From positions 124,001 to 188,000 of the forward strand of contig DATATI010000029.1 of assembly GCA_036268875.1 (NCBI GenBank): DNA of 64,000 nt, given 5' to 3'. Below the pieces are notes generated by a model. That model was not told the origin of the DNA. It saw only the letters and a list, made by a program, of their open reading frames with translations, and did no database searches. Below are positions 1 through 64,000 of this stretch, piece after piece. Origin of the DNA: Polyangia bacterium (lineage in GTDB: Bacteria > Myxococcota_A > Polyangia > Fen-1088). How positions within the stretch are numbered: the first letter of the stretch is position 1; each line of letters starts with the position of its first letter. Both the position numbers and the translations under genes were made by a program.

Positions 1-1360
1 CGTTCAACTGCGTGAGCAGGGCCCACCGCTCGGTCAGCGTGTAAAGAAGACCGGTCCCGGCGCCGGCCAAGAACGGCCCGGCGCTGACGGTGTCGATGCA
101 GCGCTGGTGATGATCGCTGCCGCAGTCGAAATAGTCGAACGCCACCACGTGGCGGATCTCGCCCACGCCCAGCGCCAGCGAGAACAATGGTTGCAGTGCG
201 TGCCACGGCCTCCACAACCAGCTAGCCCGGGCGAACGCCGCCAATGCCCGGCCGGCGGCGTGATAGTGGTGGTCGCCGACGATCAGGTCCGTGGTGCCGG
301 TGACGAACTGCAGGCGCAGCTGCAGTGACAGCAGCAGCGACCGACTGAGCCATATCCCCAACTCGGGAGCCAGGTGCAGCAGACGCGCCGGCGCCAGCTC
401 CGCGTGTGGCGTCATCACATCGGCGTTCAGATCGCCGGTGCCCGACGCCAGACCCACCCCGCTGCCCAGCATGAAGGCGCACAAGACGCGTCGCGCCGGC
501 GCGTCGTCGCCGCCCGCCTCGTCACCATCGTCGGGTCGGCGCCCTGAGGCTGGCCGGTCGCCCACCAAGGCGATCACCAGCGGTGCGTCCGCCGAACCGC
601 GCGCCGCCACCACGTCGCCAGCGGCGTCGGTGGCCTCGACGAAATACGACACCACCGGTCCCGAGGTCGCGTTGGCCGGAATCTCGGCAGTGTAGGCGCC
701 GCTTGCCTCCGGCTTCATCGGACGCCCAAGGAACTCGTCGCCGTCGGCTTTTCGATAGGCGAGCATCAACTTGTCGAAGGCTAACGCCCGCGGCACCAGC
801 ACGGTGATCGAGATAGCGCTGCCGCGCTGGCCTTCGATCACCGGCGTGTGCATCAGCGCCGAGACCGAAGACGACGCTTCAGCGACGGATGCGGGCGCCG
901 GCTCCAGCGGCGCCTGCTGCGCCTCATGAAATGCGGCTTGGATCTCCGGCGACGCCAGATCGGAATTGAGATTGATCGTCGGCTGCAGCTTCAGCGCCTT
1001 GCGAAACGCGGCGACGCCTTCTTTCGATTGATGAAAGCCGCCCACCAACACAATCCCTAGATGCAGCCAGGTGCGGGCGTGTAGAGGGTGCTGCTGCAGT
1101 GCGGTCGACGTGAACAACGCCAGCGCCCGATTGATCGTTTTGCGCGCCTCTTCGAAGTCGCCGCCCTCATAGGAGGCCAACGCTTGCCGATTCAGCGCGG
1201 TGGCCTGCGCGACGGCGTCGTCGACGGCCGCAGCCTCTGCAGCCACGGCCAGACGAACGGGAAAAAAGAGCGCCGCGACCGCGCTCAGCAATGCCACCCA
1301 GCCCACTTGATGCGCTCTGTCCAGAATCAACAGCGACTTCTCGCGCGCGGCCGACGGCAT
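1..1360 (-). CDS. Secreted TPR/beta-barrel-like protein, C-terminus beyond left edge
   Basis: The reverse strand is open from an ATG at 1360 to the window edge, about 453 codons with no stop, so the gene is partial at its 3' end. It starts with MPSAAREKSLLILDRA, followed by a hydrophobic stretch and an AVAA cleavage-like site, which suggests export. Residues about 55-130 read as a TPR-like helical segment (ALASYEGGDFEEARKTINRA, then a second helix pair ending AAFRKALKLQP). The middle part is loop-rich and Ala/Asp-rich. The last 110 codons alternate in beta-barrel style (GAGTGLLYTLTERWALLTQL at the edge). This matches the general plan of myxobacterial envelope proteins with a helical N-domain and an outer-membrane barrel. 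The exact family is not recognised. It is divergent from the small HTH gene at 1598. Confidence 0.8.
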   Translation of the reverse strand, partial: MPSAAREKSLLILDRAHQVGWVALLSAVAALFFPVRLAVAAEAAAVDDAVAQATALNRQALASYEGGDFEEARKTINRALALFTSTALQQHPLHARTWLHLGIVLVGGFHQSKEGVAAFRKALKLQPTINLNSDLASPEIQAAFHEAQQAPLEPAPASVAEASSSVSALMHTPVIEGQRGSAISITVLVPRALAFDKLMLAYRKADGDEFLGRPMKPEASGAYTAEIPANATSGPVVSYFVEATDAAGDVVAARGSADAPLVIALVGDRPASGRRPDDGDEAGGDDAPARRVLCAFMLGSGVGLASGTGDLNADVMTPHAELAPARLLHLAPELGIWLSRSLLLSLQLRLQFVTGTTDLIVGDHHYHAAGRALAAFARASWLWRPWHALQPLFSLALGVGEIRHVVAFDYFDCGSDHHQRCIDTVSAGPFLAGAGTGLLYTLTERWALLTQLN

Positions 1361-1597
1361 GGGTTTTCCCGCCAAACGCGGGAATCGTCCAGACAGCCCC
1401 ACACTGACGGAATTGTCCTTGTATCACGGAATCTTATTGCTGAACGACGCGCGCCCTCAAGGTAGGGAACAGAATGTGTGGGTGCTACACAAATGAAAAT
1501 GGAAACGGCGCCACCCCTTGCGGCGCTCCGCAGGGTGATTAACTCAAGACATTGCGCACTCCAGGAACTCTCTTCCCTGAAACAGGATGGAAAGCCC
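1361..1597. promoter_or_regulatory. Divergent intergenic region
   Basis: This gap separates the leftward TPR/barrel gene from the rightward HTH gene, so it should hold both promoters. It is more AT-rich around 1420-1510 than its surroundings. I could not assign -35/-10 boxes with confidence. Confidence 0.4.
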
Positions 1598-1834
1598 ATG
1601 GTAGCAAATGAGACCACTGACCCGAACGATCTGATGACCCCCAGCGACGCGGCCCGCATCCTCGGCCTTTCGGCCGATTCCGTGCGCGTGCTGTCCGACA
1701 ATGGCCGCTTGCCGGCCATGCGGACAGTGAGCGGACGGCGACTCTTCCGACGGGGAGATGTCGACCGGCTGGCTGCGCAGCGCGCCCAGCGCCTTGACGA
1801 CGGCGCCATGAAAGGCGCGTCCCGACAGACCTAG
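1598..1834 (+). CDS. Small excisionase/MerR-type HTH DNA-binding protein
   Basis: The protein is 78 aa with a single winged-HTH domain of the excisionase/HTH_17 type. MTPSDAARILGLSADSVRVL is the helix-turn-helix, GRLPAMRTVSGRRLFRRGDV is the wing, and a short helix follows (DRLAAQRAQRL). The ATG at 1598 is preceded by a purine-rich GGATGG. A longer frame upstream to 1478 has no ribosome site and an unlikely N-terminus. Proteins of this size usually act as small transcriptional regulators or recombination directionality factors. No integrase or phage gene is nearby, so a regulatory role is more likely. The target is unknown; it may control the divergent gene at 1-1360. Confidence 0.75.
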   Translation: MVANETTDPNDLMTPSDAARILGLSADSVRVLSDNGRLPAMRTVSGRRLFRRGDVDRLAAQRAQRLDDGAMKGASRQT

Positions 1835-1901
1835 CGGTATTTGCCCGTGAGAGCTGACAGGGCCGAACGGACAGCGGTCCCTGGGCTGCTAAACTGCGCC
1901 G

Positions 1902-2501
1902 GTGATCACCGATCCGCTCCCCCGTCAGGTCAGCAAGCGGGACGCGCACCAGCGCAGTGATCGCCTCGTCAACTTGCCGTTGCCGCCTGGCCGAGAGCTC
2001 CAGGCGGCAACCCAAGCCTTGGCCGATGCGATGGCGGATGGGCAACTCCGTCCCGTCCGTGCCTCGTGTGCCGGCGTGCTGGCGATTCTGGCGCGCTTTT
2101 ATACCGTGGAGGTGCCCGACGTTCGCGTGCTGGGCGTGCGCCCGCATGTGGTCACCCGCGGCGTGTGCACGTACCAGTTGTTCGGCGACTACACGCCTTC
2201 CACGCAGCGAATCCGAGTCTGGATGCGCACCGCCATTCGCGAGCAGGTGTCCAGTCCCAAAGCGCTGCTGAACACTTTGCTACATGAGTTTTGCCACCAC
2301 CTGGACGCCACCCGGTTTGCATGGCCAGACAGCCCGCACACCCGCGGTTTCTATTCGCGCATCGATCACTTGTACCACCTGGCTCTGGCGACGCCGCCCG
2401 AACGACGGCGGCCGTTGCAGTGGATCAAACGCGGCGCGGTTTGGAGCGTTGACTGGCGGCGCTCGACGAGCCGCCCAGCGGCCGCGCCTACGAACGAGTA
2501 A
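1902..2501 (+). CDS. Putative zinc metallopeptidase-like protein with HExxH motif
   Basis: 199 aa from a GTG start. Residues about 127-134 read LHEFCHHLD, which contains an HExxH zinc site (HEFCH) in a predicted helix. A further His-rich stretch follows (SPHTRGFYSRIDHLYH) and could supply the third metal ligand. There is no signal peptide or membrane segment, so it is probably cytoplasmic. The overall layout (basic N-terminus, central beta region, HExxH, basic tail) recalls SprT-like or minigluzincin-type small peptidases, but I cannot place it in a named family. Its 3' end overlaps the end of the convergent rhomboid gene by 14 bp. Confidence 0.65.
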   Translation: MITDPLPRQVSKRDAHQRSDRLVNLPLPPGRELQAATQALADAMADGQLRPVRASCAGVLAILARFYTVEVPDVRVLGVRPHVVTRGVCTYQLFGDYTPSTQRIRVWMRTAIREQVSSPKALLNTLLHEFCHHLDATRFAWPDSPHTRGFYSRIDHLYHLALATPPERRRPLQWIKRGAVWSVDWRRSTSRPAAAPTNE

Positions 2502-3378
2502 ACGCCAGTGCCCACGCTGTCGCGACGGCGCCCAGCGCCAGCAAAGCGCCAACGATTTGCCCCAACGCCGCAAGCCGGCGTTGCACCAGCACCGCCGTCG
2601 CAACCCCGGCCAGCGCGCCGATGCCGAGGCCAAATAAATGCGCCAGAACGTCCGCGTGTTCGCCGACGCCCAGCATGGCGAACAGCGCCAGGCCGGCGCC
2701 GAGGGGCAGCCACGCCCGACGCTTGAGCGGCCCCAGCCGCCAACGCCGGATGAGTTGCAGTCCGGCCAGAAGCCCCAACGCCGCGAACGTCGCCGTCGAG
2801 GCGCCGACGGAATAGTGGCCCGGACCATGAACCGCCGCCGTCAATAGATTGGCCGCGCCGGCAGCCAGCACCATCAGCGCGGCAGCCACGCCGGACCCGA
2901 GCCAGCGACCGGCGGCGCCCACGAAGATCACGCAGGCGATCAGATTACCGGTTAAGTGCAATAGATCGGCGTGCAAGGTGAGGGCGGTGACCGCCCGCCA
3001 CCATTGCCCGCCCAGGATCTCCTGCGACACCGCGCTGCCGTGAGCGAACCATGACGTCGGCTGGGCGACGTCGCGCGGGCCAGTCAATCCATAGAAACCC
3101 GCCAGCAGTACAGCGCTGACGATCCCCAGGTGGCTGGGGCGTGAATCGGGCGGCGCGCCTTCGACGGGAAGGGCCGCCGCCTCCCGGTCATACCCGTCGA
3201 GCGCAGCGCGCGCGGGGCCCTCGTCGATGGCGGCGACCATCACCGCCCACCCGGTCTCGGCGCGGACCAGGCTGTAGTCGATCCCGGCCGCCGCCAGAAC
3301 CACCGCCCAATCGCCGGCGCGCGTGCCGCTGTCCGTGGCTCGAACCAACGCCTCAGCCGCCCGTTCGGCGTCGCTCAT
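2488..3378 (-). CDS. Rhomboid family intramembrane serine protease
   Basis: 296 aa. I chose the ATG at 3378 because GGAGG lies just upstream; the longer frame to 3633 has a non-coding-looking N-terminus and runs into an AT-rich promoter. Residues 1-75 form a soluble domain resembling a DUF2007-type fold (WAVVLAAAGIDYSLVRAETG). Six or seven hydrophobic helices follow. Rhomboid hallmarks are HLTGNL (TM2 His and Asn), the serine loop GASTATFA and the TM6 histidine in HLFGLGIGAL. The serine motif is GxST rather than the usual GxSG, a variant I think still compatible with activity. Role: cleavage of membrane proteins within the inner membrane; substrate unknown. Confidence 0.85.
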   Translation of the reverse strand: MSDAERAAEALVRATDSGTRAGDWAVVLAAAGIDYSLVRAETGWAVMVAAIDEGPARAALDGYDREAAALPVEGAPPDSRPSHLGIVSAVLLAGFYGLTGPRDVAQPTSWFAHGSAVSQEILGGQWWRAVTALTLHADLLHLTGNLIACVIFVGAAGRWLGSGVAAALMVLAAGAANLLTAAVHGPGHYSVGASTATFAALGLLAGLQLIRRWRLGPLKRRAWLPLGAGLALFAMLGVGEHADVLAHLFGLGIGALAGVATAVLVQRRLAALGQIVGALLALGAVATAWALAFTRS

Positions 3379-3494
3379 GACCTCCAAGAGTAACCCGTTC
3401 GCCAGTCGGCCGCCGCCCCCTCCTGTTGCTTTCCGCGCATCGAGTGTTGGCTGGCAGGCATCAGGCGCACCTCGACGGAGCCTGTGGGATCGAC

Positions 3495-3617
3495 TCAAGT
3501 AATTGATTGAATTTATTGTTAAATTACAAATTATCTGTTTTCTTGGTAATCTAGCATACGCATTGCAACTGCCAGGAATCATCGTTGCCCATGACCTTCC
3601 AACAGGGAGAAAACCAG
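3495..3617 (+). promoter_or_regulatory. AT-rich promoter with a 16-bp palindrome upstream of the NGL-repeat lipoprotein
   Basis: About 60 bp from 3500 to 3560 are strongly AT-rich in an otherwise GC-rich window, as expected for a promoter. Positions 3510-3525 are a perfect inverted repeat, AATTTA-TTGT-TAAATT, which could be an operator. A ribosome site AGGGAGA (3604-3610) sits 7 nt before the ATG at 3618. Exact -35/-10 boxes are not clear. Confidence 0.55.
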
Positions 3618-4877
3618 ATGACCCGCAGTTCATTGTTTCATTCCAATACCCGCCGGCTGGCCCTGCTTTTGGCCTTGCCGCTTTTTGGCTGTGTTTCCGA
3701 AGTGCCCGCTGATAGCGAATCGGAGGAAGGCCAGCTGGCGACCGACAACGGTCTCATGTCCACCAACGGTCTGGGGACGATCAACGGCCTCGCCACCGGC
3801 AACGGCCTCGCCACCGGCAACGGCTTGTCCAGCACCAACGGACTGGCGACGGGGAACGGCCTCGCCACCGGCAACGGCCTGGCCACTGGCAACGGCCTCG
3901 CGACCGGCAATGGTTTGATGACGTTCGCCAGCGGGCGGACGTTCGTGAAATATCTGGCCAAGTGCGCGCTGACCAATGGACAGACGCTGATGAAGACGGT
4001 CACCGATAGCACTGGTACGACGACGAACTACGCGTTCCCCGGATCGATCGGCGTGGCGGCCAGCTGGCTGACCGGATCGTGCGACGCCGCCTGCCAGGAA
4101 CGGATGACGTCGTGTCTCATGTCCCTCACAAACAGCACCGGCCGCCACGTCGCAGTCGAGCTGGTCTCGGCGGCGGCGGGCCTGAACATGATCGGCCCTG
4201 GCGGCGACGACGTCGAGTTCCCGAACCAGGAAGGCGCCACCTTCGGCAACATGTTCGTCTCGCCACCGCAGATGTTCACCTGCACCGGCACCGAGTCGAC
4301 CAAGGCCGAGCAGGTCAAGCGCTTCTGCATCGACGGCACGTCGTGCGATCTCTTCCAGAAGGCCGGCAACTGCGCCAGCGCCTGCACCCAGACCTGCGTG
4401 AAGGGCCCGGGCGGCAAGAACGTCTGCTCGGCCAAGAGCTGCAAGGATCCGTCGGGCAAGGTGTGGTCGAACCCCATCACCGTCTTCCTCCACAACAAGA
4501 TGGAAGCCGCCAACAGCGACGCCGAGTCGGGCGTCACCACTTACGGCATCGCGCCGCCGGCCAACGGCATCACCGCCCTCGACAACGGTGACTGGGTGCA
4601 GATGAACGACGTGCAGTTCGGCACCGCCGCTGGCGCCATCAAGACCGCCGTCGCCACCACCGGGCTTGCCGCCGCCGGCAACTTCATCGACGTGCGCGTC
4701 GACTCGCTGACCGGCCCGCTGCTGGGCTCGATCGCCCTCAAGGCATACACCGGCACCTCGTCGCTGGATCAGACCGGCGCCCTGACCACCGCGGGCCTGA
4801 CTGGTTTTCACCCGGTCTTCTTCAAGTTCCGCGGCGGCTCGAACATGGGCATGGTCAGCTACCTCGAGCTCAAGTAA
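3618..4877 (+). CDS. Secreted lipoprotein with NGL hexapeptide repeats
   Basis: 419 aa. The signal peptide ends in a lipobox (LALPLFGC), so Cys26 should be lipidated. Mature residues about 44-100 carry ten NGL triplets spaced exactly six residues apart (18-nt DNA period, 3747-3917), mostly NGLATG. The remainder (about 320 aa) is a Cys-containing extracellular-type domain with no recognised enzyme motif; several Cys pairs (SCDAAC, CASACTQTC) suggest disulphides. NGL-repeat N-termini occur in myxobacterial surface proteins of unknown function, as far as I recall. The gene stands alone, with its own AT-rich promoter and two strong terminator hairpins. Confidence 0.85.
   Translation: MTRSSLFHSNTRRLALLLALPLFGCVSEVPADSESEEGQLATDNGLMSTNGLGTINGLATGNGLATGNGLSSTNGLATGNGLATGNGLATGNGLATGNGLMTFASGRTFVKYLAKCALTNGQTLMKTVTDSTGTTTNYAFPGSIGVAASWLTGSCDAACQERMTSCLMSLTNSTGRHVAVELVSAAAGLNMIGPGGDDVEFPNQEGATFGNMFVSPPQMFTCTGTESTKAEQVKRFCIDGTSCDLFQKAGNCASACTQTCVKGPGGKNVCSAKSCKDPSGKVWSNPITVFLHNKMEAANSDAESGVTTYGIAPPANGITALDNGDWVQMNDVQFGTAAGAIKTAVATTGLAAAGNFIDVRVDSLTGPLLGSIALKAYTGTSSLDQTGALTTAGLTGFHPVFFKFRGGSNMGMVSYLELK
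3747..3917 (+). repeat. 18-bp coding tandem repeat (NGLxxx, ten NGL units)
   Basis: Ten AAC/AAT-GGN-CTN/TTG triplets fall every 18 nt between 3747 and 3917. The central copies are nearly identical at DNA level (ggcctcgccaccggcaac), while the outer copies diverge (ATGTCC, GGGACG and TCCAGC spacers). This suggests recent copy-number change inside an older repeat array. Confidence 0.9.
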
Positions 4878-4886
4878 CCAACTTCC

Positions 4887-4935
4887 GCTCGCGGGGGGAA
4901 TCCCACCTCCCACTCCCGGCCCCCCGCGAGCTTTC
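4887..4935 (+). terminator. Rho-independent terminator 1 after NGL lipoprotein
   Basis: A 12-bp perfect stem (GCTCGCGGGGGG at 4887-4898, CCCCCCGCGAGC at 4920-4931) is followed by a pyrimidine/T-rich tail starting TTTCCTTTT. Confidence 0.8.
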
Positions 4936-4950
4936 CTTTTCCTTCCAGCG

Positions 4951-4987
4951 AAAGCGCGGCCCGCAACGGCCGCGCTTTTTCTTTTTT
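4951..4987 (+). terminator. Rho-independent terminator 2 in tandem
   Basis: An 11-bp stem (AAAGCGCGGCC at 4951-4961, GGCCGCGCTTT at 4968-4978) with a 6-nt loop is followed by TTCTTTTTT. It lies 20 bp after the first hairpin, giving a two-stage stop before the helicase gene. Confidence 0.85.
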
Positions 4988-5032
4988 CGCGCGCCTCGGG
5001 TCTGTGAAAGCGGAATCGGATAGGCTGCCGCG

Positions 5033-6400
5033 GTGCCGGTCACCCTGGCGTACGTCGACGGAACGATCGAGATTCGCGGCCTGACTGCCGGCGAAGCGGC
5101 GCCATCGCCCGACTGTCGCTGGGACGCGCGCACCGCCTGTTATCGCGCGCCCGCGGTGGCCTATGCGTCGCTGCGCCGAGCCCTGGCCCGGGCCACCGTC
5201 GACGTCGACGATCAGGCGCGCCGGTACGACATCCTGGCCGACGGCACGCGCGTGCACCGCGAGCCCCGCCCTTACCAGACCGAGGCGCTGGCCGCCTGGC
5301 GCGCGCACCAAGGGCGCGGCGTGGTCGTGCTGCCAACGGGCGCCGGCAAGACCTGGGTGGCTTGTCTGTGCATCGACGACAAACGGCGTAGCACGCTGGT
5401 GGTAGCGCCGACGCTGGATCTGGTGCGGCAGTGGTACGACGTCTTGCGTGCCACTTTCGCGCAAGCGGTGGGCGTGATCGGCGGCGGCGACTACGACGTG
5501 CGCCCGTTAACGGTGGCGACGTACGATTCGGCGTACATGCACATGGAACGTCTGGGCGGACGGTTTGGTCTGCTGGTGTTCGACGAATGCCACCATCTGC
5601 CCGGCGCCGCTTACGCGCTGGCCGCGCGCGCTAGCCTGGCACCCTACCGTCTGGGATTGACCGCCACGCCCGAACGCGCCGACGGACGCGAAGCTGACCT
5701 TACGCACCTCATCGGCCCGATCGTCTATCGCAAGGACATCGTCGATCTGTCGGGCGGCTACCTGGCGCGGTATGAAACCGTCCGTCTGGTGGTCGAGCTG
5801 GGCCAGGCCGATCGGCGCCAATACGACCAAGAGCGGGCCATCTATCGGCGATTTCTCGAGGAGAACGGCATCCGCATGAGCAGCCCGTCGGGATGGTCGG
5901 ACTTCATCATTCGTTCCTCTCGCGGCGAGGCCGGCCGTCGGGCCATGGCCGCCTATCGCCGCCAGCGCGAGATCGCTTTCGCCGCGCCGGCGAAGATGGA
6001 TTACGTCGGACATCTTCTGCTGCGCCACCGCGACGACCGTACCCTGCTGTTCACCCAGGACAACGCCACCGCTTATGAATTGGCCCGCCGTTTTCTGGTT
6101 CCTGCCATCACCCACCAGACACGCGTGCGCGAGCGCAGCGAGATCCTGAGCGGCCTGGCTGAGGGCCGTTATTCGACGGTCGTCACGTCGAAGGTTTTGA
6201 ACGAAGGGGTGGACATTCCGGCGGCCAGCGTGGCGGTGATCGTCTCGGGCAGCGCCTCGGTGCGCGAACACGTGCAGCGCCTGGGACGAATCCTGCGCCC
6301 GCAAGACGGCAAGCGCGCCCTGCTGTACGAGCTGGTCACCGCCGGAACCAGCGAGACCTTCACCAGCGCGCGGCGACGGGACCACAGTGCTTACCGCTGA
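5033..6400 (+). CDS. XPB/Rad25-type SF2 DNA helicase
   Basis: 455 aa from GTG. An N-terminal domain of about 75 aa (damage-recognition-like) precedes helicase motif Q-like RPYQTEAL. Then come Walker A VVLPTGAGKTW, DECH in VFDECHHLPG (motif II), TATPERADGREADLTHLIG (motif III and the RED-like region XPB uses), and a second RecA lobe with SKVLNEGVDIPAASVAVIVSG and HVQRLGRILRPQDGK (motifs V and VI). Size and layout match archaeal/bacterial XPB (about 450 aa). XPB unwinds DNA at lesions. The following gene overlaps by 14 bp and encodes its known partner type, Bax1, so the two probably form a helicase-nuclease excision-repair complex in the cytoplasm. Confidence 0.9.
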   Translation: MPVTLAYVDGTIEIRGLTAGEAAPSPDCRWDARTACYRAPAVAYASLRRALARATVDVDDQARRYDILADGTRVHREPRPYQTEALAAWRAHQGRGVVVLPTGAGKTWVACLCIDDKRRSTLVVAPTLDLVRQWYDVLRATFAQAVGVIGGGDYDVRPLTVATYDSAYMHMERLGGRFGLLVFDECHHLPGAAYALAARASLAPYRLGLTATPERADGREADLTHLIGPIVYRKDIVDLSGGYLARYETVRLVVELGQADRRQYDQERAIYRRFLEENGIRMSSPSGWSDFIIRSSRGEAGRRAMAAYRRQREIAFAAPAKMDYVGHLLLRHRDDRTLLFTQDNATAYELARRFLVPAITHQTRVRERSEILSGLAEGRYSTVVTSKVLNEGVDIPAASVAVIVSGSASVREHVQRLGRILRPQDGKRALLYELVTAGTSETFTSARRRDHSAYR

Positions 6401-7619
6401 TCTGGTCAGCGTCCGGCGGCGCGGCGACGAGCTGCGCTTGTTGCCTCGCGGCGATGATGAGCGAACCCGGGCAGCGGCATTGGCCGACGAGTTCTTGTCC
6501 CTGGCGCGCGCGCACGTCGGCAAAAGCCGGCAGGAGTTGGAGGCCGCCTGGCAAGCGGTGCCGGTGGCGGCGCGCGAGCAACGGCTGGCCGCCGGGGTGC
6601 GCAAGCTGGTCAGCGATCGTTGCTCCTTCAGCGACGCCGCAGAGTTCGACAGCGTGGCCGTGCGCGCGGCGGTCTTTCAAGCGGCAGCGCGGGCGCGGCG
6701 CGCGCTGGTGCCGGGCGCCGATTTCGATCGCCAGGCGGTGATCGCCGACGTGGCCCTCGGGCGACAGTCGACCGCGAAGGAAATCGAAGGCGCGCTGTTC
6801 GCCGATCTGCACGGCGCCGAGCGCTTGCAAGATGTGCAGGCGCTGGATCCGACGGCCCTGGCTGCCGGTTTTGATCTGGCGCAGGCCCAAGGTGTGCTGC
6901 TGCGCGCGGTGCGGGTGACGGCGCTGGTAAAAACGGCCGACGCGGGCCGCTACCGGGCGCTGTTCAGCAAGTTGAAGTTCCTGCGCCTCTTGCCGGTGAT
7001 CGAAGCCGAAAAAAACGGCGGCTATCGTTTGCAGATCGACGGACCGTTCAGTCTGTTCCAGTCGGTCACTCGATACGGTGTGCAGCTGGGGCTGGCGTTG
7101 CCGGCCATCGCCGCGTGCGACCGCTGGCAGATCGAAGCAGAGGTCTTGTGGGGCCGCGAGCGAAAGCCGCTGCGGTTTCGTTGGGCCGGCGAAGGGCACG
7201 CCGGTGGCGCCGATCCGGAAGCGTCGGTGCCCGATGAGGTGGCGGCGCTGATGGCCGGCGTCGCGGCACTGGACACGCCGTGGCGGGCGCATCCGACGAC
7301 GGAGATCTTGCACGTGCCGGGCGCTGGTCTGTGCGTGCCCGATCTCGAGTTCCACCACCCGAAAAGCGGCGCGCGGGTGTTTCTGGAGGTGCTGGGATTC
7401 TGGAGCCGCGAGGCGGTCTGGCGGCGGATCGATCTCGTGCGCGGCGGCTTGGCGCGACCGATCGTGTTCGCGGTGAGCAAACACTTGCGGGTCAGCGAAG
7501 CAGCGCTGGGCGACGATTTACCGGGCGCGCTTTACGTCTACGCAAAGGCGATGAACGCGCGCGCGGTCGTTGCGCGCATCGAGGCCCTGGCGAAGCAGGA
7601 AGACGCCAGTCGAGGCTGA
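6387..7619 (+). CDS. DUF790 / Bax1-type nuclease, XPB partner
   Basis: 410 aa from a GTG inside the end of the helicase gene (14-bp overlap, so translationally coupled). The N-terminal part (LTADLVSVRRRGDELRLLPR) matches the typical start of DUF790 proteins, whose archaeal member is Bax1 ('binds archaeal XPB'). The C-terminal third holds a PD-(D/E)xK nuclease-like core: VPDLEFHHPKSG, then VFLEVLGFW, in place of the family's PDF...EIVGFW. In archaea Bax1 cuts DNA bubbles opened by XPB. Coupling to the XPB gene supports the same job here. The family call is mine from motifs; activity is inferred. Confidence 0.85.
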   Translation: MLTADLVSVRRRGDELRLLPRGDDERTRAAALADEFLSLARAHVGKSRQELEAAWQAVPVAAREQRLAAGVRKLVSDRCSFSDAAEFDSVAVRAAVFQAAARARRALVPGADFDRQAVIADVALGRQSTAKEIEGALFADLHGAERLQDVQALDPTALAAGFDLAQAQGVLLRAVRVTALVKTADAGRYRALFSKLKFLRLLPVIEAEKNGGYRLQIDGPFSLFQSVTRYGVQLGLALPAIAACDRWQIEAEVLWGRERKPLRFRWAGEGHAGGADPEASVPDEVAALMAGVAALDTPWRAHPTTEILHVPGAGLCVPDLEFHHPKSGARVFLEVLGFWSREAVWRRIDLVRGGLARPIVFAVSKHLRVSEAALGDDLPGALYVYAKAMNARAVVARIEALAKQEDASRG

Positions 7620-7629
7620 CGCCCGCGCG

Positions 7630-9006
7630 TCAGCCGATCGGCCAGCCCTTGGAGTCGCGCTTGGGGCCACCACCACCCGAGCCACCCCCGCCCGAGCCAC
7701 CCCCGCCCGGGCCGCCGCCACCGGGACCACGACCACCGCCGGGGCCCGGGCCGCCGCCGCCGGGACCGCGACCACCGCCAGGACCACGTCGGCCACGGTC
7801 GCCACCCGGGCCACCGCCGCCCCCCGGACCACCGCCACGTGCTTCGGCGCCGCCGGCTCCGGCTGGAACAGGCGGACCGAAACCAGGGCGAGGTGCAGCA
7901 GGGCCGGGACCGAAGCCAGGACGGGCACCGCCGCCGCCGGGACCAAAGCCGGGGCGCGCGCCGCCAGGACCAGCACCGAAGCCGGGGCGCGCGCCACCAG
8001 GACCACGACCGCCGCCGCCGGGACCGGGGGGACCGCCGCCAGGACGTGGGCCACGGCCGCGTCGCGTGGGATCGCCGCCGCCTCGACCGCCGCGATCGCC
8101 GCCAGGCGCGCGCGTGACCATCCAGCCTTCACCACCGGCGGGAACGTCACGCCGATCGGAATCGCGCTCGCGCGAATCGCCGCTGTACTTGTTGCCGACG
8201 CTGCGTTTGTCGCCGCCGCCGCTGGCGCCGCCCGGGCTGCTGCCGCCGGAGCGGCCACCGCCGCCCCCGCCACCACCGGGACGACCACCACCAGGACGCC
8301 CGCCGCGGCCACCGCGATCGCCTCGTTCACCGCGATCGCGACCACCACCTTGGCGATGAACCAGGTTGTCGACCACGTAGTAAAAATCGCCCTGCTTCTT
8401 CGCTTGCGGCGGCGGATCTTCACCGCTCAAAACCCGCACCAGGCGGACGTTGTCGGCACGGTCGCGCAGAACGTCCAACGCTTCCAGCAAGCGCGCCAAC
8501 CGATCGCCCTGAATGTTCAGCTTCGCTTCGATCGCCGGGCCCGACGGATCGGGCAGAGCCGGCTCGGCAGGCGCCGCTTCAGCGGGCGCAGCAGCCGACG
8601 CTTCGTCGCCAGCGGCGGGTTCGCCGGTGGCGGCTTCGCCGGTTGCCGCTTCGCCGGTTGCCGCTTCGCCGCCAGTCGACGTTTCACCGGCGTCATCGCC
8701 GCTGACTTCGGCCGCGTCGGCTTCGGAACCGGCTTCGTCCGGCGGCGCGGCGTGTTCCGCTGGCGCGGCGGCTTCCGCGTCGGCGGGCGTCTCGGCTGCT
8801 GGTTCGTTCGCCGCTGCTTGGCTGGCCACCGCTTCGCCGGTTGCTTCGCTCGCTGGTTCGGCCGGCGCGTCGCTGCTGGCTTCGGCGGGCGCCGCAGCGT
8901 TGGTGGGTTCCGGGGTCGGCTTTGGTGCGGGGGCCGGTCGGAGCGCGCGCCGGATCTGCGCCGCCTCCCTCAGGACGACGCCCGAAAACTCGGTGATGGT
9001 CTTCAT
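7630..9006 (-). CDS. Low-complexity RGG/FG-rich protein with a short conserved core
   Basis: 458 aa. ATG at 9006 with GGAG seven bases upstream. Three parts are visible. Residues about 25-150 are acidic and Ala/Glu/Pro-rich, with a GEAAT repeat. Residues about 155-215 are an ordinary folded-looking segment (LNIQGDRLARLLEALDVLRD, then DNVRLVRVLSGEDPP and GDFYYVVDNLVHR). From residue 220 to the end the chain is Gly/Arg/Pro-rich, with RGG clusters and four RPGFG motifs. Such RGG/FG tails bind RNA and promote condensates in eukaryotic proteins; bacterial examples are few. Ordinary codons in the folded core support this strand over the Pro-rich and Arg-rich opposite frames. It may share a transcript with the CxxCH gene upstream. 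Confidence 0.75.
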   Translation of the reverse strand: MKTITEFSGVVLREAAQIRRALRPAPAPKPTPEPTNAAAPAEASSDAPAEPASEATGEAVASQAAANEPAAETPADAEAAAPAEHAAPPDEAGSEADAAEVSGDDAGETSTGGEAATGEAATGEAATGEPAAGDEASAAAPAEAAPAEPALPDPSGPAIEAKLNIQGDRLARLLEALDVLRDRADNVRLVRVLSGEDPPPQAKKQGDFYYVVDNLVHRQGGGRDRGERGDRGGRGGRPGGGRPGGGGGGGGRSGGSSPGGASGGGDKRSVGNKYSGDSRERDSDRRDVPAGGEGWMVTRAPGGDRGGRGGGDPTRRGRGPRPGGGPPGPGGGGRGPGGARPGFGAGPGGARPGFGPGGGGARPGFGPGPAAPRPGFGPPVPAGAGGAEARGGGPGGGGGPGGDRGRRGPGGGRGPGGGGPGPGGGRGPGGGGPGGGGSGGGGSGGGGPKRDSKGWPIG

Positions 9007-9120
9007 GAATGCGCTCCGCGATCAACAGCCAAGGACAGTGTGTAGCAAAGGCTGGCACACTTGCCGCCGCTGCCATCACCGACGCGGCCAGGACAACCCG
9101 GCCGGTCGGCTGTCCTGCAA

Positions 9121-9432
9121 CTACTTCTTGGTCTGAGCCGCTTCCAACTTCTTAAAGTCGTCTTGGGCGTTGTTGGTCAGCTCGTAGTTGTCCAGATCCT
9201 TGTGACACTGCTCGCAGGTGAACTTTTCTTTGTTCGCCTTGGCCTTGTTCACCATTTCCTTCATGACCTTCTTCGCCTCGGCGCGGCCCCCTTTGGTGCA
9301 AGCCTTGGCGGTGGCCGAATCACCCTTGGTGGCGATGGTGCACTTGGCGTCTTCCTTGGCGCTGGCCAGACCGACGGGCAAAGCCAAAGTGAAGAGAGCG
9401 GCGAACAGGAACCGGTTCAAATTGCGGGTCAT
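9121..9432 (-). CDS. Small secreted protein with one CxxCH haem-type motif
   Basis: 103 aa with a very strong ribosome site (AGGAGGAG) before the ATG at 9432. Residues 1-25 are a signal peptide (FLFAALFTLALPVGLASA). The mature part is small and Lys-rich. It has two isolated cysteines (DAKCTI, KACTKG) and then FTCEQCHKDLDNYELT, where CEQCH is a c-type haem attachment motif. No distal Met ligand is obvious. It could be a small periplasmic c-type cytochrome or a metal-binding protein. It sits 114 bp upstream of the RGG-rich gene on the same strand. Confidence 0.8.
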   Translation of the reverse strand: MTRNLNRFLFAALFTLALPVGLASAKEDAKCTIATKGDSATAKACTKGGRAEAKKVMKEMVNKAKANKEKFTCEQCHKDLDNYELTNNAQDDFKKLEAAQTKK

Positions 9433-9574
9433 ATCTCCTCCTTCGTGTCACTGCGAATCAGACGGCGCGGTCGGGGCATGCGCTTATATCGTGGACGGCC
9501 GCCGGCGCACAATAATTCGTCGCCAATTGCTGAACTTTCCTTGGTGCTGAATCTTTTTGGCGACGCGGCATTCG

Positions 9575-9592
9575 TATATAGTCCCCGGCACC
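9575..9592 (+). promoter_or_regulatory. -10-like TATAGT close to the ompA start
   Basis: TATATAGT (9575-9582) stands out in GC-rich DNA; TATAGT matches five of six bases of the sigma70 -10 box. It lies only 11 nt before the ATG at 9593 and there is no clear Shine-Dalgarno sequence. If used, transcription would begin almost at the start codon (leaderless or near-leaderless mRNA). No convincing -35 box was found. Confidence 0.35.
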
Positions 9593-11191
9593 ATGGCATA
9601 CACTTTAGCAAGGAAGGCGGTCTTTGGGATCGCAGCGCTGCTGACGGCGCTGGGGCTTTCTGGCGGAACGGCGCACGCGCAGGCCGAACCCAAACTATTC
9701 CAGCTTGAACTTGGGGCAATGGGCGGCGCCCATTTCTTTGCTAACGATCTCGAGCTCGGCGTCGCCGACGATCCCAGTCTGCCGTCGCCCAAGTCCTCTG
9801 GCCTTTTCGGCCTACGCCTGGGCGTGACGCTGCACCCGATGATCTCGCTGGAAGCGGAGAGCGTCGGCATCCCCAGCGCCGACAACCAACACGATTACTC
9901 GCTGTTCATCCTCGGCTGGCGCGCCCACGTGCTGGTGAATCTGATGCAGGGACGGATCCTGAACGGCAAGCTGACGCCGTTCGTGCTGGCCGGGATGGGC
10001 GCCTTGAGTGTCGTGAAGACCGAAGGCACCGCGTACAACGAAATCAAAAAAGACACCGACCCCGCGTACCACGTCGGTGTCGGCTTCCGCTATCGCCTGA
10101 CGTCGCTGCTGGCGGTCCGCCTGGACGGCCGCGTGCTGGCCGTGCCGAACACCAAATCGGGCGGTTTTTCCCCCGACTTTGAGGTGATGGCCGGTCTGTC
10201 GGCGTTCCTCGGCGGCAAGCCCTTCGGTCCGCCGCCGGCGCCGCCGCCGCCACCGGTTCCGCCGCCGCCACCGGCGGTCGTGGACAGCGACAACGACGGT
10301 ATTCCGGACAACGTGGACAAGTGCCCGAACGAGCCCGAAGACAAAGACGGCTTCCAGGACGAAGACGGCTGCCCCGATCCCGACAACGACAACGACGGCG
10401 TCGCCGACGTCAAGGACAAGTGCCCGAACGAAGCCGAAGACAAAGATGGCTTCCAGGATGAAGACGGCTGCCCCGATCCGGACAATGACAACGACGGCAT
10501 CCCCGACGCCAAGGACAAGTGCCCGAACGAGCCCGAGACCAAGAACGGGTACCAGGACGAAGACGGCTGCCCCGACGAGGTCCCGGCCGCAGTGGCCAAG
10601 TTCACCGGCGTCATCAAGGGCATCAACTTCAAGCGCAACTCGGCGGACATCTCGCCGTCGTCTTTCCCGCTGCTGAAGAAGGCCGTGCAGGTGATGAAGG
10701 ATTACCCGACGATCATCATCGAGATCTCCGGGCACACTTCGGACGAAGGCAAGCGCGACTTCAACATGAAGCTGTCCAAAGAGCGCGCCGACTCGGTGAA
10801 GGCGTACCTGGTTTCGGCCGGCATCGCCGACAACCGCATCCTCACCGTCGGTTACGGTCCGGACAAGCCCATCGCCGACAACAAGACAAAAGCCGGCAAG
10901 GGGAAAAACCGTCGCATCGAGTTCCGCCTGGTTCCGCAAGGCGGAGAGTCCGCGGCAGCCGACGCGCCAGCGCCGGCACCGATGCCGGCGGCGATGTCCG
11001 AGCCAGCACCGCCACCAGCGCCCACGCCGTCGAGCGATCCGCTGGCGAAATCAATCAAGGCGAAAGCGAAAGGGAAGGCGAAGAAGGCACCGGCCGGCGA
11101 CGCTACGTCTGCTCCCGAGGTGACCAAGAAGCGCGGCCTCACACCCGCCGCGCCCAGCGCCGACAAAGACGCCGACGCCGCCAAGAAGTAG
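9593..11191 (+). CDS. OmpA-family outer-membrane protein with TSP3 calcium repeats
   Basis: 532 aa. The signal peptide ends at AHAQAEP. Residues about 30-215 form an N-terminal beta-barrel. A Pro-rich hinge follows (PPPAPPPPPVPPPPPAVV). Residues about 235-335 contain three thrombospondin type-3 repeats (DSDNDGIPDNVDKCPNEPED and two near-identical copies), which bind calcium. The OmpA C-terminal peptidoglycan-binding domain is residues about 345-460 (ISGHTSDEGKRDFNMKLSKE ... NRRIEFRLVPQG). A Pro/Ala/Lys-rich tail of about 65 aa ends the protein. It likely tethers the outer membrane to peptidoglycan. The ATG at 9593 is preferred over an upstream TTG because the signal peptide starts there. Confidence 0.93.
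   Translation: MAYTLARKAVFGIAALLTALGLSGGTAHAQAEPKLFQLELGAMGGAHFFANDLELGVADDPSLPSPKSSGLFGLRLGVTLHPMISLEAESVGIPSADNQHDYSLFILGWRAHVLVNLMQGRILNGKLTPFVLAGMGALSVVKTEGTAYNEIKKDTDPAYHVGVGFRYRLTSLLAVRLDGRVLAVPNTKSGGFSPDFEVMAGLSAFLGGKPFGPPPAPPPPPVPPPPPAVVDSDNDGIPDNVDKCPNEPEDKDGFQDEDGCPDPDNDNDGVADVKDKCPNEAEDKDGFQDEDGCPDPDNDNDGIPDAKDKCPNEPETKNGYQDEDGCPDEVPAAVAKFTGVIKGINFKRNSADISPSSFPLLKKAVQVMKDYPTIIIEISGHTSDEGKRDFNMKLSKERADSVKAYLVSAGIADNRILTVGYGPDKPIADNKTKAGKGKNRRIEFRLVPQGGESAAADAPAPAPMPAAMSEPAPPPAPTPSSDPLAKSIKAKAKGKAKKAPAGDATSAPEVTKKRGLTPAAPSADKDADAAKK
10291..10575 (+). repeat. TSP3 calcium-binding coding repeats
   Basis: Three tandem copies of a unit of about 105 nt encode DxDxDGxxDxxDxCPNxxEDKDGFQDEDGC-type loops. 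They differ mainly by synonymous changes and are conserved as protein repeats. Confidence 0.85.
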
Positions 11192-11218
11192 CGCCAACAA
11201 AAAAGCACAACGACGAAA

Positions 11219-11253
11219 CGGCTGCTCGCCCATCGGTGAGCAGCCGCTTTTTT
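11219..11253 (+). terminator. Rho-independent terminator after ompA
   Basis: A 9-bp perfect stem (CGGCTGCTC at 11219-11227, GAGCAGCCG at 11238-11246) is followed by CTTTTTT. It ends the ompA transcript before the convergent small gene. Confidence 0.85.
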
Positions 11254-11269
11254 CTGCGCGCGATCCGCC

Positions 11270-11500
11270 CTATTTCGCCAGCGAGGGAAACACCGGGCAA
11301 GCGTGCGGATACGGCCGCGCGTGCTCGTGGCCTTCGGCGACGGCGGCGCGGTCCCGGCATGTCTCGCTGTCTTCGCAGGCCACCAGGCGATCGATGGCCA
11401 GGTTGCGGGTGGCGATCACCGACCGCGAAAAATGCGGGCAGAACACCACCACCTTCAATAATTGCGAGCGCAGCACCACGCTCAGGGTAGCACGGCGCAA
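11270..11500 (-). CDS. Small Cys-containing protein of unknown function
   Basis: Up to 76 aa. The core VVVFCPHFSRSVIATRNLAI followed by DRLVACEDSETCRDR reads like a genuine conserved small protein, with three Cys and several His that could bind a metal. The start is unsure: TTG at 11500 is the longest, while GTG at 11479 or 11476 would give about 68 aa; none has a clear ribosome site. It follows fabV by 6 bp or more on the same strand and may be co-transcribed with it. It is convergent with ompA. No family recognised. Confidence 0.6.
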   Translation of the reverse strand: MRRATLSVVLRSQLLKVVVFCPHFSRSVIATRNLAIDRLVACEDSETCRDRAAVAEGHEHARPYPHACPVFPSLAK

Positions 11501-11506
11501 AGCCGG

Positions 11507-12703
11507 TCAGGCGTCCAGGCTGGCCTCGGTTTCGACTGGCTGGGCGTAGTCGATGCCCGGGATCTCGAAGCCGAACAGCGAACGGAACTCTTGCTTGAAC
11601 CCGGCGTAGTCGGTCAGCGTGAACAGATTTTCGGTGGTCACCTGTTCCCACAGCGCCAGGGCCGCGCTTTGCACCTCGGCGGCCATCTCGCGATCGTCCA
11701 GGCGAATACGTCCGGCGGCGTCCAGCACCGGCGTGCGCCCGGGTGCAAGGTGGGTCTCGAACATGCGCAGGATCTGGGCGCCGGTTCCTTCGTGCGTCCC
11801 ATTCGCCTTCATCACCTTGTAAAGGATGCTGATGTAAAGCGGGACCACCGGAATGGCGCTGGAGGCTTGCGTGACCAGCGCCTTGTTGATGCTCACGTAA
11901 GCGCCGCCGCCAAAGCGTTCGCGCATCGTGCGATCCAGCGTCTGCGCCGTCTCTTCCAGGTGCTCCTTGGCTTTGCCGATGGTTCCGGAGCGATAGATCG
12001 GGTAGGTCAACTCGGGGCCGACATAGCTGTAGGACACGGTTCGGCAGCCGGGCGCGACGAGGTCGGCGTCGATCAGGGCGCGCATCCACAGCTCCCAATC
12101 TTCGCCGCCCATCACCTTGCGCGTGGACTGGATGTCGTCTTCGGTGGCCGGCGAAAGGTCGACCGACGTCAATTCGTCGGTGGTCAGGTTGATGCTCTTG
12201 ATGTGATACGACTGGCCGATCGGCTTTAGCACCGAGAAATAGGTCGCGCCGCTGCGCGGATCGACACGCTTGGGGCTGGCCAGGCTGTAGACGATGCAAT
12301 CCAGCTTGGCCTTCCGATCTTTCAGTGCCGCGATGGTCTGCTGTTTAACCTCGTCGCTGAAGGCGTCGCCGTTGATGGTGGTGATGGGGCGGCCAGCCGC
12401 GCGCGCCAGGCGGTGGGCGGTGGCCAGGTTGTACCAGCCGGCCGAGGCAGATTTTTGGCCGGCCGCCGGCCGCTCCCAGCACACGCCCACGGCGCGCGCG
12501 CCATAGCCGAATACCGTCGCCAGCAAGCTGGACAGCCCATAGCCCGTGCTGGAACCGATCACGAGAGCGTGGTTCAGCCCGTGCCCGGGCGCCCCGCGGG
12601 TCATCAGATCGACCTGCTGCTCGACGTTGACGGCGCAGCCCAGCGGGTTGGCGTTGAGACAGATGAAGCCGCGAATGCGCGGGACGATCACTTGCATCGA
12701 CAT
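11507..12703 (-). CDS. fabV: Trans-2-enoyl-ACP/CoA reductase FabV
   Basis: 398 aa, the usual FabV length. RBS AGGAAAG precedes the ATG at 12703. It begins with the family signature IVPRIRGFICLNANPLGC. The NADH site is VIGSSTGYGLSSLLA. The catalytic Yx8K is present as Y-RSGTIGKA-K (within TYPIYRSGTIGKAKEH). FabV performs the last reduction in fatty-acid elongation and is insensitive to triclosan in characterised species. It is a soluble monomer acting in the type II fatty-acid pathway. Divergent from the uspA-like gene. Confidence 0.95.
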   Translation of the reverse strand: MSMQVIVPRIRGFICLNANPLGCAVNVEQQVDLMTRGAPGHGLNHALVIGSSTGYGLSSLLATVFGYGARAVGVCWERPAAGQKSASAGWYNLATAHRLARAAGRPITTINGDAFSDEVKQQTIAALKDRKAKLDCIVYSLASPKRVDPRSGATYFSVLKPIGQSYHIKSINLTTDELTSVDLSPATEDDIQSTRKVMGGEDWELWMRALIDADLVAPGCRTVSYSYVGPELTYPIYRSGTIGKAKEHLEETAQTLDRTMRERFGGGAYVSINKALVTQASSAIPVVPLYISILYKVMKANGTHEGTGAQILRMFETHLAPGRTPVLDAAGRIRLDDREMAAEVQSAALALWEQVTTENLFTLTDYAGFKQEFRSLFGFEIPGIDYAQPVETEASLDA

Positions 12704-12789
12704 GGGTCTTTCCTGCCAGCGCGGGCAAACGCCGTCAAGTCGCCGGCGATGGCTCTTGTGACGCCGTTCGGTGTGGTTACCCTTTCCGC

Positions 12790-13293
12790 ATGGACCCGAA
12801 AAGCGTCAAACGAATCCTGGTTCCCCTTGATTTTTCGGCGTCGTCCGACGAAGCACTTTCGACGGCCATCGCCTTTGCGCGGGCGTTTTCCGCGCGATTG
12901 GAGCTGGTTCACGTCATCGTCGAACCCATTTATCCGCTGCCGGCCCCGCTGGAAGTGGTCACCTTGCCCGTCGACATCGAGCGTATCTACGCCGAGGTGG
13001 AAAAGCAGATCACCTTTGCCCTGGGGCGGGTGCGCGAGGCAGGCGTCTCGGGCGACAAGGTGATCCTGAACGGCCGACCGCACGTGGAGATCGTCAGCCA
13101 CGCCGAGAAAATCGCCGCCGATCTGATCGTCATTGGATCGCACGGGCGCTCTGGCTTCAGCCACGCTCTCCTCGGCAGCGTGGCCGAACGGGTGGTTCAT
13201 CGCGCGCGTTGCCCGGTGCTGGTGGTGCCGGCGCCGCACAGCGAGCGCGACCAGCGGGAACAACCGGCGGCTGCAGCGGCTAGAGAGCGATGA
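12790..13293 (+). CDS. Universal stress protein (UspA family)
   Basis: 167 aa, one Usp domain. It starts KRILVPLDFSASSDEALSTA. The ATP-binding loop near the C-terminus is IGSHGRSGFSHALLGSVAER, matching G-2x-G-9x-G-S of ATP-binding Usp proteins. A short Ala/Arg/Glu tail follows. It is cytoplasmic and likely stress-responsive; its partner is unknown. The last 14 bp overlap the end of the convergent mutS2 gene. Confidence 0.93.
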   Translation: MDPKSVKRILVPLDFSASSDEALSTAIAFARAFSARLELVHVIVEPIYPLPAPLEVVTLPVDIERIYAEVEKQITFALGRVREAGVSGDKVILNGRPHVEIVSHAEKIAADLIVIGSHGRSGFSHALLGSVAERVVHRARCPVLVVPAPHSERDQREQPAAAAARER

Positions 13294-15763
13294 CCGTGAC
13301 GCCGTCGCCGCCCTGGCCTTTGCCGCCGGGCTGAAACCGACGGACATAGCGCGAGCGATTGAGGTGCTCGCGCACGGCCTTGCGCAGGGCGCCGGTTCCG
13401 TGGCCGTGGATGATGAAGACCGGCGACCGGCCGTCCAGAGCCGCCCGATCGAGGAATTCTTCCAGCCGGCCGACCGCTTCGTCGACGCGTTCGCCCCGCA
13501 GATCCAGCGTGGTGGCGGCGGTGGGAAACGACAGCGCCAGCTCGTCGACGGCGGACGCGGAGGGCACGGACGCCGCAGCCGTCGGTGAGTGCGACAATCG
13601 CACCGACTCAGCCGGCCGTGACGGCATTGTTTTGACCGGTGCGGCCGTGCCGGCGCCCAAAGACGCCGCATCCACGTCCAGGGTGATCGCGCCGACGGCG
13701 ACCTTGACACGGCCCCGCGCGTCCGGCGCCTTGACCACGATCCCCGGCGCGTCCATGGCCGGCACGTGCACGCGCGCGCCCACCACCAGGGCCGGCGGCG
13801 CGGGCGTGGCGGGTGATTCTTCGACGGGGAATTGCTTCATCGCCGCCTCGGCGGTGGCGGCCACCGTCAAGCGTGCCTCTTCGGCGGCGCGGGCGGTGCC
13901 GGCCTGCTGGGCTTCGCGCACGATGGCCCGCAGCGATTCACGCGCCTCGCGCACCGACGCCTCGATGGCCGCGCGCGAGTGCTTGCCGAGTTCGCGCTCG
14001 CGCCGCACCAGCGCCTCTTCGGCGCGGCGCTGGTCGGCCTCGCTTTCGGCCAGGGACTGGCGGGTCGCCGCCAGTTGTTCGGTCTCGTCGCGCAACGCCG
14101 CCTCGCGCTCCTCCAGGTTGGTGATCACCTGTTCCAACCCGACGCTGGCGTCACCGGCCAGGCTGCGCGCGCGCGACAGAAGTTCGTCGGGCAGACCCAT
14201 GCGCGCCGCGATGTCGAGGGCGTACGAGCGGCCCGGCGTCCCTTGTTTCAAGCGAAACGTCGGGCGCAGATGTTCAGAATCGTATTCCATGCCGGCGTTG
14301 CAGAAACGCCCGTCGCCCTCGGCCAGTCCCTTCAAGCTGTCGTAGTGCGTGGTGATGATGCTCAGGCCCGGCGCGGCGGCCAGGCGTTCGGCGGTGGCCC
14401 GCGCCAGGGCGGCACCCTGCTCCGGGTTGGTGCCGGCCATCAGTTCGTCCAGTAACACCAGCGCCCGGCGCGGCGGCTCGGCGGCGGTACGCCGCAAGGT
14501 TTCGACAAGGTTTTGTAGATGGGCCGAGAACGTCGACAGATCGCCCATCACCGACTGGCGATCGCCCACGTCGGCCAGCACGTCGTCGAAGAAACCCACC
14601 GACCCGCCGGCAGCGGCGGGAACCAGCATTCCCGCCCGGACCAGCAGCGTCGCCACGCCGACGGTCTTCAGCAGCACCGTTTTTCCGCCGGCGTTGGGCC
14701 CGCTGATGATCAACACCTTGGCCGCGTCGTCGCGCAGGGCGACGTCGTTGGCGATCACCGCGAAGTTCTGCTCGGCGCCGCGGATGACCAGCAGGGGATG
14801 CCGGGCGCGCGTCAACATCACGCGCGCCTCGTCGACGATGATCGGGGGGGCGCCGTCGTAGGCCACTCCCAGCCGCGCCTTGGCGGCGACCACGTCCAGC
14901 GCGGTCAGCACATCACCGTTTGCCCGCAGCGCCGGGGCCGCGTCGGCCACCTGGCGCGCCAGCTGTTCAAGGATGCGGCGGATCTCGCGCTCGATTTCCA
15001 GATCCGCCAGCTTGAGCCGGTTGTTCATCACCACCAGTGCCGTAGGCTCGACGAACACCGTCTCGCCGGTGCGCGAGGTGTCGTGCACGATGCCCAGGCC
15101 CAGCGACTTGGCCGACGCGCGCAGCGGCAGCACATAGCGATCGCCGCGCAAGGTGACGAACTGATCTTGCAAGACGCCGGCGAACTCTTCGCCGCGCATC
15201 AGCTCGTCGGCGGTGCTGCGCACGCGCGCGGACAGCGACTCGCGCTCGCGGCGCAGACGCGCCAGCGTGGGCGACACGCTGTCACGGATGTCGCCGGCGG
15301 CGTCGAAGGTGGCGCGGATCTCCGCCGCCAGCGCCGCGCCCGGATCCAGCGCCTGCACCCGGCCGGCCACAACCGGGGCGCGCACGGCAGGCGCCGTCGA
15401 TTCGTCACCGTCCCCGCCCACCCCAGCGGTGGCGAAGAAACGCACCCAGGCCGCCGCCACTTCGCAAAAGCTGGCGATCGGCCGCAGCTCCTCGGCGCCC
15501 AGGATCGCGCCCTGCTCGGCGGCTTGCACGAAGGCGTCGACGTCAGGAAAATCCAGCGCTGGCAGCGAAAGGCCGGCGCGCAGCAGCGACGCGACCTCGG
15601 CCACCTCGCCCAGCCAGGCGCGCGCCTCGGCCGTCGATTCGGCCCACGGCAGCGACGCGCAGGCGGCGCGCCCTCGCTCCGAACGGGCCTGTCCTGCCAG
15701 ACAGACCAGCACCTCGGGCCAGTCGAGACAGGCCTGCGATCGCCGATCGAACGCCGCGTTCAC
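13280..15763 (-). CDS. mutS2: Endonuclease MutS2
   Basis: 827 aa with the complete MutS2 layout. The N-terminal core/clamp region lacks a MutS mismatch-binding domain. The ATPase has Walker A ISGPNAGGKTVLLKTVG and Walker B ALVLLDELMAGTNPEQGAAL. A long coiled-coil arm follows (about 510-620). The C-terminal Smr nuclease has TLDLRGERVDEAVGRLEEF, FIIHGHGTGALRKAVREHL and a Gly-rich end. MutS2 is known for suppressing recombination and for rescuing collided ribosomes in some bacteria. The start codon sits 18 bp from the end of the upstream FHA gene, so the two are probably co-transcribed. Confidence 0.95.
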   Translation of the reverse strand: MNAAFDRRSQACLDWPEVLVCLAGQARSERGRAACASLPWAESTAEARAWLGEVAEVASLLRAGLSLPALDFPDVDAFVQAAEQGAILGAEELRPIASFCEVAAAWVRFFATAGVGGDGDESTAPAVRAPVVAGRVQALDPGAALAAEIRATFDAAGDIRDSVSPTLARLRRERESLSARVRSTADELMRGEEFAGVLQDQFVTLRGDRYVLPLRASAKSLGLGIVHDTSRTGETVFVEPTALVVMNNRLKLADLEIEREIRRILEQLARQVADAAPALRANGDVLTALDVVAAKARLGVAYDGAPPIIVDEARVMLTRARHPLLVIRGAEQNFAVIANDVALRDDAAKVLIISGPNAGGKTVLLKTVGVATLLVRAGMLVPAAAGGSVGFFDDVLADVGDRQSVMGDLSTFSAHLQNLVETLRRTAAEPPRRALVLLDELMAGTNPEQGAALARATAERLAAAPGLSIITTHYDSLKGLAEGDGRFCNAGMEYDSEHLRPTFRLKQGTPGRSYALDIAARMGLPDELLSRARSLAGDASVGLEQVITNLEEREAALRDETEQLAATRQSLAESEADQRRAEEALVRRERELGKHSRAAIEASVREARESLRAIVREAQQAGTARAAEEARLTVAATAEAAMKQFPVEESPATPAPPALVVGARVHVPAMDAPGIVVKAPDARGRVKVAVGAITLDVDAASLGAGTAAPVKTMPSRPAESVRLSHSPTAAASVPSASAVDELALSFPTAATTLDLRGERVDEAVGRLEEFLDRAALDGRSPVFIIHGHGTGALRKAVREHLNRSRYVRRFQPGGKGQGGDGVTVIAL

Positions 15764-15781
15764 GACAAAAATCGCCCTGCC

Positions 15782-16291
15782 TCAGGCCGGCAGCGTCTGC
15801 ACGTATTCCAGGAAACCGACGGCGGTCTGGAACATGAACGCGTACCGACCCAGAGTGATGGTGTCGCCGCCCTTCAGCGGTGACGGCACCTTGGCCTCCA
15901 GGCGCTGTTCGTTGACGATGGTTCCGTTGGTCGATCCGCAATCGCACACGAACACCTTGCCGGGCTGGAATTCAAAGAAGCAATGGCGCTTGGAGATCGA
16001 ATACTCCGGGATGGCCACGTCGTTGTCGGCGGTGCGCCCCAACAACACTGGCCCGCGCGGCGAGTAGGCCGCCTTGATGATGGGGAACACCCGATGCATC
16101 AGAGCCATGTCCTTCACCTGCTCGGTGGCAGGCTTGGCCACCATGGTGATCTCGCGCGACGATCGCGATTCGACCAGCTCGGCTGCCTTGCCGGTGACGA
16201 TCAAGACGGCAGACGGATGGCGGCGACGGAAGACGACTTCGCCGACGCGCTTCAGTTCTTCCACGTAATCCGTCAGATAAACCGTCGCCAC
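15782..16291 (-). CDS. FHA-domain protein
   Basis: 169 aa. The first 80 residues form an alpha/beta segment with no named family. Residues about 82-155 are an FHA domain: LLGRTADNDVAIPEYSISKR with the GR and SxxH phosphothreonine-binding residues, then DCGSTNGTIVN and DTITLGRYAFMF. FHA domains bind phospho-threonine peptides, so this is likely a reader in Ser/Thr kinase signalling, which is abundant in myxobacteria. It starts with GTG. There is no Shine-Dalgarno sequence; the bases just upstream are AT-rich (AATAAAT), so a leaderless transcript is possible. It lies upstream of mutS2 on the same strand. Confidence 0.88.
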   Translation of the reverse strand: MATVYLTDYVEELKRVGEVVFRRRHPSAVLIVTGKAAELVESRSSREITMVAKPATEQVKDMALMHRVFPIIKAAYSPRGPVLLGRTADNDVAIPEYSISKRHCFFEFQPGKVFVCDCGSTNGTIVNEQRLEAKVPSPLKGGDTITLGRYAFMFQTAVGFLEYVQTLPA

Positions 16292-16422
16292 CGCTATTTA
16301 TTCGTAACATTTCGCACGACAATCGGCCACCCGATCGGAGGCGCGGGCGAAATGTTCCCCGGTGGGCCAGCGGCCTACAGCGATGGTGGTCTCGGCGAGC
16401 AACCGACGTGCAGGCGCCGCTG

Positions 16423-16860
16423 TCAGTCGTCGGCGCTGGGCTTGCTGGCCTCGCCATCGGAAGGCGCCTGGGGCGCTTTCTCCGACGCCTTCTCTGACGC
16501 CTTCTCTTCCTCGGCGATCTCGCGGCGGACCTGATCCATGTCCAACGCCCTGACCTTCTCGACCAGGTCGTCCAGAGCGGCGGCCGGGACCATCCCGGGA
16601 CGGGCGAACACCAGGATCTGATCGCGGAACACCATCAGGGTCGGGATGGCCTGGATCTGGAAAGTGCCCGCCAGGCTTGGTTCGTCTTCGGTGTTGATCT
16701 TGGCGAAGGTGACATCGGCGTACTTCTCGGACGCTTTCTCGTAGATGGGAGCAAAGGCGCGGCACGGGCCGCACCACGGCGCCCACCAATCGATCACCAG
16801 AATCCCCGGCTTTTTGACGTGTTCTTCGAACGAATCGGTGGTCAGAGCGACGGTGGACAT
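16423..16860 (-). CDS. Thioredoxin with charged C-terminal extension
   Basis: 145 aa. GGAGG lies just upstream of the ATG at 16860. Residues 1-108 are a canonical thioredoxin: DWWAPWCGPCRAFAPIYEKA with the WCGPC redox site and cis-Pro in QAIPTLMVF. Residues 109-145 are an extra low-complexity tail rich in Glu, Lys, Ala and Ser (KASEKASEK), absent from E. coli TrxA (about 109 aa). There is no signal peptide, so it is a cytoplasmic disulphide reductase. The tail's role is unknown. Divergent from the ABC transporter operon. Confidence 0.93.
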   Translation of the reverse strand: MSTVALTTDSFEEHVKKPGILVIDWWAPWCGPCRAFAPIYEKASEKYADVTFAKINTEDEPSLAGTFQIQAIPTLMVFRDQILVFARPGMVPAAALDDLVEKVRALDMDQVRREIAEEEKASEKASEKAPQAPSDGEASKPSADD

Positions 16861-16931
16861 CCTGCCTCCGGCGGCGATTATACGAGGCGACGGACCGATG
16901 TCCCATCGGCAAGTCAGGGTATCTTAGCCGG

Positions 16932-17951
16932 GTGATTGACGTCCGCGATCTCGGCAAGACCTATCGCGTGCACAAGCGTCCGCCCGGTTTGCTAGCCGCG
17001 CTGCGATCGGTGGTGCACCGACAATACGAGACCGTCAACGCGGTCGAGGGCCTGTCGTTCCACATCGACGACGGCGAGCGGGTGGGTTTTCTGGGCCCGA
17101 ACGGCGCCGGCAAGACCACCACGCTGAAGGTGCTGTCGGGATTGCTGTACCCGACGACGGGCACCGTCAACGTGGGCGGCTTCGTGCCCCAGCAGCGCGA
17201 CCCGCGCTTTCTGCAGCTCATCACGCTGGTGATGGGGCAAAAGCAGCAGCTCATGTGGGACCTGCCGCCGGTCGAAACCTATGCCCTGAACCGCGCCCTG
17301 TTCGATGTTCCGCGGGCGCAAGCCGACGAGACGGTGAAGACGCTGACCGAGCTTCTGGAGATCGGCGATCTCATCAACAAGCCGGCCCGCCAGCTGTCGC
17401 TGGGCGAGCGCATGAAGTGCGAGCTGGTGGCGGCGCTGCTGCACCGGCCGCGGGTGCTGTTCCTGGACGAACCGACCATCGGCCTGGACGTGTCGATGCA
17501 GGCGAAGATGCGCGAGTTCATCCGCGACTATAACCAGCGCTTTGGCGCCGCCGTGCTGCTGACCAGCCATTACATGGACGACGTGGTGGCGCTGTGCCCG
17601 CGGGTGATCGTCATCGATCGCGGCCACCTGATCTATGACGGCGATCTGAAAGAGCTGGTGCGGAGAGTGCGGCCGGACAAGCGCGTGTCGATCCGGCTGT
17701 CGTCGCCGATCGACCGGGCCGTGTTCGAGAAGATGGCCACTGTGGTTTCGCACGACGCGGCGCAGGTGGTGCTGGGCGTGCCGGCGGCGAAGGTCAACGT
17801 GGTGGTGCGCGACGCGCTGGCCACCCTGCCCGTGGTCGATCTGACCATCGAGGATCCCCCGGTGGAAGAGGTCATGCGCGAGCTTTTCCTGGAGCAGCAG
17901 CGCGAGCGCGCCGCGACCGCCGCAGCCGCCACCGTCGAGGCCGCCCGGTGA
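16932..17951 (+). CDS. ABC-2 transporter ATP-binding protein
   Basis: 339 aa from GTG. Walker A is FLGPNGAGKTTTLKVLSG, the signature is LSLGERMKCELVAALL, Walker B is RVLFLDEPTIGLDV and the H-loop is LLTSHYMDD. The C-terminal 90 aa (after about 245) is a regulatory domain typical of the YadG/NatA-like subgroup (COG4586). It energises the two permeases that follow; a GTGA overlap couples it to the first. Substrate unknown. Confidence 0.93.
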   Translation: MIDVRDLGKTYRVHKRPPGLLAALRSVVHRQYETVNAVEGLSFHIDDGERVGFLGPNGAGKTTTLKVLSGLLYPTTGTVNVGGFVPQQRDPRFLQLITLVMGQKQQLMWDLPPVETYALNRALFDVPRAQADETVKTLTELLEIGDLINKPARQLSLGERMKCELVAALLHRPRVLFLDEPTIGLDVSMQAKMREFIRDYNQRFGAAVLLTSHYMDDVVALCPRVIVIDRGHLIYDGDLKELVRRVRPDKRVSIRLSSPIDRAVFEKMATVVSHDAAQVVLGVPAAKVNVVVRDALATLPVVDLTIEDPPVEEVMRELFLEQQRERAATAAAATVEAAR

Positions 17952-18748
17952 TCGGCCGCGTGCTGCGCGCCTACCCGACGCTGCTGAGGGTCGGCCTGTC
18001 CGAGCTGGTCGCCTATCGCGCCGAATTCCTGGTCTGGATCCTCACCACCAACATGCCGCTCGTCATGCTGGCCATCTGGCACGCGGTGGCCGCCGACGGT
18101 CCGGTGGGGCGTTTCGACCAAAAGCAGTTCACCGCGTATTACCTGGCTGTGCTGGCGGTGCGCCTTCTGACCAGCACCTGGGTGGTGTGGCAGATGTCGA
18201 TGGAGATCCGCGACGGCACCCTGTCGGCGAAGCTGCTGCGCCCGCTGCACCCGCTGGTCGCGTACAGCGCCGAGCACCTGGCCGCCGTGCCCATGCGGGC
18301 GCTGGTCATCTCACCGATTCTGGCGCTGCTGGTGATCGTGGCCGGCGATCGGCTGGCGGTGCGCGATCCGGCGATGCTGGCGATCATCGCGGCCTCGCTG
18401 CTGGGAGCCTGGCTGCTGATCTTCTTCACCATGGTGCTGCTGGGCGCGCTGGCCTTCTTCGTGGAAAGCGCGCAAGGCCTGTTCGAATTGTGGCTGGCCG
18501 TGCACGCCATCTTGTCGGGGTACCTTCTGCCGCTCGAATCGCTGCCCACCTGGCTCCAGAGCATCGCCCGCGTGCTGCCGCCGCGGTTCATGCTGGGATT
18601 TCCGGTCGAGGCGCTGATTGGCCTCGAGACGCGACAGCAGGCGCTGACCGAGCTCGGCGCGCAGTGGGCGTACGTGCTGGCGCTGTTCTTCAGCTCGCTG
18701 GCGGTGTGGCGGGCCGGCGTGAAGCGCTTCGCCGCTTACGGAGGATGA
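17948..18748 (+). CDS. ABC-2 transporter permease (COG4587-like)
   Basis: 266 aa, six hydrophobic segments, starting in a GTGA overlap with the ATPase gene. Its N-terminus (RAYPTLLRVGLSELVAYRAE) and internal EIRDGTLSAKLLRPLHPL match the paired-permease systems in which COG4586, COG4587 and COG3694 genes occur together. It forms half of a heterodimeric inner-membrane channel. Export of a lipid, glycan or antibiotic-like molecule is usual for ABC-2 systems but cannot be specified. Confidence 0.88.
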   Translation: MIGRVLRAYPTLLRVGLSELVAYRAEFLVWILTTNMPLVMLAIWHAVAADGPVGRFDQKQFTAYYLAVLAVRLLTSTWVVWQMSMEIRDGTLSAKLLRPLHPLVAYSAEHLAAVPMRALVISPILALLVIVAGDRLAVRDPAMLAIIAASLLGAWLLIFFTMVLLGALAFFVESAQGLFELWLAVHAILSGYLLPLESLPTWLQSIARVLPPRFMLGFPVEALIGLETRQQALTELGAQWAYVLALFFSSLAVWRAGVKRFAAYGG

Positions 18749-19560
18749 ACGTGGCTGTCACCGTCCGTTCTGTCGCGCGCTATGGGCGCCTGCTGCGCGT
18801 GCAGGTGCGCATGGCGGTGATCGGGTCCATGCAATACCGCGCCGATTTTCTCCTGCGCGGAGCCATCGCCCTCATGTGGACCGGCGTCACGCTGATTCCC
18901 ATCCTGGTGGTCTACGGCGCGCGCAAGTCGGTGGCCGGCTGGTCGTTCCCCGAGGCGCTGGTGGTGGTGGGCTGGTTCACGCTGCTGAAAGGCGTCCTGG
19001 ACGGCGCCATCAGCCCCAGCCTGACCGCTGTCGTCGAACACGTGCGCAAGGGAACGCTGGACTTCGTCCTGCTGAAGCCGGCCGACGCGCAATTTCTGGT
19101 GTCGACCGCCAGCTTCGAGCCGTGGCGAGCGATGGATCTCCTCAGCGCCCTGGGCATCTTCGCGTATGCCTTCCGGCAAATGCACCGCTGGCCGAGCCTG
19201 GCGGCGGTGGCCCTGGCCCTGCTGTTTCTGGGCGTGGGCGTGCTGCTTTTGTACGCGATCTGGATCCTGGTGGTCAGCGCCGCCTTCTGGGTGGTGAAGG
19301 TGGACAACCTCAGCTACCTGCTGGGCTCGCTTTTCGATGTGGCGCGCTGGCCGATCAGCATCTTTGAAGGCGCCTTGCGGGTGGTCTTCACCTTCGTGTT
19401 CCCGGTGGCGATCATGACGACGTTTCCGTCGCTGGCGCTGCTGGGAAAGCTGACCCTGGCCGACGCCGCCTGGGCGGTGGCCGGGGCGGTGATCTTCGCC
19501 GGCGTGGCGCGCCAGATCTGGATTCGCGCCCTCGGCCACTACACCTCGGCGAGCAGTTAG
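18745..19560 (+). CDS. ABC-2 transporter permease (COG3694-like)
   Basis: 271 aa. The start ATG at 18745 overlaps the previous stop (ATGA) and follows GGAGG. It has six hydrophobic segments; VEHVRKGTLDFVLLKPADAQ parallels the RDGTLSAKLLRPLHPL motif of the first permease, which supports a heterodimer. It completes the three-gene transporter. Its stop shares 4 bp (TTAG) with the convergent DUF2330 gene. Confidence 0.88.
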   Translation: MNVAVTVRSVARYGRLLRVQVRMAVIGSMQYRADFLLRGAIALMWTGVTLIPILVVYGARKSVAGWSFPEALVVVGWFTLLKGVLDGAISPSLTAVVEHVRKGTLDFVLLKPADAQFLVSTASFEPWRAMDLLSALGIFAYAFRQMHRWPSLAAVALALLFLGVGVLLLYAIWILVVSAAFWVVKVDNLSYLLGSLFDVARWPISIFEGALRVVFTFVFPVAIMTTFPSLALLGKLTLADAAWAVAGAVIFAGVARQIWIRALGHYTSASS

Positions 19561-21311
19561 AAACGGCGACGGCGGACGAACAAGAGCGAGGCCAGCACAC
19601 CGGCCGCCAGTATGCCGGCGCCGCCCGCGCTCTTGCCGGTCTGGGTGCAGGCGCAGCCGGTCTCGGTGCCGGCGTTGTGCTGGTTGATGCCGGACGTGAT
19701 CATCTTGCCGTTGTCCATCACCGCCGTCCCTGGTCCCGACTCGGCGCGGTTGTACGCCGTGGCCAGCGCCGGCATGTTGTCCAGGTCGCCGCGCTGATAG
19801 ATGCCGGCGCCGCCGTAGTTGCAGGTGCTGTTCGGATCGGCCGGTGTCTGTGGCAGCAGGCGCAACGTCTGTCCGTCGGGCAAGCGCAGACGCACCGGCG
19901 CGTCGCAGTGGCTGTAGGCCATCAAGCCGCACTCGTAGGTGGCGTCGGCCTGGCGCAGCGCCGGCACGTCGCCGAGATCGCCGTTGAAGATGAAGATCGG
20001 ATCCTTGGTCATCTCTTCGGGCGAAATGAACGTGGCCAGTCGGGTCAGGTACGGGCCCTTGTCGAACAGCGCCTGCGCGGCGGCCAGCGGCTTGACGATG
20101 GTGCTGTCCAGTTCGTTGGCGAACGCCGTCGCGTCGAACGTCGCGAACTGGTCGGGGATCTGCTGCCAGTACGAGCCGAGCTGGTTGTAAAACGTCTTCT
20201 CGTCGATGTTCTGATCTTTCAAGCTCTGCGGCTCGGGGATGTACTTTTCCAGCAGGGCCAGCAGCTTGGCGTCGCGCGCGAATCGCTGCTGGGCCAGCTG
20301 GTTCAAGAACGCCGGCGGCGTGGTGGCCGCGGCCAGGGCCGGGATGTTGTAAAGACCGTCGTACCAAAGCTGGCGCGACATCACGTTCGAGGAGCCGGCG
20401 TACTCGGCGGTGAAGGCATTGCCGCCAGCCTCGTCGGCGGCTTCCTTCAGCAGCGCATCGTAGTTGCTGCCGTTGTTGAACCAATCGATGCGCGCGTCGT
20501 TCAGGACGATCTCCTGGTAGGTCTGCGGCACCGTCCGGTGCGGGGCCACCACCCACAGATTCACCCGCAGATCATTCTGGGCGGCGATGGCGGTCAGACG
20601 CAGCGGGATGCAGGGCGCGTCGGCGTCGAAGCGCAGGATGATCGGGCGAATCGAGGTGACGTCCTGGCCGCTCAGGAGCTTCAGGGCGACGAAGTATTTT
20701 CCCTCGCTGACGTAGGCGTCGATGATCTTGCTGGCGTCGTCGGTGACCACATAACCGTTGGTGGTTAGCCAGTCTTTCAGCGCCGCCGCATCGGTCGAGT
20801 GAATGATGGCCGCGTCGAACGGGCCGACCGCGCCGCGGAACTCGACGTCGACGCCGGTCGGAGCGTTGGTCGTGCTACCACTCGGCGCGGTCGCGCCGGG
20901 GCCCGACGCCCCTCGATCAACCGGCGGAGAGAACAGTTGCTTGCACACGCCTTCGTCGTGGGTGTTCAACTGGAACTGCGGTCGCGTCACCGCGTCCAGG
21001 GTGGTGAAAATGGCGTCGCTGCCGACGTCGGGCGGCCCCGGCAAGGCGTCGATGGGCAGCACCCAGGAGAACTTGTCGGCCGGGCCGGTGTAGAAAATCT
21101 GAATGTGGGCTTCAATTTTTTGAGAGCCGGGCGCCGGATTCGGGTTCACGAAGAACAGGACGTTCTCGCCGGTCTGCGACACCGGCAACGGTCCCAGCGG
21201 ACCGCCCGGATTGCAGAAGAAACCGCCGCAAGCCTGGGCGCCGCGCGGGGCCCCCGTCCAAATTCCCACCGCCAGCAGCGACCACAGTCCGGTACGGATG
21301 GCTCGTTTCAT
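19557..21311 (-). CDS. DUF2330 secreted protein with MYXO-CTERM-like anchor
   Basis: 584 aa, start ATG 21311 (GGGGGT upstream). The signal peptide ends near RGAQACGGFFC. CGGFFCN followed by PVSQTGENVLFFVNP is the hallmark start of DUF2330. The body has the expected beta-rich family pattern (FSWVLPIDALPGPPDVGSDA). The C-terminus is a Cys-containing segment (GCACTQTGKSAGG), a hydrophobic helix (AGILAAGVLASLLF) and RRRRF. This is the MYXO-CTERM sorting tail, processed by myxosortase-type rhomboid-like enzymes for surface display in myxobacteria. Function of DUF2330 itself is unknown. Confidence 0.92.
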   Translation of the reverse strand: MKRAIRTGLWSLLAVGIWTGAPRGAQACGGFFCNPGGPLGPLPVSQTGENVLFFVNPNPAPGSQKIEAHIQIFYTGPADKFSWVLPIDALPGPPDVGSDAIFTTLDAVTRPQFQLNTHDEGVCKQLFSPPVDRGASGPGATAPSGSTTNAPTGVDVEFRGAVGPFDAAIIHSTDAAALKDWLTTNGYVVTDDASKIIDAYVSEGKYFVALKLLSGQDVTSIRPIILRFDADAPCIPLRLTAIAAQNDLRVNLWVVAPHRTVPQTYQEIVLNDARIDWFNNGSNYDALLKEAADEAGGNAFTAEYAGSSNVMSRQLWYDGLYNIPALAAATTPPAFLNQLAQQRFARDAKLLALLEKYIPEPQSLKDQNIDEKTFYNQLGSYWQQIPDQFATFDATAFANELDSTIVKPLAAAQALFDKGPYLTRLATFISPEEMTKDPIFIFNGDLGDVPALRQADATYECGLMAYSHCDAPVRLRLPDGQTLRLLPQTPADPNSTCNYGGAGIYQRGDLDNMPALATAYNRAESGPGTAVMDNGKMITSGINQHNAGTETGCACTQTGKSAGGAGILAAGVLASLLFVRRRRF

Positions 21312-21429
21312 TTTGACCCCCACAGAAAGCGCCCAAGGTATCGAGCTGCACCTAGCAACGAACAAGCCAAGAGTCGCGGGGCCGTTGATCGGCCGAGATC
21401 GGTTAGGCTGAGAACGAGGTCAACTTTCC

Positions 21430-22143
21430 ATGGAAACCGCCGTCATCATCGGAGCGCGCACGTTGGGCAAGGCCATCGCCGAATATCTGGGCGCGCGCGG
21501 CTGGGAGGTCATCTCGGCGGCGCGCACGCGTGACGACGTCGATCGGGTGGCGGCGGCGGTGACAGCGGCGGGCGGACATGGGATGGGCGTCGTGTGCGAC
21601 CTCGGTGACCGCGCGTCGCTGGAGGCGCTGGTGCGCGATCGCCCGCGCGTCGACCTGTGCATCGCCGCGCAGAACGCCGGCGGTCGCTTCGGCGCCCGCC
21701 CGTTGCTGGAGATCGACGACGCCGAGCTGGATCGCCATTTTGCCGGCTACCTGCGCGGCACCTGGAATCTGCTGAAGGCGGTGGGACCGAAGCTGCTGCA
21801 GCAAGGCGCCGGCACGTTCATCCAGATCGGCACGTCGTCGGGCCTGCGCACGAAAGAAGGATTCGGCTCGCTGGGCGCCATCCAGCACGGGTTGCGCGCG
21901 CTGGTGCAGGTGGCGGCGCGCGAGTGGCGCGTGCAAGGCGTGCACGCAGTCTACGTCCCGGTCGACGGCCCCATCACCAGTGAGCGCACGCAGGATTGGC
22001 TGGCGAAGAACGGCGTCGACCGCGGCATCCCGCAAGACGAGATCGCCCGCGCCTGTGAATACCTGCACCGCCAGGATCACCGCGCCTGGACGCACGAGTT
22101 GGTGCTGCGACCGACGGGCGGCGACTGGACCGCGCCGACCTGA
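21430..22143 (+). CDS. SDR-fold protein lacking the catalytic Tyr/Lys
   Basis: 237 aa. It has a Rossmann fold of the short-chain dehydrogenase family: VIIGARTLGKAIAEYL replaces TGxxxGxG, AAQNAGG is the NAG motif and QIGTSS is the Ser strand. Where the active site YxxxK should be, the sequence is LGAIQHG, with Leu for Tyr and Gln for Lys. It is therefore unlikely to act as a classical dehydrogenase; a binding or non-redox role, or an atypical reductase, is possible. The short C-terminal helix pair is intact, so it is not a broken gene. Divergent from the DUF2330 gene. Confidence 0.8.
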   Translation: METAVIIGARTLGKAIAEYLGARGWEVISAARTRDDVDRVAAAVTAAGGHGMGVVCDLGDRASLEALVRDRPRVDLCIAAQNAGGRFGARPLLEIDDAELDRHFAGYLRGTWNLLKAVGPKLLQQGAGTFIQIGTSSGLRTKEGFGSLGAIQHGLRALVQVAAREWRVQGVHAVYVPVDGPITSERTQDWLAKNGVDRGIPQDEIARACEYLHRQDHRAWTHELVLRPTGGDWTAPT

Positions 22144-22165
22144 ACCCGCCCGTCCGGCGAGGCCG

Positions 22166-22582
22166 CTAGCCGGCTTCGTCAGCGACGTCGACGGGGGCGA
22201 CCGGCGCGTCGACGCCGGCATCGGTGGCACCGTCGGACGTCGCATCGACGGGCGTTCCGCCGTCGGTGGTCGGCTCGACGGAGGTCCCTTCGTCGACGGC
22301 ACCGCCGTCAGCGGGCGCGCCGGGACAACCGGTGGGCTCCCAGGTCCACGAAAACGTCGTCGCGTTCGCGCACTGATCGGGATCGTTGGTGCAAAGGCCG
22401 CCGGGCCCGCTTTGACACCAGCCACAGCCGAGCGCCTTGGTGCAGCTGTCGCAGTTGACGAACTTGCGGCAGGTGGCCGGGAAATACCCACGGTTGTAAT
22501 AGCCGCGGCCATTGTCATCAATGCAGCCACTGAGGGTCAGGGCGACCAGCAATCCCCAGGCAAAGTGCTTAAAGAGTTTCAT
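22166..22582 (-). CDS. Cys-rich lipoprotein with PSI-like motif
   Basis: 138 aa. The lipobox LTLSGC places the lipid on Cys20. Residues about 38-64 (FVNCDSCTKALGCGWC, then CTNDPDQC) follow the spacing of PSI/plexin-type disulphide knots. The last 55 residues are a low-complexity Asp/Val/Ala/Thr tail with no structure predicted. It is a secreted, disulphide-bonded surface protein of unknown role. It lies downstream of the DUF1592 gene on the same strand, with 70 bp between them. Confidence 0.82.
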   Translation of the reverse strand: MKLFKHFAWGLLVALTLSGCIDDNGRGYYNRGYFPATCRKFVNCDSCTKALGCGWCQSGPGGLCTNDPDQCANATTFSWTWEPTGCPGAPADGGAVDEGTSVEPTTDGGTPVDATSDGATDAGVDAPVAPVDVADEAG

Positions 22583-22652
22583 TAGGAGACCTCCACTTTA
22601 TTGAATCTAAGTCTAGCCTGGCCGGCGGCCAGACGCCGCTTTGTCACTTGGG

Positions 22653-24392
22653 TCAAGGCGCGCGGCGCTGCAGAAAACTGGGCGCCGCGGCGAGCGACGC
22701 CACGAAATCCAGCAATCCGGTCTGGCCTTGCACCAACGCCTGCCGCTGCTCGACCGCCAGACACGACTGGCCGCCGCCGCCGCCGAACACGTAGGCCTCG
22801 GCGTAGCCGCCCACGCAGCTTGACACCTGGGGCAGCGCCGCCAGTTTCTGGGACAGGTCGGTGAGGCCGTCGAACGAGAACAGCGTCGTACCGTCCGGCG
22901 CGCGCGCGGTGTCAGCCGCATTGATGGGCAGGCCGCCGTCGTCAGCGCGGTAGCGCCCGGTTTGATCGAAGTGCTCGAAGCCGAAGCCGATGGGATCGAA
23001 GTGGATGTGGCAGGCCTGGCAGGCGCCGCCGGCGGCGTGCTGTTCTTCATAGCGCTGGCGGGTGGTCTTCACGCCGGGTGCCACGGGGGCAATCTGCGGG
23101 ACATTGGGCGGCGGCAGCGGGCGCGTGTTGCACAGTAACCGTTCAAACACCACCAACCCACGCAGCGTCGGCGACGACGAATCGGGATGCGCGTTGCCGG
23201 CCAACAGCGATCCTTGCGCCAAAAAACCGACGCTCGATTGCGCCGGGCGATCGACCACCGTCCAGTCGGCGCCGGGGCTGCCATAGGCGTAATACTGGGC
23301 CAGCGTCGGGTTCAGCACGGTCACCGCGGCGGTCAGCAGATCCTTGACGCCGCCCTTGCGATTGACCACCACCTCGTCGATGAAACGCTGGGTCTCGTCG
23401 GTCATAGCCTGGCGAACGGTGTCGAAATCAAAACTGCCCACCGCGCGGGTCTCGGTGATGACCCGCGTGTAAAGACCCCACTGGCGAAAAAATTGTTGCA
23501 GCGATTGGCGGCCATCGCTGGTCAAAAGCAGTTGCTTGGCGGCGGCGACGCGCTGGGTGGGATCGGCCAGCGCTCCGCTTTGTGCCTGCGCCAGCAACGC
23601 CGCCGACGGCGGGCCGCCGCCGAAATCGTACGCCAGGGCGCTGGCGATCTCGGACGGCGACAGCTGATAGCCGGAGCCCTGTTTGGCGCCGATCTCCGAT
23701 CGGTACAGCATCGCCGGCGACTGCAGCATCGCCGACAGGGTCCACTTGATGGCGGCGGGAAAATCGGCGCGCGGGACAATACTGCGATACGCGCCGACGT
23801 AGCGACCGGTCTCGTCGGCTTGCAGTGGCCGGCGAAACAGCGCCGCCCCGATGGTGTTCACGAAGGTGGTGGCGCAGGTCTCGTCAGGGCTGGTGGTGGC
23901 GCACGGCAACACCTGCGGCAGATGATCGGCGCTGGTCACCGTGGCGGCCACCGCCTCGGCGGACGCCATCACCTGCTGCGCGGTCTGGTTTCCCACCAGC
24001 AGCACCGAGGCGTCATTGCCGAGCCGCAACTTCGACAGGGTGTCGTCGCTGATGCTGACCAGCGACGCCAGATCGACGCCGGCCGTGACCAGCGGCGCGA
24101 AGGCGGCGCCCACGGTGGCGGCGTATTCGCGCGCGCCCAGCCGTCGCAGCATCGGCGGCGCCAGCTGCGTCGACGTGCAACTGGCGGCCAGCATGTCGAC
24201 GGTGGGCGTGCCGGTGGCGGTGGTCGCCGCCTGGCCGCCCGCGCCGCCAGCACCAGCGCCACCACCGATGGCGCCGGCGCCGGGCGTGACCGGCGCGCCT
24301 TCCAGCGTGCCCGTGCAGCCGCCGGCCAGCGCCGCCGCCAGGGCCGCCAGCGCCGCGAACCGCACCTGCGCGCCAGCGACCGAGGCCGTCAT
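22653..24392 (-). CDS. DUF1592/DUF1588/DUF1585 secreted cytochrome-like protein
   Basis: 579 aa. The lipobox ALAGGC is followed by a Gly/Ala tether (25-60). Domains in order: DUF1587-like (RRLGAREYAATVGAAFAP), DUF1595-like (GAALFRRPLQADE), DUF1592 (IKWTLSAMLQSPAMLYRSEI), DUF1588 (SPTLRGLVVFERLLC with CQACHIHFDPIGFGFEHFD) and DUF1585 at the end (SCVGGYAEAYVFGG). CQACH is a CxxCH haem motif conserved in DUF1588. These proteins occur in planctomycetes and myxobacteria beside DUF1552 proteins. Their reaction is unknown; a redox role at the cell surface is assumed. The start overlaps the DUF1552 stop (ATGA). Confidence 0.88.
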   Translation of the reverse strand: MTASVAGAQVRFAALAALAAALAGGCTGTLEGAPVTPGAGAIGGGAGAGGAGGQAATTATGTPTVDMLAASCTSTQLAPPMLRRLGAREYAATVGAAFAPLVTAGVDLASLVSISDDTLSKLRLGNDASVLLVGNQTAQQVMASAEAVAATVTSADHLPQVLPCATTSPDETCATTFVNTIGAALFRRPLQADETGRYVGAYRSIVPRADFPAAIKWTLSAMLQSPAMLYRSEIGAKQGSGYQLSPSEIASALAYDFGGGPPSAALLAQAQSGALADPTQRVAAAKQLLLTSDGRQSLQQFFRQWGLYTRVITETRAVGSFDFDTVRQAMTDETQRFIDEVVVNRKGGVKDLLTAAVTVLNPTLAQYYAYGSPGADWTVVDRPAQSSVGFLAQGSLLAGNAHPDSSSPTLRGLVVFERLLCNTRPLPPPNVPQIAPVAPGVKTTRQRYEEQHAAGGACQACHIHFDPIGFGFEHFDQTGRYRADDGGLPINAADTARAPDGTTLFSFDGLTDLSQKLAALPQVSSCVGGYAEAYVFGGGGGQSCLAVEQRQALVQGQTGLLDFVASLAAAPSFLQRRAP

Positions 24393-25807
24393 GCTTTCAA
24401 CTCCGCGATCGGGTGCACGGCCTGACCGCCGATGGTGGACAGCGGCGCGCCCATGGCCTCGGCCAGCGAAGCCAGCAGATCAGTGTGGACGGTCTTCGCG
24501 TTGACGATGCGACCGCCGGTTTTCAAATAGCCGCTGGCCCCACCGATCAGCACGAACGGCAGCGACGTATCGATCGGTTTGCTGTCGACGTACACCGGCG
24601 ACGCGTCCGAGTTGTGCTCCGCTCCGTCGGAGATCTCGCTGCAGACCATGATCAACGTGTTGTCCAGGACCGTGCGGCCAGGCGCGGTGGTGTCGGCGGC
24701 GTCGGGCGTTTCAGCCAACGTCTTCACCAGTGAGGTGACGAGGTGCTGATAAAACCAGCGCTGGCAGGTGGCGAACTCGGCGCGGCCGGTGTCGTCCCAC
24801 GAGTGCGAGATCGGATCGTGGTGGGCCTTGGCGATCCCCGGCCCGCCGGCGAAGTTCATGGCGATGCCGGCGTTGGTGTACATGTTCTGCAGGCTGATGA
24901 CGCTGGCGGCGCCGCAAGCCAGGGCCGCCGCCGCCACTTCCAGGTTGGCGTCCAGCACGCCGGCCAGGTTGGCCGGATCCAGCGGGTCCTTGCCGACGAT
25001 GGCGTCCACCAACGGCAAATTCGGTCGGCCCATGCAGGTCAGCATGCGAATTCCGCCGGCGGCGCCCGGGCCCATCGCCCGCAGGCTGCGCACGGCGTCC
25101 AGGTGAATCTGCAGCTTGTTTTGCTCCGACGTCAGGCCGGACAAAAGTTTCTGCGCGCTGGCGATCTCGCCTTCGGTCAGGGTCAACATCTCGGCGCGAA
25201 AGGCCGCCTCGCTGGCGGCGGCTGGCGACGGCGCCGGTGAAATCTCGGAGCCGGCGGCGACGCCGAACAAAGCGGTGGCGCTCTTGCCCGGATCCGGTTC
25301 GGGCCGCACCCAGGTGCCTTGCTTCAAGAGAAAATCGTCGCTGTAAAATCCCCCGCCCGCCGAATACGGAACCGTCCCCATGGCGTACGCCGACAGGCCC
25401 AGCTTGGCGGCGATGAGCGCGTCGATGGAATCGCTGCCCGCTCCTTCGGGGAATCCGGTCAGCACGGCGCGGATGGCGGCGTGGTTGGTGGCGCCGGCGT
25501 TCATGGTGAGCCCTTGCACCGACGTGACGTACGATTTGTACGGCTCAAGCGGCGACAGCACGCTGATCGGCGATGGGCCGAGATTCAGATTCCCGTCGCT
25601 GCCGGTGGGCGTGAAGTGTTCGTCGGGCATTCCGTGTGGGATGTAGACGATCATCAAACGCCGCGGCCGCGTGGCGGTCGCTGCCAGCGCCACCGCCCGG
25701 CGCGCCATGCGCGTGGCCAGGGGCGCCGATAGCCCAAGGCCGAGGGCGCCCAGGAACACGCGGCGCCGCAATGTGACCTCGGCCTTGGTGTTGCGTTGAC
25801 CGGTCAT
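24389..25807 (-). CDS. DUF1552 exported protein
   Basis: 472 aa. The N-terminus has a twin-Arg-like run (TLRRRVFLGALGLGLSAP) before a hydrophobic stretch, so Tat export is likely. The body matches DUF1552: RRLMIVYIPHGMPDEHFTP, NHAAIRAVLTG, HHDPISHSW and TVLDNTLIMVCSEISDGAEH. The fold is alkaline-phosphatase/sulfatase-like as far as I recall, with no confirmed activity. ATG at 25807 is used; a TTG 13 codons later (25768) has a better GAGG ribosome site and may be the true start. It is the first gene of an operon with the DUF1592 gene. Confidence 0.87.
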   Translation of the reverse strand: MTGQRNTKAEVTLRRRVFLGALGLGLSAPLATRMARRAVALAATATRPRRLMIVYIPHGMPDEHFTPTGSDGNLNLGPSPISVLSPLEPYKSYVTSVQGLTMNAGATNHAAIRAVLTGFPEGAGSDSIDALIAAKLGLSAYAMGTVPYSAGGGFYSDDFLLKQGTWVRPEPDPGKSATALFGVAAGSEISPAPSPAAASEAAFRAEMLTLTEGEIASAQKLLSGLTSEQNKLQIHLDAVRSLRAMGPGAAGGIRMLTCMGRPNLPLVDAIVGKDPLDPANLAGVLDANLEVAAAALACGAASVISLQNMYTNAGIAMNFAGGPGIAKAHHDPISHSWDDTGRAEFATCQRWFYQHLVTSLVKTLAETPDAADTTAPGRTVLDNTLIMVCSEISDGAEHNSDASPVYVDSKPIDTSLPFVLIGGASGYLKTGGRIVNAKTVHTDLLASLAEAMGAPLSTIGGQAVHPIAELKA

Positions 25808-25916
25808 AAAAAAAACTGGCCCTGGTGGCGGCGGCGCGGCCCGCCAGCGTGAACGCGGAACGTCTTTATTTGTACCACAAATATTCCTCCGCCCGACCCT
25901 GGGTGATATTGAAACA
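25808..25916. promoter_or_regulatory. Divergent promoter region with 17-bp palindrome
   Basis: This 109-bp gap lies between the DUF1552 operon (left) and the thioesterase gene (right). It holds a perfect inverted repeat TATTTGT-ACC-ACAAATA at 25867-25883, in an AT-rich stretch placed 60 bp from one start and 34 bp from the other. This looks like a dimeric repressor or activator site serving both directions. Confidence 0.6.
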
Positions 25917-26341
25917 ATGTCGGAGCTGTCGATTGGTACGACCGCCAGCGGCCAACTGGCCGTCGGAGATGAGGATCTGGCCAGCGCTATCAGGGTCGAC
26001 AGGCACGATCCATTTCCGGATGTCCTGGCGACGGCGCCGATGGTGGCGTTGATGGAGATCGCCGCCGGGCGCGTGCTGCGCCGCTGCTGGGCGCGGGTGA
26101 ATTGTCGGTCGGCGTCAGCGTGGACATCGTGCACACGGCGGCCACCCCGCCTGGGGCAACGGTGGTAGCCAGCGCGCGCTTCACCGGCCGTGAAGGCAAA
26201 CTGTTCGTGTTCGCCTTCGAGGCGCGGGACGGCGGCGGCGAGATCGGGCGGGGAACCCATCGCCGCGCCATTATCGACGCGAAACGGCTGGTCGAAGGGG
26301 CAGCGCGGCGCAACTCCGCCGACGGCGGGCCGCCGCTTTAA
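25917..26341 (+). pseudogene. FlK-like hotdog thioesterase with a frameshift
   Basis: Two adjacent frames together encode one hotdog-fold thioesterase of the fluoroacetyl-CoA thioesterase-like type. Frame 1 from ATG 25917 gives residues 1-55, ending ALMEIAAGRVLR. Frame 2 resumes with PLLGAGELSVGVSVDIVHTA and runs to TAA at 26341. The break is at about 26079-26083 and is explained by one missing base in a C run (CGCCG where CGCCCG is expected). The Thr and Glu of FlK-type sites (T39, E47, spaced as Thr42/Glu50 in FlK) lie before the break and the His (VDIVHTAATP) after it. As written it is inactive; a sequencing or assembly error is the main alternative. Confidence 0.75.
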
Positions 26342-27969
26342 GGAATCGCGATTTGCGGCACGCAGCGGCCCGCCACGCAGGCGTCGCCGCCATCGCAGCA
26401 GGTACAGCCGCAGGCGAACTGATCGATCTCGCACTGGTGGGCCAGGCAGGTGCCGTCGACGCAGAGCTGACCGCAGCCGCAGGCTGGCGAACACGGGCGC
26501 GCCGAGCACTGACCGGCCACGCACGTCGATCCGCTGCCGCAGCTGCAAGAGTTGCCGCAGCCGTCGGTGCCGCCGCAGGTCGCATCAATCGGGCACTGCG
26601 GTCTGCAGCAGGCACCGTTGTACATCTTCGCGCCGGCGCCGCACGCGCAGGTGCCGCCGCAACCGTCGGACATCCCGCCCTTGCTGCCGTCCGCCGGACA
26701 CCTGGGCGCGCAGCACTGACCGCCGTAACATTTCTGACCGCTGGTGCAGCCGCACGTGCCGCCGCAACCGTCGCTGCCGCCGCAACTTCCGCCCACCGGA
26801 CACTGCGGTTTGCAGCACGCACCCAGGTACGACTTCGTTCCGCTGCCGCACGCGCAGGTGCCGCCACAACCATCGGACAATCCGCCTTTGCTGCCGTCCG
26901 CTGGACACTGGGGCACGCAGCACTGGCCGCCGTAACACTTCTGGCCGCTACCGGTGCAGCCGCACGTGCCGCCACACCCGTCACTGCCGCCGCAGCTTCC
27001 GTTCGCCGGACACTGCGGTCTGCAGCAGGCGCCGTTGTACAGCTTGGCGCCGCTGGCGCAGGCGCACGTCCCCTTGCAGCCGTCGGACATTCCGCCGCGA
27101 CTGCCGTCCGCGGGGCACGTCGGCGTGCACTGGCACTTTCCCTCGACGCAGTGACCGTTGGTCCCGCAGCCACCCGCGCACGAGCAGGTGTCGATGCAGG
27201 TGCCGCCGTTGCACACGCTGCCCGGTGCGCACGTCACCGTCGCGCACGGATCATCCAGGCAGTGGCCACCCGAACACGTCTGGTCCGTCGAGCACTTCAC
27301 GTTCGCGCAAGCGCTGGGCGCGGCGCAGGTGAGGGTGCAGGCCGTTCCCGCCGGGCACTGCGCATCGCAAGCGGCAAGGTCCACGCACTTGCCGGTGCTG
27401 GCGTCGCAGTGCTTGCCGGCCGCGCAGGTGACCCCGGCGCACGGGATGGCGAAGCAACCGGCGACGCAGGCGCCGTCGACGCAGGTCTGACCGTCGCTGC
27501 AGGTGACCCCAGCGCAGCGATCAACCACCGCCACGCACGCCGCCCGGCACGCCTGACCGGCGGCGCAGGCGCTGCCCGTCGCGCAGGGATCGCTCTGGCA
27601 GATGCCGCCGAGACAGATCTGACCGGCGGCGCAAACAGAAGTGGTCGCGCACGACTTCGGCCCCATGTCCACGTCGACCGGTGGCGGTGCCGCATCGCTG
27701 GGTGGGATGAAGCTGCCGCCGCTGCCGTTCTGGTTCTGATCGACGGCTGCGTCGGCCTTGCCGCGAGAGCCGCCGCTGCCCGACGAGAACACCGGATCGC
27801 TGTCCGAAATTCGTCCGGTTAACCCGCAACCGACGTTCGACGCCATGATGAGCGTCGCAAACAACACTGTTGCCCCGCGGGCAACGGGCGACGGCGCGAC
27901 AGCCGATCGAAACGTCGGCGAAACAGCGCAGAAAGGGCGGCGAGAACGGCGCGAGGATGACAGCTTCAT
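26338..27969 (-). CDS. Secreted Cys-rich protein with six alternating repeats
   Basis: 543 aa from ATG 27969. A long basic N-terminus and hydrophobic segment end in NVGC, a weak lipobox. A Ser/Gly tether follows, then about nine Cys pairs of the CxxGQxCxxGxC style (residues 100-290). Six tandem repeats of about 34 aa alternate in two types. Type A is CPADGSxGGxSDGCGGTCAC...YxGAC. Type B is CPxxGSCGGSDGCGGTCGC...CYGGQC. The order is A-B-A-B-A-B (nt about 26505-27135). A Cys-rich end domain closes the protein (PACGCGQLCVDGTC). All cysteines look paired, as expected for an extracellular adhesin or matrix protein. Its stop overlaps the thioesterase stop by 4 bp (TTAA). Confidence 0.88.
   Translation of the reverse strand: MKLSSSRRSRRPFCAVSPTFRSAVAPSPVARGATVLFATLIMASNVGCGLTGRISDSDPVFSSGSGGSRGKADAAVDQNQNGSGGSFIPPSDAAPPPVDVDMGPKSCATTSVCAAGQICLGGICQSDPCATGSACAAGQACRAACVAVVDRCAGVTCSDGQTCVDGACVAGCFAIPCAGVTCAAGKHCDASTGKCVDLAACDAQCPAGTACTLTCAAPSACANVKCSTDQTCSGGHCLDDPCATVTCAPGSVCNGGTCIDTCSCAGGCGTNGHCVEGKCQCTPTCPADGSRGGMSDGCKGTCACASGAKLYNGACCRPQCPANGSCGGSDGCGGTCGCTGSGQKCYGGQCCVPQCPADGSKGGLSDGCGGTCACGSGTKSYLGACCKPQCPVGGSCGGSDGCGGTCGCTSGQKCYGGQCCAPRCPADGSKGGMSDGCGGTCACGAGAKMYNGACCRPQCPIDATCGGTDGCGNSCSCGSGSTCVAGQCSARPCSPACGCGQLCVDGTCLAHQCEIDQFACGCTCCDGGDACVAGRCVPQIAIP
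26505..27135 (-). repeat. ABABAB Cys-knot coding repeat array
   Basis: Six units of about 102-105 nt alternate between two sequence types, so the effective duplicated unit is about 205 nt. The A units resemble each other more than the neighbouring B units, and the reverse also holds. Confidence 0.85.
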
Positions 27970-28126
27970 TTGTGTTCGTTGACAGCAACACGAATACCAG
28001 GGATAGAAACCGTCAGCGCGACAACACTTGCCCCCGTTCACTACTGCGCTTCTGGCCAGTGCAGCCCGAGTCTGGCAATCTCGCTGCAGCGAACAACCGA
28101 ACTTGGACGCCGCCGAAGATCCAGGG
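27970..28126. promoter_or_regulatory. Divergent region between Cys-rich gene and recQ
   Basis: 157 bp separating two divergent starts. No ribosome site is convincing for either gene and no palindrome stands out. The right boundary depends on the uncertain recQ start. Confidence 0.35.
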
Positions 28127-30056
<1,930 letters not shown>

Positions 30057-30076
<20 letters not shown>

Positions 30077-30779
30077 CCTGTTCGCGCACGTGGTCAGTCG
30101 GGCGACCAGCCGCGATCTGGCGCAGGCCGCTTTGATGGTGGCGGAGGCCGAATATCCCGGCCTGGATATCGCCCGCTACATCGACATGCTGGACAGCCTG
30201 GCGACGCGCGTGCGCCAGGCCATCGCCGGCGCGCCGACGGCCCCGCACATGGCCACGGTGCTGCACGTATTGTACGAAGAGCTGGGTTTTCGCGGCAACG
30301 CCAGCGACTACTACGATCCGAAAAACAGCTTTCTCAACGACGTGCTGGAAAGCCGGCGCGGCATTCCCATCACGCTGGCCATCGTGCTGGTGGAGATCTG
30401 CCGGAGGGTCGGCGTCGACGCCCAGGGCGTGTCGTTCCCCGGCCACTTCTTGGTGCGCAGTGCGGTGGCGGGGGGCGCAATGATCATCGACCCCTTCGAT
30501 GGCCGGCCGCTGGACGCCGAGGATTTACAACTTCTTTACGCACGGGCCACCAACGACGAAGGCCCGATTGATCCCCGGCTTTTGGAGCCGGCCAGCACGC
30601 GCCAGGTGCTGCTGCGCATGCTGAACAACCTGCGCAGCATTTACGAAGGACGGGGCGACCAGCGCCGTTTGCGCGCGGTCCTGCAGCGAATGGCCCTGCT
30701 GAGCCCGTCGGACGAAGTGCGGCGCCTGCTGGACGAGCTGGACGAGGAACCGGGTCATACACCGGCGCCGCTGAACTGA
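30057..30779 (+). CDS. SirB1-family transglutaminase-like/TPR protein
   Basis: 240 aa from ATG 30057, inside the recQ 3' end. The first 150 residues match SirB1-type transglutaminase-like proteins: [20 protein letters not shown], then [20 protein letters not shown] and [12 protein letters not shown]. The last 80 residues form TPR-like helices ([20 protein letters not shown]). The classical transglutaminase Cys is not present, as is common in SirB1 proteins, so enzymatic activity is doubtful. It is cytoplasmic; the role is unknown. Translationally coupled to recQ and upstream of the Omp85-like gene. Confidence 0.85.
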
Positions 30780-30808
30780 AGCGCGCGGCGCATGCCGGGG
30801 GCGTCGGT

Positions 30809-32338
30809 TTGAAACTGATTCCGCGGCTCTTGCTGGCGGCGGCTTTGGGCACGGCGACGGCGGCCTGGGCCGCCGGACCCGCCCACGCCGCCGACAATCC
30901 CGACCCCGGCCCCGGCCCCGACATCGAAGGCGAGCCGCCGCCCGATTCCATCACCGGCCCGGCCGAGGCCGATCCGGCGGCGCCCAACTTTCAGAATCCA
31001 GCCTTCGGCCCGCGTTATGTCCTGGAAGACATCGTGGTGCGCGGCAACCGCAAGACCCAGACCGCGCTCATCATGGACGCCCTGCACCTGCGCGCCGGCG
31101 ACGAAGTGGGCGCGTCCGACGCGCGCGTCGAGGCGGCCCGCTACCGGCTGCTGGCGCTGGGATATTTTCTCGACGCGCGTTTGTCGCTGCAGCGGGGCAG
31201 CAAACGGGGCGGCGCCGTGTTGCTGGTTGAGGTCGAAGAGCGCGGCACGCTGATCATCAACGACATCTTCCTCAGCTCAAGCCGGGCCACGGCGTTCTGG
31301 GGCGGCCTGGACGCTTCCGAGTCGAACTTCCTCGGCCGCGGCATCAACCTGGGCGCCGGCTTCGTGGCGTCCACCACGCCCCGGGTGCCGGAGGCCCGCG
31401 CCGGCCTGGGACTGCGCGCGCACATCTCGTCTCCACCGCTGGGTGGCGGCGACATCACCCTGTCCGCCACTGGCCTCTTCAACAACGGCAGCGAGCTTTT
31501 TCGCAGCAGCGGCGCCGACAGCGACGGCCGCCCGGCGGACTTCGTCGCGGTGGGCACGCGCCGCACCGGCGGCATCCTGGGCGTCGGCAAGACGCTGACC
31601 CGTTCGGTGCGTGTGTTCCTGGACGCGCGCCAGGAGTTCGTCGACGCCACCCTGCCCGCCGGCCGCACGCAGACCCTCCCCGACGGCAGCACCCAGACGA
31701 TCAATTTCAAGATCGCCGCCGGCTCCAGCCGGGTAGCCTCGCTGATCGGCAGCGTGGACTACGACACCCGCTCCGATCCGGTGCTGCCGCGCAATGGGGT
31801 GCACCTGCTGGTCTCGGTCGAGGCGGCGGCCCCGGGCGGACCCGGCAGTTATGGCTTCGTCAAGACGCTGGGCCAGGCGTCGCTGTACCAGCGCATGCCG
31901 TTCGGCCACGTGCTGGGTTTGCATCTGCTCGGCGGGGCCATCGGCGGCAACGCGCCGTATTTTGATCAGTTTTTCGTCGGGGATCTCAACCTGCTCCTGC
32001 CGCGGCGAGCGCTGGGGATCAATTTCGCCACCCTGCCGTCGCGCAACCTCTTGGGCGCGGGGATGGCCGGACATCGCTACGACGACTACACCGGGCGGCT
32101 GCTGATCGATTATGCGGTGCCGATCATTCGGCGCAGTCGGTTCATCTACGGCGGCGATCTCTTCGTGGCGGTCGGTGTGCTGGGCCTGGCCAGCAGCGCG
32201 GATTTTCACCGCTCGGGCGGCCTCACCTGGGGCACCACGCCGATCGATCTGACCGGCGATCTGGGACTGCGCCTCGACACTTATATCGGCGTGTTCACCG
32301 CCTCGGTGGCGAACATCCTGAATCGAAGCCCGTTCTGA
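30809..32338 (+). CDS. Omp85-superfamily (BamA/TamA-like) outer-membrane protein with one POTRA
   Basis: 509 aa from TTG, with GGGGG a little upstream. The signal peptide ends GPAHAADN; a Pro/Asp-rich linker follows. Residues about 68-143 form a single POTRA domain (YVLEDIVVRGNRKTQTALIM ... LLVEVEERG). From about 150 to the end is a 16-strand-type barrel with the Omp85 pattern (FLGRGINLGAGF, DYDTRSDPVLPRNG, FFVGDLNLLLPRRA). It is shorter than BamA (five POTRAs) or TamA (three). It may insert or export specific outer-membrane components. It ends in a TGATG overlap with the DUF4390 gene. Confidence 0.85.
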   Translation: MKLIPRLLLAAALGTATAAWAAGPAHAADNPDPGPGPDIEGEPPPDSITGPAEADPAAPNFQNPAFGPRYVLEDIVVRGNRKTQTALIMDALHLRAGDEVGASDARVEAARYRLLALGYFLDARLSLQRGSKRGGAVLLVEVEERGTLIINDIFLSSSRATAFWGGLDASESNFLGRGINLGAGFVASTTPRVPEARAGLGLRAHISSPPLGGGDITLSATGLFNNGSELFRSSGADSDGRPADFVAVGTRRTGGILGVGKTLTRSVRVFLDARQEFVDATLPAGRTQTLPDGSTQTINFKIAAGSSRVASLIGSVDYDTRSDPVLPRNGVHLLVSVEAAAPGGPGSYGFVKTLGQASLYQRMPFGHVLGLHLLGGAIGGNAPYFDQFFVGDLNLLLPRRALGINFATLPSRNLLGAGMAGHRYDDYTGRLLIDYAVPIIRRSRFIYGGDLFVAVGVLGLASSADFHRSGGLTWGTTPIDLTGDLGLRLDTYIGVFTASVANILNRSPF

Positions 32339-33020
32339 TGATCCGGGCCGGGGCAACGGCTGCCTTCGGAATGACGCTGCTGCTGACGGCGGTGTTGTCG
32401 TCGCCGACGCGCGCGCAGGCGCAGAACAGCGCCCCCGCGCCGCTGACCCGACGGGCCACCGGCCTCGATCACGACAAGGGTCTGCTGACCGCCAGCGTGG
32501 GTCTGCAGGATCTCTTCGGCCTTGCCGAACGCCAGCGCCTTTTGTCGGGATTCGCCACCCGCATCTTGATCCGCATCTATCTGCACCGCGAGGGCGGCGG
32601 CGATCCGGTGGCGGTGGCCTTCCAGCGCAGCGAGATCGTCTATGACATCTGGGACGAAAAATTCCGCCTGCGCATCACGCGCGGCGCCGGCCCGGACACC
32701 GAGATCGAAGTGAAGACCGTCGACGAGGCCGTCGACCGCACCTGCGGCCTGTGGCACTTCCCCATTGTCGACCTGCGCCAGCTGGAACGCGGGGCCCGCT
32801 ATTTTCTCGCCTTTCGCGCCGATCTGAACCCCATCTCCGAAGAGCTGCTGGCCGACGTGCGGCGCTGGCTGGTGCAGCCGGCGCGCGGCCAGCGTCGGGT
32901 GGGCGCGGGCGACAGCTTCTTCGGATCATTCGTCAGCATCTTCGTCAACCCGCGCGTCGAGGACAGCGAGCGCCAGGTGCGGTTCTTGTCGCAGACTTTT
33001 GGGGAAGGATCGCCGCCGCC

Positions 33021-33024
<4 letters not shown>
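32338..33024 (+). CDS. DUF4390-like periplasmic protein
   Basis: 228 aa. The signal peptide ends TRAQAQNS. The family pattern is visible in LTASVGLQDLFGLAERQRLL, ILIRIYLHREG and EIVYDIWDEKFRLRI. DUF4390 genes typically sit directly before ntrY-like kinase genes in beta- and gamma-proteobacteria, as here, where the stop overlaps the kinase start (ATGA). It probably acts in the periplasm with the kinase or envelope machinery; function is not established. Confidence 0.8.
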
Positions 33025-34538
<1,514 letters not shown>

Positions 34539-34554
34539 CAGTGGCGCCGCCGGC

Positions 34555-34607
34555 CTTAACAATTTTTCACAAGCTCGGTGTCGCTTGCCCCGAGCTTCGG
34601 TGTTAAG
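34555..34607. promoter_or_regulatory. Nested inverted repeat between kinase and exbB
   Basis: An outer 7-bp pair, CTTAACA (34555-34561) and TGTTAAG (34601-34607), encloses an inner 8-bp pair, AAGCTCGG (34571-34578) and CCGAGCTT (34590-34597), with an 11-nt loop. No T-tract follows, so it is not an obvious terminator. It may be an operator or an mRNA structure controlling the exbB operon. Confidence 0.5.
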
Positions 34608-34641
34608 ACGGCAACGTTGTTGATCAGGCGAAGGCGGTAAC

Positions 34642-35310
34642 ATGCAGAATTCGACGGGCGGTTTGGTTCAGACCCTGCTGGGGCTTCCGGTCTTTCGATC
34701 CGAGTGGGTCCTTTATTTGCTGCTGGGGCTGTCGGTGGTCTCGATCGCGGTGATGGTGGAGCGGTGGGTTTTCTATCGCCGCCACCGCGTCGACGCCGAC
34801 GCCCTGCGGGTCGCGCTGACCAAGCTCCTTGACGCCGGTGATTTCCAGGCCGCGGCCAAGCTTTTGTCCCAGCACGACAGCCTGCAGACCAACGTGGTGC
34901 TGGTCGGCCTGCAGTCGTACGAAAAAGGTCCCGAGTCGGTCGAAGATCTGATCGCCGGGGCCCTGGGCCAGGAGAAGAACCGTTACGAAAAGCGGCTGGC
35001 CTTTCTGGCCACCCTGGCCAGCAACGCGCCCTACGTCGGCTTGTTCGGCACGGTGCTGGGCATCGTGCGGTCGTTCCGCGATCTGGCGGCGAACATGGCC
35101 GACGCCAGCCAGGCGGTGATGGCCGGCATCGCCGAGTCGCTGATCGCCACCGCGGTCGGCTTGCTGGTGGCGATCCCGGCGGTGGTGGCGTTCAACGTCT
35201 ACAAGGGCAAAGTAAAAGATGCCGTCACCGGCGGACAGACGCTGGCCCGCGTGCTGCTGGCGCAGTTGAAAGCCGCCGAGCCGGTGCGCAACCGCGAGGC
35301 GGCCGAGTAG
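34642..35310 (+). CDS. exbB: ExbB/TolQ/MotA-family proton channel
   Basis: 222 aa with three membrane segments: about 20-42 ([20 protein letters not shown]), 123-145 ([17 protein letters not shown]) and 160-185 ([20 protein letters not shown]). The central [13 protein letters not shown] motif is diagnostic of ExbB/TolQ. With ExbD it forms the proton-driven motor that energises TonB at the inner membrane. First gene of a six-gene operon. The operon contains tonB and a TonB-dependent receptor, so ExbB is preferred over TolQ. Confidence 0.92.
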
Positions 35311-35330
35311 GCCGCGCGCAGGGAAGCAAC

Positions 35331-35795
35331 ATGAGCTCGCTGGATGACGCCGCTGCCGAAGACGACAGCCTGCTGGCGTCGATCAACATCATCCCCTTCG
35401 TCGACATCGTGCTGGTGTTGCTCATCATCTTCATGCTGACGTCGGCGACCATCGTGCGTTCCAGCTTGAAGGTCGAGCTGCCGAAAGCGGCCAGCGGCGG
35501 CTCGCGGGTGGAGACCACGCTGAACCTGATCTACACCAAAGACGACAAGCTGCAGGTGAACGGCCAGCCGGTGCCGTCGCTGGCGGCGGCCAGCGTGCTG
35601 GTACGGCAGGCCGCGGCGGCGAACCCGAAGACGCAGGCGGTGATCGCCGCCGACAAGGGCGTGGCTTATGGCCGCGTCGTGGAGCTTATCGATCTGGTGA
35701 AGGCCAACGGCGTCACCGCGTTCGCGCTGGACGTCGAGCGCGGACCGGCGCCACCGACCGGCGAGTCCGCCGCGCCGCCCGCCAGCGCGCCGTGA
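35331..35795 (+). CDS. exbD: ExbD/TolR-family motor protein
   Basis: 154 aa, 20 bp after exbB. One TM segment is residues about 18-38 ([19 protein letters not shown]), with the proton-carrying Asp in PFVDIVL. A periplasmic domain of about 100 aa follows, then a Pro/Ala tail. It is the standard partner of ExbB. Confidence 0.93.
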
Positions 35796-35805
35796 GCCTG
35801 CGACG

Positions 35806-36753
35806 ATGAGCGTGCGTTCGGTCGGGAACAAAGACGCGCGGCACGGACAGATGGACCAGCGTCCGCCGTTCACCGAGCGCCGGCGATTGCGGCGCGCCGC
35901 CGCCCGCGTGCTGATGCGCGCGCGCACGCGGCAGGGCCTGACCGCCGAGCAGCGGGCGCTGGATCCGCTGTCGCGCGCCCGCGTTCGTCCGCTGGCCAGG
36001 GCGGCCATCGCCGTGGCGGCGTTGCTGATCGCGGCGGCCATCCACGTCGCGGTGGTCGGCATCGGCAGGCTCATCGGCGGCAACGAGAGCGGTCGCCGCG
36101 AGCGCATCGAACAAACCGTGCGCGTCGAGGTCCGCGAGCCACCGCCGCCGCCGCCGCCGCCGGTGGAAGAAAAAAAACCCGAGCCGCCGCCCGAGAAACC
36201 GCTGCGCCCGCCCCCGATCAAGGCGGCCAAGCAGCCGCCCCCGCCCGAGGCGCCGCCGCCGAAAGCGCCGGCGCGGATCGTCGGCCTCAGCCTGGAGTCC
36301 ACCACCGAAGGCGGCAACGGCCCGGCGTTCGCCGTCGGCACCACCCGCGCCGGCGAGACCGCCGAACGCGCGCAGGTGCCGCAAGAGGCGCCCAGGCAAG
36401 CGCCGGCGCCCGTCGCCGCCCCGGCACCGGTGAAGAACGCGGTCGCCTCCCGCATCCCGGTGGCGGGCGTCAGCTATGTGCCGCCGCAGTTCAAGGGCGG
36501 CCGCAAAGAGCCGCCCTATCCGCCGCTCTTGAAGACGCAAGGGATCGAAGGCGACGTCGGCGTGATGGTCTCGATCGATCCCACCGGCAAGGTCACGAAG
36601 GTCAAGGTGATCGCGCCGTCAACCTACGACGAGATGAACGAATCAGCGCGCGCCACCGCCGCAAGCCAGGAGTTCGAACCAGCCACCCGCGACGGCGCCG
36701 CCTTCCCTTACACGCTGACGTACACGTACCACTTCCGCCTGGAGTCGCAATGA
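35806..36753 (+). CDS. tonB: TonB-family energy transducer
   Basis: 315 aa. A basic cytoplasmic N-terminus of about 60 aa is longer than in E. coli TonB. TM is about 63-88 (AIAVAALLIAAAIHVAVVGI). A Pro/Lys/Glu-rich periplasm-spanning segment covers about 105-165. The C-terminal TonB_C domain is about 225-315 (VPPQFKGGRKEPPYPPLLKT, GDVGVMVSIDPTGKVTKVKV, YTLTYTYHFRLESQ). It carries energy from ExbBD to the outer-membrane receptor. Stop and next start overlap (ATGA). Confidence 0.92.
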   Translation: MSVRSVGNKDARHGQMDQRPPFTERRRLRRAAARVLMRARTRQGLTAEQRALDPLSRARVRPLARAAIAVAALLIAAAIHVAVVGIGRLIGGNESGRRERIEQTVRVEVREPPPPPPPPVEEKKPEPPPEKPLRPPPIKAAKQPPPPEAPPPKAPARIVGLSLESTTEGGNGPAFAVGTTRAGETAERAQVPQEAPRQAPAPVAAPAPVKNAVASRIPVAGVSYVPPQFKGGRKEPPYPPLLKTQGIEGDVGVMVSIDPTGKVTKVKVIAPSTYDEMNESARATAASQEFEPATRDGAAFPYTLTYTYHFRLESQ

Positions 36754-37721
36754 GGCACCGCCCGCGCTCGCCTCGGTTTTCGAACGCCCGCGCGACGGGC
36801 GCGCTGCTGCTGCTTGCCACCGTCATCGGCGCGGGCTGCGGCGCCGACTTTGATCCGTATGACCGTCTGACCGAGCTGCGCGTGCTGGCGGTGAAGAGCG
36901 ATCCGGTGGCCCCCGCGCCCGGCGAGACCACCACGCTTTCGGCGCTGGTCTACACGCCGCCACCCGCCGACGCCACCACGCCCGCGCCGGTGGTCGGCTA
37001 CGACTGGTCGTGGTGTCCGTTCGCCGGCACCGCCAACGACGGGTATCCGTGCCTGGTCACCGAGGACCAGCTGCAGATGCTCAGCGGCGTGGCGGTCTCG
37101 TTCTCGCTCGGCAGTGCGCCGACCGCGATGTTCACGCACTCGTTCCCTCCTCAGTTGTTGGACACGATCTGCAAGGGCGTGCCCGGGCTGCCGCCGCCGC
37201 CCAACTGCGACGATGGGTTTCCGGTGACCATCAAGGTGGTGGTCCACACCGACACCGACAGCGTCACCGCCATCCGCACGCTGAAGCTGCTGATGGCGCC
37301 AGCGCCCGAGCCCAACACCAACCCGACCATGGGCGGCCTGTTCGTCACCGTCGACGGCATGGATCTGCCGCTCGATTCAACGGTGATGTTGCACCGCCGG
37401 GCCAACAACGATCTCAAGGCCAGCGTCACCGTCGACGCCGCCGAGGTGTACCAAGGGTTGGACGACAACGGCAATCCAGCGCAGCTGACCGAGCGGCTGT
37501 TCTTGAGCTGGTTCGTCGAGACCGGAACGCTCAAGCACGCCCGCACCGGATACAACGCCACCACCACCTCGCCGTTCGCTGATCTGCTGACCAACGTCTG
37601 GGTGCCCGAGCGCGCGCAGGTATACCCAGCGCAGACCGCGCAATTGATCGTCGTCCTGCGCGACAACCGCGACGGCGTCGCCTGGACCACGGCCACCGCC
37701 CGGTTGGAGCCGACGCCTTGA
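36750..37721 (+). CDS. Lipoprotein in TonB operon
   Basis: 323 aa. The lipobox VIGAGC follows an Arg-rich n-region. The mature part is all-beta in appearance (LRVLAVKSDPVAPAPGETTT, GYDWSWCPFAG) with a few Cys and no enzyme motif; the Ig-like or PKD-like look is only an impression. It is coupled to tonB (ATGA) and to the receptor gene (TTGA), so it is almost surely part of the uptake system, perhaps as a surface substrate-binding or receptor-associated lipoprotein. The family is not recognised. Confidence 0.82.
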   Translation: MRHRPRSPRFSNARATGALLLLATVIGAGCGADFDPYDRLTELRVLAVKSDPVAPAPGETTTLSALVYTPPPADATTPAPVVGYDWSWCPFAGTANDGYPCLVTEDQLQMLSGVAVSFSLGSAPTAMFTHSFPPQLLDTICKGVPGLPPPPNCDDGFPVTIKVVVHTDTDSVTAIRTLKLLMAPAPEPNTNPTMGGLFVTVDGMDLPLDSTVMLHRRANNDLKASVTVDAAEVYQGLDDNGNPAQLTERLFLSWFVETGTLKHARTGYNATTTSPFADLLTNVWVPERAQVYPAQTAQLIVVLRDNRDGVAWTTATARLEPTP

Positions 37722-40411
37722 ACGGCCGCCGATTCATCCCCGGTGCCGTCCTGCTGCTGTCGCTGGCTGGGGCGGCGCCCGCCGGCGCGCAGAGCGCCCC
37801 CGCGCAACGGCAGATCGAGGCCGCCAAGCTCAGCAAGGTGCCCAAGCTGAAGAAAAAGGTCGAAGCCGTCTATCCGCCCGGGGCGCTGGAGAAAGGCGTC
37901 GAGGGCGACGTGGTGCTGCTGCTGGACATCGGCGCCGACGGAAAGGTCACGTCGGTGGGGATCGCCGAGCCGGCCACCCCGCCCGGCCTGGGCTTTGAAG
38001 AAGCGGCGGTGCTGGCCGCGCAGCAGTTCGAGTTCGAGCCCGCCGAGGTCGAGGGCCAGCCCATCGCCGTGCAGATCAACTATCACTTCAAGTTCAAGCC
38101 GCCGACCAAAGCGCCGCCCCCACCGCCGCCTCCACCCGCCGCCGCGCCTCCGACGGCGGCCGCGGAGCCACCGCCGCCCGCGCCGGTGGCTCCGTCGGTG
38201 ATCAACTTCGCCGGCACCCTGCGCGAACGCGGCACGCGCCTGCCGCTGGCCGGCGTGCTGGTCACCGTCTTTCGCGACGACGGCGAAAAGCCGCAAGGCT
38301 TCGAAGCCACCAGCGACGAAAAGGGCACCTTCCACTTCGTCGATCTGTCGCCTGGCCCGTGGAAGGTGCTGATCGATCCGCCCGGCTATTACCCGTTCCG
38401 CACCACCGAGGAGATTCATCGCGGCGAAAAAACCCAGGCCACCTATTACGTCGAAAAAGGCGTCTACAACCCCTACGACGTCACCGTCACCGCCGTCCGC
38501 CCGCGCAAGGAAGTCAGCCGCACGGTCATCACCGCCCAGGAGATCGACAAGGTGCCCGGCACCGCCGGCGATCCGCTGACCGTGGTGCAAAACTTCGCCG
38601 GCGTGGCGCGCGCCCCGTTGCTAAGCGGCCTCATCATCGTGCGCGGCTCGGCGCCCAACGACACCAAGGTCTTCGCCGACGGCGCGGAGATCCCGCTGGT
38701 CTATCACTTCGGTGGCCTGCGCAGCGTGATTCCCATCGGCCTCATCGACGGCCTGGTCTTCATTCCCGGCAACTTCTCGCCCATGTACGGCCGGGCCACC
38801 GGCGGGATCATCGACATCCAGATCAAGAAGCTGACCCCGAAGAAGGTCGGCGGTTATCTGGACGTCAGCATTCTCGACAGCAGCCTTTACGTCGAAGTCC
38901 CGATCACCGAAAAATTCGCCATGGCGGCGGCGGTGCGGCGCAGCTACCTGGACATTCTCCTCAACGCGGCGGTGCCCTCCGATTCATCGATCAACCTGAT
39001 CACCGCGCCTCGCTATTACGACTATCAGTTGCTGGCCAACTATCGTCCGGCGCCAGCGCACGATTTTCGGGCCATGTTGATGGGCTCGGACGATCGCTTC
39101 GCCGTGCTCTTCAAAGATCCGGGCGACGTCGGCACCCAGATCACCGGCAACAGCGCGTCGCTGGCCACCACATTTTACCGATCGATCCTCACGTATCGAT
39201 ACACACCCAGTGATCGCTTCGAGAACTTCGCCCAGATCTCGCAGGGCCGCGACCACAACGACGCCAACGTCGGGCAACTGGTGTTGAACGTGAACCAGTA
39301 CTCAAGCCAGATGCGCGACAACGCGCGCTTGAAGGTGGCGCCCTGGGCAACGGTCTCGCTGGGCCTGGATGTCGTCTATCAAAAGACGGATCTCTTGGTG
39401 CGCTTGCCGCGCCCGCCGTCGGAGGGCGAGCCGCCACCGACCACCCTGGACACCTCAAAGCTGGTCGAGCAGCAGTTGAACGGCCTCGTGCGCTGGCTGC
39501 CCGCCGCCTTCGGCGAGCTGGAGTTAAAGCCGATCCCGTCGATGCTGCTTCTGCCCGGGGTCCGCGTCGATCATTACTCCAGCGTGGACGATACGGTCAT
39601 TCAGCCACGCTTCACGTTGCGCCACGACGTCACCGCGCGGTTCACCTGGAAGGGCGGCGTGGGCTTATTCTCGCAAGAGCCACAGCCGTGGGAGTCCGAT
39701 GTGAAGTTCGGCAACCCGGCGCTGAAGGCCGAGCGCGTGTGGCACTATTCCCTGGGCGCCGAGTACCGGCCGCTGCCGTACCTGACGCTGGACGCGACCG
39801 GCTTTTACAAGGACATGCGCAACCTGGTCAGTAACACCACCGCCCAGGCAATCAACCCCGACGGCACCACCCGCGCGCTGATTTACGACAACAACGGCCG
39901 CGGTCGCGCTTACGGGTTAGAGCTTCAAGTCAAGCACGAGTTCTCGCACAACTTCACCGGCTGGCTGGTCTACACGCTGTCGCGTTCCGAGCGGCGCGAC
40001 TCCGGGCAGACGACCTATCGGCTGTTCGACTTCGACCAGACGCACATCCTGGCCGTGCTGGGGTCGTATCAATTTCCGCGCAACTGGATCGTGGGCGGGC
40101 GCTTCCGCTATGTCAGCGGCGATCCCATCACGCCGGTCACCGGATCGGTGTGGAACGCCAGCAGCGACGAATATTCGCCGGTCTACGGCGCCGTCAATTC
40201 GGGGCGCCTGGGCGCCTTTCACCAGCTTGATCTGCGGGTGGACAAGAAGTGGATCTTCCCGCGCTGGATCTTGGACGTCTATCTCGATATACAAAACGTT
40301 TACAACCGGTCGAATCCCGAGGGTATCTCGTACAACTTTGACTTCCGGCAGCAGAAGGTGCAGCAGGGGCTGCCGATCCTGCCGATCTTGGGCGTGCGAG
40401 GTGATCTGTGA
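37718..40411 (+). CDS. TonB-dependent receptor with fused N-terminal TonB_C-like domain
   Basis: 897 aa from TTG in a TTGA overlap. Signal peptide 1-25. Residues about 37-110 form a TonB_C-like domain (KKKVEAVYPPGALEKGVEGD ... QINYHFKFKPP), clearly similar in pattern to the operon's own TonB. A Pro-rich linker (112-148) follows, then a carboxypeptidase-regulatory-like beta domain (about 152-235, TLRERGTRLPLAGVLVTVFR). The plug is about 250-375 (DPLTVVQNFAGVARAPLLSG, YGRATGGIIDIQIK). A 22-strand-type barrel runs to the end, with a typical C-terminal region. No classic TonB box was spotted. Receptors of this class import bulky substrates across the outer membrane; substrate unknown. Confidence 0.9.
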   Translation: MNGRRFIPGAVLLLSLAGAAPAGAQSAPAQRQIEAAKLSKVPKLKKKVEAVYPPGALEKGVEGDVVLLLDIGADGKVTSVGIAEPATPPGLGFEEAAVLAAQQFEFEPAEVEGQPIAVQINYHFKFKPPTKAPPPPPPPPAAAPPTAAAEPPPPAPVAPSVINFAGTLRERGTRLPLAGVLVTVFRDDGEKPQGFEATSDEKGTFHFVDLSPGPWKVLIDPPGYYPFRTTEEIHRGEKTQATYYVEKGVYNPYDVTVTAVRPRKEVSRTVITAQEIDKVPGTAGDPLTVVQNFAGVARAPLLSGLIIVRGSAPNDTKVFADGAEIPLVYHFGGLRSVIPIGLIDGLVFIPGNFSPMYGRATGGIIDIQIKKLTPKKVGGYLDVSILDSSLYVEVPITEKFAMAAAVRRSYLDILLNAAVPSDSSINLITAPRYYDYQLLANYRPAPAHDFRAMLMGSDDRFAVLFKDPGDVGTQITGNSASLATTFYRSILTYRYTPSDRFENFAQISQGRDHNDANVGQLVLNVNQYSSQMRDNARLKVAPWATVSLGLDVVYQKTDLLVRLPRPPSEGEPPPTTLDTSKLVEQQLNGLVRWLPAAFGELELKPIPSMLLLPGVRVDHYSSVDDTVIQPRFTLRHDVTARFTWKGGVGLFSQEPQPWESDVKFGNPALKAERVWHYSLGAEYRPLPYLTLDATGFYKDMRNLVSNTTAQAINPDGTTRALIYDNNGRGRAYGLELQVKHEFSHNFTGWLVYTLSRSERRDSGQTTYRLFDFDQTHILAVLGSYQFPRNWIVGGRFRYVSGDPITPVTGSVWNASSDEYSPVYGAVNSGRLGAFHQLDLRVDKKWIFPRWILDVYLDIQNVYNRSNPEGISYNFDFRQQKVQQGLPILPILGVRGDL

Positions 40412-41079
40412 GGCGCCAGCAAATGCTCGGCGATCGGCACCGGCTGAGGGCGTGGGCGGTGGCGGCGCTGCTGGCGCTGGTAATTTTCTTCGGCCGCGCC
40501 CGGCACGCGTCGGCGCAGGACCTGGAACCGCCACGGCCGCGCCAGGGGTACTACGTGTCGCTGGACCTTTACGGAGCCAGCACCCTGGCGCACGAAAACG
40601 GCGCTTGGCTGGGACCGTGGGTGGGCGCCGGCGGCGGTGGGCGCGTCGGCCAGTTGGTCACCCGCCGTTTCGGCCTGGGGTTGGCCTTCGAATACGCCGC
40701 CGCCTGGGGCGACGGACAGAAATCGAGCGCCATCGGCTTGGGCGTCGAAGCCAGCTTCGCCGTGGCCGGTAACCTGGCCGTGCGCGGCGGTGTGGGAATC
40801 GGGATCCTGCGCCTACACGATCCCAACGATCCTTTCGAGTCGAGCACCCGCGGCGTCACCGGATCGTGGTTCGCTGCGGGGCTGAGCTATGACCTTTTCA
40901 TCAAGCGAAAACGCCTCAGCGGCGGGCTGGCCCTCACCCCCAGCGTCCAGCTGCGCGCCGTCCCCGGCGACAGCACCTACGGATTTTATACAATGGTGGG
41001 CGTCGAGGTGACGTACTGGACCGGACTGCCGCGCAACCAGCTGGATCTGCCGCCGTCGGAGGCCTGGCAGAAAAAATAA
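40408..41079 (+). CDS. Small outer-membrane beta-barrel protein, last gene of TonB operon
   Basis: 223 aa from GTG in a GTGA overlap with the receptor gene. The signal peptide ends RHASAQDL. The mature 185 aa show alternating strands and Gly/aromatic turns (GYYVSLDLYGASTLA, RFGLGLAFEYAAAWG, GFYTMVGVEVTYWTG), consistent with an 8-10-stranded barrel of the OmpA/OmpW-like size class. It may assist or stabilise the receptor. No named family. Confidence 0.8.
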   Translation: MRRQQMLGDRHRLRAWAVAALLALVIFFGRARHASAQDLEPPRPRQGYYVSLDLYGASTLAHENGAWLGPWVGAGGGGRVGQLVTRRFGLGLAFEYAAAWGDGQKSSAIGLGVEASFAVAGNLAVRGGVGIGILRLHDPNDPFESSTRGVTGSWFAAGLSYDLFIKRKRLSGGLALTPSVQLRAVPGDSTYGFYTMVGVEVTYWTGLPRNQLDLPPSEAWQKK

Positions 41080-41185
41080 GACGCCGGCCACGATTTCGCC
41101 TTATCTCAGATCTTTTTGTTAGCCAGTCCGTCTTTACCCCCGGCAGGCCGAGGAAATCGGCCGCCAAACCAAGACGGAGGCTGAG

Positions 41186-41811
41186 ATGACGATGCGTGGC
41201 GCTTTGACCTTGCTGCTGGGACTGACACCGAGGGTTTTAGCCGGGACAGCCTGTGCCGCGCCGGGCCTGCCCGACACCGGGCTGGCATTGCGAGATCGTG
41301 CGGCGGCCTACGAGCTCCAGGTATTGGTCGACGGCGTTCCCGTCCCAACGTTTCACCAGAACGGTGAGACGTATCCGGCGCGCGTCGGCCGACGCGCAGG
41401 CTCCGGCCAAGTCCGGGCGATCGATGTCGCCCGAAGCCGCGGCAGCGCCCACGCCGCCCGCCAGCAACGCTGCCTCCGCCAGCGCCAGCGCGGGCGCCGA
41501 CGGTGCGGTGGCCCACGCGGCTAAGCGGCGCGCCGGCCTGGGCACCGCATTCGGCGAGGCGGTGAGCTCGCCCATCGAGGAGGTGGCCTTCGTGCGCGCC
41601 AACGCCAGCCACCCCAGCGTCATCGTGGGCGTGCGCTACAACGACCACGACGGCTTGCTGGCCATGGGGATCGACGTCGATCACCTGACCTGCGGATACC
41701 CCGGCTGCGACCCGGGAATTGGCGTTGCGCCGAACCGCACGGCCATTCCCGGTCGTCGATCGCCGCTTTGCCGCCCCGCCGCCCGGCTGGTCCGGCGGCT
41801 GCTGCCGCTGA
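41186..41811 (+). pseudogene. Decayed gene: internal deletion plus frame changes
   Basis: Three reading frames give consecutive parts of one myxobacterial-type protein. Part 1 (from ATG 41186): a signal-like start, then AAYELQVLVDGVPVPTFHQN up to about 41370. Part 2, in another frame (about 41380-41735): an Ala-rich linker, then GLGTAFGEAVSSPIEEVAFV and VIVGVRYNDHDGLLAMGIDV. Part 3, in a third frame: PFPVVDRRFAAPPPGWSGG to TGA 41811. As I recall them, homologues carry about 90 residues (a VEAVVSVDGRDVIDG-type region) between parts 1 and 2, and these are missing here. Two frame changes plus a deletion argue for real decay rather than a single read error. Confidence 0.65.
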
Positions 41812-41816
41812 CGATT

Positions 41817-42317
41817 TCACCCGCGCGCGGACGACCCGCGCGGCCGCAACACAAACGTCCGGGGGCCGAGGCGCAACGCTGGGCCCGCCGGCATTTCGAT
41901 GATCGCCTCGGACAGCGTGGCGGCGGCCGAGGTGGTGAGGCGCGCCTCCAGCCGCCCGCCGCGCACCGCGCAGCGCATGACGCCCGCAGCGTCGACGGTC
42001 AGCGTGGCGGGATCCAGCTCCTCGGCGGCGCCGTCGGATAGGGCCAGCGTGACGTGCGTGTCGTCGGTGAAGCGCAGCGCCCCCACCAGCAGCGGCGTAT
42101 CGTCGACGTCCAGATAGGCGAACCGCTTTTCATCGAGGCGCAGGATGTACTGGCCGTCGGGCAGGCGATCCAGCCAGCGGAAAAGCGCCTGCCGCAGCCC
42201 TTCGTGACGAACCGGTTCGCCTTCGTGAATGAAGCGGCCTTCGCTGTCGACGCGGATCCCGGAACGCCGAAGGTTGTCGATCCGCAGCTTCTCGGCCAAA
42301 GCTGCGTCGGATTCCAT
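41817..42317 (-). CDS. DUF1285-like protein
   Basis: 166 aa. The ATG at 42317 follows GAGG; the longer frame to 42452 is the shadow of the upstream gene. Residues about 20-75 (GIRVDSEGRFIHEGEPVRHE, then YILRLDEKRFAYLDVDDTPL) match the layout of DUF1285 proteins (first beta domain with 'F.EG.PI.' and 'V.V.DAPF'). The C-terminal half is beta-rich. It is cytoplasmic, role unknown. It lies 16 bp downstream of the DUF465-like gene. Confidence 0.7.
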   Translation of the reverse strand: MESDAALAEKLRIDNLRRSGIRVDSEGRFIHEGEPVRHEGLRQALFRWLDRLPDGQYILRLDEKRFAYLDVDDTPLLVGALRFTDDTHVTLALSDGAAEELDPATLTVDAAGVMRCAVRGGRLEARLTTSAAATLSEAIIEMPAGPALRLGPRTFVLRPRGSSARG

Positions 42318-42333
42318 GATCGCCTCGGGCGGC

Positions 42334-42573
42334 TTACGCCGGCAGCGGATCACCTGGGGCGGCGTCGCCGGCGGCGTGCGCGGCCAGGGCCGCCAGTCGA
42401 TCCTTGGCGCGCAACTTTTCTTTCTTGAGCTGGGCGCGCTCGACTTGCTCATCCGGGGTCAGCGACAGGTGGCGGTCCAACTCTGTCAGTCGCTTTTCGA
42501 TCTCGCCGTGTCGCTCTTTCAACCGCACCATCTCCACCGCTGGCGAGTTCACGTCCACCCGGATTTTCTCCAT
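42334..42573 (-). CDS. DUF465/YdcH-like small helical protein
   Basis: 79 aa from ATG 42573 with GGAGG ten bases upstream. The sequence is two long charged helices (PAVEMVRLKERHGEIEKRLT, QLKKEKLRAKDRLAALAAH) joined by a short turn, the DUF465 pattern of about 75 aa. Members form coiled-coil hairpins of unknown function. Probably co-transcribed with the DUF1285-like gene. Confidence 0.8.
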   Translation of the reverse strand: MEKIRVDVNSPAVEMVRLKERHGEIEKRLTELDRHLSLTPDEQVERAQLKKEKLRAKDRLAALAAHAAGDAAPGDPLPA

Positions 42574-42707
42574 GCGCGAGGACCTCCGAAGGCAAAAGAA
42601 CGGCGGGAAAAACCGCCCATCAAAGAAATGGTATCCCCAGCGCCCGTTGGGGGTCAAACGCCCACAGCACCCACCAGCGACAGCGTATGGCCGTGTGCCG
42701 CGATCGG

Positions 42708-43283
42708 CTACGGGCAGACGGCATTCAACGGATCGCACGAGTCGGGCTGCGGGTTGTCACAGTTGGTGTCGTTCCAGCACGCCTCGACCTCGGCCACGGT
42801 CACGGTGGCGCAAAACCCGCCCAGCACGTCGGACGACAGGCACATGGCCTGATCATCGTCGGAGCCGACCGTGGTCCCATTGCCGCAGTCGATCGACTTG
42901 CCATAGCCGTCGTATCTGGCGGCGTGAAAATCGCACAGCTTCTTTTTCTCGTCGTCAGACAGCGCGCTCAGCTTCTTGGTGGGATCCACGCCAGACGACG
43001 TCGGGATCATCCGCTCGGCGGCAGTGTCCATGTTGCCGGCGTCCGCGGAGCCGCCGCTGCCGGTCGCGCCGCCGCTGCCCGTCGCGCCGCCGCTGCCGGT
43101 CGCGCCGCTGGTTCCGCCGCTGGAATTGCCGCCGCTGCCGTTGCCGCCTGTGCCGACGCTGCAATGGGCAAGGCCCGCGCCTTCACCTTCACATTTGTTC
43201 CCGCTGCTGCAGCCGACGCCAGCCGCCAAAATCACCGCGCCCAGGAAAAATACCGTTGTTCCAAGACGTCGTTCAGCCGTCAT
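42708..43283 (-). CDS. Lipoprotein with Gly/Ser tether and Cys-rich domain
   Basis: 191 aa. The lipobox LAAGVGC sits after a 23-aa signal. The first mature segment is Cys-containing (NKCEGEGAGLAHCSVG). A GATGSGG-type repeat tether of about 45 aa follows. The C-terminal 100 aa contain seven Cys (KKKLCDFHAARYDGYG, EACWNDTNCDNPQPDSC) and look like a small disulphide-stabilised domain. The plan is common among myxobacterial surface lipoproteins. Function unknown. Confidence 0.85.
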   Translation of the reverse strand: MTAERRLGTTVFFLGAVILAAGVGCSSGNKCEGEGAGLAHCSVGTGGNGSGGNSSGGTSGATGSGGATGSGGATGSGGSADAGNMDTAAERMIPTSSGVDPTKKLSALSDDEKKKLCDFHAARYDGYGKSIDCGNGTTVGSDDDQAMCLSSDVLGGFCATVTVAEVEACWNDTNCDNPQPDSCDPLNAVCP

Positions 43284-43317
43284 GCGAACAACGATACACG
43301 CTTGGCCGGTGCCGTCA

Positions 43318-44076
43318 TCACCCTCGTCCCGTGAACGGCATCTTGGTCGCCATGATCGTCATGAACAGGATGTTCGCGTCCAGCGGCAGGTTGGCCATGG
43401 TGCGCACCGCCTGACCGACGTTCTGCACGTCCATGCGCGGCTCGACGGCGACGGTGCCGTTGGCTTGCGGCACGCCGGTGGCCATGTGCTCGGTCAGTTC
43501 GGTGGCGGCGTTGCCGATGTCGATCTGGCCGCAGGCGATGTCGTATTTGCGGCCGTCCAGCGCAGCCGCCTTGGTCAGGCCGGTCACCGCGTGCTTGGTC
43601 GCCGTGTACGGCGCCGAGTTCGGGCGCGGGGCGTGCGCGGAGATCGAACCGTTGTTGATGATGCGCCCGCCGCGCGGGGTCTGCGCTTTCATGATGCGAA
43701 ACGCTTCCTGCGTGCAAAGAAAAAGGCCGGTCAGGTTGACGTCGACCACCGCCTTCCATTGTTCGATGGTCAGGTCTTCCAGCAGGACAGCCGGCGCGCC
43801 AATGCCGGCGTTGTTGAACAGCACGTCGAGGCGGCCAAAGGTCGCCCGCGTCTTGGCGAACAGCGCGCGCACGGAGTCGGGGCTGGTCACGTCGGTCGGC
43901 ACCACCAGCGCGCGCGTGCCCGCGACGCCGGCGTCCTTGGCCGTGCGGTCGAGGGCGTCGCGGCGGCGGCCGGCGAGAACCACGCTGAAGCCGTCTTCCA
44001 GCAAGGCCAGCGCGGCAGCCTTGCCGATGCCGCTGCCGGCTCCGGTGACGAGGGCGATCTTCTTGGGTGCGCTCAT
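43318..44076 (-). CDS. Short-chain dehydrogenase/reductase
   Basis: 252 aa from ATG 44076. Classical SDR motifs are all intact: [18 protein letters not shown] (cofactor), [29 protein letters not shown] and K (Ser and YTATK catalytic site). [10 protein letters not shown] after the second strand suggests NADP preference. Substrate unknown. It lies head-to-head with the FAH-family gene, about 120 bp apart. Confidence 0.9.
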
Positions 44077-44195
44077 AGCGGCAGCAGATTTAGCACGCCG
44101 GCCGGCGAATGCAGGGGACCCCGCGCAGAAAAACCCGGCTTGACGTTCAACGCAGCGGCGTTGAATCCGACCCGCAACCACCGTACGCTGCCGAC

Positions 44196-44963
44196 GTGCT
44201 CAAGAGGTATTGTCGATTCCAGTACCGCGACGATCTCGCCTTCGGTCTGGTCGACGGAGGCAGCATCCGCCTGCTGGCCGGCAATCCCTTGCAGACCACC
44301 GTGCAGACCGGAGCCACGGTGCCGCTGTCCCAGGTGACGTTGCTGGCCCCGTTTCTGCCGCAGAAAATCCTGGCCGTCGGGCAGAACTATCGCAGCCACG
44401 TAGGGATGAAGAAGGTGCCCAGCCGTCCAGAGATTTTTTACAAACCAATTACAGCGCTGCAAGACCCAGGCAGGCCCATCGTGCTGCCGGCTGACTCGAC
44501 GCGCGTGCACCTGGAAGGCGAGCTGGTGCTGGTGATCGGGAAGACCACCCGGCACGCGCCGGTAGAGCAGGCGCGCGCCGCCATCTTCGGTGTCACCTGC
44601 GGCAACGACGTCAGCGAGCGCGACTGGCAGAACGGCCCGGACAAAGATCTGCAGTGGTGGCGCGCCAAGGGCGCCGACACCTTCGCCCCCTGCGGGCCGT
44701 ACGTGGTCAGCGGCCTCGATGACAGCGACCTCCTCTTGCAGACCCGCCTGAACGGCGAGACGGTGCAACGAGAGACCACCGGCGACATGATCTTCGACGC
44801 CGCCACCATCGTCAGCTTCATCAGCCGTTACGTGACGCTGGAACCGGGCGATCTGATCTACAGCGGCACGCCGGGCAACACCGTGCAGCTTTCAGCCGGG
44901 GATGTCGTTGAAGTGGACATCCAGGGCGTGGGGGTGCTGCGCAATCCCGTCGTGGCGAGTTAG
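44196..44963 (+). CDS. Fumarylacetoacetate hydrolase-family enzyme
   Basis: 255 aa from GTG 44196; upstream codons to 44109 read as non-coding. A short N-domain ([20 protein letters not shown]) precedes the FAH fold. [15 protein letters not shown], the metal-binding [12 protein letters not shown] and [14 protein letters not shown] are typical of the 2-keto-4-pentenoate hydratase/oxaloacetate decarboxylase-like branch. It cleaves or hydrates a dioxo-acid with a divalent metal; substrate cannot be assigned. Its stop shares 4 bp (TTAG) with leuD. Confidence 0.88.
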
Positions 44964-45547
44964 GGCGCGCCTTCGGAGGTTGCCTTCTCGTACGCCGCGA
45001 TCGAATCGTCCTGCGACAGCAGGAACTGCAGCTCGTCGATGCCGTTCAGCAGGCAATAGCGCGCGAACGTCTCGACCGGGAACTTCGCCGTCCGGCCGTC
45101 GGCGAGGGTGATGGTCTGGTTTTCCAGCGAGACCGTCACCGCCGCGCCCGGCGCCGCCAGCGCCGCCTGATGGAAGGCCGGATCGACGACGATGGGCAAG
45201 AGGCCATTTTTCAGGGCGTTATTGCGAAAAATGTCGGCGATGGAGGTGCTGACCACGGCGCGAAAGCCATAGTCGTACAGCGCCCACGGCGCGTGCTCGC
45301 GCGACGAGCCGCAGCCGAAGTTGTCGCCGGCCACCAGCACGGCGGCGCCTTTCGCCTCGGGGCGGTTCAGCACGAAGTCGGCCTTGGGTGCGCCGCTGGC
45401 GTCGTAGCGCCAGTCGGAAAATAACTTTTCGCCCAGGCCGGTCTTGCTGGTCGTTTTCAAGAAGCGCGCCGGGATGATCTGATCCGTGTCCACGTTTTCG
45501 ATCGGCAGAACGACGGTGCGCGAAACGATGGTCTTGATGGGTTCCAT
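44960..45547 (-). CDS. leuD: 3-isopropylmalate dehydratase small subunit LeuD
   Basis: 195 aa. Signatures are [18 protein letters not shown] and [19 protein letters not shown]. With LeuC it isomerises 2- to 3-isopropylmalate; the same enzyme or a paralogue handles citramalate. It lies 23 bp downstream of leuC in the cimA-leuC-leuD operon. Confidence 0.95.
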
Positions 45548-45570
45548 GGTGCTGTCTTTGTCGCCTTTCC

Positions 45571-46968
45571 TTAAGCCAGCTCGCGCGCGTCGGTGATCTT
45601 GCCGGTGACGGCGGCCGCCGCGGCGGTCAACGGGCTGGCCAGGAATGTTCGGCCGCCGGCGCCTTGCCGCCCTTCGAAGTTGCGGTTGCTGGTGCTGACG
45701 GCATATTGGCCAGGCTTCAATTGATCGCCGTTCATGGCGATGCACATCGAGCAACCGGCCTCGCGCCAGTCGGCGCCGGCGTCCTTGAACACGCGGTCGA
45801 GGCCCTCGGCCTCGGCCTGCAACTTGATCCGCTGCGACCCCGGCACGATCAGGACCCGCACGCCAGGAGCCACCTTGCGGCCACGGAACACCGTCGCCGC
45901 CGCCTGCAGATCCGACAGGCGCGAATTCGTGCAACTGCCGATGAAGACCACGTCCACCGCGTGCCCGAGCAGCGGCTGATTGGCGGTCAGGCCCATGTAG
46001 GCCAGCGCCTTTTCCATCGTCGCGTTCGCCGGCGCCGGCACCGACGCGCGAATGGACATGCCCATGCCCGGGTTGGTGCCGTAGGTGATCATTGGCTCCA
46101 GCGTGGCGGCGTCGAATTTCTCTTCGCGGTCGTACTTCGCCCCTTCGTCGCTGGGCAGCGCGCGCCAGGCAGCGACGGCCTTGTCCCACGCCGCGCCCTG
46201 GGGCACGCGGGGGCGGCCGGCCAGGTACTGAAACGTCACGTCGTCGGGGGCGATCATCCCGGCCCGGGCGCCGGCTTCGATCGACATGTTACAGACGGTC
46301 ATGCGCTCTTCCATCGACAGGGCGGCAATGGCCGAGCCGCGGTATTCGATGACGTGGCCGGTGCCGCCGCCGATGCCCAGGCGGGCGATCACCGCCAGGA
46401 TCAGATCCTTGGCCGTCACGCCGGGGCGCAATTTTCCTTCGACGGTGATGGCCAGCGTTTTTGGTTTCTGTTGCAGCAGACACTGCGAGGCCAGGACGTG
46501 CGACACCTCGCTGGTACCGATACCGAAGGCCAGTGCGCCGAACGCGCCGTGCGTGCTGGTGTGGCTGTCGCCGCAGACGATGATCTCACCCGGCTGAGTC
46601 ACGCCCAGCTCCGGGCCGATGACGTGCACGATGCCCTGCCCGGCGCTGCCCAGGGCGTGCAGCTCGATGCCGAAGTCGCGGCAGTTGGTCTCGAGCTGAC
46701 CGATCTGCGCCGCGGCCTGCGAATCGAGGATCGGAATCTTGCCGTCCTTGCCGCGCGGGGTGGTCGGCGTCGAGTGATCCATGGTGGCCACGGTGCGATC
46801 CGGACGGCGCACCTTGATGCCACGCTCGCGCAACACACTGAAGGCCTGGGGCGACGTCACCTCGTGAATCAGGTGCAGGTCGACGTACAGCACGGCGGGC
46901 GTGTCGGCGCTGGCCGGACGAACGACGTGGGCGTCCCAGATCTTCTCGAACAGCGTGCGGGGCTTCAT
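45571..46968 (-). CDS. leuC: 3-isopropylmalate dehydratase large subunit LeuC
   Basis: 465 aa, full length. It starts [12 protein letters not shown]. The three [4Fe-4S] Cys ligands are in [12 protein letters not shown] and [35 protein letters not shown] is the aconitase-family signature. It partners LeuD in leucine (and, with citramalate, isoleucine) synthesis. Start overlaps the cimA stop (ATGA). Confidence 0.96.
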
Positions 46969-48557
46969 GCGGGTTTTCTTGCTTCCTCTCGGGCCAGGGG
47001 TTGGGCGGCAAGCGCGCGCGAAAGCGGCAGCTCCAGCGCGTCGGCCAGGGCTTCGGCGCTGGCCTCGATGATGTTCTGAGAGACGCCGATGGTGCTCCAG
47101 CGTTCTTCGCCGCGCGCCGCTTCGATGAGGACGCGCGTCTTGGCGCCGGTGGCCGCTTCCGGGTCCAGAATGCGGACCTTGTAGTCGACCAGGTGCACTT
47201 CCTTCAAGAACGGATAGAAATTGTTCAGCGCCTTGTGAAACGCGCCGTCGAGCGCGTGCACCGGGCCTGACCCGTCGGCCACCGTGTGAACGACGTCATC
47301 GCCCACGCGCAGCTTGACCGTCGCCTCGGCGAACATGTCGTTGCCGCGGCGGCGCTCTGAAATAACCACGACGTCCAGCACCTCGAACGGCGCCAGGTAG
47401 CCGGGCTGGCTGCGACGGGCCAGCAATTCGAACGAGCCCTCGGCGGCTTCGAACTGGAAGCCTTGGCTCTCGAGATCTTTGATCCGTTCGAGCAGCGCCT
47501 TCTCGTTGCCCTTGGCGTCGACGCCCAGCTCGGCGGCGCGCACGCGCACGTTGCCGCGGCCGGAAAGCTCGGACACCACGATGTGGCGGCGGTTGCCCAC
47601 CCGCTCGGGCGGGATGTGCTCGTAGCTGGCGGTGACCTTCTCGACGGCGGCGACGTGCGCGCCGCCCTTGTGCGCGAAGGCCGAGACACCGACGTAAGGC
47701 GCGTGGGCGCGCGGCCGGATGTTGGCGATCTCGCTGATGGTACGCGACAGCTCGGTCAACCGAGCCAGATTCTCGTCGGGGACGCAGCGCCGATCCATCT
47801 TCAGCTGTAGCGCCGGGATGATCGAGATGAGGTTGGCGTTGCCACAGCGCTCGCCCCAGCCGTTGATGGTGCCTTGCACCTGCGTGCAGCCGGCTTCGAC
47901 GGCGGCCAACGCGTTGGCCACCGCCATGTCGCTGTCGTTGTGGGTGTGAATGCCGAGACGCGTGGGCACGGCGGCCTTCACCTGGCTGACCACGGTGGCG
48001 ATGAAGCTGGGCAAGCTGCCGCCGTTGGTGTCGCACATGGTGATCCAGTCCGCGCCAGCGTCGGCGGCGGCGCGACAAGCGGCGATGGCGTATTCGGGAT
48101 CGGCCCGGTAGCCATCGAAGAAGTGCTCGCAGTCGTAGACCACTTCCTTGCCGTTCTTTTTCAGAAAGGCGATCGAATCGGCGATCATCGCCAGGTTCTC
48201 CTCGGCGGTGGTGCCGAGGACCTTGGTGATGTGCAGCAGCCACGACTTGCCGAAGATGCAGACCACCGGCGTGCCGGCGTCGACGAGCGCCTTCATGTTG
48301 GGGTCGTCCTCGGCGCGGCTGCCAGCCTTGCGCGTGCTGCCGAAGGCGGTCAGCTTGGCGTGCTTCAGGTTCAACGTCCTGGCGCGCCGAAAAAACTCCA
48401 CGTCCTTGGGGTTCGATCCTGGATAGCCGCCTTCGATGAAGTGAATGCCAAAGGCGTCCAGCAGGCGCGAAATCTTCAGCTTGTCTTCAACCGACAGCGA
48501 CAGCCCTTCGCTTTGCGTGCCGTCGCGTAACGTGGTGTCGAACAGATGGATTTGCAT
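46965..48557 (-). CDS. cimA: Citramalate synthase (CimA-type)
   Basis: 530 aa. The TIM-barrel opens with [20 protein letters not shown]. The metal site is in [35 protein letters not shown] is typical of the CimA/LeuA family. The CimA rather than LeuA assignment rests on [17 protein letters not shown] and [11 protein letters not shown], which match the citramalate branch as I know it. A C-terminal LeuA-dimer-type allosteric domain covers about 400-515. It condenses pyruvate with acetyl-CoA to make citramalate for the threonine-independent isoleucine route. First gene of the operon; no leuB or leuA is in this window. Confidence 0.88.
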
Positions 48558-48613
48558 GCGGGTCCGAGGCTGAAACGACGTAGCCTATGAAACTTGGGCC
48601 CTGATCTCCAGGT

Positions 48614-49342
48614 TCATTTTTCAGGGGTTTTCTTCACTGTGATATCGGGGGCGCGGCCGTAAAGCGGCACCGCGCTGCTGAGGTCATCCGCCTCGCCGCG
48701 TCGGCGGCGAACCAGGCCCAGGCGGCCGATGGAGATCGCGGTCGGGCCGGCGACAATGAGGCGGCGCCAACCGGCCGCCGCCGCTGCCAGCGACGCATCC
48801 AGCGCGCCGGCGTAGCGATCGGCGCCGTTGCCGGCGATGACCACGCGCTGGCTGTCTTTCACCGAAGGCGCCAGCGTCTGCCGCGCGGCCTCGGGCAGCA
48901 CCAGCGCGGGCCCGCCGACGGCGGCCACCAATTCGGCGCCGTCACGTCGATAAAGCCCGACGTGCACCGCGCCCTTGCCGCCGTCGATGCACGGCGCCGC
49001 CAGATCAACCTGCGCCGTCTCGGGCGACGAGAAAATATCCAGGGCCAGCGCCGCCAGCGACGACAGCAAGACCAGCGGCACCTCTGCCGGCATCGCCAGG
49101 CCCTTGGCCACCGCCAGGCCGACGCGCAGCCCGGTGAAGCTGCCGGGGCCGGCGCCGCAAGCGATCGCGCCCAAGGTCGACGGCGTGGCCCCGCACTCGG
49201 TCAGCGTTTCGTGACACAGGCGCAAAAGATTCGCCGAGTGCCGCGCGGCCGTCGCCTCGCGCGCTGCCAGCGGGCGGCCGTCTTCATCCAGGATCGCCAC
49301 CCGCGCCGTAGGCGTGGCGCTGTCGAGACAGAGGATCATCAT
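48614..49342 (-). CDS. tsaB: tRNA t6A biosynthesis protein TsaB
   Basis: 242 aa from ATG 49342 (an adjacent second ATG at 49339 is equally possible). The ASKHA fold starts ILCLDSATPTARVAILDEDG; GAGPGSFTGLRVGLAVAKGLA is the diagnostic TsaB motif. TsaB scaffolds TsaD and TsaE in making t6A at position 37 of ANN-decoding tRNAs. It lies 11 bp downstream of the rseP-like gene. Confidence 0.93.
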   Translation of the reverse strand: MMILCLDSATPTARVAILDEDGRPLAAREATAARHSANLLRLCHETLTECGATPSTLGAIACGAGPGSFTGLRVGLAVAKGLAMPAEVPLVLLSSLAALALDIFSSPETAQVDLAAPCIDGGKGAVHVGLYRRDGAELVAAVGGPALVLPEAARQTLAPSVKDSQRVVIAGNGADRYAGALDASLAAAAAGWRRLIVAGPTAISIGRLGLVRRRRGEADDLSSAVPLYGRAPDITVKKTPEK

Positions 49343-49353
49343 CGGGCGGGCTT

Positions 49354-51015
49354 TTACCGCGGCAGCAGATAACGAACCACGTCGTTGCGCAGGGCGAACA
49401 GCATCAACGTCGCCACCACCACCAGACCGACGTAAGAAGCGATCTCCCGCGCCCGCACCGACGGCGGCCGGCGCTTGAACAGCTCCAGCGTGAAGAAGAC
49501 CAGCAAACCACCGTCCAGGATCGGCACCGGCAAGAAATTCAGCAGACCGAGGTTGATGCTGATGAGGGCCATCAGCCACAGGTATTGATCGAAGCCCTGC
49601 TCGGCGGCCACGCCGGCCACGTAGCCGATCATGATCGGCCCGCCCAGCGTCGACAGCGGCACGTGCCCGCGCAGCAGCTCCACAAAGCCGTGGGTCATGG
49701 CCATGATGATCTGGCCGGTGCGTTCGAACGAATGCCCGACGGCGTAACCGAAGCGATTGTTGATCGGCACCGGCGCCTCGGTCTTCCAGGCCAGCCGGTT
49801 CAAGGCCCCGAAGATCAGGTGCTCTTCTTCCTGGCGATAGGCGTCCAGCTCCGAGCGGACCTCTTGCCGAAACGAGGCGTCGTGGCGGACGCCGCCCGGG
49901 GAGACCCAGGCGATGCGAAATTCGTGACTGGGGTTGGCGGCCATCTGCTGGCGCAGCAGATCCCAGTGCGGGACGGGCTGGCCGTCCAGCTCCAGGATTT
50001 GATCGCCGCGGCGGATGCCGATCTGGTCGGCAGGGCTGCCGGGCTCGACCGAGAAGACGAAAAGTTCGGCCGAAAGAATGCCGGTCTCATAGCGGTGGTG
50101 CCCGATGCCGTCGAAGATCGCCACCGGAATGACCACCGCCGAGGCCGGCTGCTGCACCTCGATGTGCGCGAACGGTACGGACGAATAGCCGCCGCGCAGA
50201 TACGTCAGGCGCAGCGGCGAGGCGCCGGTGTGCTCGACCGCCTTGCCGAACTCGGCCCAGGTGGCCACCGGTGTCCCGTTGACCGAGGTGACGAAGTCGA
50301 AGCTTTTCAAACCCGCCTGCGCCGCCGGCGAATTCGGATCCAGCACACCGATCTCGGGCAGGTGAAAGCGCGGCGAGACGCCGATCCAGCCGACGTTTTC
50401 CTTCATCCGCAGGGTGCCCACCCGTTCGATGCGCACCGGCGTGACGTCGCGCTCTTCCGATTCAGAGCCGCGGCGGATGCCAAAGCGCATGACCCGGCCG
50501 GTGCCGTCGGCGATGGTGCGTTCCAGCTCTTCCCAGTAGCGGATCTGTTTGCCGTCGACGGATTCCACCTTGTCGCCCGACAACAACCCGGCGCGCGCCG
50601 CTGGCAGATCGGGCAGCACGGTGCCGATGATCGGCGGCAGCAGCGTCCGCTGCCCGGCGTAGTGGACGAAATAAATGAACAGCGGCAGCAGCAGGTTGAA
50701 CACCGGCCCGGCTATCACGATGGTGTAGCGCTGCCACAGCGGTTTGGCGGCCAGGGCGCGCTGGCGATCAATGGGTGGGATGGCCTCGGTGGGATCCTCG
50801 CCGAGGAGGCGCACGTAGCCGCCCAGCGGAATCAACGACAGCCGATATTCGGTCTCGCCCCAGGTCAGCCCCAGCAGGCGCGGCCCGAAGCCCAGCGAGA
50901 AGCGCAACACCTTGACGTCGAACAAGCGGGCGAAGACGAAATGCCCCAGCTCGTGCACCAGGATCAGCACGCCCAGCAGGGCCACCACGGCGGCCGCCCA
51001 CAAAAGCAGGCTCAT
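49354..51015 (-). CDS. rseP: RseP-like site-2 membrane protease with three PDZ-like segments
   Basis: 553 aa, about 100 longer than E. coli RseP. TM1 contains the zinc site LVHELGHFVFAR. The third ligand is in NFLPVPILDGGLLVFF near the C-terminus. Between the membrane helices are three PDZ-like units: about 127-210 (AARAGLLSGDKVESVDG), 215-290 (SPAAQAGLKSFDFVTSVNG) and 300-375 (SPADQIGIRRGDQILELDG). The enzyme cuts anti-sigma factors or signal-peptide remnants inside the membrane. Substrate here unknown. Same strand as tsaB; divergent from the next gene. Confidence 0.93.
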   Translation of the reverse strand: MSLLLWAAAVVALLGVLILVHELGHFVFARLFDVKVLRFSLGFGPRLLGLTWGETEYRLSLIPLGGYVRLLGEDPTEAIPPIDRQRALAAKPLWQRYTIVIAGPVFNLLLPLFIYFVHYAGQRTLLPPIIGTVLPDLPAARAGLLSGDKVESVDGKQIRYWEELERTIADGTGRVMRFGIRRGSESEERDVTPVRIERVGTLRMKENVGWIGVSPRFHLPEIGVLDPNSPAAQAGLKSFDFVTSVNGTPVATWAEFGKAVEHTGASPLRLTYLRGGYSSVPFAHIEVQQPASAVVIPVAIFDGIGHHRYETGILSAELFVFSVEPGSPADQIGIRRGDQILELDGQPVPHWDLLRQQMAANPSHEFRIAWVSPGGVRHDASFRQEVRSELDAYRQEEEHLIFGALNRLAWKTEAPVPINNRFGYAVGHSFERTGQIIMAMTHGFVELLRGHVPLSTLGGPIMIGYVAGVAAEQGFDQYLWLMALISINLGLLNFLPVPILDGGLLVFFTLELFKRRPPSVRAREIASYVGLVVVATLMLFALRNDVVRYLLPR

Positions 51016-51073
51016 CGGGTTTTCATAGCACTTTGGCCGAAGACGCGCGCCTTCCGGTTACAATGACAGCGCC

Positions 51074-51841
51074 GTGAGAAAGCCCACCGCCACGCTGCCG
51101 CCCGATCACCCGGAGGTGGTGGCCGAGCGCCTGGCGGAGCTGGAACGGAAGATGGATCGCCTGCGCGCGCTGTACGAGAGCTTCTTCTCTGGCGCCGAGC
51201 GCCGACCGCCCAACACGCCTCGCCGCGAGATGAACCGCCTGATGCTGGAGACCCAGCAGCTTTCCATCCGCAACGTCGGCCTGCGCTTTCGTTTCCAGAC
51301 CCTGTCACAGCGCTGGACCCTCTACACCACCTACTGGAACCGCACCCTGCGCGAGATCGAGGCCGGCACCTACCGCCGGGATCTGGCCAAGGCCTCGCGC
51401 CGCCTGGCCCGCCGCGGAGAGCCCCTGACCGAGTCGGAGGTGGTGGCATTGGGGATCCCGCTGACGCGGGCCAAGGCTTTCGTCGAACGGCAAAATCGTT
51501 ACCTGATCCCACGCACCGACTTTGATTCCGAACGCACGGTCGCCGATGGAACGCCGCTGCCGCCCGCGCCGCTGCCGCGTGCGCCGCCGCCCGAAGTTCC
51601 CGGCCTCTCGGACGAGGACATCGCGGTTTTACACAAAAAATACAACGACGCGCTGAGCAGCCTGGCTGGCGAAGGCGACCAGAGCGAGCCCAAACGCCCG
51701 CCCATCAGCGCCGCCAAGTTGAAGGCCATGCTGGTGGCGCGCGTGCCGGCGATCTTGCAACAGCAAGGCGCGACCCGCGTCGCCTTCGACGTCGCCACCC
51801 GCGACGGCCGGGTGGTGTTGAAGGCCAAGCCCATCAAATGA
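51074..51841 (+). CDS. Myxobacterial hypothetical protein (MXAN_5187-like C-terminal region)
   Basis: 255 aa from GTG. The N-terminal 115 aa form a charged helical region (AERLAELERKMDRLRALYES, RRPPNTPRREMNRLMLETQQ). A Pro-rich linker is residues about 160-180. The C-terminal region (YNDALSSLAGEGDQSEPKRP ... VAFDVATRDGRVVLKAKPIK) resembles a domain I associate with M. xanthus MXAN_5187-type proteins; that link is from memory. There is no signal peptide. Function unknown. Convergent with the M16 pair. Confidence 0.75.
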   Translation: MRKPTATLPPDHPEVVAERLAELERKMDRLRALYESFFSGAERRPPNTPRREMNRLMLETQQLSIRNVGLRFRFQTLSQRWTLYTTYWNRTLREIEAGTYRRDLAKASRRLARRGEPLTESEVVALGIPLTRAKAFVERQNRYLIPRTDFDSERTVADGTPLPPAPLPRAPPPEVPGLSDEDIAVLHKKYNDALSSLAGEGDQSEPKRPPISAAKLKAMLVARVPAILQQQGATRVAFDVATRDGRVVLKAKPIK

Positions 51842-51848
51842 GCGCGCT

Positions 51849-53459
51849 CTACGGCGCCGGCTTGGCTGCCTTCCTCGCCTTGGCGCGCGCGGCGTAGCTT
51901 ACCGGCGACTTGAAGTCGATGCGTTCGTAGGGCAGGCCGGCCTTGGCGATCTGTGGTTCCACCTCGGCGCCGCGGCCGACGATCACCACCCACAGGTTGT
52001 CCGGATTCAGGAAGGTGGCGGCAGCGTCGCGGGCGTCCTTCAAGGTCACGCCGGCCATGCGCAACGGAAACTGGCGCACGTACGGCAAGCCCAGGCCGTG
52101 GAGATCGGCGGCGACGATGTTGGCCGCCACACCGTCGGCGGTCTGCAAGTTGAACGGATAGCTGCCGGCGTAAAAGCCCTTGGCCTTGGACAGCTCCAGC
52201 GGCGTCGGGCCGTCGCTTTTCATGCGGCGGATCTCCGCCACCGACGCGGTCAAGGCGTCCCACACCGACGCGTTCTTGGTCGACGCCTGGACCCGGAATG
52301 CGCCTTCGTACAGGCTGGCGCCGAATGACGATCCGATGCCGTAGGTCAGGGCGCGCTTGGCCCGGACCTCGGTCATCAGGCGCGACGAAAAGTCGGAGCC
52401 GCCCAGGACATAGTTCATCAGCGTCACCGCGTACCAGGCCGGATCAATGTGCTTGATGCCGCGGTGGCCGAAGATCAGCGTCGACTGCGTGAGGTCGGGG
52501 CGATCGACCAGCAGCACGCGGGTCATCTTCACGTCGGGGACCTTGAACACCGGACGCTCCGGCACCTCGGCGCGCTCCCAGCCACCGAAGGCTTTTTCCA
52601 GCTCGACGCGCAGCCGCACCGGATCCACGTCGCCGGCCACCGCCAGGATGGCGTTGTTGGGACGGAAGAAGGTCTTCCAGAAAACGACCAGTTGCTGTTG
52701 GGTGATCTTCTGGACGTCGTCGGGGGTCAGCACCCAGCCGTCGGGGTGCTTCTCGCCGAACAGCAGGTTGTCAAAGTGCTCGCTGGCCAGCTCCGACGGG
52801 TTGTCGTAACGACTGTTCAGCGCGGCCATCATCTGGTCGCGCACCTCGGGGAACTCGGCCTCGGGAAATGTCGGGCGCAGCAAGATGTCCGACAGTAGAT
52901 CAAGGCACAGCGCGGAATCGCGCGACAGCGCCGCGCAGCTGGCGCCGGAGCTTTCGCTGCCCGACTGGGTGTCCAGCGTGCCGCCTACGAAGTCGATGGC
53001 CCGGGCGATGGCGTCGGCGCTGCGCGTGCGCGTCCCCTTGCGCAGCATGCTGACGGTGAACGACGACACGCCCAGCGTGCTGGCCTTCTCCTCGTCATAG
53101 CCGCCGGCCTTGATGGCCATGCTGAAGCTGACCACCGGCAGGTCCGGGCGCGCCACCACCACCACCTCGAGGCCGTTGCGCATCTTCCAGCGGTCGACCT
53201 TGGGCAGCGTCAGCTCGGCCGCCTGCGGAGGCGGCGGCGACTGGATCAGATCCTTGCGATCGCGCCAGTAGGTCGGCAACAGCGCCGCCTTGGCCTCGGC
53301 GCGCCCGGGCGCCTTGGGCGCTGATTCGTAGGTCACCTCGATCGAGGCGGGATTGCCGGCCGGCCGCGCCGCCGGACCGCCGCAGGCACCAAGCGCGATG
53401 GCCGCCGTCAGAATCAACCCGCTGGCGCCCCCTGCGCGCCCTGCTCGCGTCGCCGTCAT
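51849..53459 (-). CDS. M16-family lipoprotein lacking the HxxEH zinc site
   Basis: 536 aa. The lipobox is ALGACG. Two M16 halves are visible (about 85-300 and 310-525). At the active-site position the family motif HFLEH is replaced by SFTVS (GVSSFTVSMLRKGT), so all three zinc-site positions are lost and this chain is catalytically dead. M16 enzymes often work as active/inactive pairs, such as mitochondrial processing peptidase. Its gene overlaps the active partner's stop (ATGA), which supports a heterodimer attached to the envelope. Confidence 0.9.
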   Translation of the reverse strand: MTATRAGRAGGASGLILTAAIALGACGGPAARPAGNPASIEVTYESAPKAPGRAEAKAALLPTYWRDRKDLIQSPPPPQAAELTLPKVDRWKMRNGLEVVVVARPDLPVVSFSMAIKAGGYDEEKASTLGVSSFTVSMLRKGTRTRSADAIARAIDFVGGTLDTQSGSESSGASCAALSRDSALCLDLLSDILLRPTFPEAEFPEVRDQMMAALNSRYDNPSELASEHFDNLLFGEKHPDGWVLTPDDVQKITQQQLVVFWKTFFRPNNAILAVAGDVDPVRLRVELEKAFGGWERAEVPERPVFKVPDVKMTRVLLVDRPDLTQSTLIFGHRGIKHIDPAWYAVTLMNYVLGGSDFSSRLMTEVRAKRALTYGIGSSFGASLYEGAFRVQASTKNASVWDALTASVAEIRRMKSDGPTPLELSKAKGFYAGSYPFNLQTADGVAANIVAADLHGLGLPYVRQFPLRMAGVTLKDARDAAATFLNPDNLWVVIVGRGAEVEPQIAKAGLPYERIDFKSPVSYAARAKARKAAKPAP

Positions 53460-54847
53460 TTGGATCCTCCCGGGACCACCGGCGCACTCAGCGGTCGCGG
53501 CTGCAGCGCCACGAAGGTCAGGTTGCTGTCGATCAAATACTTCGCCGCCACCCGCTGCACGTCCCTGGCGGTGACGGCCAGGTAGCGATTGGCGCCCTTC
53601 ACGAACTCGCGCCAGTCGCCGAAGACGTATTGAAACTGGCCCAGCTGCGTCGCCACGCCGTCGACGGTTTGCAGGCCAAAGATGAACCCGGCGGCCAGCT
53701 GGTTCTTCGCCTTTTCCAGCTCGTTGCTGCTGACCGGTTCGTTGCGCACGCGGGTGATCTCGTCCATCAGCGCGCGCCGCACCTTGGCCTGGTCGCGATC
53801 GGGAAGATGGGCCGCATAGACGATGAACAGCCCCGGCGCCTCCATGCCCTCGGCGACGCCGCCGGCGGCGATGGCCAGGTGATCCTTGCGCACCAGCCGC
53901 TGGTGCAGGCGCGACGATTCACCGTTGGAAAGGATCGCCGCCAGAACCTCCAGCGGCGCGCTGTCGCGATCGGCGGCCGACGGGATGTGATACCCGCCGA
54001 CCACCACCGGCACCTGCACCTCCAGCGACATGGTCTCGTTGCGGGGGGCGGTCTGGGGCGGTTCGCGCACGTAGGCGCGCGGCGGATCGGCGCCGCGAGC
54101 CAGGTGGCCAAAGTTTTCTTCCGCCAGCTTGCGCACCTCCGCCTCTTGCAGATCGCCGACGACGATCAGGGTGGCGTTGTTGGGCAGATAATAGGTGTCG
54201 TAAAACTGCTGGCAGTCGGCGGGCTGGACGTTCTCCAGATCTTCGATGGTGCCGACGGCGGTCCAGGCATACGGGTGCTTGGTGTAGGCCAGGGCACGAA
54301 ACCGTTCGATGGCCTTGCCGATGGGGTTGTTGTCGATGCGCAGGCGCTTTTCTTCCTCGACCACCTGCCGTTCCGAATCGATGGTGGCGGGGAACAGCTT
54401 CAGCGAGCGCATGCGTTCCGCTTCCAGCTGCATGGCGAAGCCGACGTACGCCGGCGGGACCGTGTCGTGGTAGGCGGTGATGTCCTCGGTGGTGAAGGCG
54501 TTGACCTGGCCGCCGATCTCTTTCAGCAGGCGGGCGTGATCTTCCGGCGGCACGTGTTCTGAACCCTTGAACATCATGTGCTCGAACATGTGGGCCACGC
54601 CGCGCACGCCGATGTGTTCGTCCTTGGAACCGACGTGATAGAAAACCTGCACGGTGGCGATGGGCGCCTGGTGATTGGCCAGGAACAGCACCTTGAGACC
54701 GTTGCCCAGCTCCCACGATTTGACGTCCAGCTGCGGGGCCGCCACCGTCTTGCGAGCAGCGGCGGCGCGCGCCGTCCGCGCTGGCCCTGCCGCCAGCGCC
54801 AGGCATCCGGCCAGGAACATAAAACCCAACCAGTGTCGATCGCGCAT
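53456..54847 (-). CDS. M16-family zinc peptidase, active subunit
   Basis: 463 aa. The signal peptide ends near RTARAAAAR. The zinc site HxxEH is intact in GVAHMFEHMMFKGSEHVPPE, and the downstream glutamate region is GGQVNAFTTEDITAYHDTVP. A second M16 domain (about 245-440) closes the clamshell. It is a periplasmic or secreted oligopeptidase and the likely catalytic partner of the inactive lipoprotein encoded next. First gene of the pair; divergent from the esterase. Confidence 0.92.
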   Translation of the reverse strand: MRDRHWLGFMFLAGCLALAAGPARTARAAAARKTVAAPQLDVKSWELGNGLKVLFLANHQAPIATVQVFYHVGSKDEHIGVRGVAHMFEHMMFKGSEHVPPEDHARLLKEIGGQVNAFTTEDITAYHDTVPPAYVGFAMQLEAERMRSLKLFPATIDSERQVVEEEKRLRIDNNPIGKAIERFRALAYTKHPYAWTAVGTIEDLENVQPADCQQFYDTYYLPNNATLIVVGDLQEAEVRKLAEENFGHLARGADPPRAYVREPPQTAPRNETMSLEVQVPVVVGGYHIPSAADRDSAPLEVLAAILSNGESSRLHQRLVRKDHLAIAAGGVAEGMEAPGLFIVYAAHLPDRDQAKVRRALMDEITRVRNEPVSSNELEKAKNQLAAGFIFGLQTVDGVATQLGQFQYVFGDWREFVKGANRYLAVTARDVQRVAAKYLIDSNLTFVALQPRPLSAPVVPGGSK

Positions 54848-54878
54848 CAGTGGGCGGGACTATGCCATAACTCCGGGT

Positions 54879-55895
54879 ATGCCCGGCCGCGTGCTGACCG
54901 AGATCGTCGACAGCGAAGTCCTGCGCGACAACGCCCTCCACGATCCGAACGCTCGCCGCGCCGCCATCTGGCTGCCGCCGTCGTACGATCGCCAGCCCGA
55001 CCGGCGTTACCCGGTCATCTACTGGCTGGCCGGATTCACCGGCACCGGCGAGATGCTGTTCCAGGGCAGCCCCTGGCAGCCGGGGTTGGGCGAGCGCCTG
55101 GATCGCCTGGTGGACACCGGCGCCATGGGCGAGGTCATCGTGGTCGCGCCCGATTGCTTCACCCGCCTGGGCGGCAGCCAGTACCTGGATTCGCCGGCCA
55201 CCGGCCGCTACGAAACCCACCTGACCAGCGAGCTGGTGCCGTACATCGACCATCGCTTCCGCACGCGGGCGGCGCGCGAAGGACGCGCGGTGGGCGGCAA
55301 ATCGTCGGGCGGGTACGGCGCGCTGGTGCTGGCCATGCGCCACCCGACGCTCTTCTGCGCGCTGGCCTGTCATTCAGGGGACGCCTACTTTGATCTGGCG
55401 GTCATCCCCGACATCGCCCGGACCGTGCGCACCCTGCGCAAACACGGCGGCGTCGAAGGATTCCTGGTCTATTTCGCCCACGCGGTCAGCAAAGGCCACG
55501 ACGACATCACCACCATCATGATGCTGGCCATGGGCGCCTGCTATTCACCCGACGCCAGTCGGCCGGCCGGCATCGCCCTGCCCTTCGATCTCGACACCGG
55601 CGAGCTTGACGAAGCCATCTGGCGGCGCTGGAAGGCGTGGGATCCGACGGAGATGGTGAAGGTCACCCCGCACGCCACGGCGCTGGCGCAGTTGAAGCTG
55701 TTGTTCATCGACGCCGGCACGCGCGACGAGTACGGTCTGGATCTGGGCGCGCGCATCCTGTGCCGGCGGCTGCGCGATCTGGGCATCGCCTTCGAACACC
55801 AGGAGTTCGACGACGGCCACCGCGGCATCCCCTATCGATACGACGTGTCCCTGCCCAAGCTGGCGGCGGCCATCGGCGCCACGCCGCCGCCGTGA
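54879..55895 (+). CDS. EstD/S-formylglutathione hydrolase-like esterase
   Basis: 338 aa from ATG 54879. Alpha/beta-hydrolase of the esterase-D fold: YPVIYWLAGFTGTGEMLFQG (oxyanion region), the nucleophile Ser in AVGGKSSGGYGALVLA, Asp in FIDAGTRDEYGLD and His in FDDGHRGIPYRYD. There is no signal peptide. It hydrolyses small esters; the physiological substrate is unknown. It lies 7 bp upstream of the RNA methyltransferase gene, so both are probably in one transcript. Confidence 0.9.
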   Translation: MPGRVLTEIVDSEVLRDNALHDPNARRAAIWLPPSYDRQPDRRYPVIYWLAGFTGTGEMLFQGSPWQPGLGERLDRLVDTGAMGEVIVVAPDCFTRLGGSQYLDSPATGRYETHLTSELVPYIDHRFRTRAAREGRAVGGKSSGGYGALVLAMRHPTLFCALACHSGDAYFDLAVIPDIARTVRTLRKHGGVEGFLVYFAHAVSKGHDDITTIMMLAMGACYSPDASRPAGIALPFDLDTGELDEAIWRRWKAWDPTEMVKVTPHATALAQLKLLFIDAGTRDEYGLDLGARILCRRLRDLGIAFEHQEFDDGHRGIPYRYDVSLPKLAAAIGATPPP

Positions 55896-55902
55896 GCGCG
55901 CA

Positions 55903-57327
55903 ATGAGCGAGCGGCGGCGTCCGGGCGAGCGGCTGCGCCTGGCCTGCGTCGACGTCGACGAGGATGGCGCGGGGATCTGCCAGGCCGCCAATACCGACGG
56001 TGGCGCCAGCGTGGAAGCCGCGGTCGCCGCCAGCACCGTCCTGGTGCCGGGCGCGCTTCCCGGTGAACGGGTGATTGCGACGGTCAGCCACGCATCGCCG
56101 CACCAGCCGCGCGCGTGGGCCGCGCTGGAGACCATCGACGTCGCGTCGGCGGCGCGGCGGGCGCCGATGTGCCCAGCGTTTGGATCGTGCGGCGGCTGCC
56201 GCCTGCAGCACTGGGAGCTCGCCGCGCAGCGCGCTTGGAAGACCCAGCAAGTGCGCGCGGCGCTGGCGACGCATCCCGCGCTGGCCACGATTCCCGTCGC
56301 TGCGTGCATGCCGTCGCCGCACGATCTCGGCTATCGCAACAACGCCAAGTTGGTCTACGGGCGCGACGCGGCCGGCGCGCTGGTGCTGGGGGCGTACGCC
56401 CCGCGCTCGCACGAGGTCGTCGACCTGGCTGGCTGCCGCCTGGTCGAGCCGGCGCTGGACGCGGCGGCGGTGGCGCTGCGGGTGGCGCTGGTTGCGCACG
56501 ACGTGATCCCGTACGACGAGCGCCTCCTGCTGGGCGACCTGCGCTATGCGGTCCTGCGCGCCAACCACCGCGGGCAGGTGCTGGCCACGCTGGTCACCGC
56601 GCGCCGCGAGTGGAACGCCGGCGCGGCGGTGGCCGCCGATTTTCGCGCCCGCTGTCCCGCCGTGGCCGGCGTGGTCCACAACGTCAACCCGACCCGCGGC
56701 AACGTCATCTATGGCGACGAAGAGGTGACGCTGTCCGGACAGCCGACGTTGGACGAACAGATCGGCCCGGTCGCACTGCGCCTGTCGTCGCGCGCTTTTT
56801 TCCAGGCCAACCGCGCGGTGGCCGCGCTGGCCTACGCGCACATCGCCCGTGCGATCGCCGACGCCGCGGCGACCGTCGGCGCGCCCGTCGTCGATTGCCT
56901 GGTCGACGCCTATTGCGGGGTGGGCGGCATCGCCCTTGGCGCCGCCGCGCAGGCGCGCACGATCGTCGCCATCGAATCCAACGCCGCGGCCATCACCGAC
57001 GCCACCGCCGCCGCGCGCGCCGCCGGCGTGTCGAACGTGCACTTCGTGGTGGCCGACGCCGCCGCCGGCCTGCGCGCCGTCGATCGGGCGGACGCCGTGG
57101 TGGTCAACCCGCCGCGCAAAGGCTGCGCCCCCGCCGTGATCGCCGAGGTGCTACGCCTGCGCCCGCGCTTGATCGCCTATCTCAGCTGCGCACCCGACAC
57201 CCTGGCTCGCGATCTCGCCGCGCTGGTCGCCGGCGACGCCGGCTACCGGATCGAATCGGTCACCCCGTACGACATGCTGCCGCACACGCCGCACGTCGAA
57301 GTGCTGGCCATGGCTAAGCTAATCTAA
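55903..57327 (+). CDS. TrmA/RlmD-family rRNA/tRNA (uracil-C5) methyltransferase
   Basis: 474 aa. The N-terminal 75 aa is TRAM-like. Fe-S cluster cysteines are in CPAFGSCGGCRLQHW plus a later Cys in LAGCRLV. The SAM site is VDAYCGVGGIALGAA. VVNPPRKGCAP and IAYLSCAPDTLARDL hold the catalytic Asn-Pro-Pro and nucleophilic Cys. It makes 5-methyluridine in RNA. The Fe-S motif favours the RlmC/RlmD (23S rRNA) branch; the target base cannot be fixed from sequence alone. Confidence 0.92.
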   Translation: MSERRRPGERLRLACVDVDEDGAGICQAANTDGGASVEAAVAASTVLVPGALPGERVIATVSHASPHQPRAWAALETIDVASAARRAPMCPAFGSCGGCRLQHWELAAQRAWKTQQVRAALATHPALATIPVAACMPSPHDLGYRNNAKLVYGRDAAGALVLGAYAPRSHEVVDLAGCRLVEPALDAAAVALRVALVAHDVIPYDERLLLGDLRYAVLRANHRGQVLATLVTARREWNAGAAVAADFRARCPAVAGVVHNVNPTRGNVIYGDEEVTLSGQPTLDEQIGPVALRLSSRAFFQANRAVAALAYAHIARAIADAAATVGAPVVDCLVDAYCGVGGIALGAAAQARTIVAIESNAAAITDATAAARAAGVSNVHFVVADAAAGLRAVDRADAVVVNPPRKGCAPAVIAEVLRLRPRLIAYLSCAPDTLARDLAALVAGDAGYRIESVTPYDMLPHTPHVEVLAMAKLI

Positions 57328-57736
57328 TGCCGCCGCCCGCCCTGAAAACAAACAGCCTGAGCGATGCTGCCAACGCCCGGGCCGAAACTGATCGAACCGT
57401 TGATGATGGTTCTTGCATGCAGCCGTTGGCGGTCGGAGACGATCCTACACGCCGCTGATCTGGTAGTCGCCATCCCGATCTACGGCATCACCACTCATTC
57501 TCGGTGACCGTGTCCGCATCGCCACGGCGGAGTAGGCACGTCAACGCTATGAACACGGGCGGGCGCCACTCTCTCTTTCTTGCTTCTTGCTTTGCAAAAT
57601 CGGTGTGAAGAAACCAGGCGCTCACGCGTTGCTGATCGGTGGTTTCGGTCGCCGGTCTGCCGCACCATGTACGGCCGTGACCACCTCAAGACCGGACTTC
57701 GCGGCAGCGTTCGCTCGAACAGTCTCAGAACAAGTC
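57328..57736. other. Gene-poor, lower-GC stretch with no convincing gene
   Basis: About 410 bp follow the methyltransferase gene. All frames are short or lack coding character and there is no hairpin terminator I trust. The base composition is visibly less GC-rich than neighbours and continues so to about 58900. Confidence 0.6.
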
Positions 57737-58186
57737 TCAGAGCGGGCAACTCCACCGCAGAGTCGAAAAAGGTCCATCAATACACGCGCACACCTGGGCA
57801 GGCCCGGGAAAGAATGGGTTCTCGACAGGCAGAGAGACGGAGCATCCAACCGGATAGCGTTGACCATCGCCAATACCACTGCCGTCCCACCCCCACAACA
57901 TCGGCAATGGAGCCCCGCATCCGCCCGCCAGGACGGCTGGTAATGGCGCACAATCGAAGCAGGGTTTCGCCGGAAGTGTCCGACCGACGGGAACGGGACA
58001 CGTAGGCGTTCCGGCACCCGAATCTTCGTTCGCATTCTGTTGCTCGTCCGCAGCAGCGTCGGACGTGTCTCTCGCTGGAAGAAGCGTAGACCCATCGCAA
58101 CCATTGTTGACAACGAGTGCCAAGAAAATTGGCGTGTGGCGGATCAAAAGCTTCAGGCTGCGCGGCACGTAGATGGTCCTAGACAT
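57737..58186 (-). CDS. Putative small secreted Cys-rich protein
   Basis: 149 aa from ATG 58186. The N-terminal hydrophobic stretch (SLKLLIRHTPIFLALVVNNG) is followed directly by Cys, a poor lipobox. Then come an Asp/Ala/Glu-rich tether and a C-terminal part with eight Cys (GTPTCPVPVGRTLPAKPCFD, QVCACIDGPF). This plan matches myxobacterial surface proteins, and the Cys pattern makes chance unlikely, but there is no ribosome site and the region is compositionally odd. It may be a degenerate copy. Confidence 0.5.
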   Translation of the reverse strand: MSRTIYVPRSLKLLIRHTPIFLALVVNNGCDGSTLLPARDTSDAAADEQQNANEDSGAGTPTCPVPVGRTLPAKPCFDCAPLPAVLAGGCGAPLPMLWGWDGSGIGDGQRYPVGCSVSLPVENPFFPGPAQVCACIDGPFSTLRWSCPL

Positions 58187-58281
58187 GATCAGCGACAAAG
58201 AGAGCAAAGCATAGGCCATGTCGGAAGGTGCGCGCGGAGCAAGGTGAAAAATCGCAGGGCCCGGCAATAAATAGGCATTAG

Positions 58282-58563
58282 GCCGGTTCGGTTTCTGCGA
58301 ATCGTACGCGGATCTGTCAAGCGATGCGTCCCTCCCCATTGCAGTGGTGGATTGCGTGGGGCGCTCCACTTATTCCAGTGGCGCGAGGATGCGACGAGCT
58401 CGGTCCTGGAAATTCCGACGACGTGGTCAGGTTTGTGTGCGACGTTGCACCGGACTGCTACAACACAGCTTGGACTGACAATTGTGTGGCGCTCGGGAAA
58501 TCGGTGGCTAATTTTGTACCGCCCGGAACGTTTGAAACCCGTTCGGGTCGCGGTCACTTCTGA
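58282..58563 (+). pseudogene. Remnant of a Cys-rich surface protein
   Basis: An open stretch with no credible start (an ATG lies at 58324) encodes DDVVRFVCDVAPDCYNTAWT followed by DNCVALGKSVANF. The C-x5-C-x3-AW-x3-C pattern resembles the 'VCxxDPYCCxTAWDxxCVxxA' module seen in myxobacterial and planctomycete extracellular proteins. Only one module is present and nothing recognisable lies on either side, so this looks like a fragment of a larger lost gene. Its end overlaps the 3' end of the opposite-strand lipoprotein gene. Confidence 0.4.
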
Positions 58564-59260
58564 TAGGCAGCAATGTGGCCAAAAGAGAACGCCAATTGTG
58601 GCGCTCCAGTTCGGGCGCCACATTTGGCATTGGGTCAGGCGAATGCGATTCTGTTTCGTCGCTCGCGCCGCCGTCGGCGCTGGGCTGGAGGGTCAACGCA
58701 CAGGTCCAGGTGGACGTGCAGCTATCGCCTAGCATCAGGTCGGCGGTGTCGCACATGTCTCGCATCGTATCGGCGCGGGTAACTTGCAATGTGAACGCAT
58801 AGTCGGCCGTCATAGTCAGTATCGACGTCACGTCACGCTTAAACGTGCACATGGATGGCGCCGCCGCCGAAATCATCGTGCTTGAAGTCAACGTCCCCAT
58901 GTTTTGGGAGATTTTTCCGGCCCCTAAAGACGGCACCGGCGGATCGCCGGCCACGTTCCCGAGAGTGGTGTCTCCCGAGACGTTGTCTATGGTCAGGGGC
59001 AGCGCCACGCCAATCAGCCCGTCGTCGGGAGGGCCCATCGGCTTGTCGACGCCGATCTGGCATCCGTCATCGACGTTGCTGGCCGAGTTGATGACGTAGT
59101 TTCCCGTCACCACGGCGAACAGGAGTCCGGCGCCTCCCGTTCCACCGGTGCCGCTTGTCCCACCGGTGCCGATGTCACCGTCGGAATTGTCCGAGCTGGT
59201 ACTACCGCACGCGCCTACCAGGATCGCGAGGCTTGCGATCAAGAAAATTTTGTTAGGCAT
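58508..59260 (-). CDS. Lipoprotein with Gly/Thr tether
   Basis: 250 aa. The lipobox LVGACG follows a clean signal peptide; AGGAACCAGAG precedes the ATG at 59260. A Gly/Thr tether covers about 30-45. The core (AVVTGNYVINSASNVDDGCQ ... LQVTRADTMRDMCDTADL) is a beta-rich domain with paired Cys. The last 65 residues (after about 185) turn polar and irregular, and may result from loss of an original stop after TSTWTCALTLQPS. Function unknown. Confidence 0.8.
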   Translation of the reverse strand: MPNKIFLIASLAILVGACGSTSSDNSDGDIGTGGTSGTGGTGGAGLLFAVVTGNYVINSASNVDDGCQIGVDKPMGPPDDGLIGVALPLTIDNVSGDTTLGNVAGDPPVPSLGAGKISQNMGTLTSSTMISAAAPSMCTFKRDVTSILTMTADYAFTLQVTRADTMRDMCDTADLMLGDSCTSTWTCALTLQPSADGGASDETESHSPDPMPNVAPELERHNWRSLLATLLPIRSDRDPNGFQTFRAVQN

Positions 59261-59286
59261 GATCTCTGGTTCCTTTTGTCCCAGGG

Positions 59287-59664
59287 CTAGAACGAGCTGG
59301 CGCCCGTCGTGACTTTCTTGGTCGCCGCGTCGACCTTCTTCTGTTTGGCCGTGGGCGCGGGTTTGCTGGCCGCTTTCTTCGCGCCGCGGGTCGGAGCTTT
59401 TTCCTCGGCAGCAACCGGCGCCGGGGCGGGCCCGGCGGCGGCCGCCGCCACCTTCGCCTGCAGATCTGTCACCTGGGCTTGCAACCCCGTCACCTGGGCC
59501 TTGGCGGCGTCGAGCTGGGTCTTCAAACTGTCACGCTCGGCGGTGACGGCGGTGAGGTTCGCCTTGGTGGCATCCAGCTCGGCCTTCGACTGATCACAAC
59601 CGATGAGCATGAGCGGCAGGGCGGCCGCGATTACGAGCGCCAGATAACTATCGCGAATCTTCAT
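59287..59664 (-). CDS. Coiled-coil Lpp-like lipoprotein
   Basis: 125 aa. Strong RBS AAGGAGG before ATG 59664. The lipobox LMLIGC gives a mature N-terminal Cys. Residues about 24-75 are a heptad coiled coil (SKAELDATKANLTAVTAERD, AQVTGLQAQVTDLQAKVA). The tail is Lys/Pro/Ala-rich (KKAASKPAPTAKQKKVDAAT) and basic enough to bind peptidoglycan or nucleic acid. It resembles Braun-type structural lipoproteins in plan, though not in sequence. Confidence 0.88.
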   Translation of the reverse strand: MKIRDSYLALVIAAALPLMLIGCDQSKAELDATKANLTAVTAERDSLKTQLDAAKAQVTGLQAQVTDLQAKVAAAAAGPAPAPVAAEEKAPTRGAKKAASKPAPTAKQKKVDAATKKVTTGASSF

Positions 59665-59862
59665 GGTGCCTCCTTGTAGGTCGGTCGGTCTTTATTCGGT
59701 CTTTCGACTGGGGCTGGTCGCTGTTTGTTCAACCATCGGAAGCGAACCATCAGGGCTGGCCTGAATAGCGCGCAAGGTAAAGCCCATCCCTCCGACGGAC
59801 AAGGGCCAATTTCGGGGAGCCGCGAAAGATATTGCGGCGTCGACGATGGTCTGAGCTGAACC

Positions 59863-62064
59863 CTACGGCCCGCCGCCGAAGAGATCAGCCGCGTTGGGCA
59901 TGCCCGCGCCGATTGCGCCCACGTCGTTGCCTGCCCCGCCCGCCGGATCGCCGGCGTCGATGGCGGGGCTGCCGGTCTGCGGCGTGTAGTTCGTGCGGTA
60001 GATCTTCAGAATCTGGCCGACGGTGGTGGTGCGCTGCCAGATCGCCGAATCGTCGATGTCGAATGGACTGGTTGGCGGCGGCGACTTCAGCATCGGGTTG
60101 ACCTCGCCGTTGGTGCCGCCGAGATCGTGCGCCGGCTTGCGGTTGTCGGAGTAGTTCGTCGTCTGCGGGTTGAAGAACAAGTTGTAGTCGGCGGTCAGCG
60201 TGCCGGTCTTCAGGCTGACCGTCGGCGCCTTCGGCACGTTCATGATGAGGTTCGAGTTCAACGTCATCTCGGCGTCGCCAACCAGCACGGCGGTGACCAC
60301 GATCGGCCCGTTCTGAGCGTCGAAGGTGTTGTTCACGATGCGCACGCCCTTCGGCGTGTAGATGCCCAGGATGCCGGCGATGTCGTTGTCACCGCCGACG
60401 AACAGGTTGTGGTGGATGTAGCTGTTGCTGTGATCGGCCCACAACCATTCGTGGCCGGCCTGGACGACCAGGTTGTAGCGAAACTCGCAGCCCACCCCGC
60501 GCACCGGCCACGAGCTGTCGCGGATGACGTTGTGCTCGACGACGATGGTGGACGATCCACCGAGCTCGAAGTTGCTGCCCTGGCTCCAGCCGCCGCGGAA
60601 GACGTGGTGGCTGTAATTGCGGCGCACCTGGCTGTTCTTCGAGTTCTCCATGAAGATGCCGACGCGCGGACCGATGAGGACGTTGCTGTCGGCGTCGGTG
60701 TCGCCGCCCACCAACCAGTTGGACGCGTTCTCGAACGCTGCCCACCCGGCGCCGACGTTGTTGCCCGCGAAGACCTTGGCCCCCATCGAGCTGCCGTTGA
60801 CGGTGAAAGCGGGGAACGAATATCCGGGCGCCCCGGCCGGCCCCGGCTCCTGCCCGAGGGGCTGGCGCATGTTCGACCGGAAGGTGTTCCCTCGAATCGA
60901 CGCCGGCGCGGTGCCGTTGATGGTCAACTGGACCGTGCCGGTGCTGTCGATGATGCTGTTCTCGATGGTCACCGCGCCCGACGTGGTGACGTTGATGCCA
61001 GGGTTGATCGCCGACGTCGAATCGACGACGTTGAAGAGGTCGACGTACTTCAACGTGAGCGGTCCGCTGACGTTGTCGCCCATGGACAGAATGCGGTGGC
61101 CGTTGCCGTTCAGGCGAATGCGGCCGGCGGCGGTGCCGGTCAGCTCGTACCCGGTGGCGCCGGTCAGCACCACGTCGGCGGACAGCTCGACGGTCTTGGA
61201 GTAGGTGGGCGGGGCCACGACGTTGATCAGCATCGGCGTGCTGTCCAGGACCTCGTCGGGTTTCAGGTAAATGGCGCGGATGGAAACCCGGTGCGGGCCG
61301 GCGGCGATGCCGGTGGCGTAGCCTTTGAATACGGCGAATTCGGCGTCGCTGCCGGCCTGTTCCAGGACCATCTGATCGTCGACGAAGAACTGCGCCTTGG
61401 ACGCGTTCAGGCCGTGGCCCGGCGTCGGCGAGTTGGTGTCGACGTTGCGATCGAACCCGACGCCGATGAGCCGCAGACTGGCCGGCGCGGTGAAGGTCTC
61501 GCCGCCGGTGGGCGAGACCATCTCGGCCTTGCGCACGCCCGAGGTGGCCGGGTTCTGTCCCAGCACCACCGCGGTGGTCGACGTGCTGGTGCCGTGGGCG
61601 TTGGTGGCCGACAGTGTGAAGATGGTCGTGGCGGTCACCATCGTCATCGTCATCGTGCCGGTGACGGCGCCGACGCCCTGATCGATGCTGAGGCTGTCAG
61701 CGTCGGTGACGTTCCAGGTCAGCGTGACCATCCCGCCACCCGCCGGCAAATTGGGCGGCGTGGCCGTGAAGGTCAGGATCGCCGGCTTGCCTGGCATGGG
61801 CATCGAAGCCCCGCCCGTACCGGCGGCGTTGCCACCCATGCCGTTGCCGCCGCTACCCATGTCACCGCCGGTGCCGGAAATCCCGCTGCCGCCGGTGCCG
61901 CTGCCGCTGGAGCCGCCGCTGCCGGAGCTATCGCCGCCGGTGCCACCGGGCGTGGCGCCCGAACCGCTTTTGCTGCAGCCGAAAGCACCCGCGCCGAGGA
62001 GCCCCACCGCCATCAACCCGCACGCGATCCCCATCGAAAACCCCGAGCGCTTGCTTATGAACAT
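59863..62064 (-). CDS. Surface lipoprotein with right-handed parallel beta-helix
   Basis: 733 aa from ATG 62064 (AAGGGG upstream). The lipobox GAGAFGC is followed by a Gly/Ser tether (about 32-80) and an Ig/Big-like beta domain (about 85-160, PAILTFTATPPNLPAGGGMV). Residues about 310-680 carry beta-helix rungs (TLKYVDLFNVVDSTSAINPG, ENSIIDSTGTVQL, VRRNYSHHVFRGGW, HHNLFVGG, RIVNNTFDAQ, LNSNLIMN). The end, GSPAIDAGDPAGGAGNDVGA, is the common closing motif of pectate-lyase-like/choice-of-anchor proteins. Likely a polysaccharide-binding or lyase-like surface protein; no catalytic residues assigned. Confidence 0.88.
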   Translation of the reverse strand: MFISKRSGFSMGIACGLMAVGLLGAGAFGCSKSGSGATPGGTGGDSSGSGGSSGSGTGGSGISGTGGDMGSGGNGMGGNAAGTGGASMPMPGKPAILTFTATPPNLPAGGGMVTLTWNVTDADSLSIDQGVGAVTGTMTMTMVTATTIFTLSATNAHGTSTSTTAVVLGQNPATSGVRKAEMVSPTGGETFTAPASLRLIGVGFDRNVDTNSPTPGHGLNASKAQFFVDDQMVLEQAGSDAEFAVFKGYATGIAAGPHRVSIRAIYLKPDEVLDSTPMLINVVAPPTYSKTVELSADVVLTGATGYELTGTAAGRIRLNGNGHRILSMGDNVSGPLTLKYVDLFNVVDSTSAINPGINVTTSGAVTIENSIIDSTGTVQLTINGTAPASIRGNTFRSNMRQPLGQEPGPAGAPGYSFPAFTVNGSSMGAKVFAGNNVGAGWAAFENASNWLVGGDTDADSNVLIGPRVGIFMENSKNSQVRRNYSHHVFRGGWSQGSNFELGGSSTIVVEHNVIRDSSWPVRGVGCEFRYNLVVQAGHEWLWADHSNSYIHHNLFVGGDNDIAGILGIYTPKGVRIVNNTFDAQNGPIVVTAVLVGDAEMTLNSNLIMNVPKAPTVSLKTGTLTADYNLFFNPQTTNYSDNRKPAHDLGGTNGEVNPMLKSPPPTSPFDIDDSAIWQRTTTVGQILKIYRTNYTPQTGSPAIDAGDPAGGAGNDVGAIGAGMPNAADLFGGGP

Positions 62065-62333
62065 CTTGACCCCTTGTGAATTGGTACGGCTCGGCCGGGC
62101 GGAAGAATCAGAATTTCTGCGCGGACAGTTTAGCATGGGCCATCTTCCAGAAACGGGCGGCAGCCATCGATGAAAATGAGTCTTGTTCAACCGCGTTCAA
62201 AGTTGGAACGTCCATCCGCAGCCAATTTCCGGAAGAATCCGCGCTGGGGGCGTTGTTGACCCATGTGGTTTCAGTGACTAGCCTCGAAGGTGTGTTGGTT
62301 TCCGTGTTGTTTGATCGGGGTGGACGACGCCTG
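62065..62333. promoter_or_regulatory. Divergent promoter region of the two beta-helix genes
   Basis: A 269-bp gap between divergent starts, noticeably AT-richer than the flanking genes at 62100-62300. No palindrome or clear sigma70 box was found. Confidence 0.4.
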
Positions 62334-64000
62334 GTGAGCGCCGTTTCGTCAGCCGGCAAGTGGGCGGTTGTGGGTGGATGTTTGTTGGCGCTGAGCCTGC
62401 TAGCCCGGCCCGCCCATGCCGACGACCACGTCGTCGCACCCGGCGACACGCTGGAGATGCAGGATGATCTGGTGCTGGCCGGCGCTGACAACCTGACCGT
62501 TGGCGGTCCGGGCGCGCGCGCGGCGATTCACGGCAATGGCCACTCGATCATCGCGCTGTCCAGCGACACCGACCATTGGACCGGCCACGTGACGATTCAG
62601 AACACCGACGTCACCGGTATCGGCACCGCCACCGTCTACGGCATGGACATCAACGGCGTGATGACCTCGGACATCACCATCGAAGACACCGTATTCTCGA
62701 AGTCGGGCGCGCTGCACCTGACGGTGGCCGATGATTCCACGTCATCCATTCGCCGCAACACCGTGCTGGCCGATTCGCTGGTGCCGGCGGTCGAGGCGCT
62801 GGCCGATTCGCGCCCGGCCATCGAGATCGACGGCCCCACCGGCATGGGCCAAAAGTTTTTCCAGGGCAACCACATCTACAAATCGTGGGTGACGTTCCAC
62901 GAGGTGATCAACTGGCTGATCGGCGGCGATACCCCCGCCGATTCGAACATCGTCATCGGCACGCGCGCGGGCATCGTCGTCGATCTCTGCACGAACATGG
63001 TGGTGCGGGGGAATTACATTCACCTGATCCCGCCGTTCGTCGGATGGAACCAGGTCTCGTCGTTCACCTCGACCGGCGTCGGCAACCTGGTCGAGCACAA
63101 CATCATCCGCGGCGGCAACTGGCTGGTGCACGCCACCTCGGGCACCGAGTTTCGTTACAACATCTTCGGCGATTCATACGAACGACCGTGGCTGCTGCTG
63201 ACCACCACCGATGAATGGCTGGTGCACCATAACTTGTTCATCCGCAACGACCGCGATCCCAACCCGACGCCGGTCGACGGGATCGGCATTGGCGGACCGG
63301 GCAATCCCAACGACCCGACGATGGTCCAGCTTGCGACCGATCAGATCTACAACAACACCCTGGACGGCGGCGGCGAGTGCCGGGCCCTGACCAGCGGCGC
63401 GGTGTCCGTCGGCCCGGGCGGGATCTTGCCCAGCCTGCGCAACAATGTGATCACCCGCTTTCGCGCCAACATCGGGCCGGCGACGGCGATGGTCCACGGC
63501 GGCCGCGACAGCATGAACTACTTCGAGGTGGCGCAGACTCCGCCGGTGGCGCGCCTGGCCTATGCCGACTACAACCTCTTCAACAACCCGGACGCCTTCA
63601 TCGTCGACAACTACTCGGTCGGCGTGGCAGGCAAGACCGAACGCGTGGACCCGGGCTTTGCCGCCAACGACGTGATGGTGGGCGGCCCCGTCAACCAGCA
63701 GGTCGATCCGCAGTTCACTGGCCCCATCCCCTACGATTTTCCGTACGGCGACGACGACATCGAGATGGGCAAAGCCACCGTCTGTCAGATGCTGGCCTTC
63801 TACCGGCAGATCTACACACCGGCGCCGGGCAGCCCGCTGATTGATTCGGGCGATCCGGCCGACGGCCCAGGCACGGATATCGGCGCCATCGGCGCCGGCA
63901 TGGCGCGCGACGATGATCTGTTCGGCAAGCTCTGCCCCGACGGCGACATCGGCATGCCGTCGCTGCCGCAATCCACTTACGAGTGCACGCCGATCGGCGG
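62334..64000 (+). CDS. Secreted parallel beta-helix protein, C-terminus beyond right edge
   Basis: About 555 codons and still open at the window end. GTG 62334 gives a good signal peptide (VVGGCLLALSLLARPAHA); GTG 62304 in the same frame would add 10 residues. No lipobox. Beta-helix rungs recur: VTIQNTDVTGIGTATVYGMD, IRRNTVLADSL, VRGNYIHLIPPF, VEHNIIRGGNWLVHATSGTE and VHHNLFIRND. It ends in GSPLIDSGDPADGPGTDIGA, almost the same closing motif as the divergent neighbour. The two proteins are related in the helix and closing regions but differ in their N-termini. Probable extracellular glycan-binding or lyase-like protein. Confidence 0.85.
   Translation, partial: MSAVSSAGKWAVVGGCLLALSLLARPAHADDHVVAPGDTLEMQDDLVLAGADNLTVGGPGARAAIHGNGHSIIALSSDTDHWTGHVTIQNTDVTGIGTATVYGMDINGVMTSDITIEDTVFSKSGALHLTVADDSTSSIRRNTVLADSLVPAVEALADSRPAIEIDGPTGMGQKFFQGNHIYKSWVTFHEVINWLIGGDTPADSNIVIGTRAGIVVDLCTNMVVRGNYIHLIPPFVGWNQVSSFTSTGVGNLVEHNIIRGGNWLVHATSGTEFRYNIFGDSYERPWLLLTTTDEWLVHHNLFIRNDRDPNPTPVDGIGIGGPGNPNDPTMVQLATDQIYNNTLDGGGECRALTSGAVSVGPGGILPSLRNNVITRFRANIGPATAMVHGGRDSMNYFEVAQTPPVARLAYADYNLFNNPDAFIVDNYSVGVAGKTERVDPGFAANDVMVGGPVNQQVDPQFTGPIPYDFPYGDDDIEMGKATVCQMLAFYRQIYTPAPGSPLIDSGDPADGPGTDIGAIGAGMARDDDLFGKLCPDGDIGMPSLPQSTYECTPIG

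What the first reader, a model, noticed from the sequence alone, without database searches (positions are those of the whole stretch)
3618..4877. Lipoprotein with ten NGL hexapeptide repeats
NGL occurs ten times at an exact six-residue period immediately after the lipidated Cys, as a likely beta-solenoid or extended stalk. The central DNA copies are nearly identical, a sign of ongoing copy-number change. The role of NGL proteins is, to my knowledge, undescribed.
Basis: seen in the sequence. Interest (0 to 1): 0.55.

Follow-up and report, generated by a model that had tools for sequence, protein, structure and literature searches.

The report
Sugar-binding surface lipoproteins on repeat stalks
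The repeat is real and belongs to a previously unnamed family of lipid-anchored, probably sugar-binding surface proteins of myxobacterial relatives, in which a short asparagine-based repeat is kept uniform by selection and many family genes share one promoter design.

Summary
In detail: a 419-aa lipoprotein (3618-4877, +) has NGL ten times at exact six-residue spacing (residues 44-100), though after an 18-residue acidic spacer, not directly after the Cys. It is one of 10 paralogs in this 6.15 Mb Myxococcota-type genome; C-termini vary (CBM6, ricin-type, LamG, none). Relatives carry five-residue N-x-L/I arrays instead; the period changes once on the core tree. Within arrays pN<pS in 56 of 58. 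In the window gene silent sites look randomised (pS 0.54), so the uniform unit is kept by protein-level selection rather than recent slippage. AlphaFold2 gives no solenoid. Unexpectedly, genes of the six-residue clade share GG-N10-GC (sigma54-type) promoters and an upstream GTTG-N9-CAAC dyad (13 of 22 genes; 0.09 sites expected) at helically phased spacing; the window gene has a promoter variant but only loose dyads. Best reading: surface-displayed glycan-binding lipoproteins on a selected stalk, expressed as a regulon. New variant of a known kind.

The parts
3425..3462 (+). Two loose matches to the upstream dyad (GTTG-N9-CATC at 3425-3441 and 3446-3462); weak version of the GTTG-N9-CAAC element of other family genes
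   Evidence: neither is an exact GTTG-N9-CAAC. By hand, their spacing to the promoter (127 and 106) does not fit the phase of the other genes
3552..3567 (+). Promoter-like element TAGCATACGCATTGCA (AG-N10-GC, sigma54-like -24/-12 variant) shared with family genes
   Evidence: the class-2 pattern, built from six of these genes, occurs 8 times in 568,685 bp of fetched loci, each time 5' of a family gene
3604..3609 (+). Ribosome-binding-like AGGGAG shortly before the ATG
   Evidence: sequence
3618..4877 (+). Coding sequence, 419 aa
3618..3692 (+). Lipoprotein signal peptide (1-24) and Cys25 of lipobox LFGC
   Evidence: C25 nearly invariant in 21 aligned relatives
3693..3746 (+). Acidic spacer, residues 26-43
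   Evidence: over 55 family spacers D+E is 25%, K+R 1.4%, +2 residue never Asp
3747..3917 (+). Array of ten NGL units, residues 44-100 (the last unit runs on into the core)
3918..4493 (+). Conserved Cys-containing core domain, residues 101-292
   Evidence: alignment A2; 10 matches in the own genome; no Pfam, NCBIfam or PDB sequence match; AF2 pLDDT mostly 64-93 with low loops
4503..4844 (+). CBM6 carbohydrate-binding module, residues 296-409
   Evidence: PF03422, 51.9 bits against cut-off 28.9; 2v4v phmmer E 6.5e-12; Foldseek and VIA-align to CBM6 structures, Z up to 12.8

Best explanation
The gene encodes an outer-membrane, probably surface-exposed lipoprotein that binds a glycan through its C-terminal CBM6 domain. 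The order is lipid-anchored Cys, acidic spacer, uncharged N-x-L repeat stalk, Cys-containing core domain, interchangeable sugar-binding module. The repeat holds the core and lectin away from the membrane; its unit is kept uniform by selection, which suggests a sequence-specific role (a regular stalk, or sites that a partner or export factor reads) rather than a mere filler. In this lineage the six-residue-repeat genes form a set expressed from sigma54-type promoters with a common upstream activator dyad, so cells would display a panel of glycan receptors together. Shown by sequence: anatomy, paralogy, selection pattern, shared promoter and dyad in the clade. Inferred: surface exposure, sugar binding, stalk function, sigma54 dependence, and that the window gene is under the same control.
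For: Lipobox and array. CBM6 above the curated cut-off, with matching structures. 10 core paralogs in G000; C-termini CBM6, ricin-type, LamG or none; over 113 of 115 core proteins most Pfam matches are sugar-binding domains: RicinB 11, CBM6 4, CBM35 2, LamG 1, CBM13-like 1. Acidic spacer and uncharged array, no Asp at +2 in 55. pN<pS in 56 of 58 arrays; within-array identity at variable positions 0.49 (hexa) and 0.59 (penta) against 0.22 and 0.13 between arrays, about unchanged when only arrays with high pS are kept. Period changes once on the 84-row core tree. Promoter element GGNNNNNTTACTGCT: 7 sites in 6.15 Mb, 5 of them 5' of family genes. GTTG-N9-CAAC in 13 of 22 hexa genes against 0.09 sites expected, 0 of 31 penta genes; dyad-promoter spacing phased at about 10.9 bp, R 0.82, reached by 0.0002 of random sets. 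One rpoN in the genome.
Against: No experiment. Of the three CBM6 cleft residues that I recall (Tyr34/Trp92/Asn120 of CtCBM6), an aromatic and the Asn seem kept but the Trp92 equivalent is lost. Ricin or CBM domains are found in a minority of core proteins (most of the 113 have no Pfam match). AF2 does not model the array. The window gene has only loose dyads, out of phase by hand. The sigma54 consensus score does not separate hexa genes from the other core genes (p 0.11), only forward from reverse strand (p 1e-4), and is not significant for several single genes (C21 p 0.69, C72 0.67, window 0.14). Polyangium orthologs lack the dyad. The promoter patterns were built from these very genes.
Confidence: 0.55

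Rival explanations
1. The array is a generic disordered tether: any low-complexity, uncharged linker of 40-60 residues would do, and the NGL pattern is incidental.
For: AF2 leaves the array unstructured; short arrays exist (3 NGL in L020, 2-3 in L071) and some family members have none.
Against: Asn and Leu/Ile are kept at fixed phase over many genes (third position L/I/M/F/V in nearly all units); in about half of the arrays silent sites are strongly diverged while amino acids stay uniform.
Confidence: 0.3
2. The array folds as a beta-solenoid or amyloid-like ladder with Asn stacked every turn.
For: Strict period, conserved Asn and Leu/Ile, selection for self-similarity, two periods (5 and 6) known from other solenoids (recalled).
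Against: AF2 pLDDT block means 28-48 in the window protein and 41-52 in a 17-repeat protein, no strands assigned in the arrays; no Pfam hexapeptide or pentapeptide model matches.
Confidence: 0.15
3. The array or the acidic spacer is a recognition signal for export to the cell surface or for a partner protein, present in many copies for avidity.
For: The array lies between Cys and core in nearly all array-bearing members; stand-alone secreted NGL proteins without core exist (L030 158 aa, L021 90 aa, a truncated one in G001), one directly upstream of an array-less core+CBM6 paralog; acidic spacers.
Against: No partner or export factor identified; unit sequence differs among paralogs in one genome.
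Confidence: 0.3
4. The array is a neutral product of recent replication slippage with no function.
For: Units 3, 4 and 7 identical in DNA; a 72-bp duplication at 89% matches; copy number differs among Polyangium orthologs.
Against: pS 0.54 and silent codon identity at the random level in the window array; same architecture across genera.
Confidence: 0.04

Closest known systems
CBM6 carbohydrate-binding modules (Pfam PF03422; PDB 2v4v, 1gmm/1uxx, 1w9s)
   Same: C-terminal 114 residues match by sequence and fold
   Different: Most of those entries are modules of glycosidases; here the module sits on a lipoprotein with an unnamed core and no recognised catalytic domain
Surface lipoproteins of Gram-negative bacteria (review PMC7857515, passages seen)
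   Same: Lipid-anchored ligand-binding proteins; some, such as NHBA, have a disordered N-terminal region before a folded domain
   Different: Regular N-x-L array under selection for uniform units, large paralog family with swapped lectin modules, found here in myxobacterial genomes only; surface exposure untested
Pentapeptide-repeat proteins and left-handed beta-helix hexapeptide repeats
   Same: Five- or six-residue period with a conserved aliphatic residue
   Different: Asn two residues before the aliphatic one; no Pfam model for them matches; no solenoid predicted
Sigma54 / enhancer-binding-protein promoters
   Same: GG-N10-GC element, upstream dyad 69-134 bp away at helical phase, rpoN present
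   Different: Activator unknown; window gene has AG in place of GG; start codons often only about 15 nt after the -12 GC

Membership tests
CBM6 | Profile match above curated cut-off | tested here: met
   51.9 bits against 28.9
CBM6 | Beta-sandwich fold of CBM6 | tested here: met
   VIA-align Z 12.8 to 2v4v, rmsd 2.6 over 110 residues; model pLDDT in this domain only about 33-82
CBM6 | Ligand-binding cleft residues | tested here: inconclusive
   Trp at the Tyr34 position and Asn at the Asn120 position kept, Trp92 position lost (alignment read by eye; residue roles recalled)
Bacterial lipoprotein | Signal peptide with lipobox Cys | tested here: met
   LFGC at 22-25; Cys nearly invariant
Surface-exposed lipoprotein | Located on the cell surface | not testable with these tools
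   inferred from sugar-binding domain and acidic spacer
Pentapeptide or hexapeptide (LbH) repeat families | Match to the Pfam repeat models | tested here: not met
   none among families at E up to 10 for the window protein or at E up to 0.01 for 113 members
Beta-solenoid proteins | Solenoid fold | tested here: inconclusive
   AF2 low confidence, no strands in the arrays
Sigma54-dependent regulon (hexa clade) | GG-N10-GC promoter plus upstream activator site | tested here: met
   but the best-score test against other core genes is not significant (p 0.11), and sigma54 use itself is untested
Sigma54-dependent regulon (window gene) | Same elements | tested here: inconclusive
   AG-N10-GC element present at 3552-3567, no exact dyad

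The most novel reading that the evidence does not exclude
N-x-L/I arrays of period five or six are an unrecognised, sequence-specific module of myxobacterial surface lipoproteins, selected for self-similarity and not for one fixed unit, found also as free secreted repeats encoded beside an array-less partner, and in the six-residue clade switched on together by sigma54 and one dedicated activator as a glycan-receptor display programme.
Probability: 0.3. Interest if true: 0.75.

Novelty: new variant of a known kind. Interest (0 to 1): 0.5.

Why it matters
It makes a family (array plus core) visible among proteins that Pfam and NCBIfam leave blank in myxobacterial genomes, and ties many scattered genes to one promoter design. 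The pattern of uniform units over randomised silent sites is a clean case for asking what selects a repeat for self-similarity. If the glycan-receptor reading is right, it is a testable system for how predatory or polymer-degrading soil bacteria present many sugar-binding proteins at once.

Tried and rejected
Recent slippage as sole cause: rejected by silent-site divergence. Beta-solenoid: not supported by two AF2 runs. The two sites outside the family with the class-1 promoter pattern (L177, L180) lie in or across ORFs that look coding and were set aside. Of the 13 dyad+promoter pattern matches, five are at family genes (C80 counted twice), eight are not; of those eight, two (ECF sigma L192, SpoIIE-type phosphatase L194) look like real promoters, one lies before a UvrA-like gene by eye (L191), and the others look incidental. 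Wider NGL arrays by DNA pattern: 14 of 377 phylum genomes; 5 belong to this family, the other 9 look unrelated or were not resolved. The first DNA pattern had the wrong spacing and found nothing, corrected. Literature searches gave no paper on the array or the family; of the papers listed I read only passages of PMC7857515.

Limits: 115 non-redundant core ORFs came from 187 matching ORFs in 175 loci, found with a profile made from family members, so the set is not a random sample; two with unknown residues were dropped for the Pfam scan (113 scanned) and 31 low-score or short ones for the tree (84 used). The phasing test uses 13 spacings that are not independent (two from one gene, paralogs included); it took the best-scoring sigma54-like site of each gene as found, and left out the L005 (G011b) and L064 spacings, whose best-scoring site was not the shared promoter, and the loose dyads of the window gene and G001a.

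Full report
Observation. The ORF at 3618-4877 (+) encodes 419 aa with a lipobox (LFGC, Cys25) and ten NGL at residues 44 to 98 in steps of six; DNA 3747-3917. Between Cys and array lies an acidic 18-residue spacer. The finding is real and its coordinates are right.

What the protein is. Pfam gives one match, CBM6 at residues 296-409 (51.9 bits, cut-off 28.9); PDB sequence search agrees (2v4v, E 6.5e-12), as do Foldseek and VIA-align on the AF2 model (Z 12.8 to 2v4v). Residues 101-292 are a conserved Cys-containing domain (the 21-row full-length alignment has 14 invariant and 29 nearly invariant columns, array and lipobox positions included; core alignment A2) with no Pfam, NCBIfam or PDB sequence match. 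AF2 models most of it with pLDDT 64-93 but leaves the array at block means of 28-48.

The family. A profile of the core has 10 matches in the window's own 6.15 Mb genome. Eight of these ten have NGL hexa arrays, one (C72) has a penta NALTA array, and one (C63, 78.8-80 kb) has no array but follows a separate 90-aa ORF that is signal peptide plus NGL repeats plus a short tail. A second stand-alone protein of 158 aa with 17 NGL lies on C79 and shares that tail; a truncated one, with a signal peptide and no lipobox, lies in another genome (L257). Pfam C-termini of the paralogs: CBM6, ricin-type, LamG or none (C53 and C63a judged ricin-like by eye). Over the phylum, 22 of 377 genomes match the core, and four genomes of one genus group have 13 to 17 matches each. 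Named hits are Polyangium, Sorangium, Myxococcus, Archangium and MAGs labelled Myxococcota, Myxococcales, Myxococcaceae, Deltaproteobacteria or Proteobacteria (25 loci); that the window's genome is of this phylum is inferred from them.

The array as a family trait. Of 115 non-redundant core ORFs, 56 have four or more Asn at period 5 (31) or 6 (25); length five or more 53, against 2 of 5750 shuffles. Penta units include NALTx, NAIQP, NALNL, NSLAL, NRIAG, NRLAV, NGIGW. On the 84-row core tree, hexa and penta differ by a single change (quick tree with several weak forks). Arrays are nearly uncharged (D+E 1.6%, K+R 1.6% of 2112 residues), while 55 spacers are acidic (25% D+E, 1.4% K+R) and none has Asp at +2.

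Selection. Between units of one array, pN is below pS in 56 of 58 arrays (two stand-alone proteins included; median 0.20 and 0.43). In the window array, synonymous codon identity is 0.49 against 0.47 expected. Some arrays, such as NALTS (L110) and NGLSQL (L074), have uniform amino acids and strongly mixed codons; others, such as L005 or L065, look recently duplicated. Positions that vary between genes are uniform within arrays (0.49 and 0.59 against 0.22 and 0.13), and this stays when only arrays with high pS are used. In five Polyangium-type orthologs with core identity 0.75-0.93, the unit has changed nearly as a block (NSG, SSG, GTG, HSG) and the unit number ranges from 6 to 10. So a homogenising process acts, and selection keeps units alike.

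A shared promoter. Upstream regions of the paralogs share GG-N10-GC elements. The exact form GGNNNNNTTACTGCT occurs 7 times in the genome (control, pattern reversed: 13), 5 of them in front of family genes, the other two in or across coding ORFs. A second form, near CTRGCAY-N-C-N3-WTGCA, includes the window gene at 3552-3567 and occurs 8 times (7 distinct genes) in 568,685 bp of fetched loci, always 5' of family genes, though the pattern was made from six of them. A dyad GTTG-N9-CAAC (67 sites in the genome, control 33) lies upstream of 13 of 22 hexa genes against 0.09 sites expected, of 0 of 31 penta genes, and of 3 of 59 others, all three in the hexa clade with short arrays (tree). Thirteen dyad-to-promoter spacings are helically phased (R 0.82 near 10.9 bp; 0.0002 of random sets as high). 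The genome has one rpoN. Against it: the generic sigma54 score is not higher in hexa genes than in other core genes (p 0.11) although it is higher on the coding strand than on the reverse (p 1e-4), single-gene scores are often weak, the window gene has only loose dyads, and Polyangium genes lack the dyad. Two regulator genes, an ECF sigma factor and a SpoIIE-type phosphatase, also carry dyad plus promoter in this genome.

Interpretation. I commit to surface-displayed glycan-binding lipoproteins with a selected stalk (0.55 for the whole chain). What the sequence shows: anatomy, family, selection, shared promoter design in the clade. What is inferred: location, ligand, stalk role, activator, and control of the window gene. 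The solenoid idea is unsupported, the slippage idea is rejected for this gene, and a generic tether or an export/partner signal remain open.

Novelty. The lectin module is known; the core and the N-x-L arrays have no model in the libraries searched, and my literature searches found no description. I rate it a new variant of a known kind.

Noticed in passing
L192 and L194 (genome C20 and C29): An ECF sigma gene and a SpoIIE-type phosphatase gene carry the same dyad plus GG-N10-GC promoter design, with the start codon about 15 nt after the -12 GC.
   Followed up: partly
L021:5924-6196 (-), L030:5443-5919 (-), L257:1818-2144 (+): Stand-alone secreted NGL-repeat proteins without lipobox or core; the first two share a tail AAGIDPNQSL and CGGCAC-N5-TTGCT promoters close to the sigma54 consensus (the third is cut by a contig end).
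   Followed up: partly
L234, L235, L228: Other secreted-looking proteins of the phylum carry NGLIGT/NGLIGE/NGFVGE hexapeptide arrays at their C-terminus, outside the core family (L235's array weakly matches the Pfam collagen model).
   Followed up: partly
window 2491-3633 (-): A rhomboid protease gene (PF01694) is divergently transcribed from the NGL gene; whether it matters is unknown.
   Followed up: no
window 10283-10575 and 26554-27129: Other tandem repeats: three 99-bp units in an OmpA-family protein with TSP3 repeats, and 207-bp repeats further on.
   Followed up: no

Follow-up and report, generated by a model that had tools for sequence, protein, structure and literature searches.

A class of myxobacterial TonB-dependent receptors carries at its mature N-terminus a TonB C-terminal domain (TonB_C) on a linker, followed by a carboxypeptidase-regulatory-like domain (CarboxypepD_reg), a TonB-box-like strand, the plug and the beta-barrel. 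The receptor analyzed here is encoded within a window of 64,000 nucleotides taken from a 6.15-Mb draft genome of a Polyangia bacterium, and all coordinates below refer to that window unless another locus is named.

Operon organization

Six open reading frames were found on one strand between positions 34642 and 41079, in the order exbB, exbD, tonB, lipoprotein, receptor and small outer-membrane protein.

34642-35310, plus strand: exbB (Pfam MotA_ExbB, PF01618, 111.7 bits)
35331-35795, plus strand: exbD (Pfam ExbD, PF02472, 94.2 bits)
35806-36753, plus strand: tonB, a full-length TonB of 315 aa (Pfam PF03544, 58.4 bits)
36750-37721, plus strand: partner lipoprotein with lipobox Cys30, predicted Ig-like beta-sandwich (no Pfam match; AF2 pLDDT 96.3, pTM 0.92)
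37718-40411, plus strand: TonB-dependent receptor with N-terminal TonB_C, 897 aa, TTG start (Pfam and NCBIfam)
40408-41079, plus strand: small outer-membrane protein (HMM matches in relatives; no Pfam match)

This is the gene content that the earlier note had read from the DNA; every reading frame was recovered at its position, and Pfam names exbB, exbD, tonB and the receptor. The note had also described all six genes as packed by overlaps. This holds for the last three junctions, which overlap by four bases (ATGA at 36750, TTGA at 37718, GTGA at 40408), and not for exbB/exbD and exbD/tonB, which are separated by gaps of 20 and 10 bases, respectively. Upstream of the operon lies a HAMP histidine kinase gene (NtrY-like, 32751-34538), and a promoter-like match was observed at 34535-34563, between this gene and exbB.

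Identity of the receptor N-terminal domain

The domain order of the receptor was as follows.

37718-37789, plus strand: signal peptide, cleavage after AGA (residue 24), no membrane anchor (from sequence; relatives alike)
37865-38098, plus strand: receptor-borne TonB_C, residues 50-127 (PF03544, 46.0 bits; PDB TonB matches; hhalign 99.8%)
38099-38206, plus strand: Pro/Ala-rich linker, residues 128-163
38213-38440, plus strand: CarboxypepD_reg, residues 166-241 (PF13620, 33.9 bits, cut-off 32.3)
38477-38494, plus strand: TonB-box-like strand DVTVTA, residues 254-259, just before the plug (region kept in relatives)
38513-38806, plus strand: Plug, residues 266-363 (PF07715, 29.3 bits, cut-off 23.9)
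39110-40300, plus strand: beta-barrel, residues 465-861 (PF00593, 92.6 bits, cut-off 27.0)

With both Plug and barrel above the curated cut-offs the protein is a TonB-dependent receptor, and the closest solved folds to its barrel retrieved by Foldseek were PfeA, Cir, FepA and BtuB. A TonB box ahead of the plug is present by sequence pattern (DVTVTA, within a conserved region).

The N-terminal domain of this receptor is a true TonB C-terminal domain. It matched PF03544 with an E-value of 7e-12 (cut-off 24.6 bits) and TIGR01352 with 51.7 bits against a cut-off of 27.1, its sequence retrieved solved TonB structures from the PDB, and PF03544 was matched by all 16 receptor family members scanned. 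Profile-profile comparison (hhalign) of the receptor N-domain with the C-domains of operon TonBs gave a probability of 99.8%. In an AF2 model of the receptor built with 73 sequences (mean pLDDT 87.9) the N-domain was confidently predicted, with the helix and strand order of TonB_C, and residues A97, A100, F106, P108 and F126 were invariant in 73/73 aligned receptor relatives. STN (PF07660) was not matched in the receptor even at E-values up to 1; the Pfam search, the TonB_C profile comparison and the family scan together rule out an STN domain or a second carboxypeptidase unit at this position. The earlier suggestion of a TonB_C-like domain followed by a Pro-rich linker and a carboxypeptidase-regulatory-like domain ahead of the plug was thus borne out, with one correction: its domain borders of 37-110 lie about 15 residues too early.

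Linkers of 17 to 47 aa are found among relatives, extending to about 97 aa in those with a second CarboxypepD_reg-like unit, and some receptor paralogues have no CarboxypepD_reg, consisting of TonB_C, linker, box and plug. At one locus (L100, 921-9455) two divergent receptor-lipoprotein pairs adjoin in opposite orientation, and the linker of each receptor contains an additional CarboxypepD_reg-like unit.

Comparison with the operon TonB

The receptor-borne domain and the C-domain of the TonB energy transducer (PF03544) share fold and sequence family. The operon TonB has the following features.

35995-36075, plus strand: membrane helix with H80 (equivalent to His20 of E. coli TonB), then the D-box-like strand TVRVEVRE (from sequence; His conserved in relatives)
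36508-36741, plus strand: C-terminal domain, residues 235-312 (PF03544)

Ahead of the membrane helix, about 60 residues rich in Arg (35806-35995) form a cytoplasmic extension. In the operon TonBs of relatives, too, the membrane helix contains the conserved His and is followed by an alternating strand which fits the published D-box pattern. The receptors inspected have instead a cleavable signal peptide and a low-complexity start, then TonB_C. Unlike TonB, the receptor N-domain is exported, at the tip of an outer-membrane receptor, and belongs to a separate branch of the domain tree described below; neither a membrane helix with an SHLS-type His nor a D-box for ExbD was found in the receptor, both of which are present in the operon tonB by sequence. 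Since it has no membrane anchor and no D-box or other motor contacts, the receptor-borne domain should not transmit force or energise transport. A self-energising TonB-receptor fusion was rejected, as every family member inspected had a signal peptide and lacked a membrane helix and D-box.

Distribution and history of the fusion

The TonB_C-headed receptor layout is common across myxobacteria, as the earlier note had supposed. TonB_C shares a reading frame with Plug in 7 of the 11 Plug receptors of the source genome and in 23/76 Plug receptors across eight genomes, each of which has at least one. An N-region profile matched 258/286 Myxococcota genomes at E <= 1e-10, a threshold at which the weakest matches may be CarboxypepD_reg alone; most strong matches were in reading frames of about 900 aa. 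A scan of GTDB genomes returned 330 receptor relatives, and 78 receptor loci were kept for comparison, from Myxococcota and from deltaproteobacterial or unspecific MAGs, including Myxococcus xanthus, Corallococcus and Lujinxingia. A plasmid search gave CarboxypepD_reg/plug matches only and no TonB_C-fused receptor. In the Myxococcus xanthus genome (G321) TonB_C matches were observed in reading frames of 829, 880, 902, 967 and 981 aa, and this species probably holds about five TonB_C receptors, which are candidates by reading-frame size and TonB_C match.

Two members of the receptor family depart from the layout: the receptor of L133 (483-2753) has no TonB_C domain, and that of L131 (8180-11119) has a degenerate one. 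These are natural test cases for the dispensability of the domain. They are also what speaks for the domain being a functionless, neutral relic of gene fusion, an explanation which is very improbable given that some of its residues never vary among the 73 aligned receptors and that the domain is widely retained across the phylum.

Fused and standalone domains were nearly separate when 132 TonB_C domains were placed on one tree, with 4 label changes versus 39 in shuffles; the domain is short, the columns are few and the deep branches are weakly supported. This near-separation fits one old fusion, with the receptor TonB_C forming a branch apart from standalone TonBs. With the same reservation as to few columns and deep support, it argues against the N-domain being a recent copy of the TonB of each operon.

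Gene neighbourhood and partner lipoprotein

The conserved core of the locus is the receptor-lipoprotein pair and the Ton genes are optional, because among the 40 relatives' loci with sufficient flank the lipoprotein gene adjoins the receptor gene in 38, whereas exbB, exbD and tonB are near the receptor in 19, and because the enrichment of ExbB near fused receptors is weak. With respect to the latter, in the eight genomes ExbB was found within 8 kb of 8/23 fused receptors as compared with 8/53 unfused receptors (p=0.07), and no ExbB was found within 8 kb of the other 15/23. This receptor also adjoins its lipoprotein in Myxococcus and Corallococcus, where no Ton genes accompany the pair. The small outer-membrane protein gene accompanies the six-gene order and is found beside the receptor in close relatives. 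The self-contained operon proposed in the earlier note, which had called for a survey of gene order, is conserved among close relatives, with Ton genes nearby in only 19/40 loci overall. The further notion that the receptor docks a dedicated TonB finds no support in this distribution, as Ton genes were absent nearby in 21/40 loci and ExbB was absent from the vicinity of 15/23 fused receptors; strict coupling of the fused receptor to dedicated Ton genes is likewise unsupported by these counts.

No significant Pfam match was obtained for any of 60 lipoprotein family members scanned. The family has two invariant Cys residues besides the lipidated Cys and a conserved RVLAIxAEPP start. The AF2 model of the lipoprotein is confident, mostly beta, and gave Ig-like matches; no close solved relative of the model was found, with whole-chain TM-scores of about 0.2. 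Judged by this model, the lipoprotein belongs to an undescribed Ig-like family. Its N-terminus, with the conserved RVLAIQAEP strand, was considered as a TonB box and rejected, since in the AF2 model this segment forms a confidently predicted strand within the Ig-like fold.

The constancy of the pair is also an argument that the receptor N-domain could be a signalling or partner-docking module, comparable to the STN domain of transducers and touching a regulator or the lipoprotein; STN domains do occupy the same place in transducers (PMC11637429). We regard this as quite unlikely: no STN match was obtained, the adjacent upstream gene encodes a HAMP histidine kinase and not a FecR/ECF pair, and the lipoprotein may be exposed on the outside of the cell, beyond reach of the N-domain.

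As for the small outer-membrane protein (40408-41079), no Pfam match was found, and there was a weak hint of similarity to the gliding protein CglE (E=0.3). At another locus (L060, 8067-13979) its gene is flanked by two tandem TonB_C receptors in one operon.

Proposed role of the receptor-borne domain

Which of many TonB-dependent receptors is energised when TonBs are few is an open question, and a receptor with its own domain of the type that binds TonB boxes is a direct genetic handle on receptor choice. Our tentative proposal, which we hold with less than even confidence, is that the receptor TonB_C binds a TonB box, either its own or that of a receptor nearby, or else a strand of similar kind, and so controls access of inner-membrane TonB to that box. 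TonB_C acts by pairing its strand 3 with the TonB box, as seen in the FhuA complex (PMC11658791), and box binding is proposed for the receptor domain because it retains the fold and the edge strand for this pairing. The TonB-box-like strand next to the plug is kept across the receptor family. It lies 99-186 residues past the end of TonB_C in receptor relatives, with a linker of at least 17 aa, so that binding in cis or to a neighbour is sterically possible. The strong constraint on the N-domain, its occurrence irrespective of a co-encoded TonB and its ordered, TonB-like prediction by AF2 also favour this reading. Under this proposal, the receptor TonB_C would pair with a box in the periplasm, beta-strand to beta-strand, and would control when that box, whether in cis or on a neighbour, can be reached by inner-membrane TonB. 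TonB from the operon or from elsewhere would then displace the receptor TonB_C and drive import of a ligand that the lipoprotein and the barrel have captured.

The AF2 single-chain receptor model did not show docking of the box on the N-domain in cis; the box is disordered in this model (pLDDT below 50, model residues 223-234) and does not form a strand on the N-domain. The receptors of L133, without the domain, and L131, with its degenerate copy, also speak against a role in gating the box. A wider version of the proposal, in which this is a phylum-wide receptor class whose outer-membrane-tethered TonB-box reader captures boxes within one receptor or across receptors and gates a shared pool of TonB, with the Ig-like lipoprotein as fixed partner, is rather unlikely to hold in full.

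It was also considered, following the idea of the earlier note, that the N-domain docks TonB by pairing of the two C-domains and so recruits it before handover to the TonB box. Isolated TonB_C fragments can dimerise, such dimers having been seen for short fragments, and in close relatives a tonB gene likewise forms part of the tight operon. FoxA, a receptor with a different extra N-domain, can retain TonB constitutively through contacts that lie upstream of its box (PMC11637429). Such docking would be additional in the present receptor, since the TonB-box-like strand is kept, and we consider it unlikely in view of the well-flanked loci that have no Ton genes nearby, the weak enrichment of ExbB and the FhuA complex, in which strand 3 of the TonB C-domain is engaged by the box.

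The position of the N-domain at the end of a tether in the periplasm would suit an envelope anchor or spacer keeping the receptor close to peptidoglycan or to another protein of the periplasm, and TonB C-domains are reported to bind peptidoglycan. This function is improbable, as conservation tracks the TonB_C signature and the N-domain family is uniform. With regard to the preferred reading, control of the box by the receptor TonB_C, the model organism Myxococcus xanthus has the receptor-lipoprotein pair (L105, genome G321), and the role is testable there.

Relation to known systems

No description of TonB_C-fused receptors was found in the open-licence literature; older subscription papers on the bioinformatics of the TonB family may have one. 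A survey of 34,893 receptors in a study of PopC and Oar gave five N-terminal architectures, none with TonB_C (PMC6434023). Oar-type transporters, including Oar of Myxococcus xanthus, share with the present receptor the succession of CarboxypepD_reg, TonB box, Plug and barrel (PMC6434023). In Oar, however, no TonB_C stands ahead of CarboxypepD_reg; assignment of the receptor as Oar-type was rejected since its CarboxypepD_reg (33.9 bits) is preceded by this domain.

The STN transducers FpvA, FecA and FoxA resemble the receptor in having an extra globular domain at the mature N-terminus and a loop with the TonB box. They differ in domain family (STN and not TonB_C) and in that the present operon is preceded by a histidine kinase gene in place of FecR/ECF; with PF07660 unmatched, the receptor is not an STN transducer.

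The TonB_C-first layout itself is, by sequence model, not wholly new, since the curated NCBI model for MxcH, the myxochelin receptor (NCBIfam NF038079), begins with the same TonB_C-type domain. Positions 2-113 of this model match receptor residues 42-155. The match is to the N-region only, and the receptor is not MxcH: the whole-protein score was 81.7 bits against an equivalog cut-off of 925.

Like SusC/SusD and BtuB/BtuG of Bacteroidetes, the myxobacterial module pairs a TonB-dependent receptor with a lipoprotein. It is not a SusC/SusD system, as the receptor scored 19.6 bits against the SusC model TIGR04056 (cut-off 368) and the Ig-like lipoprotein had no SusD match. The close association of the receptor with a lipoprotein family that has no name suggests that myxobacteria possess an uptake module of their own, a counterpart of SusCD and BtuBG.
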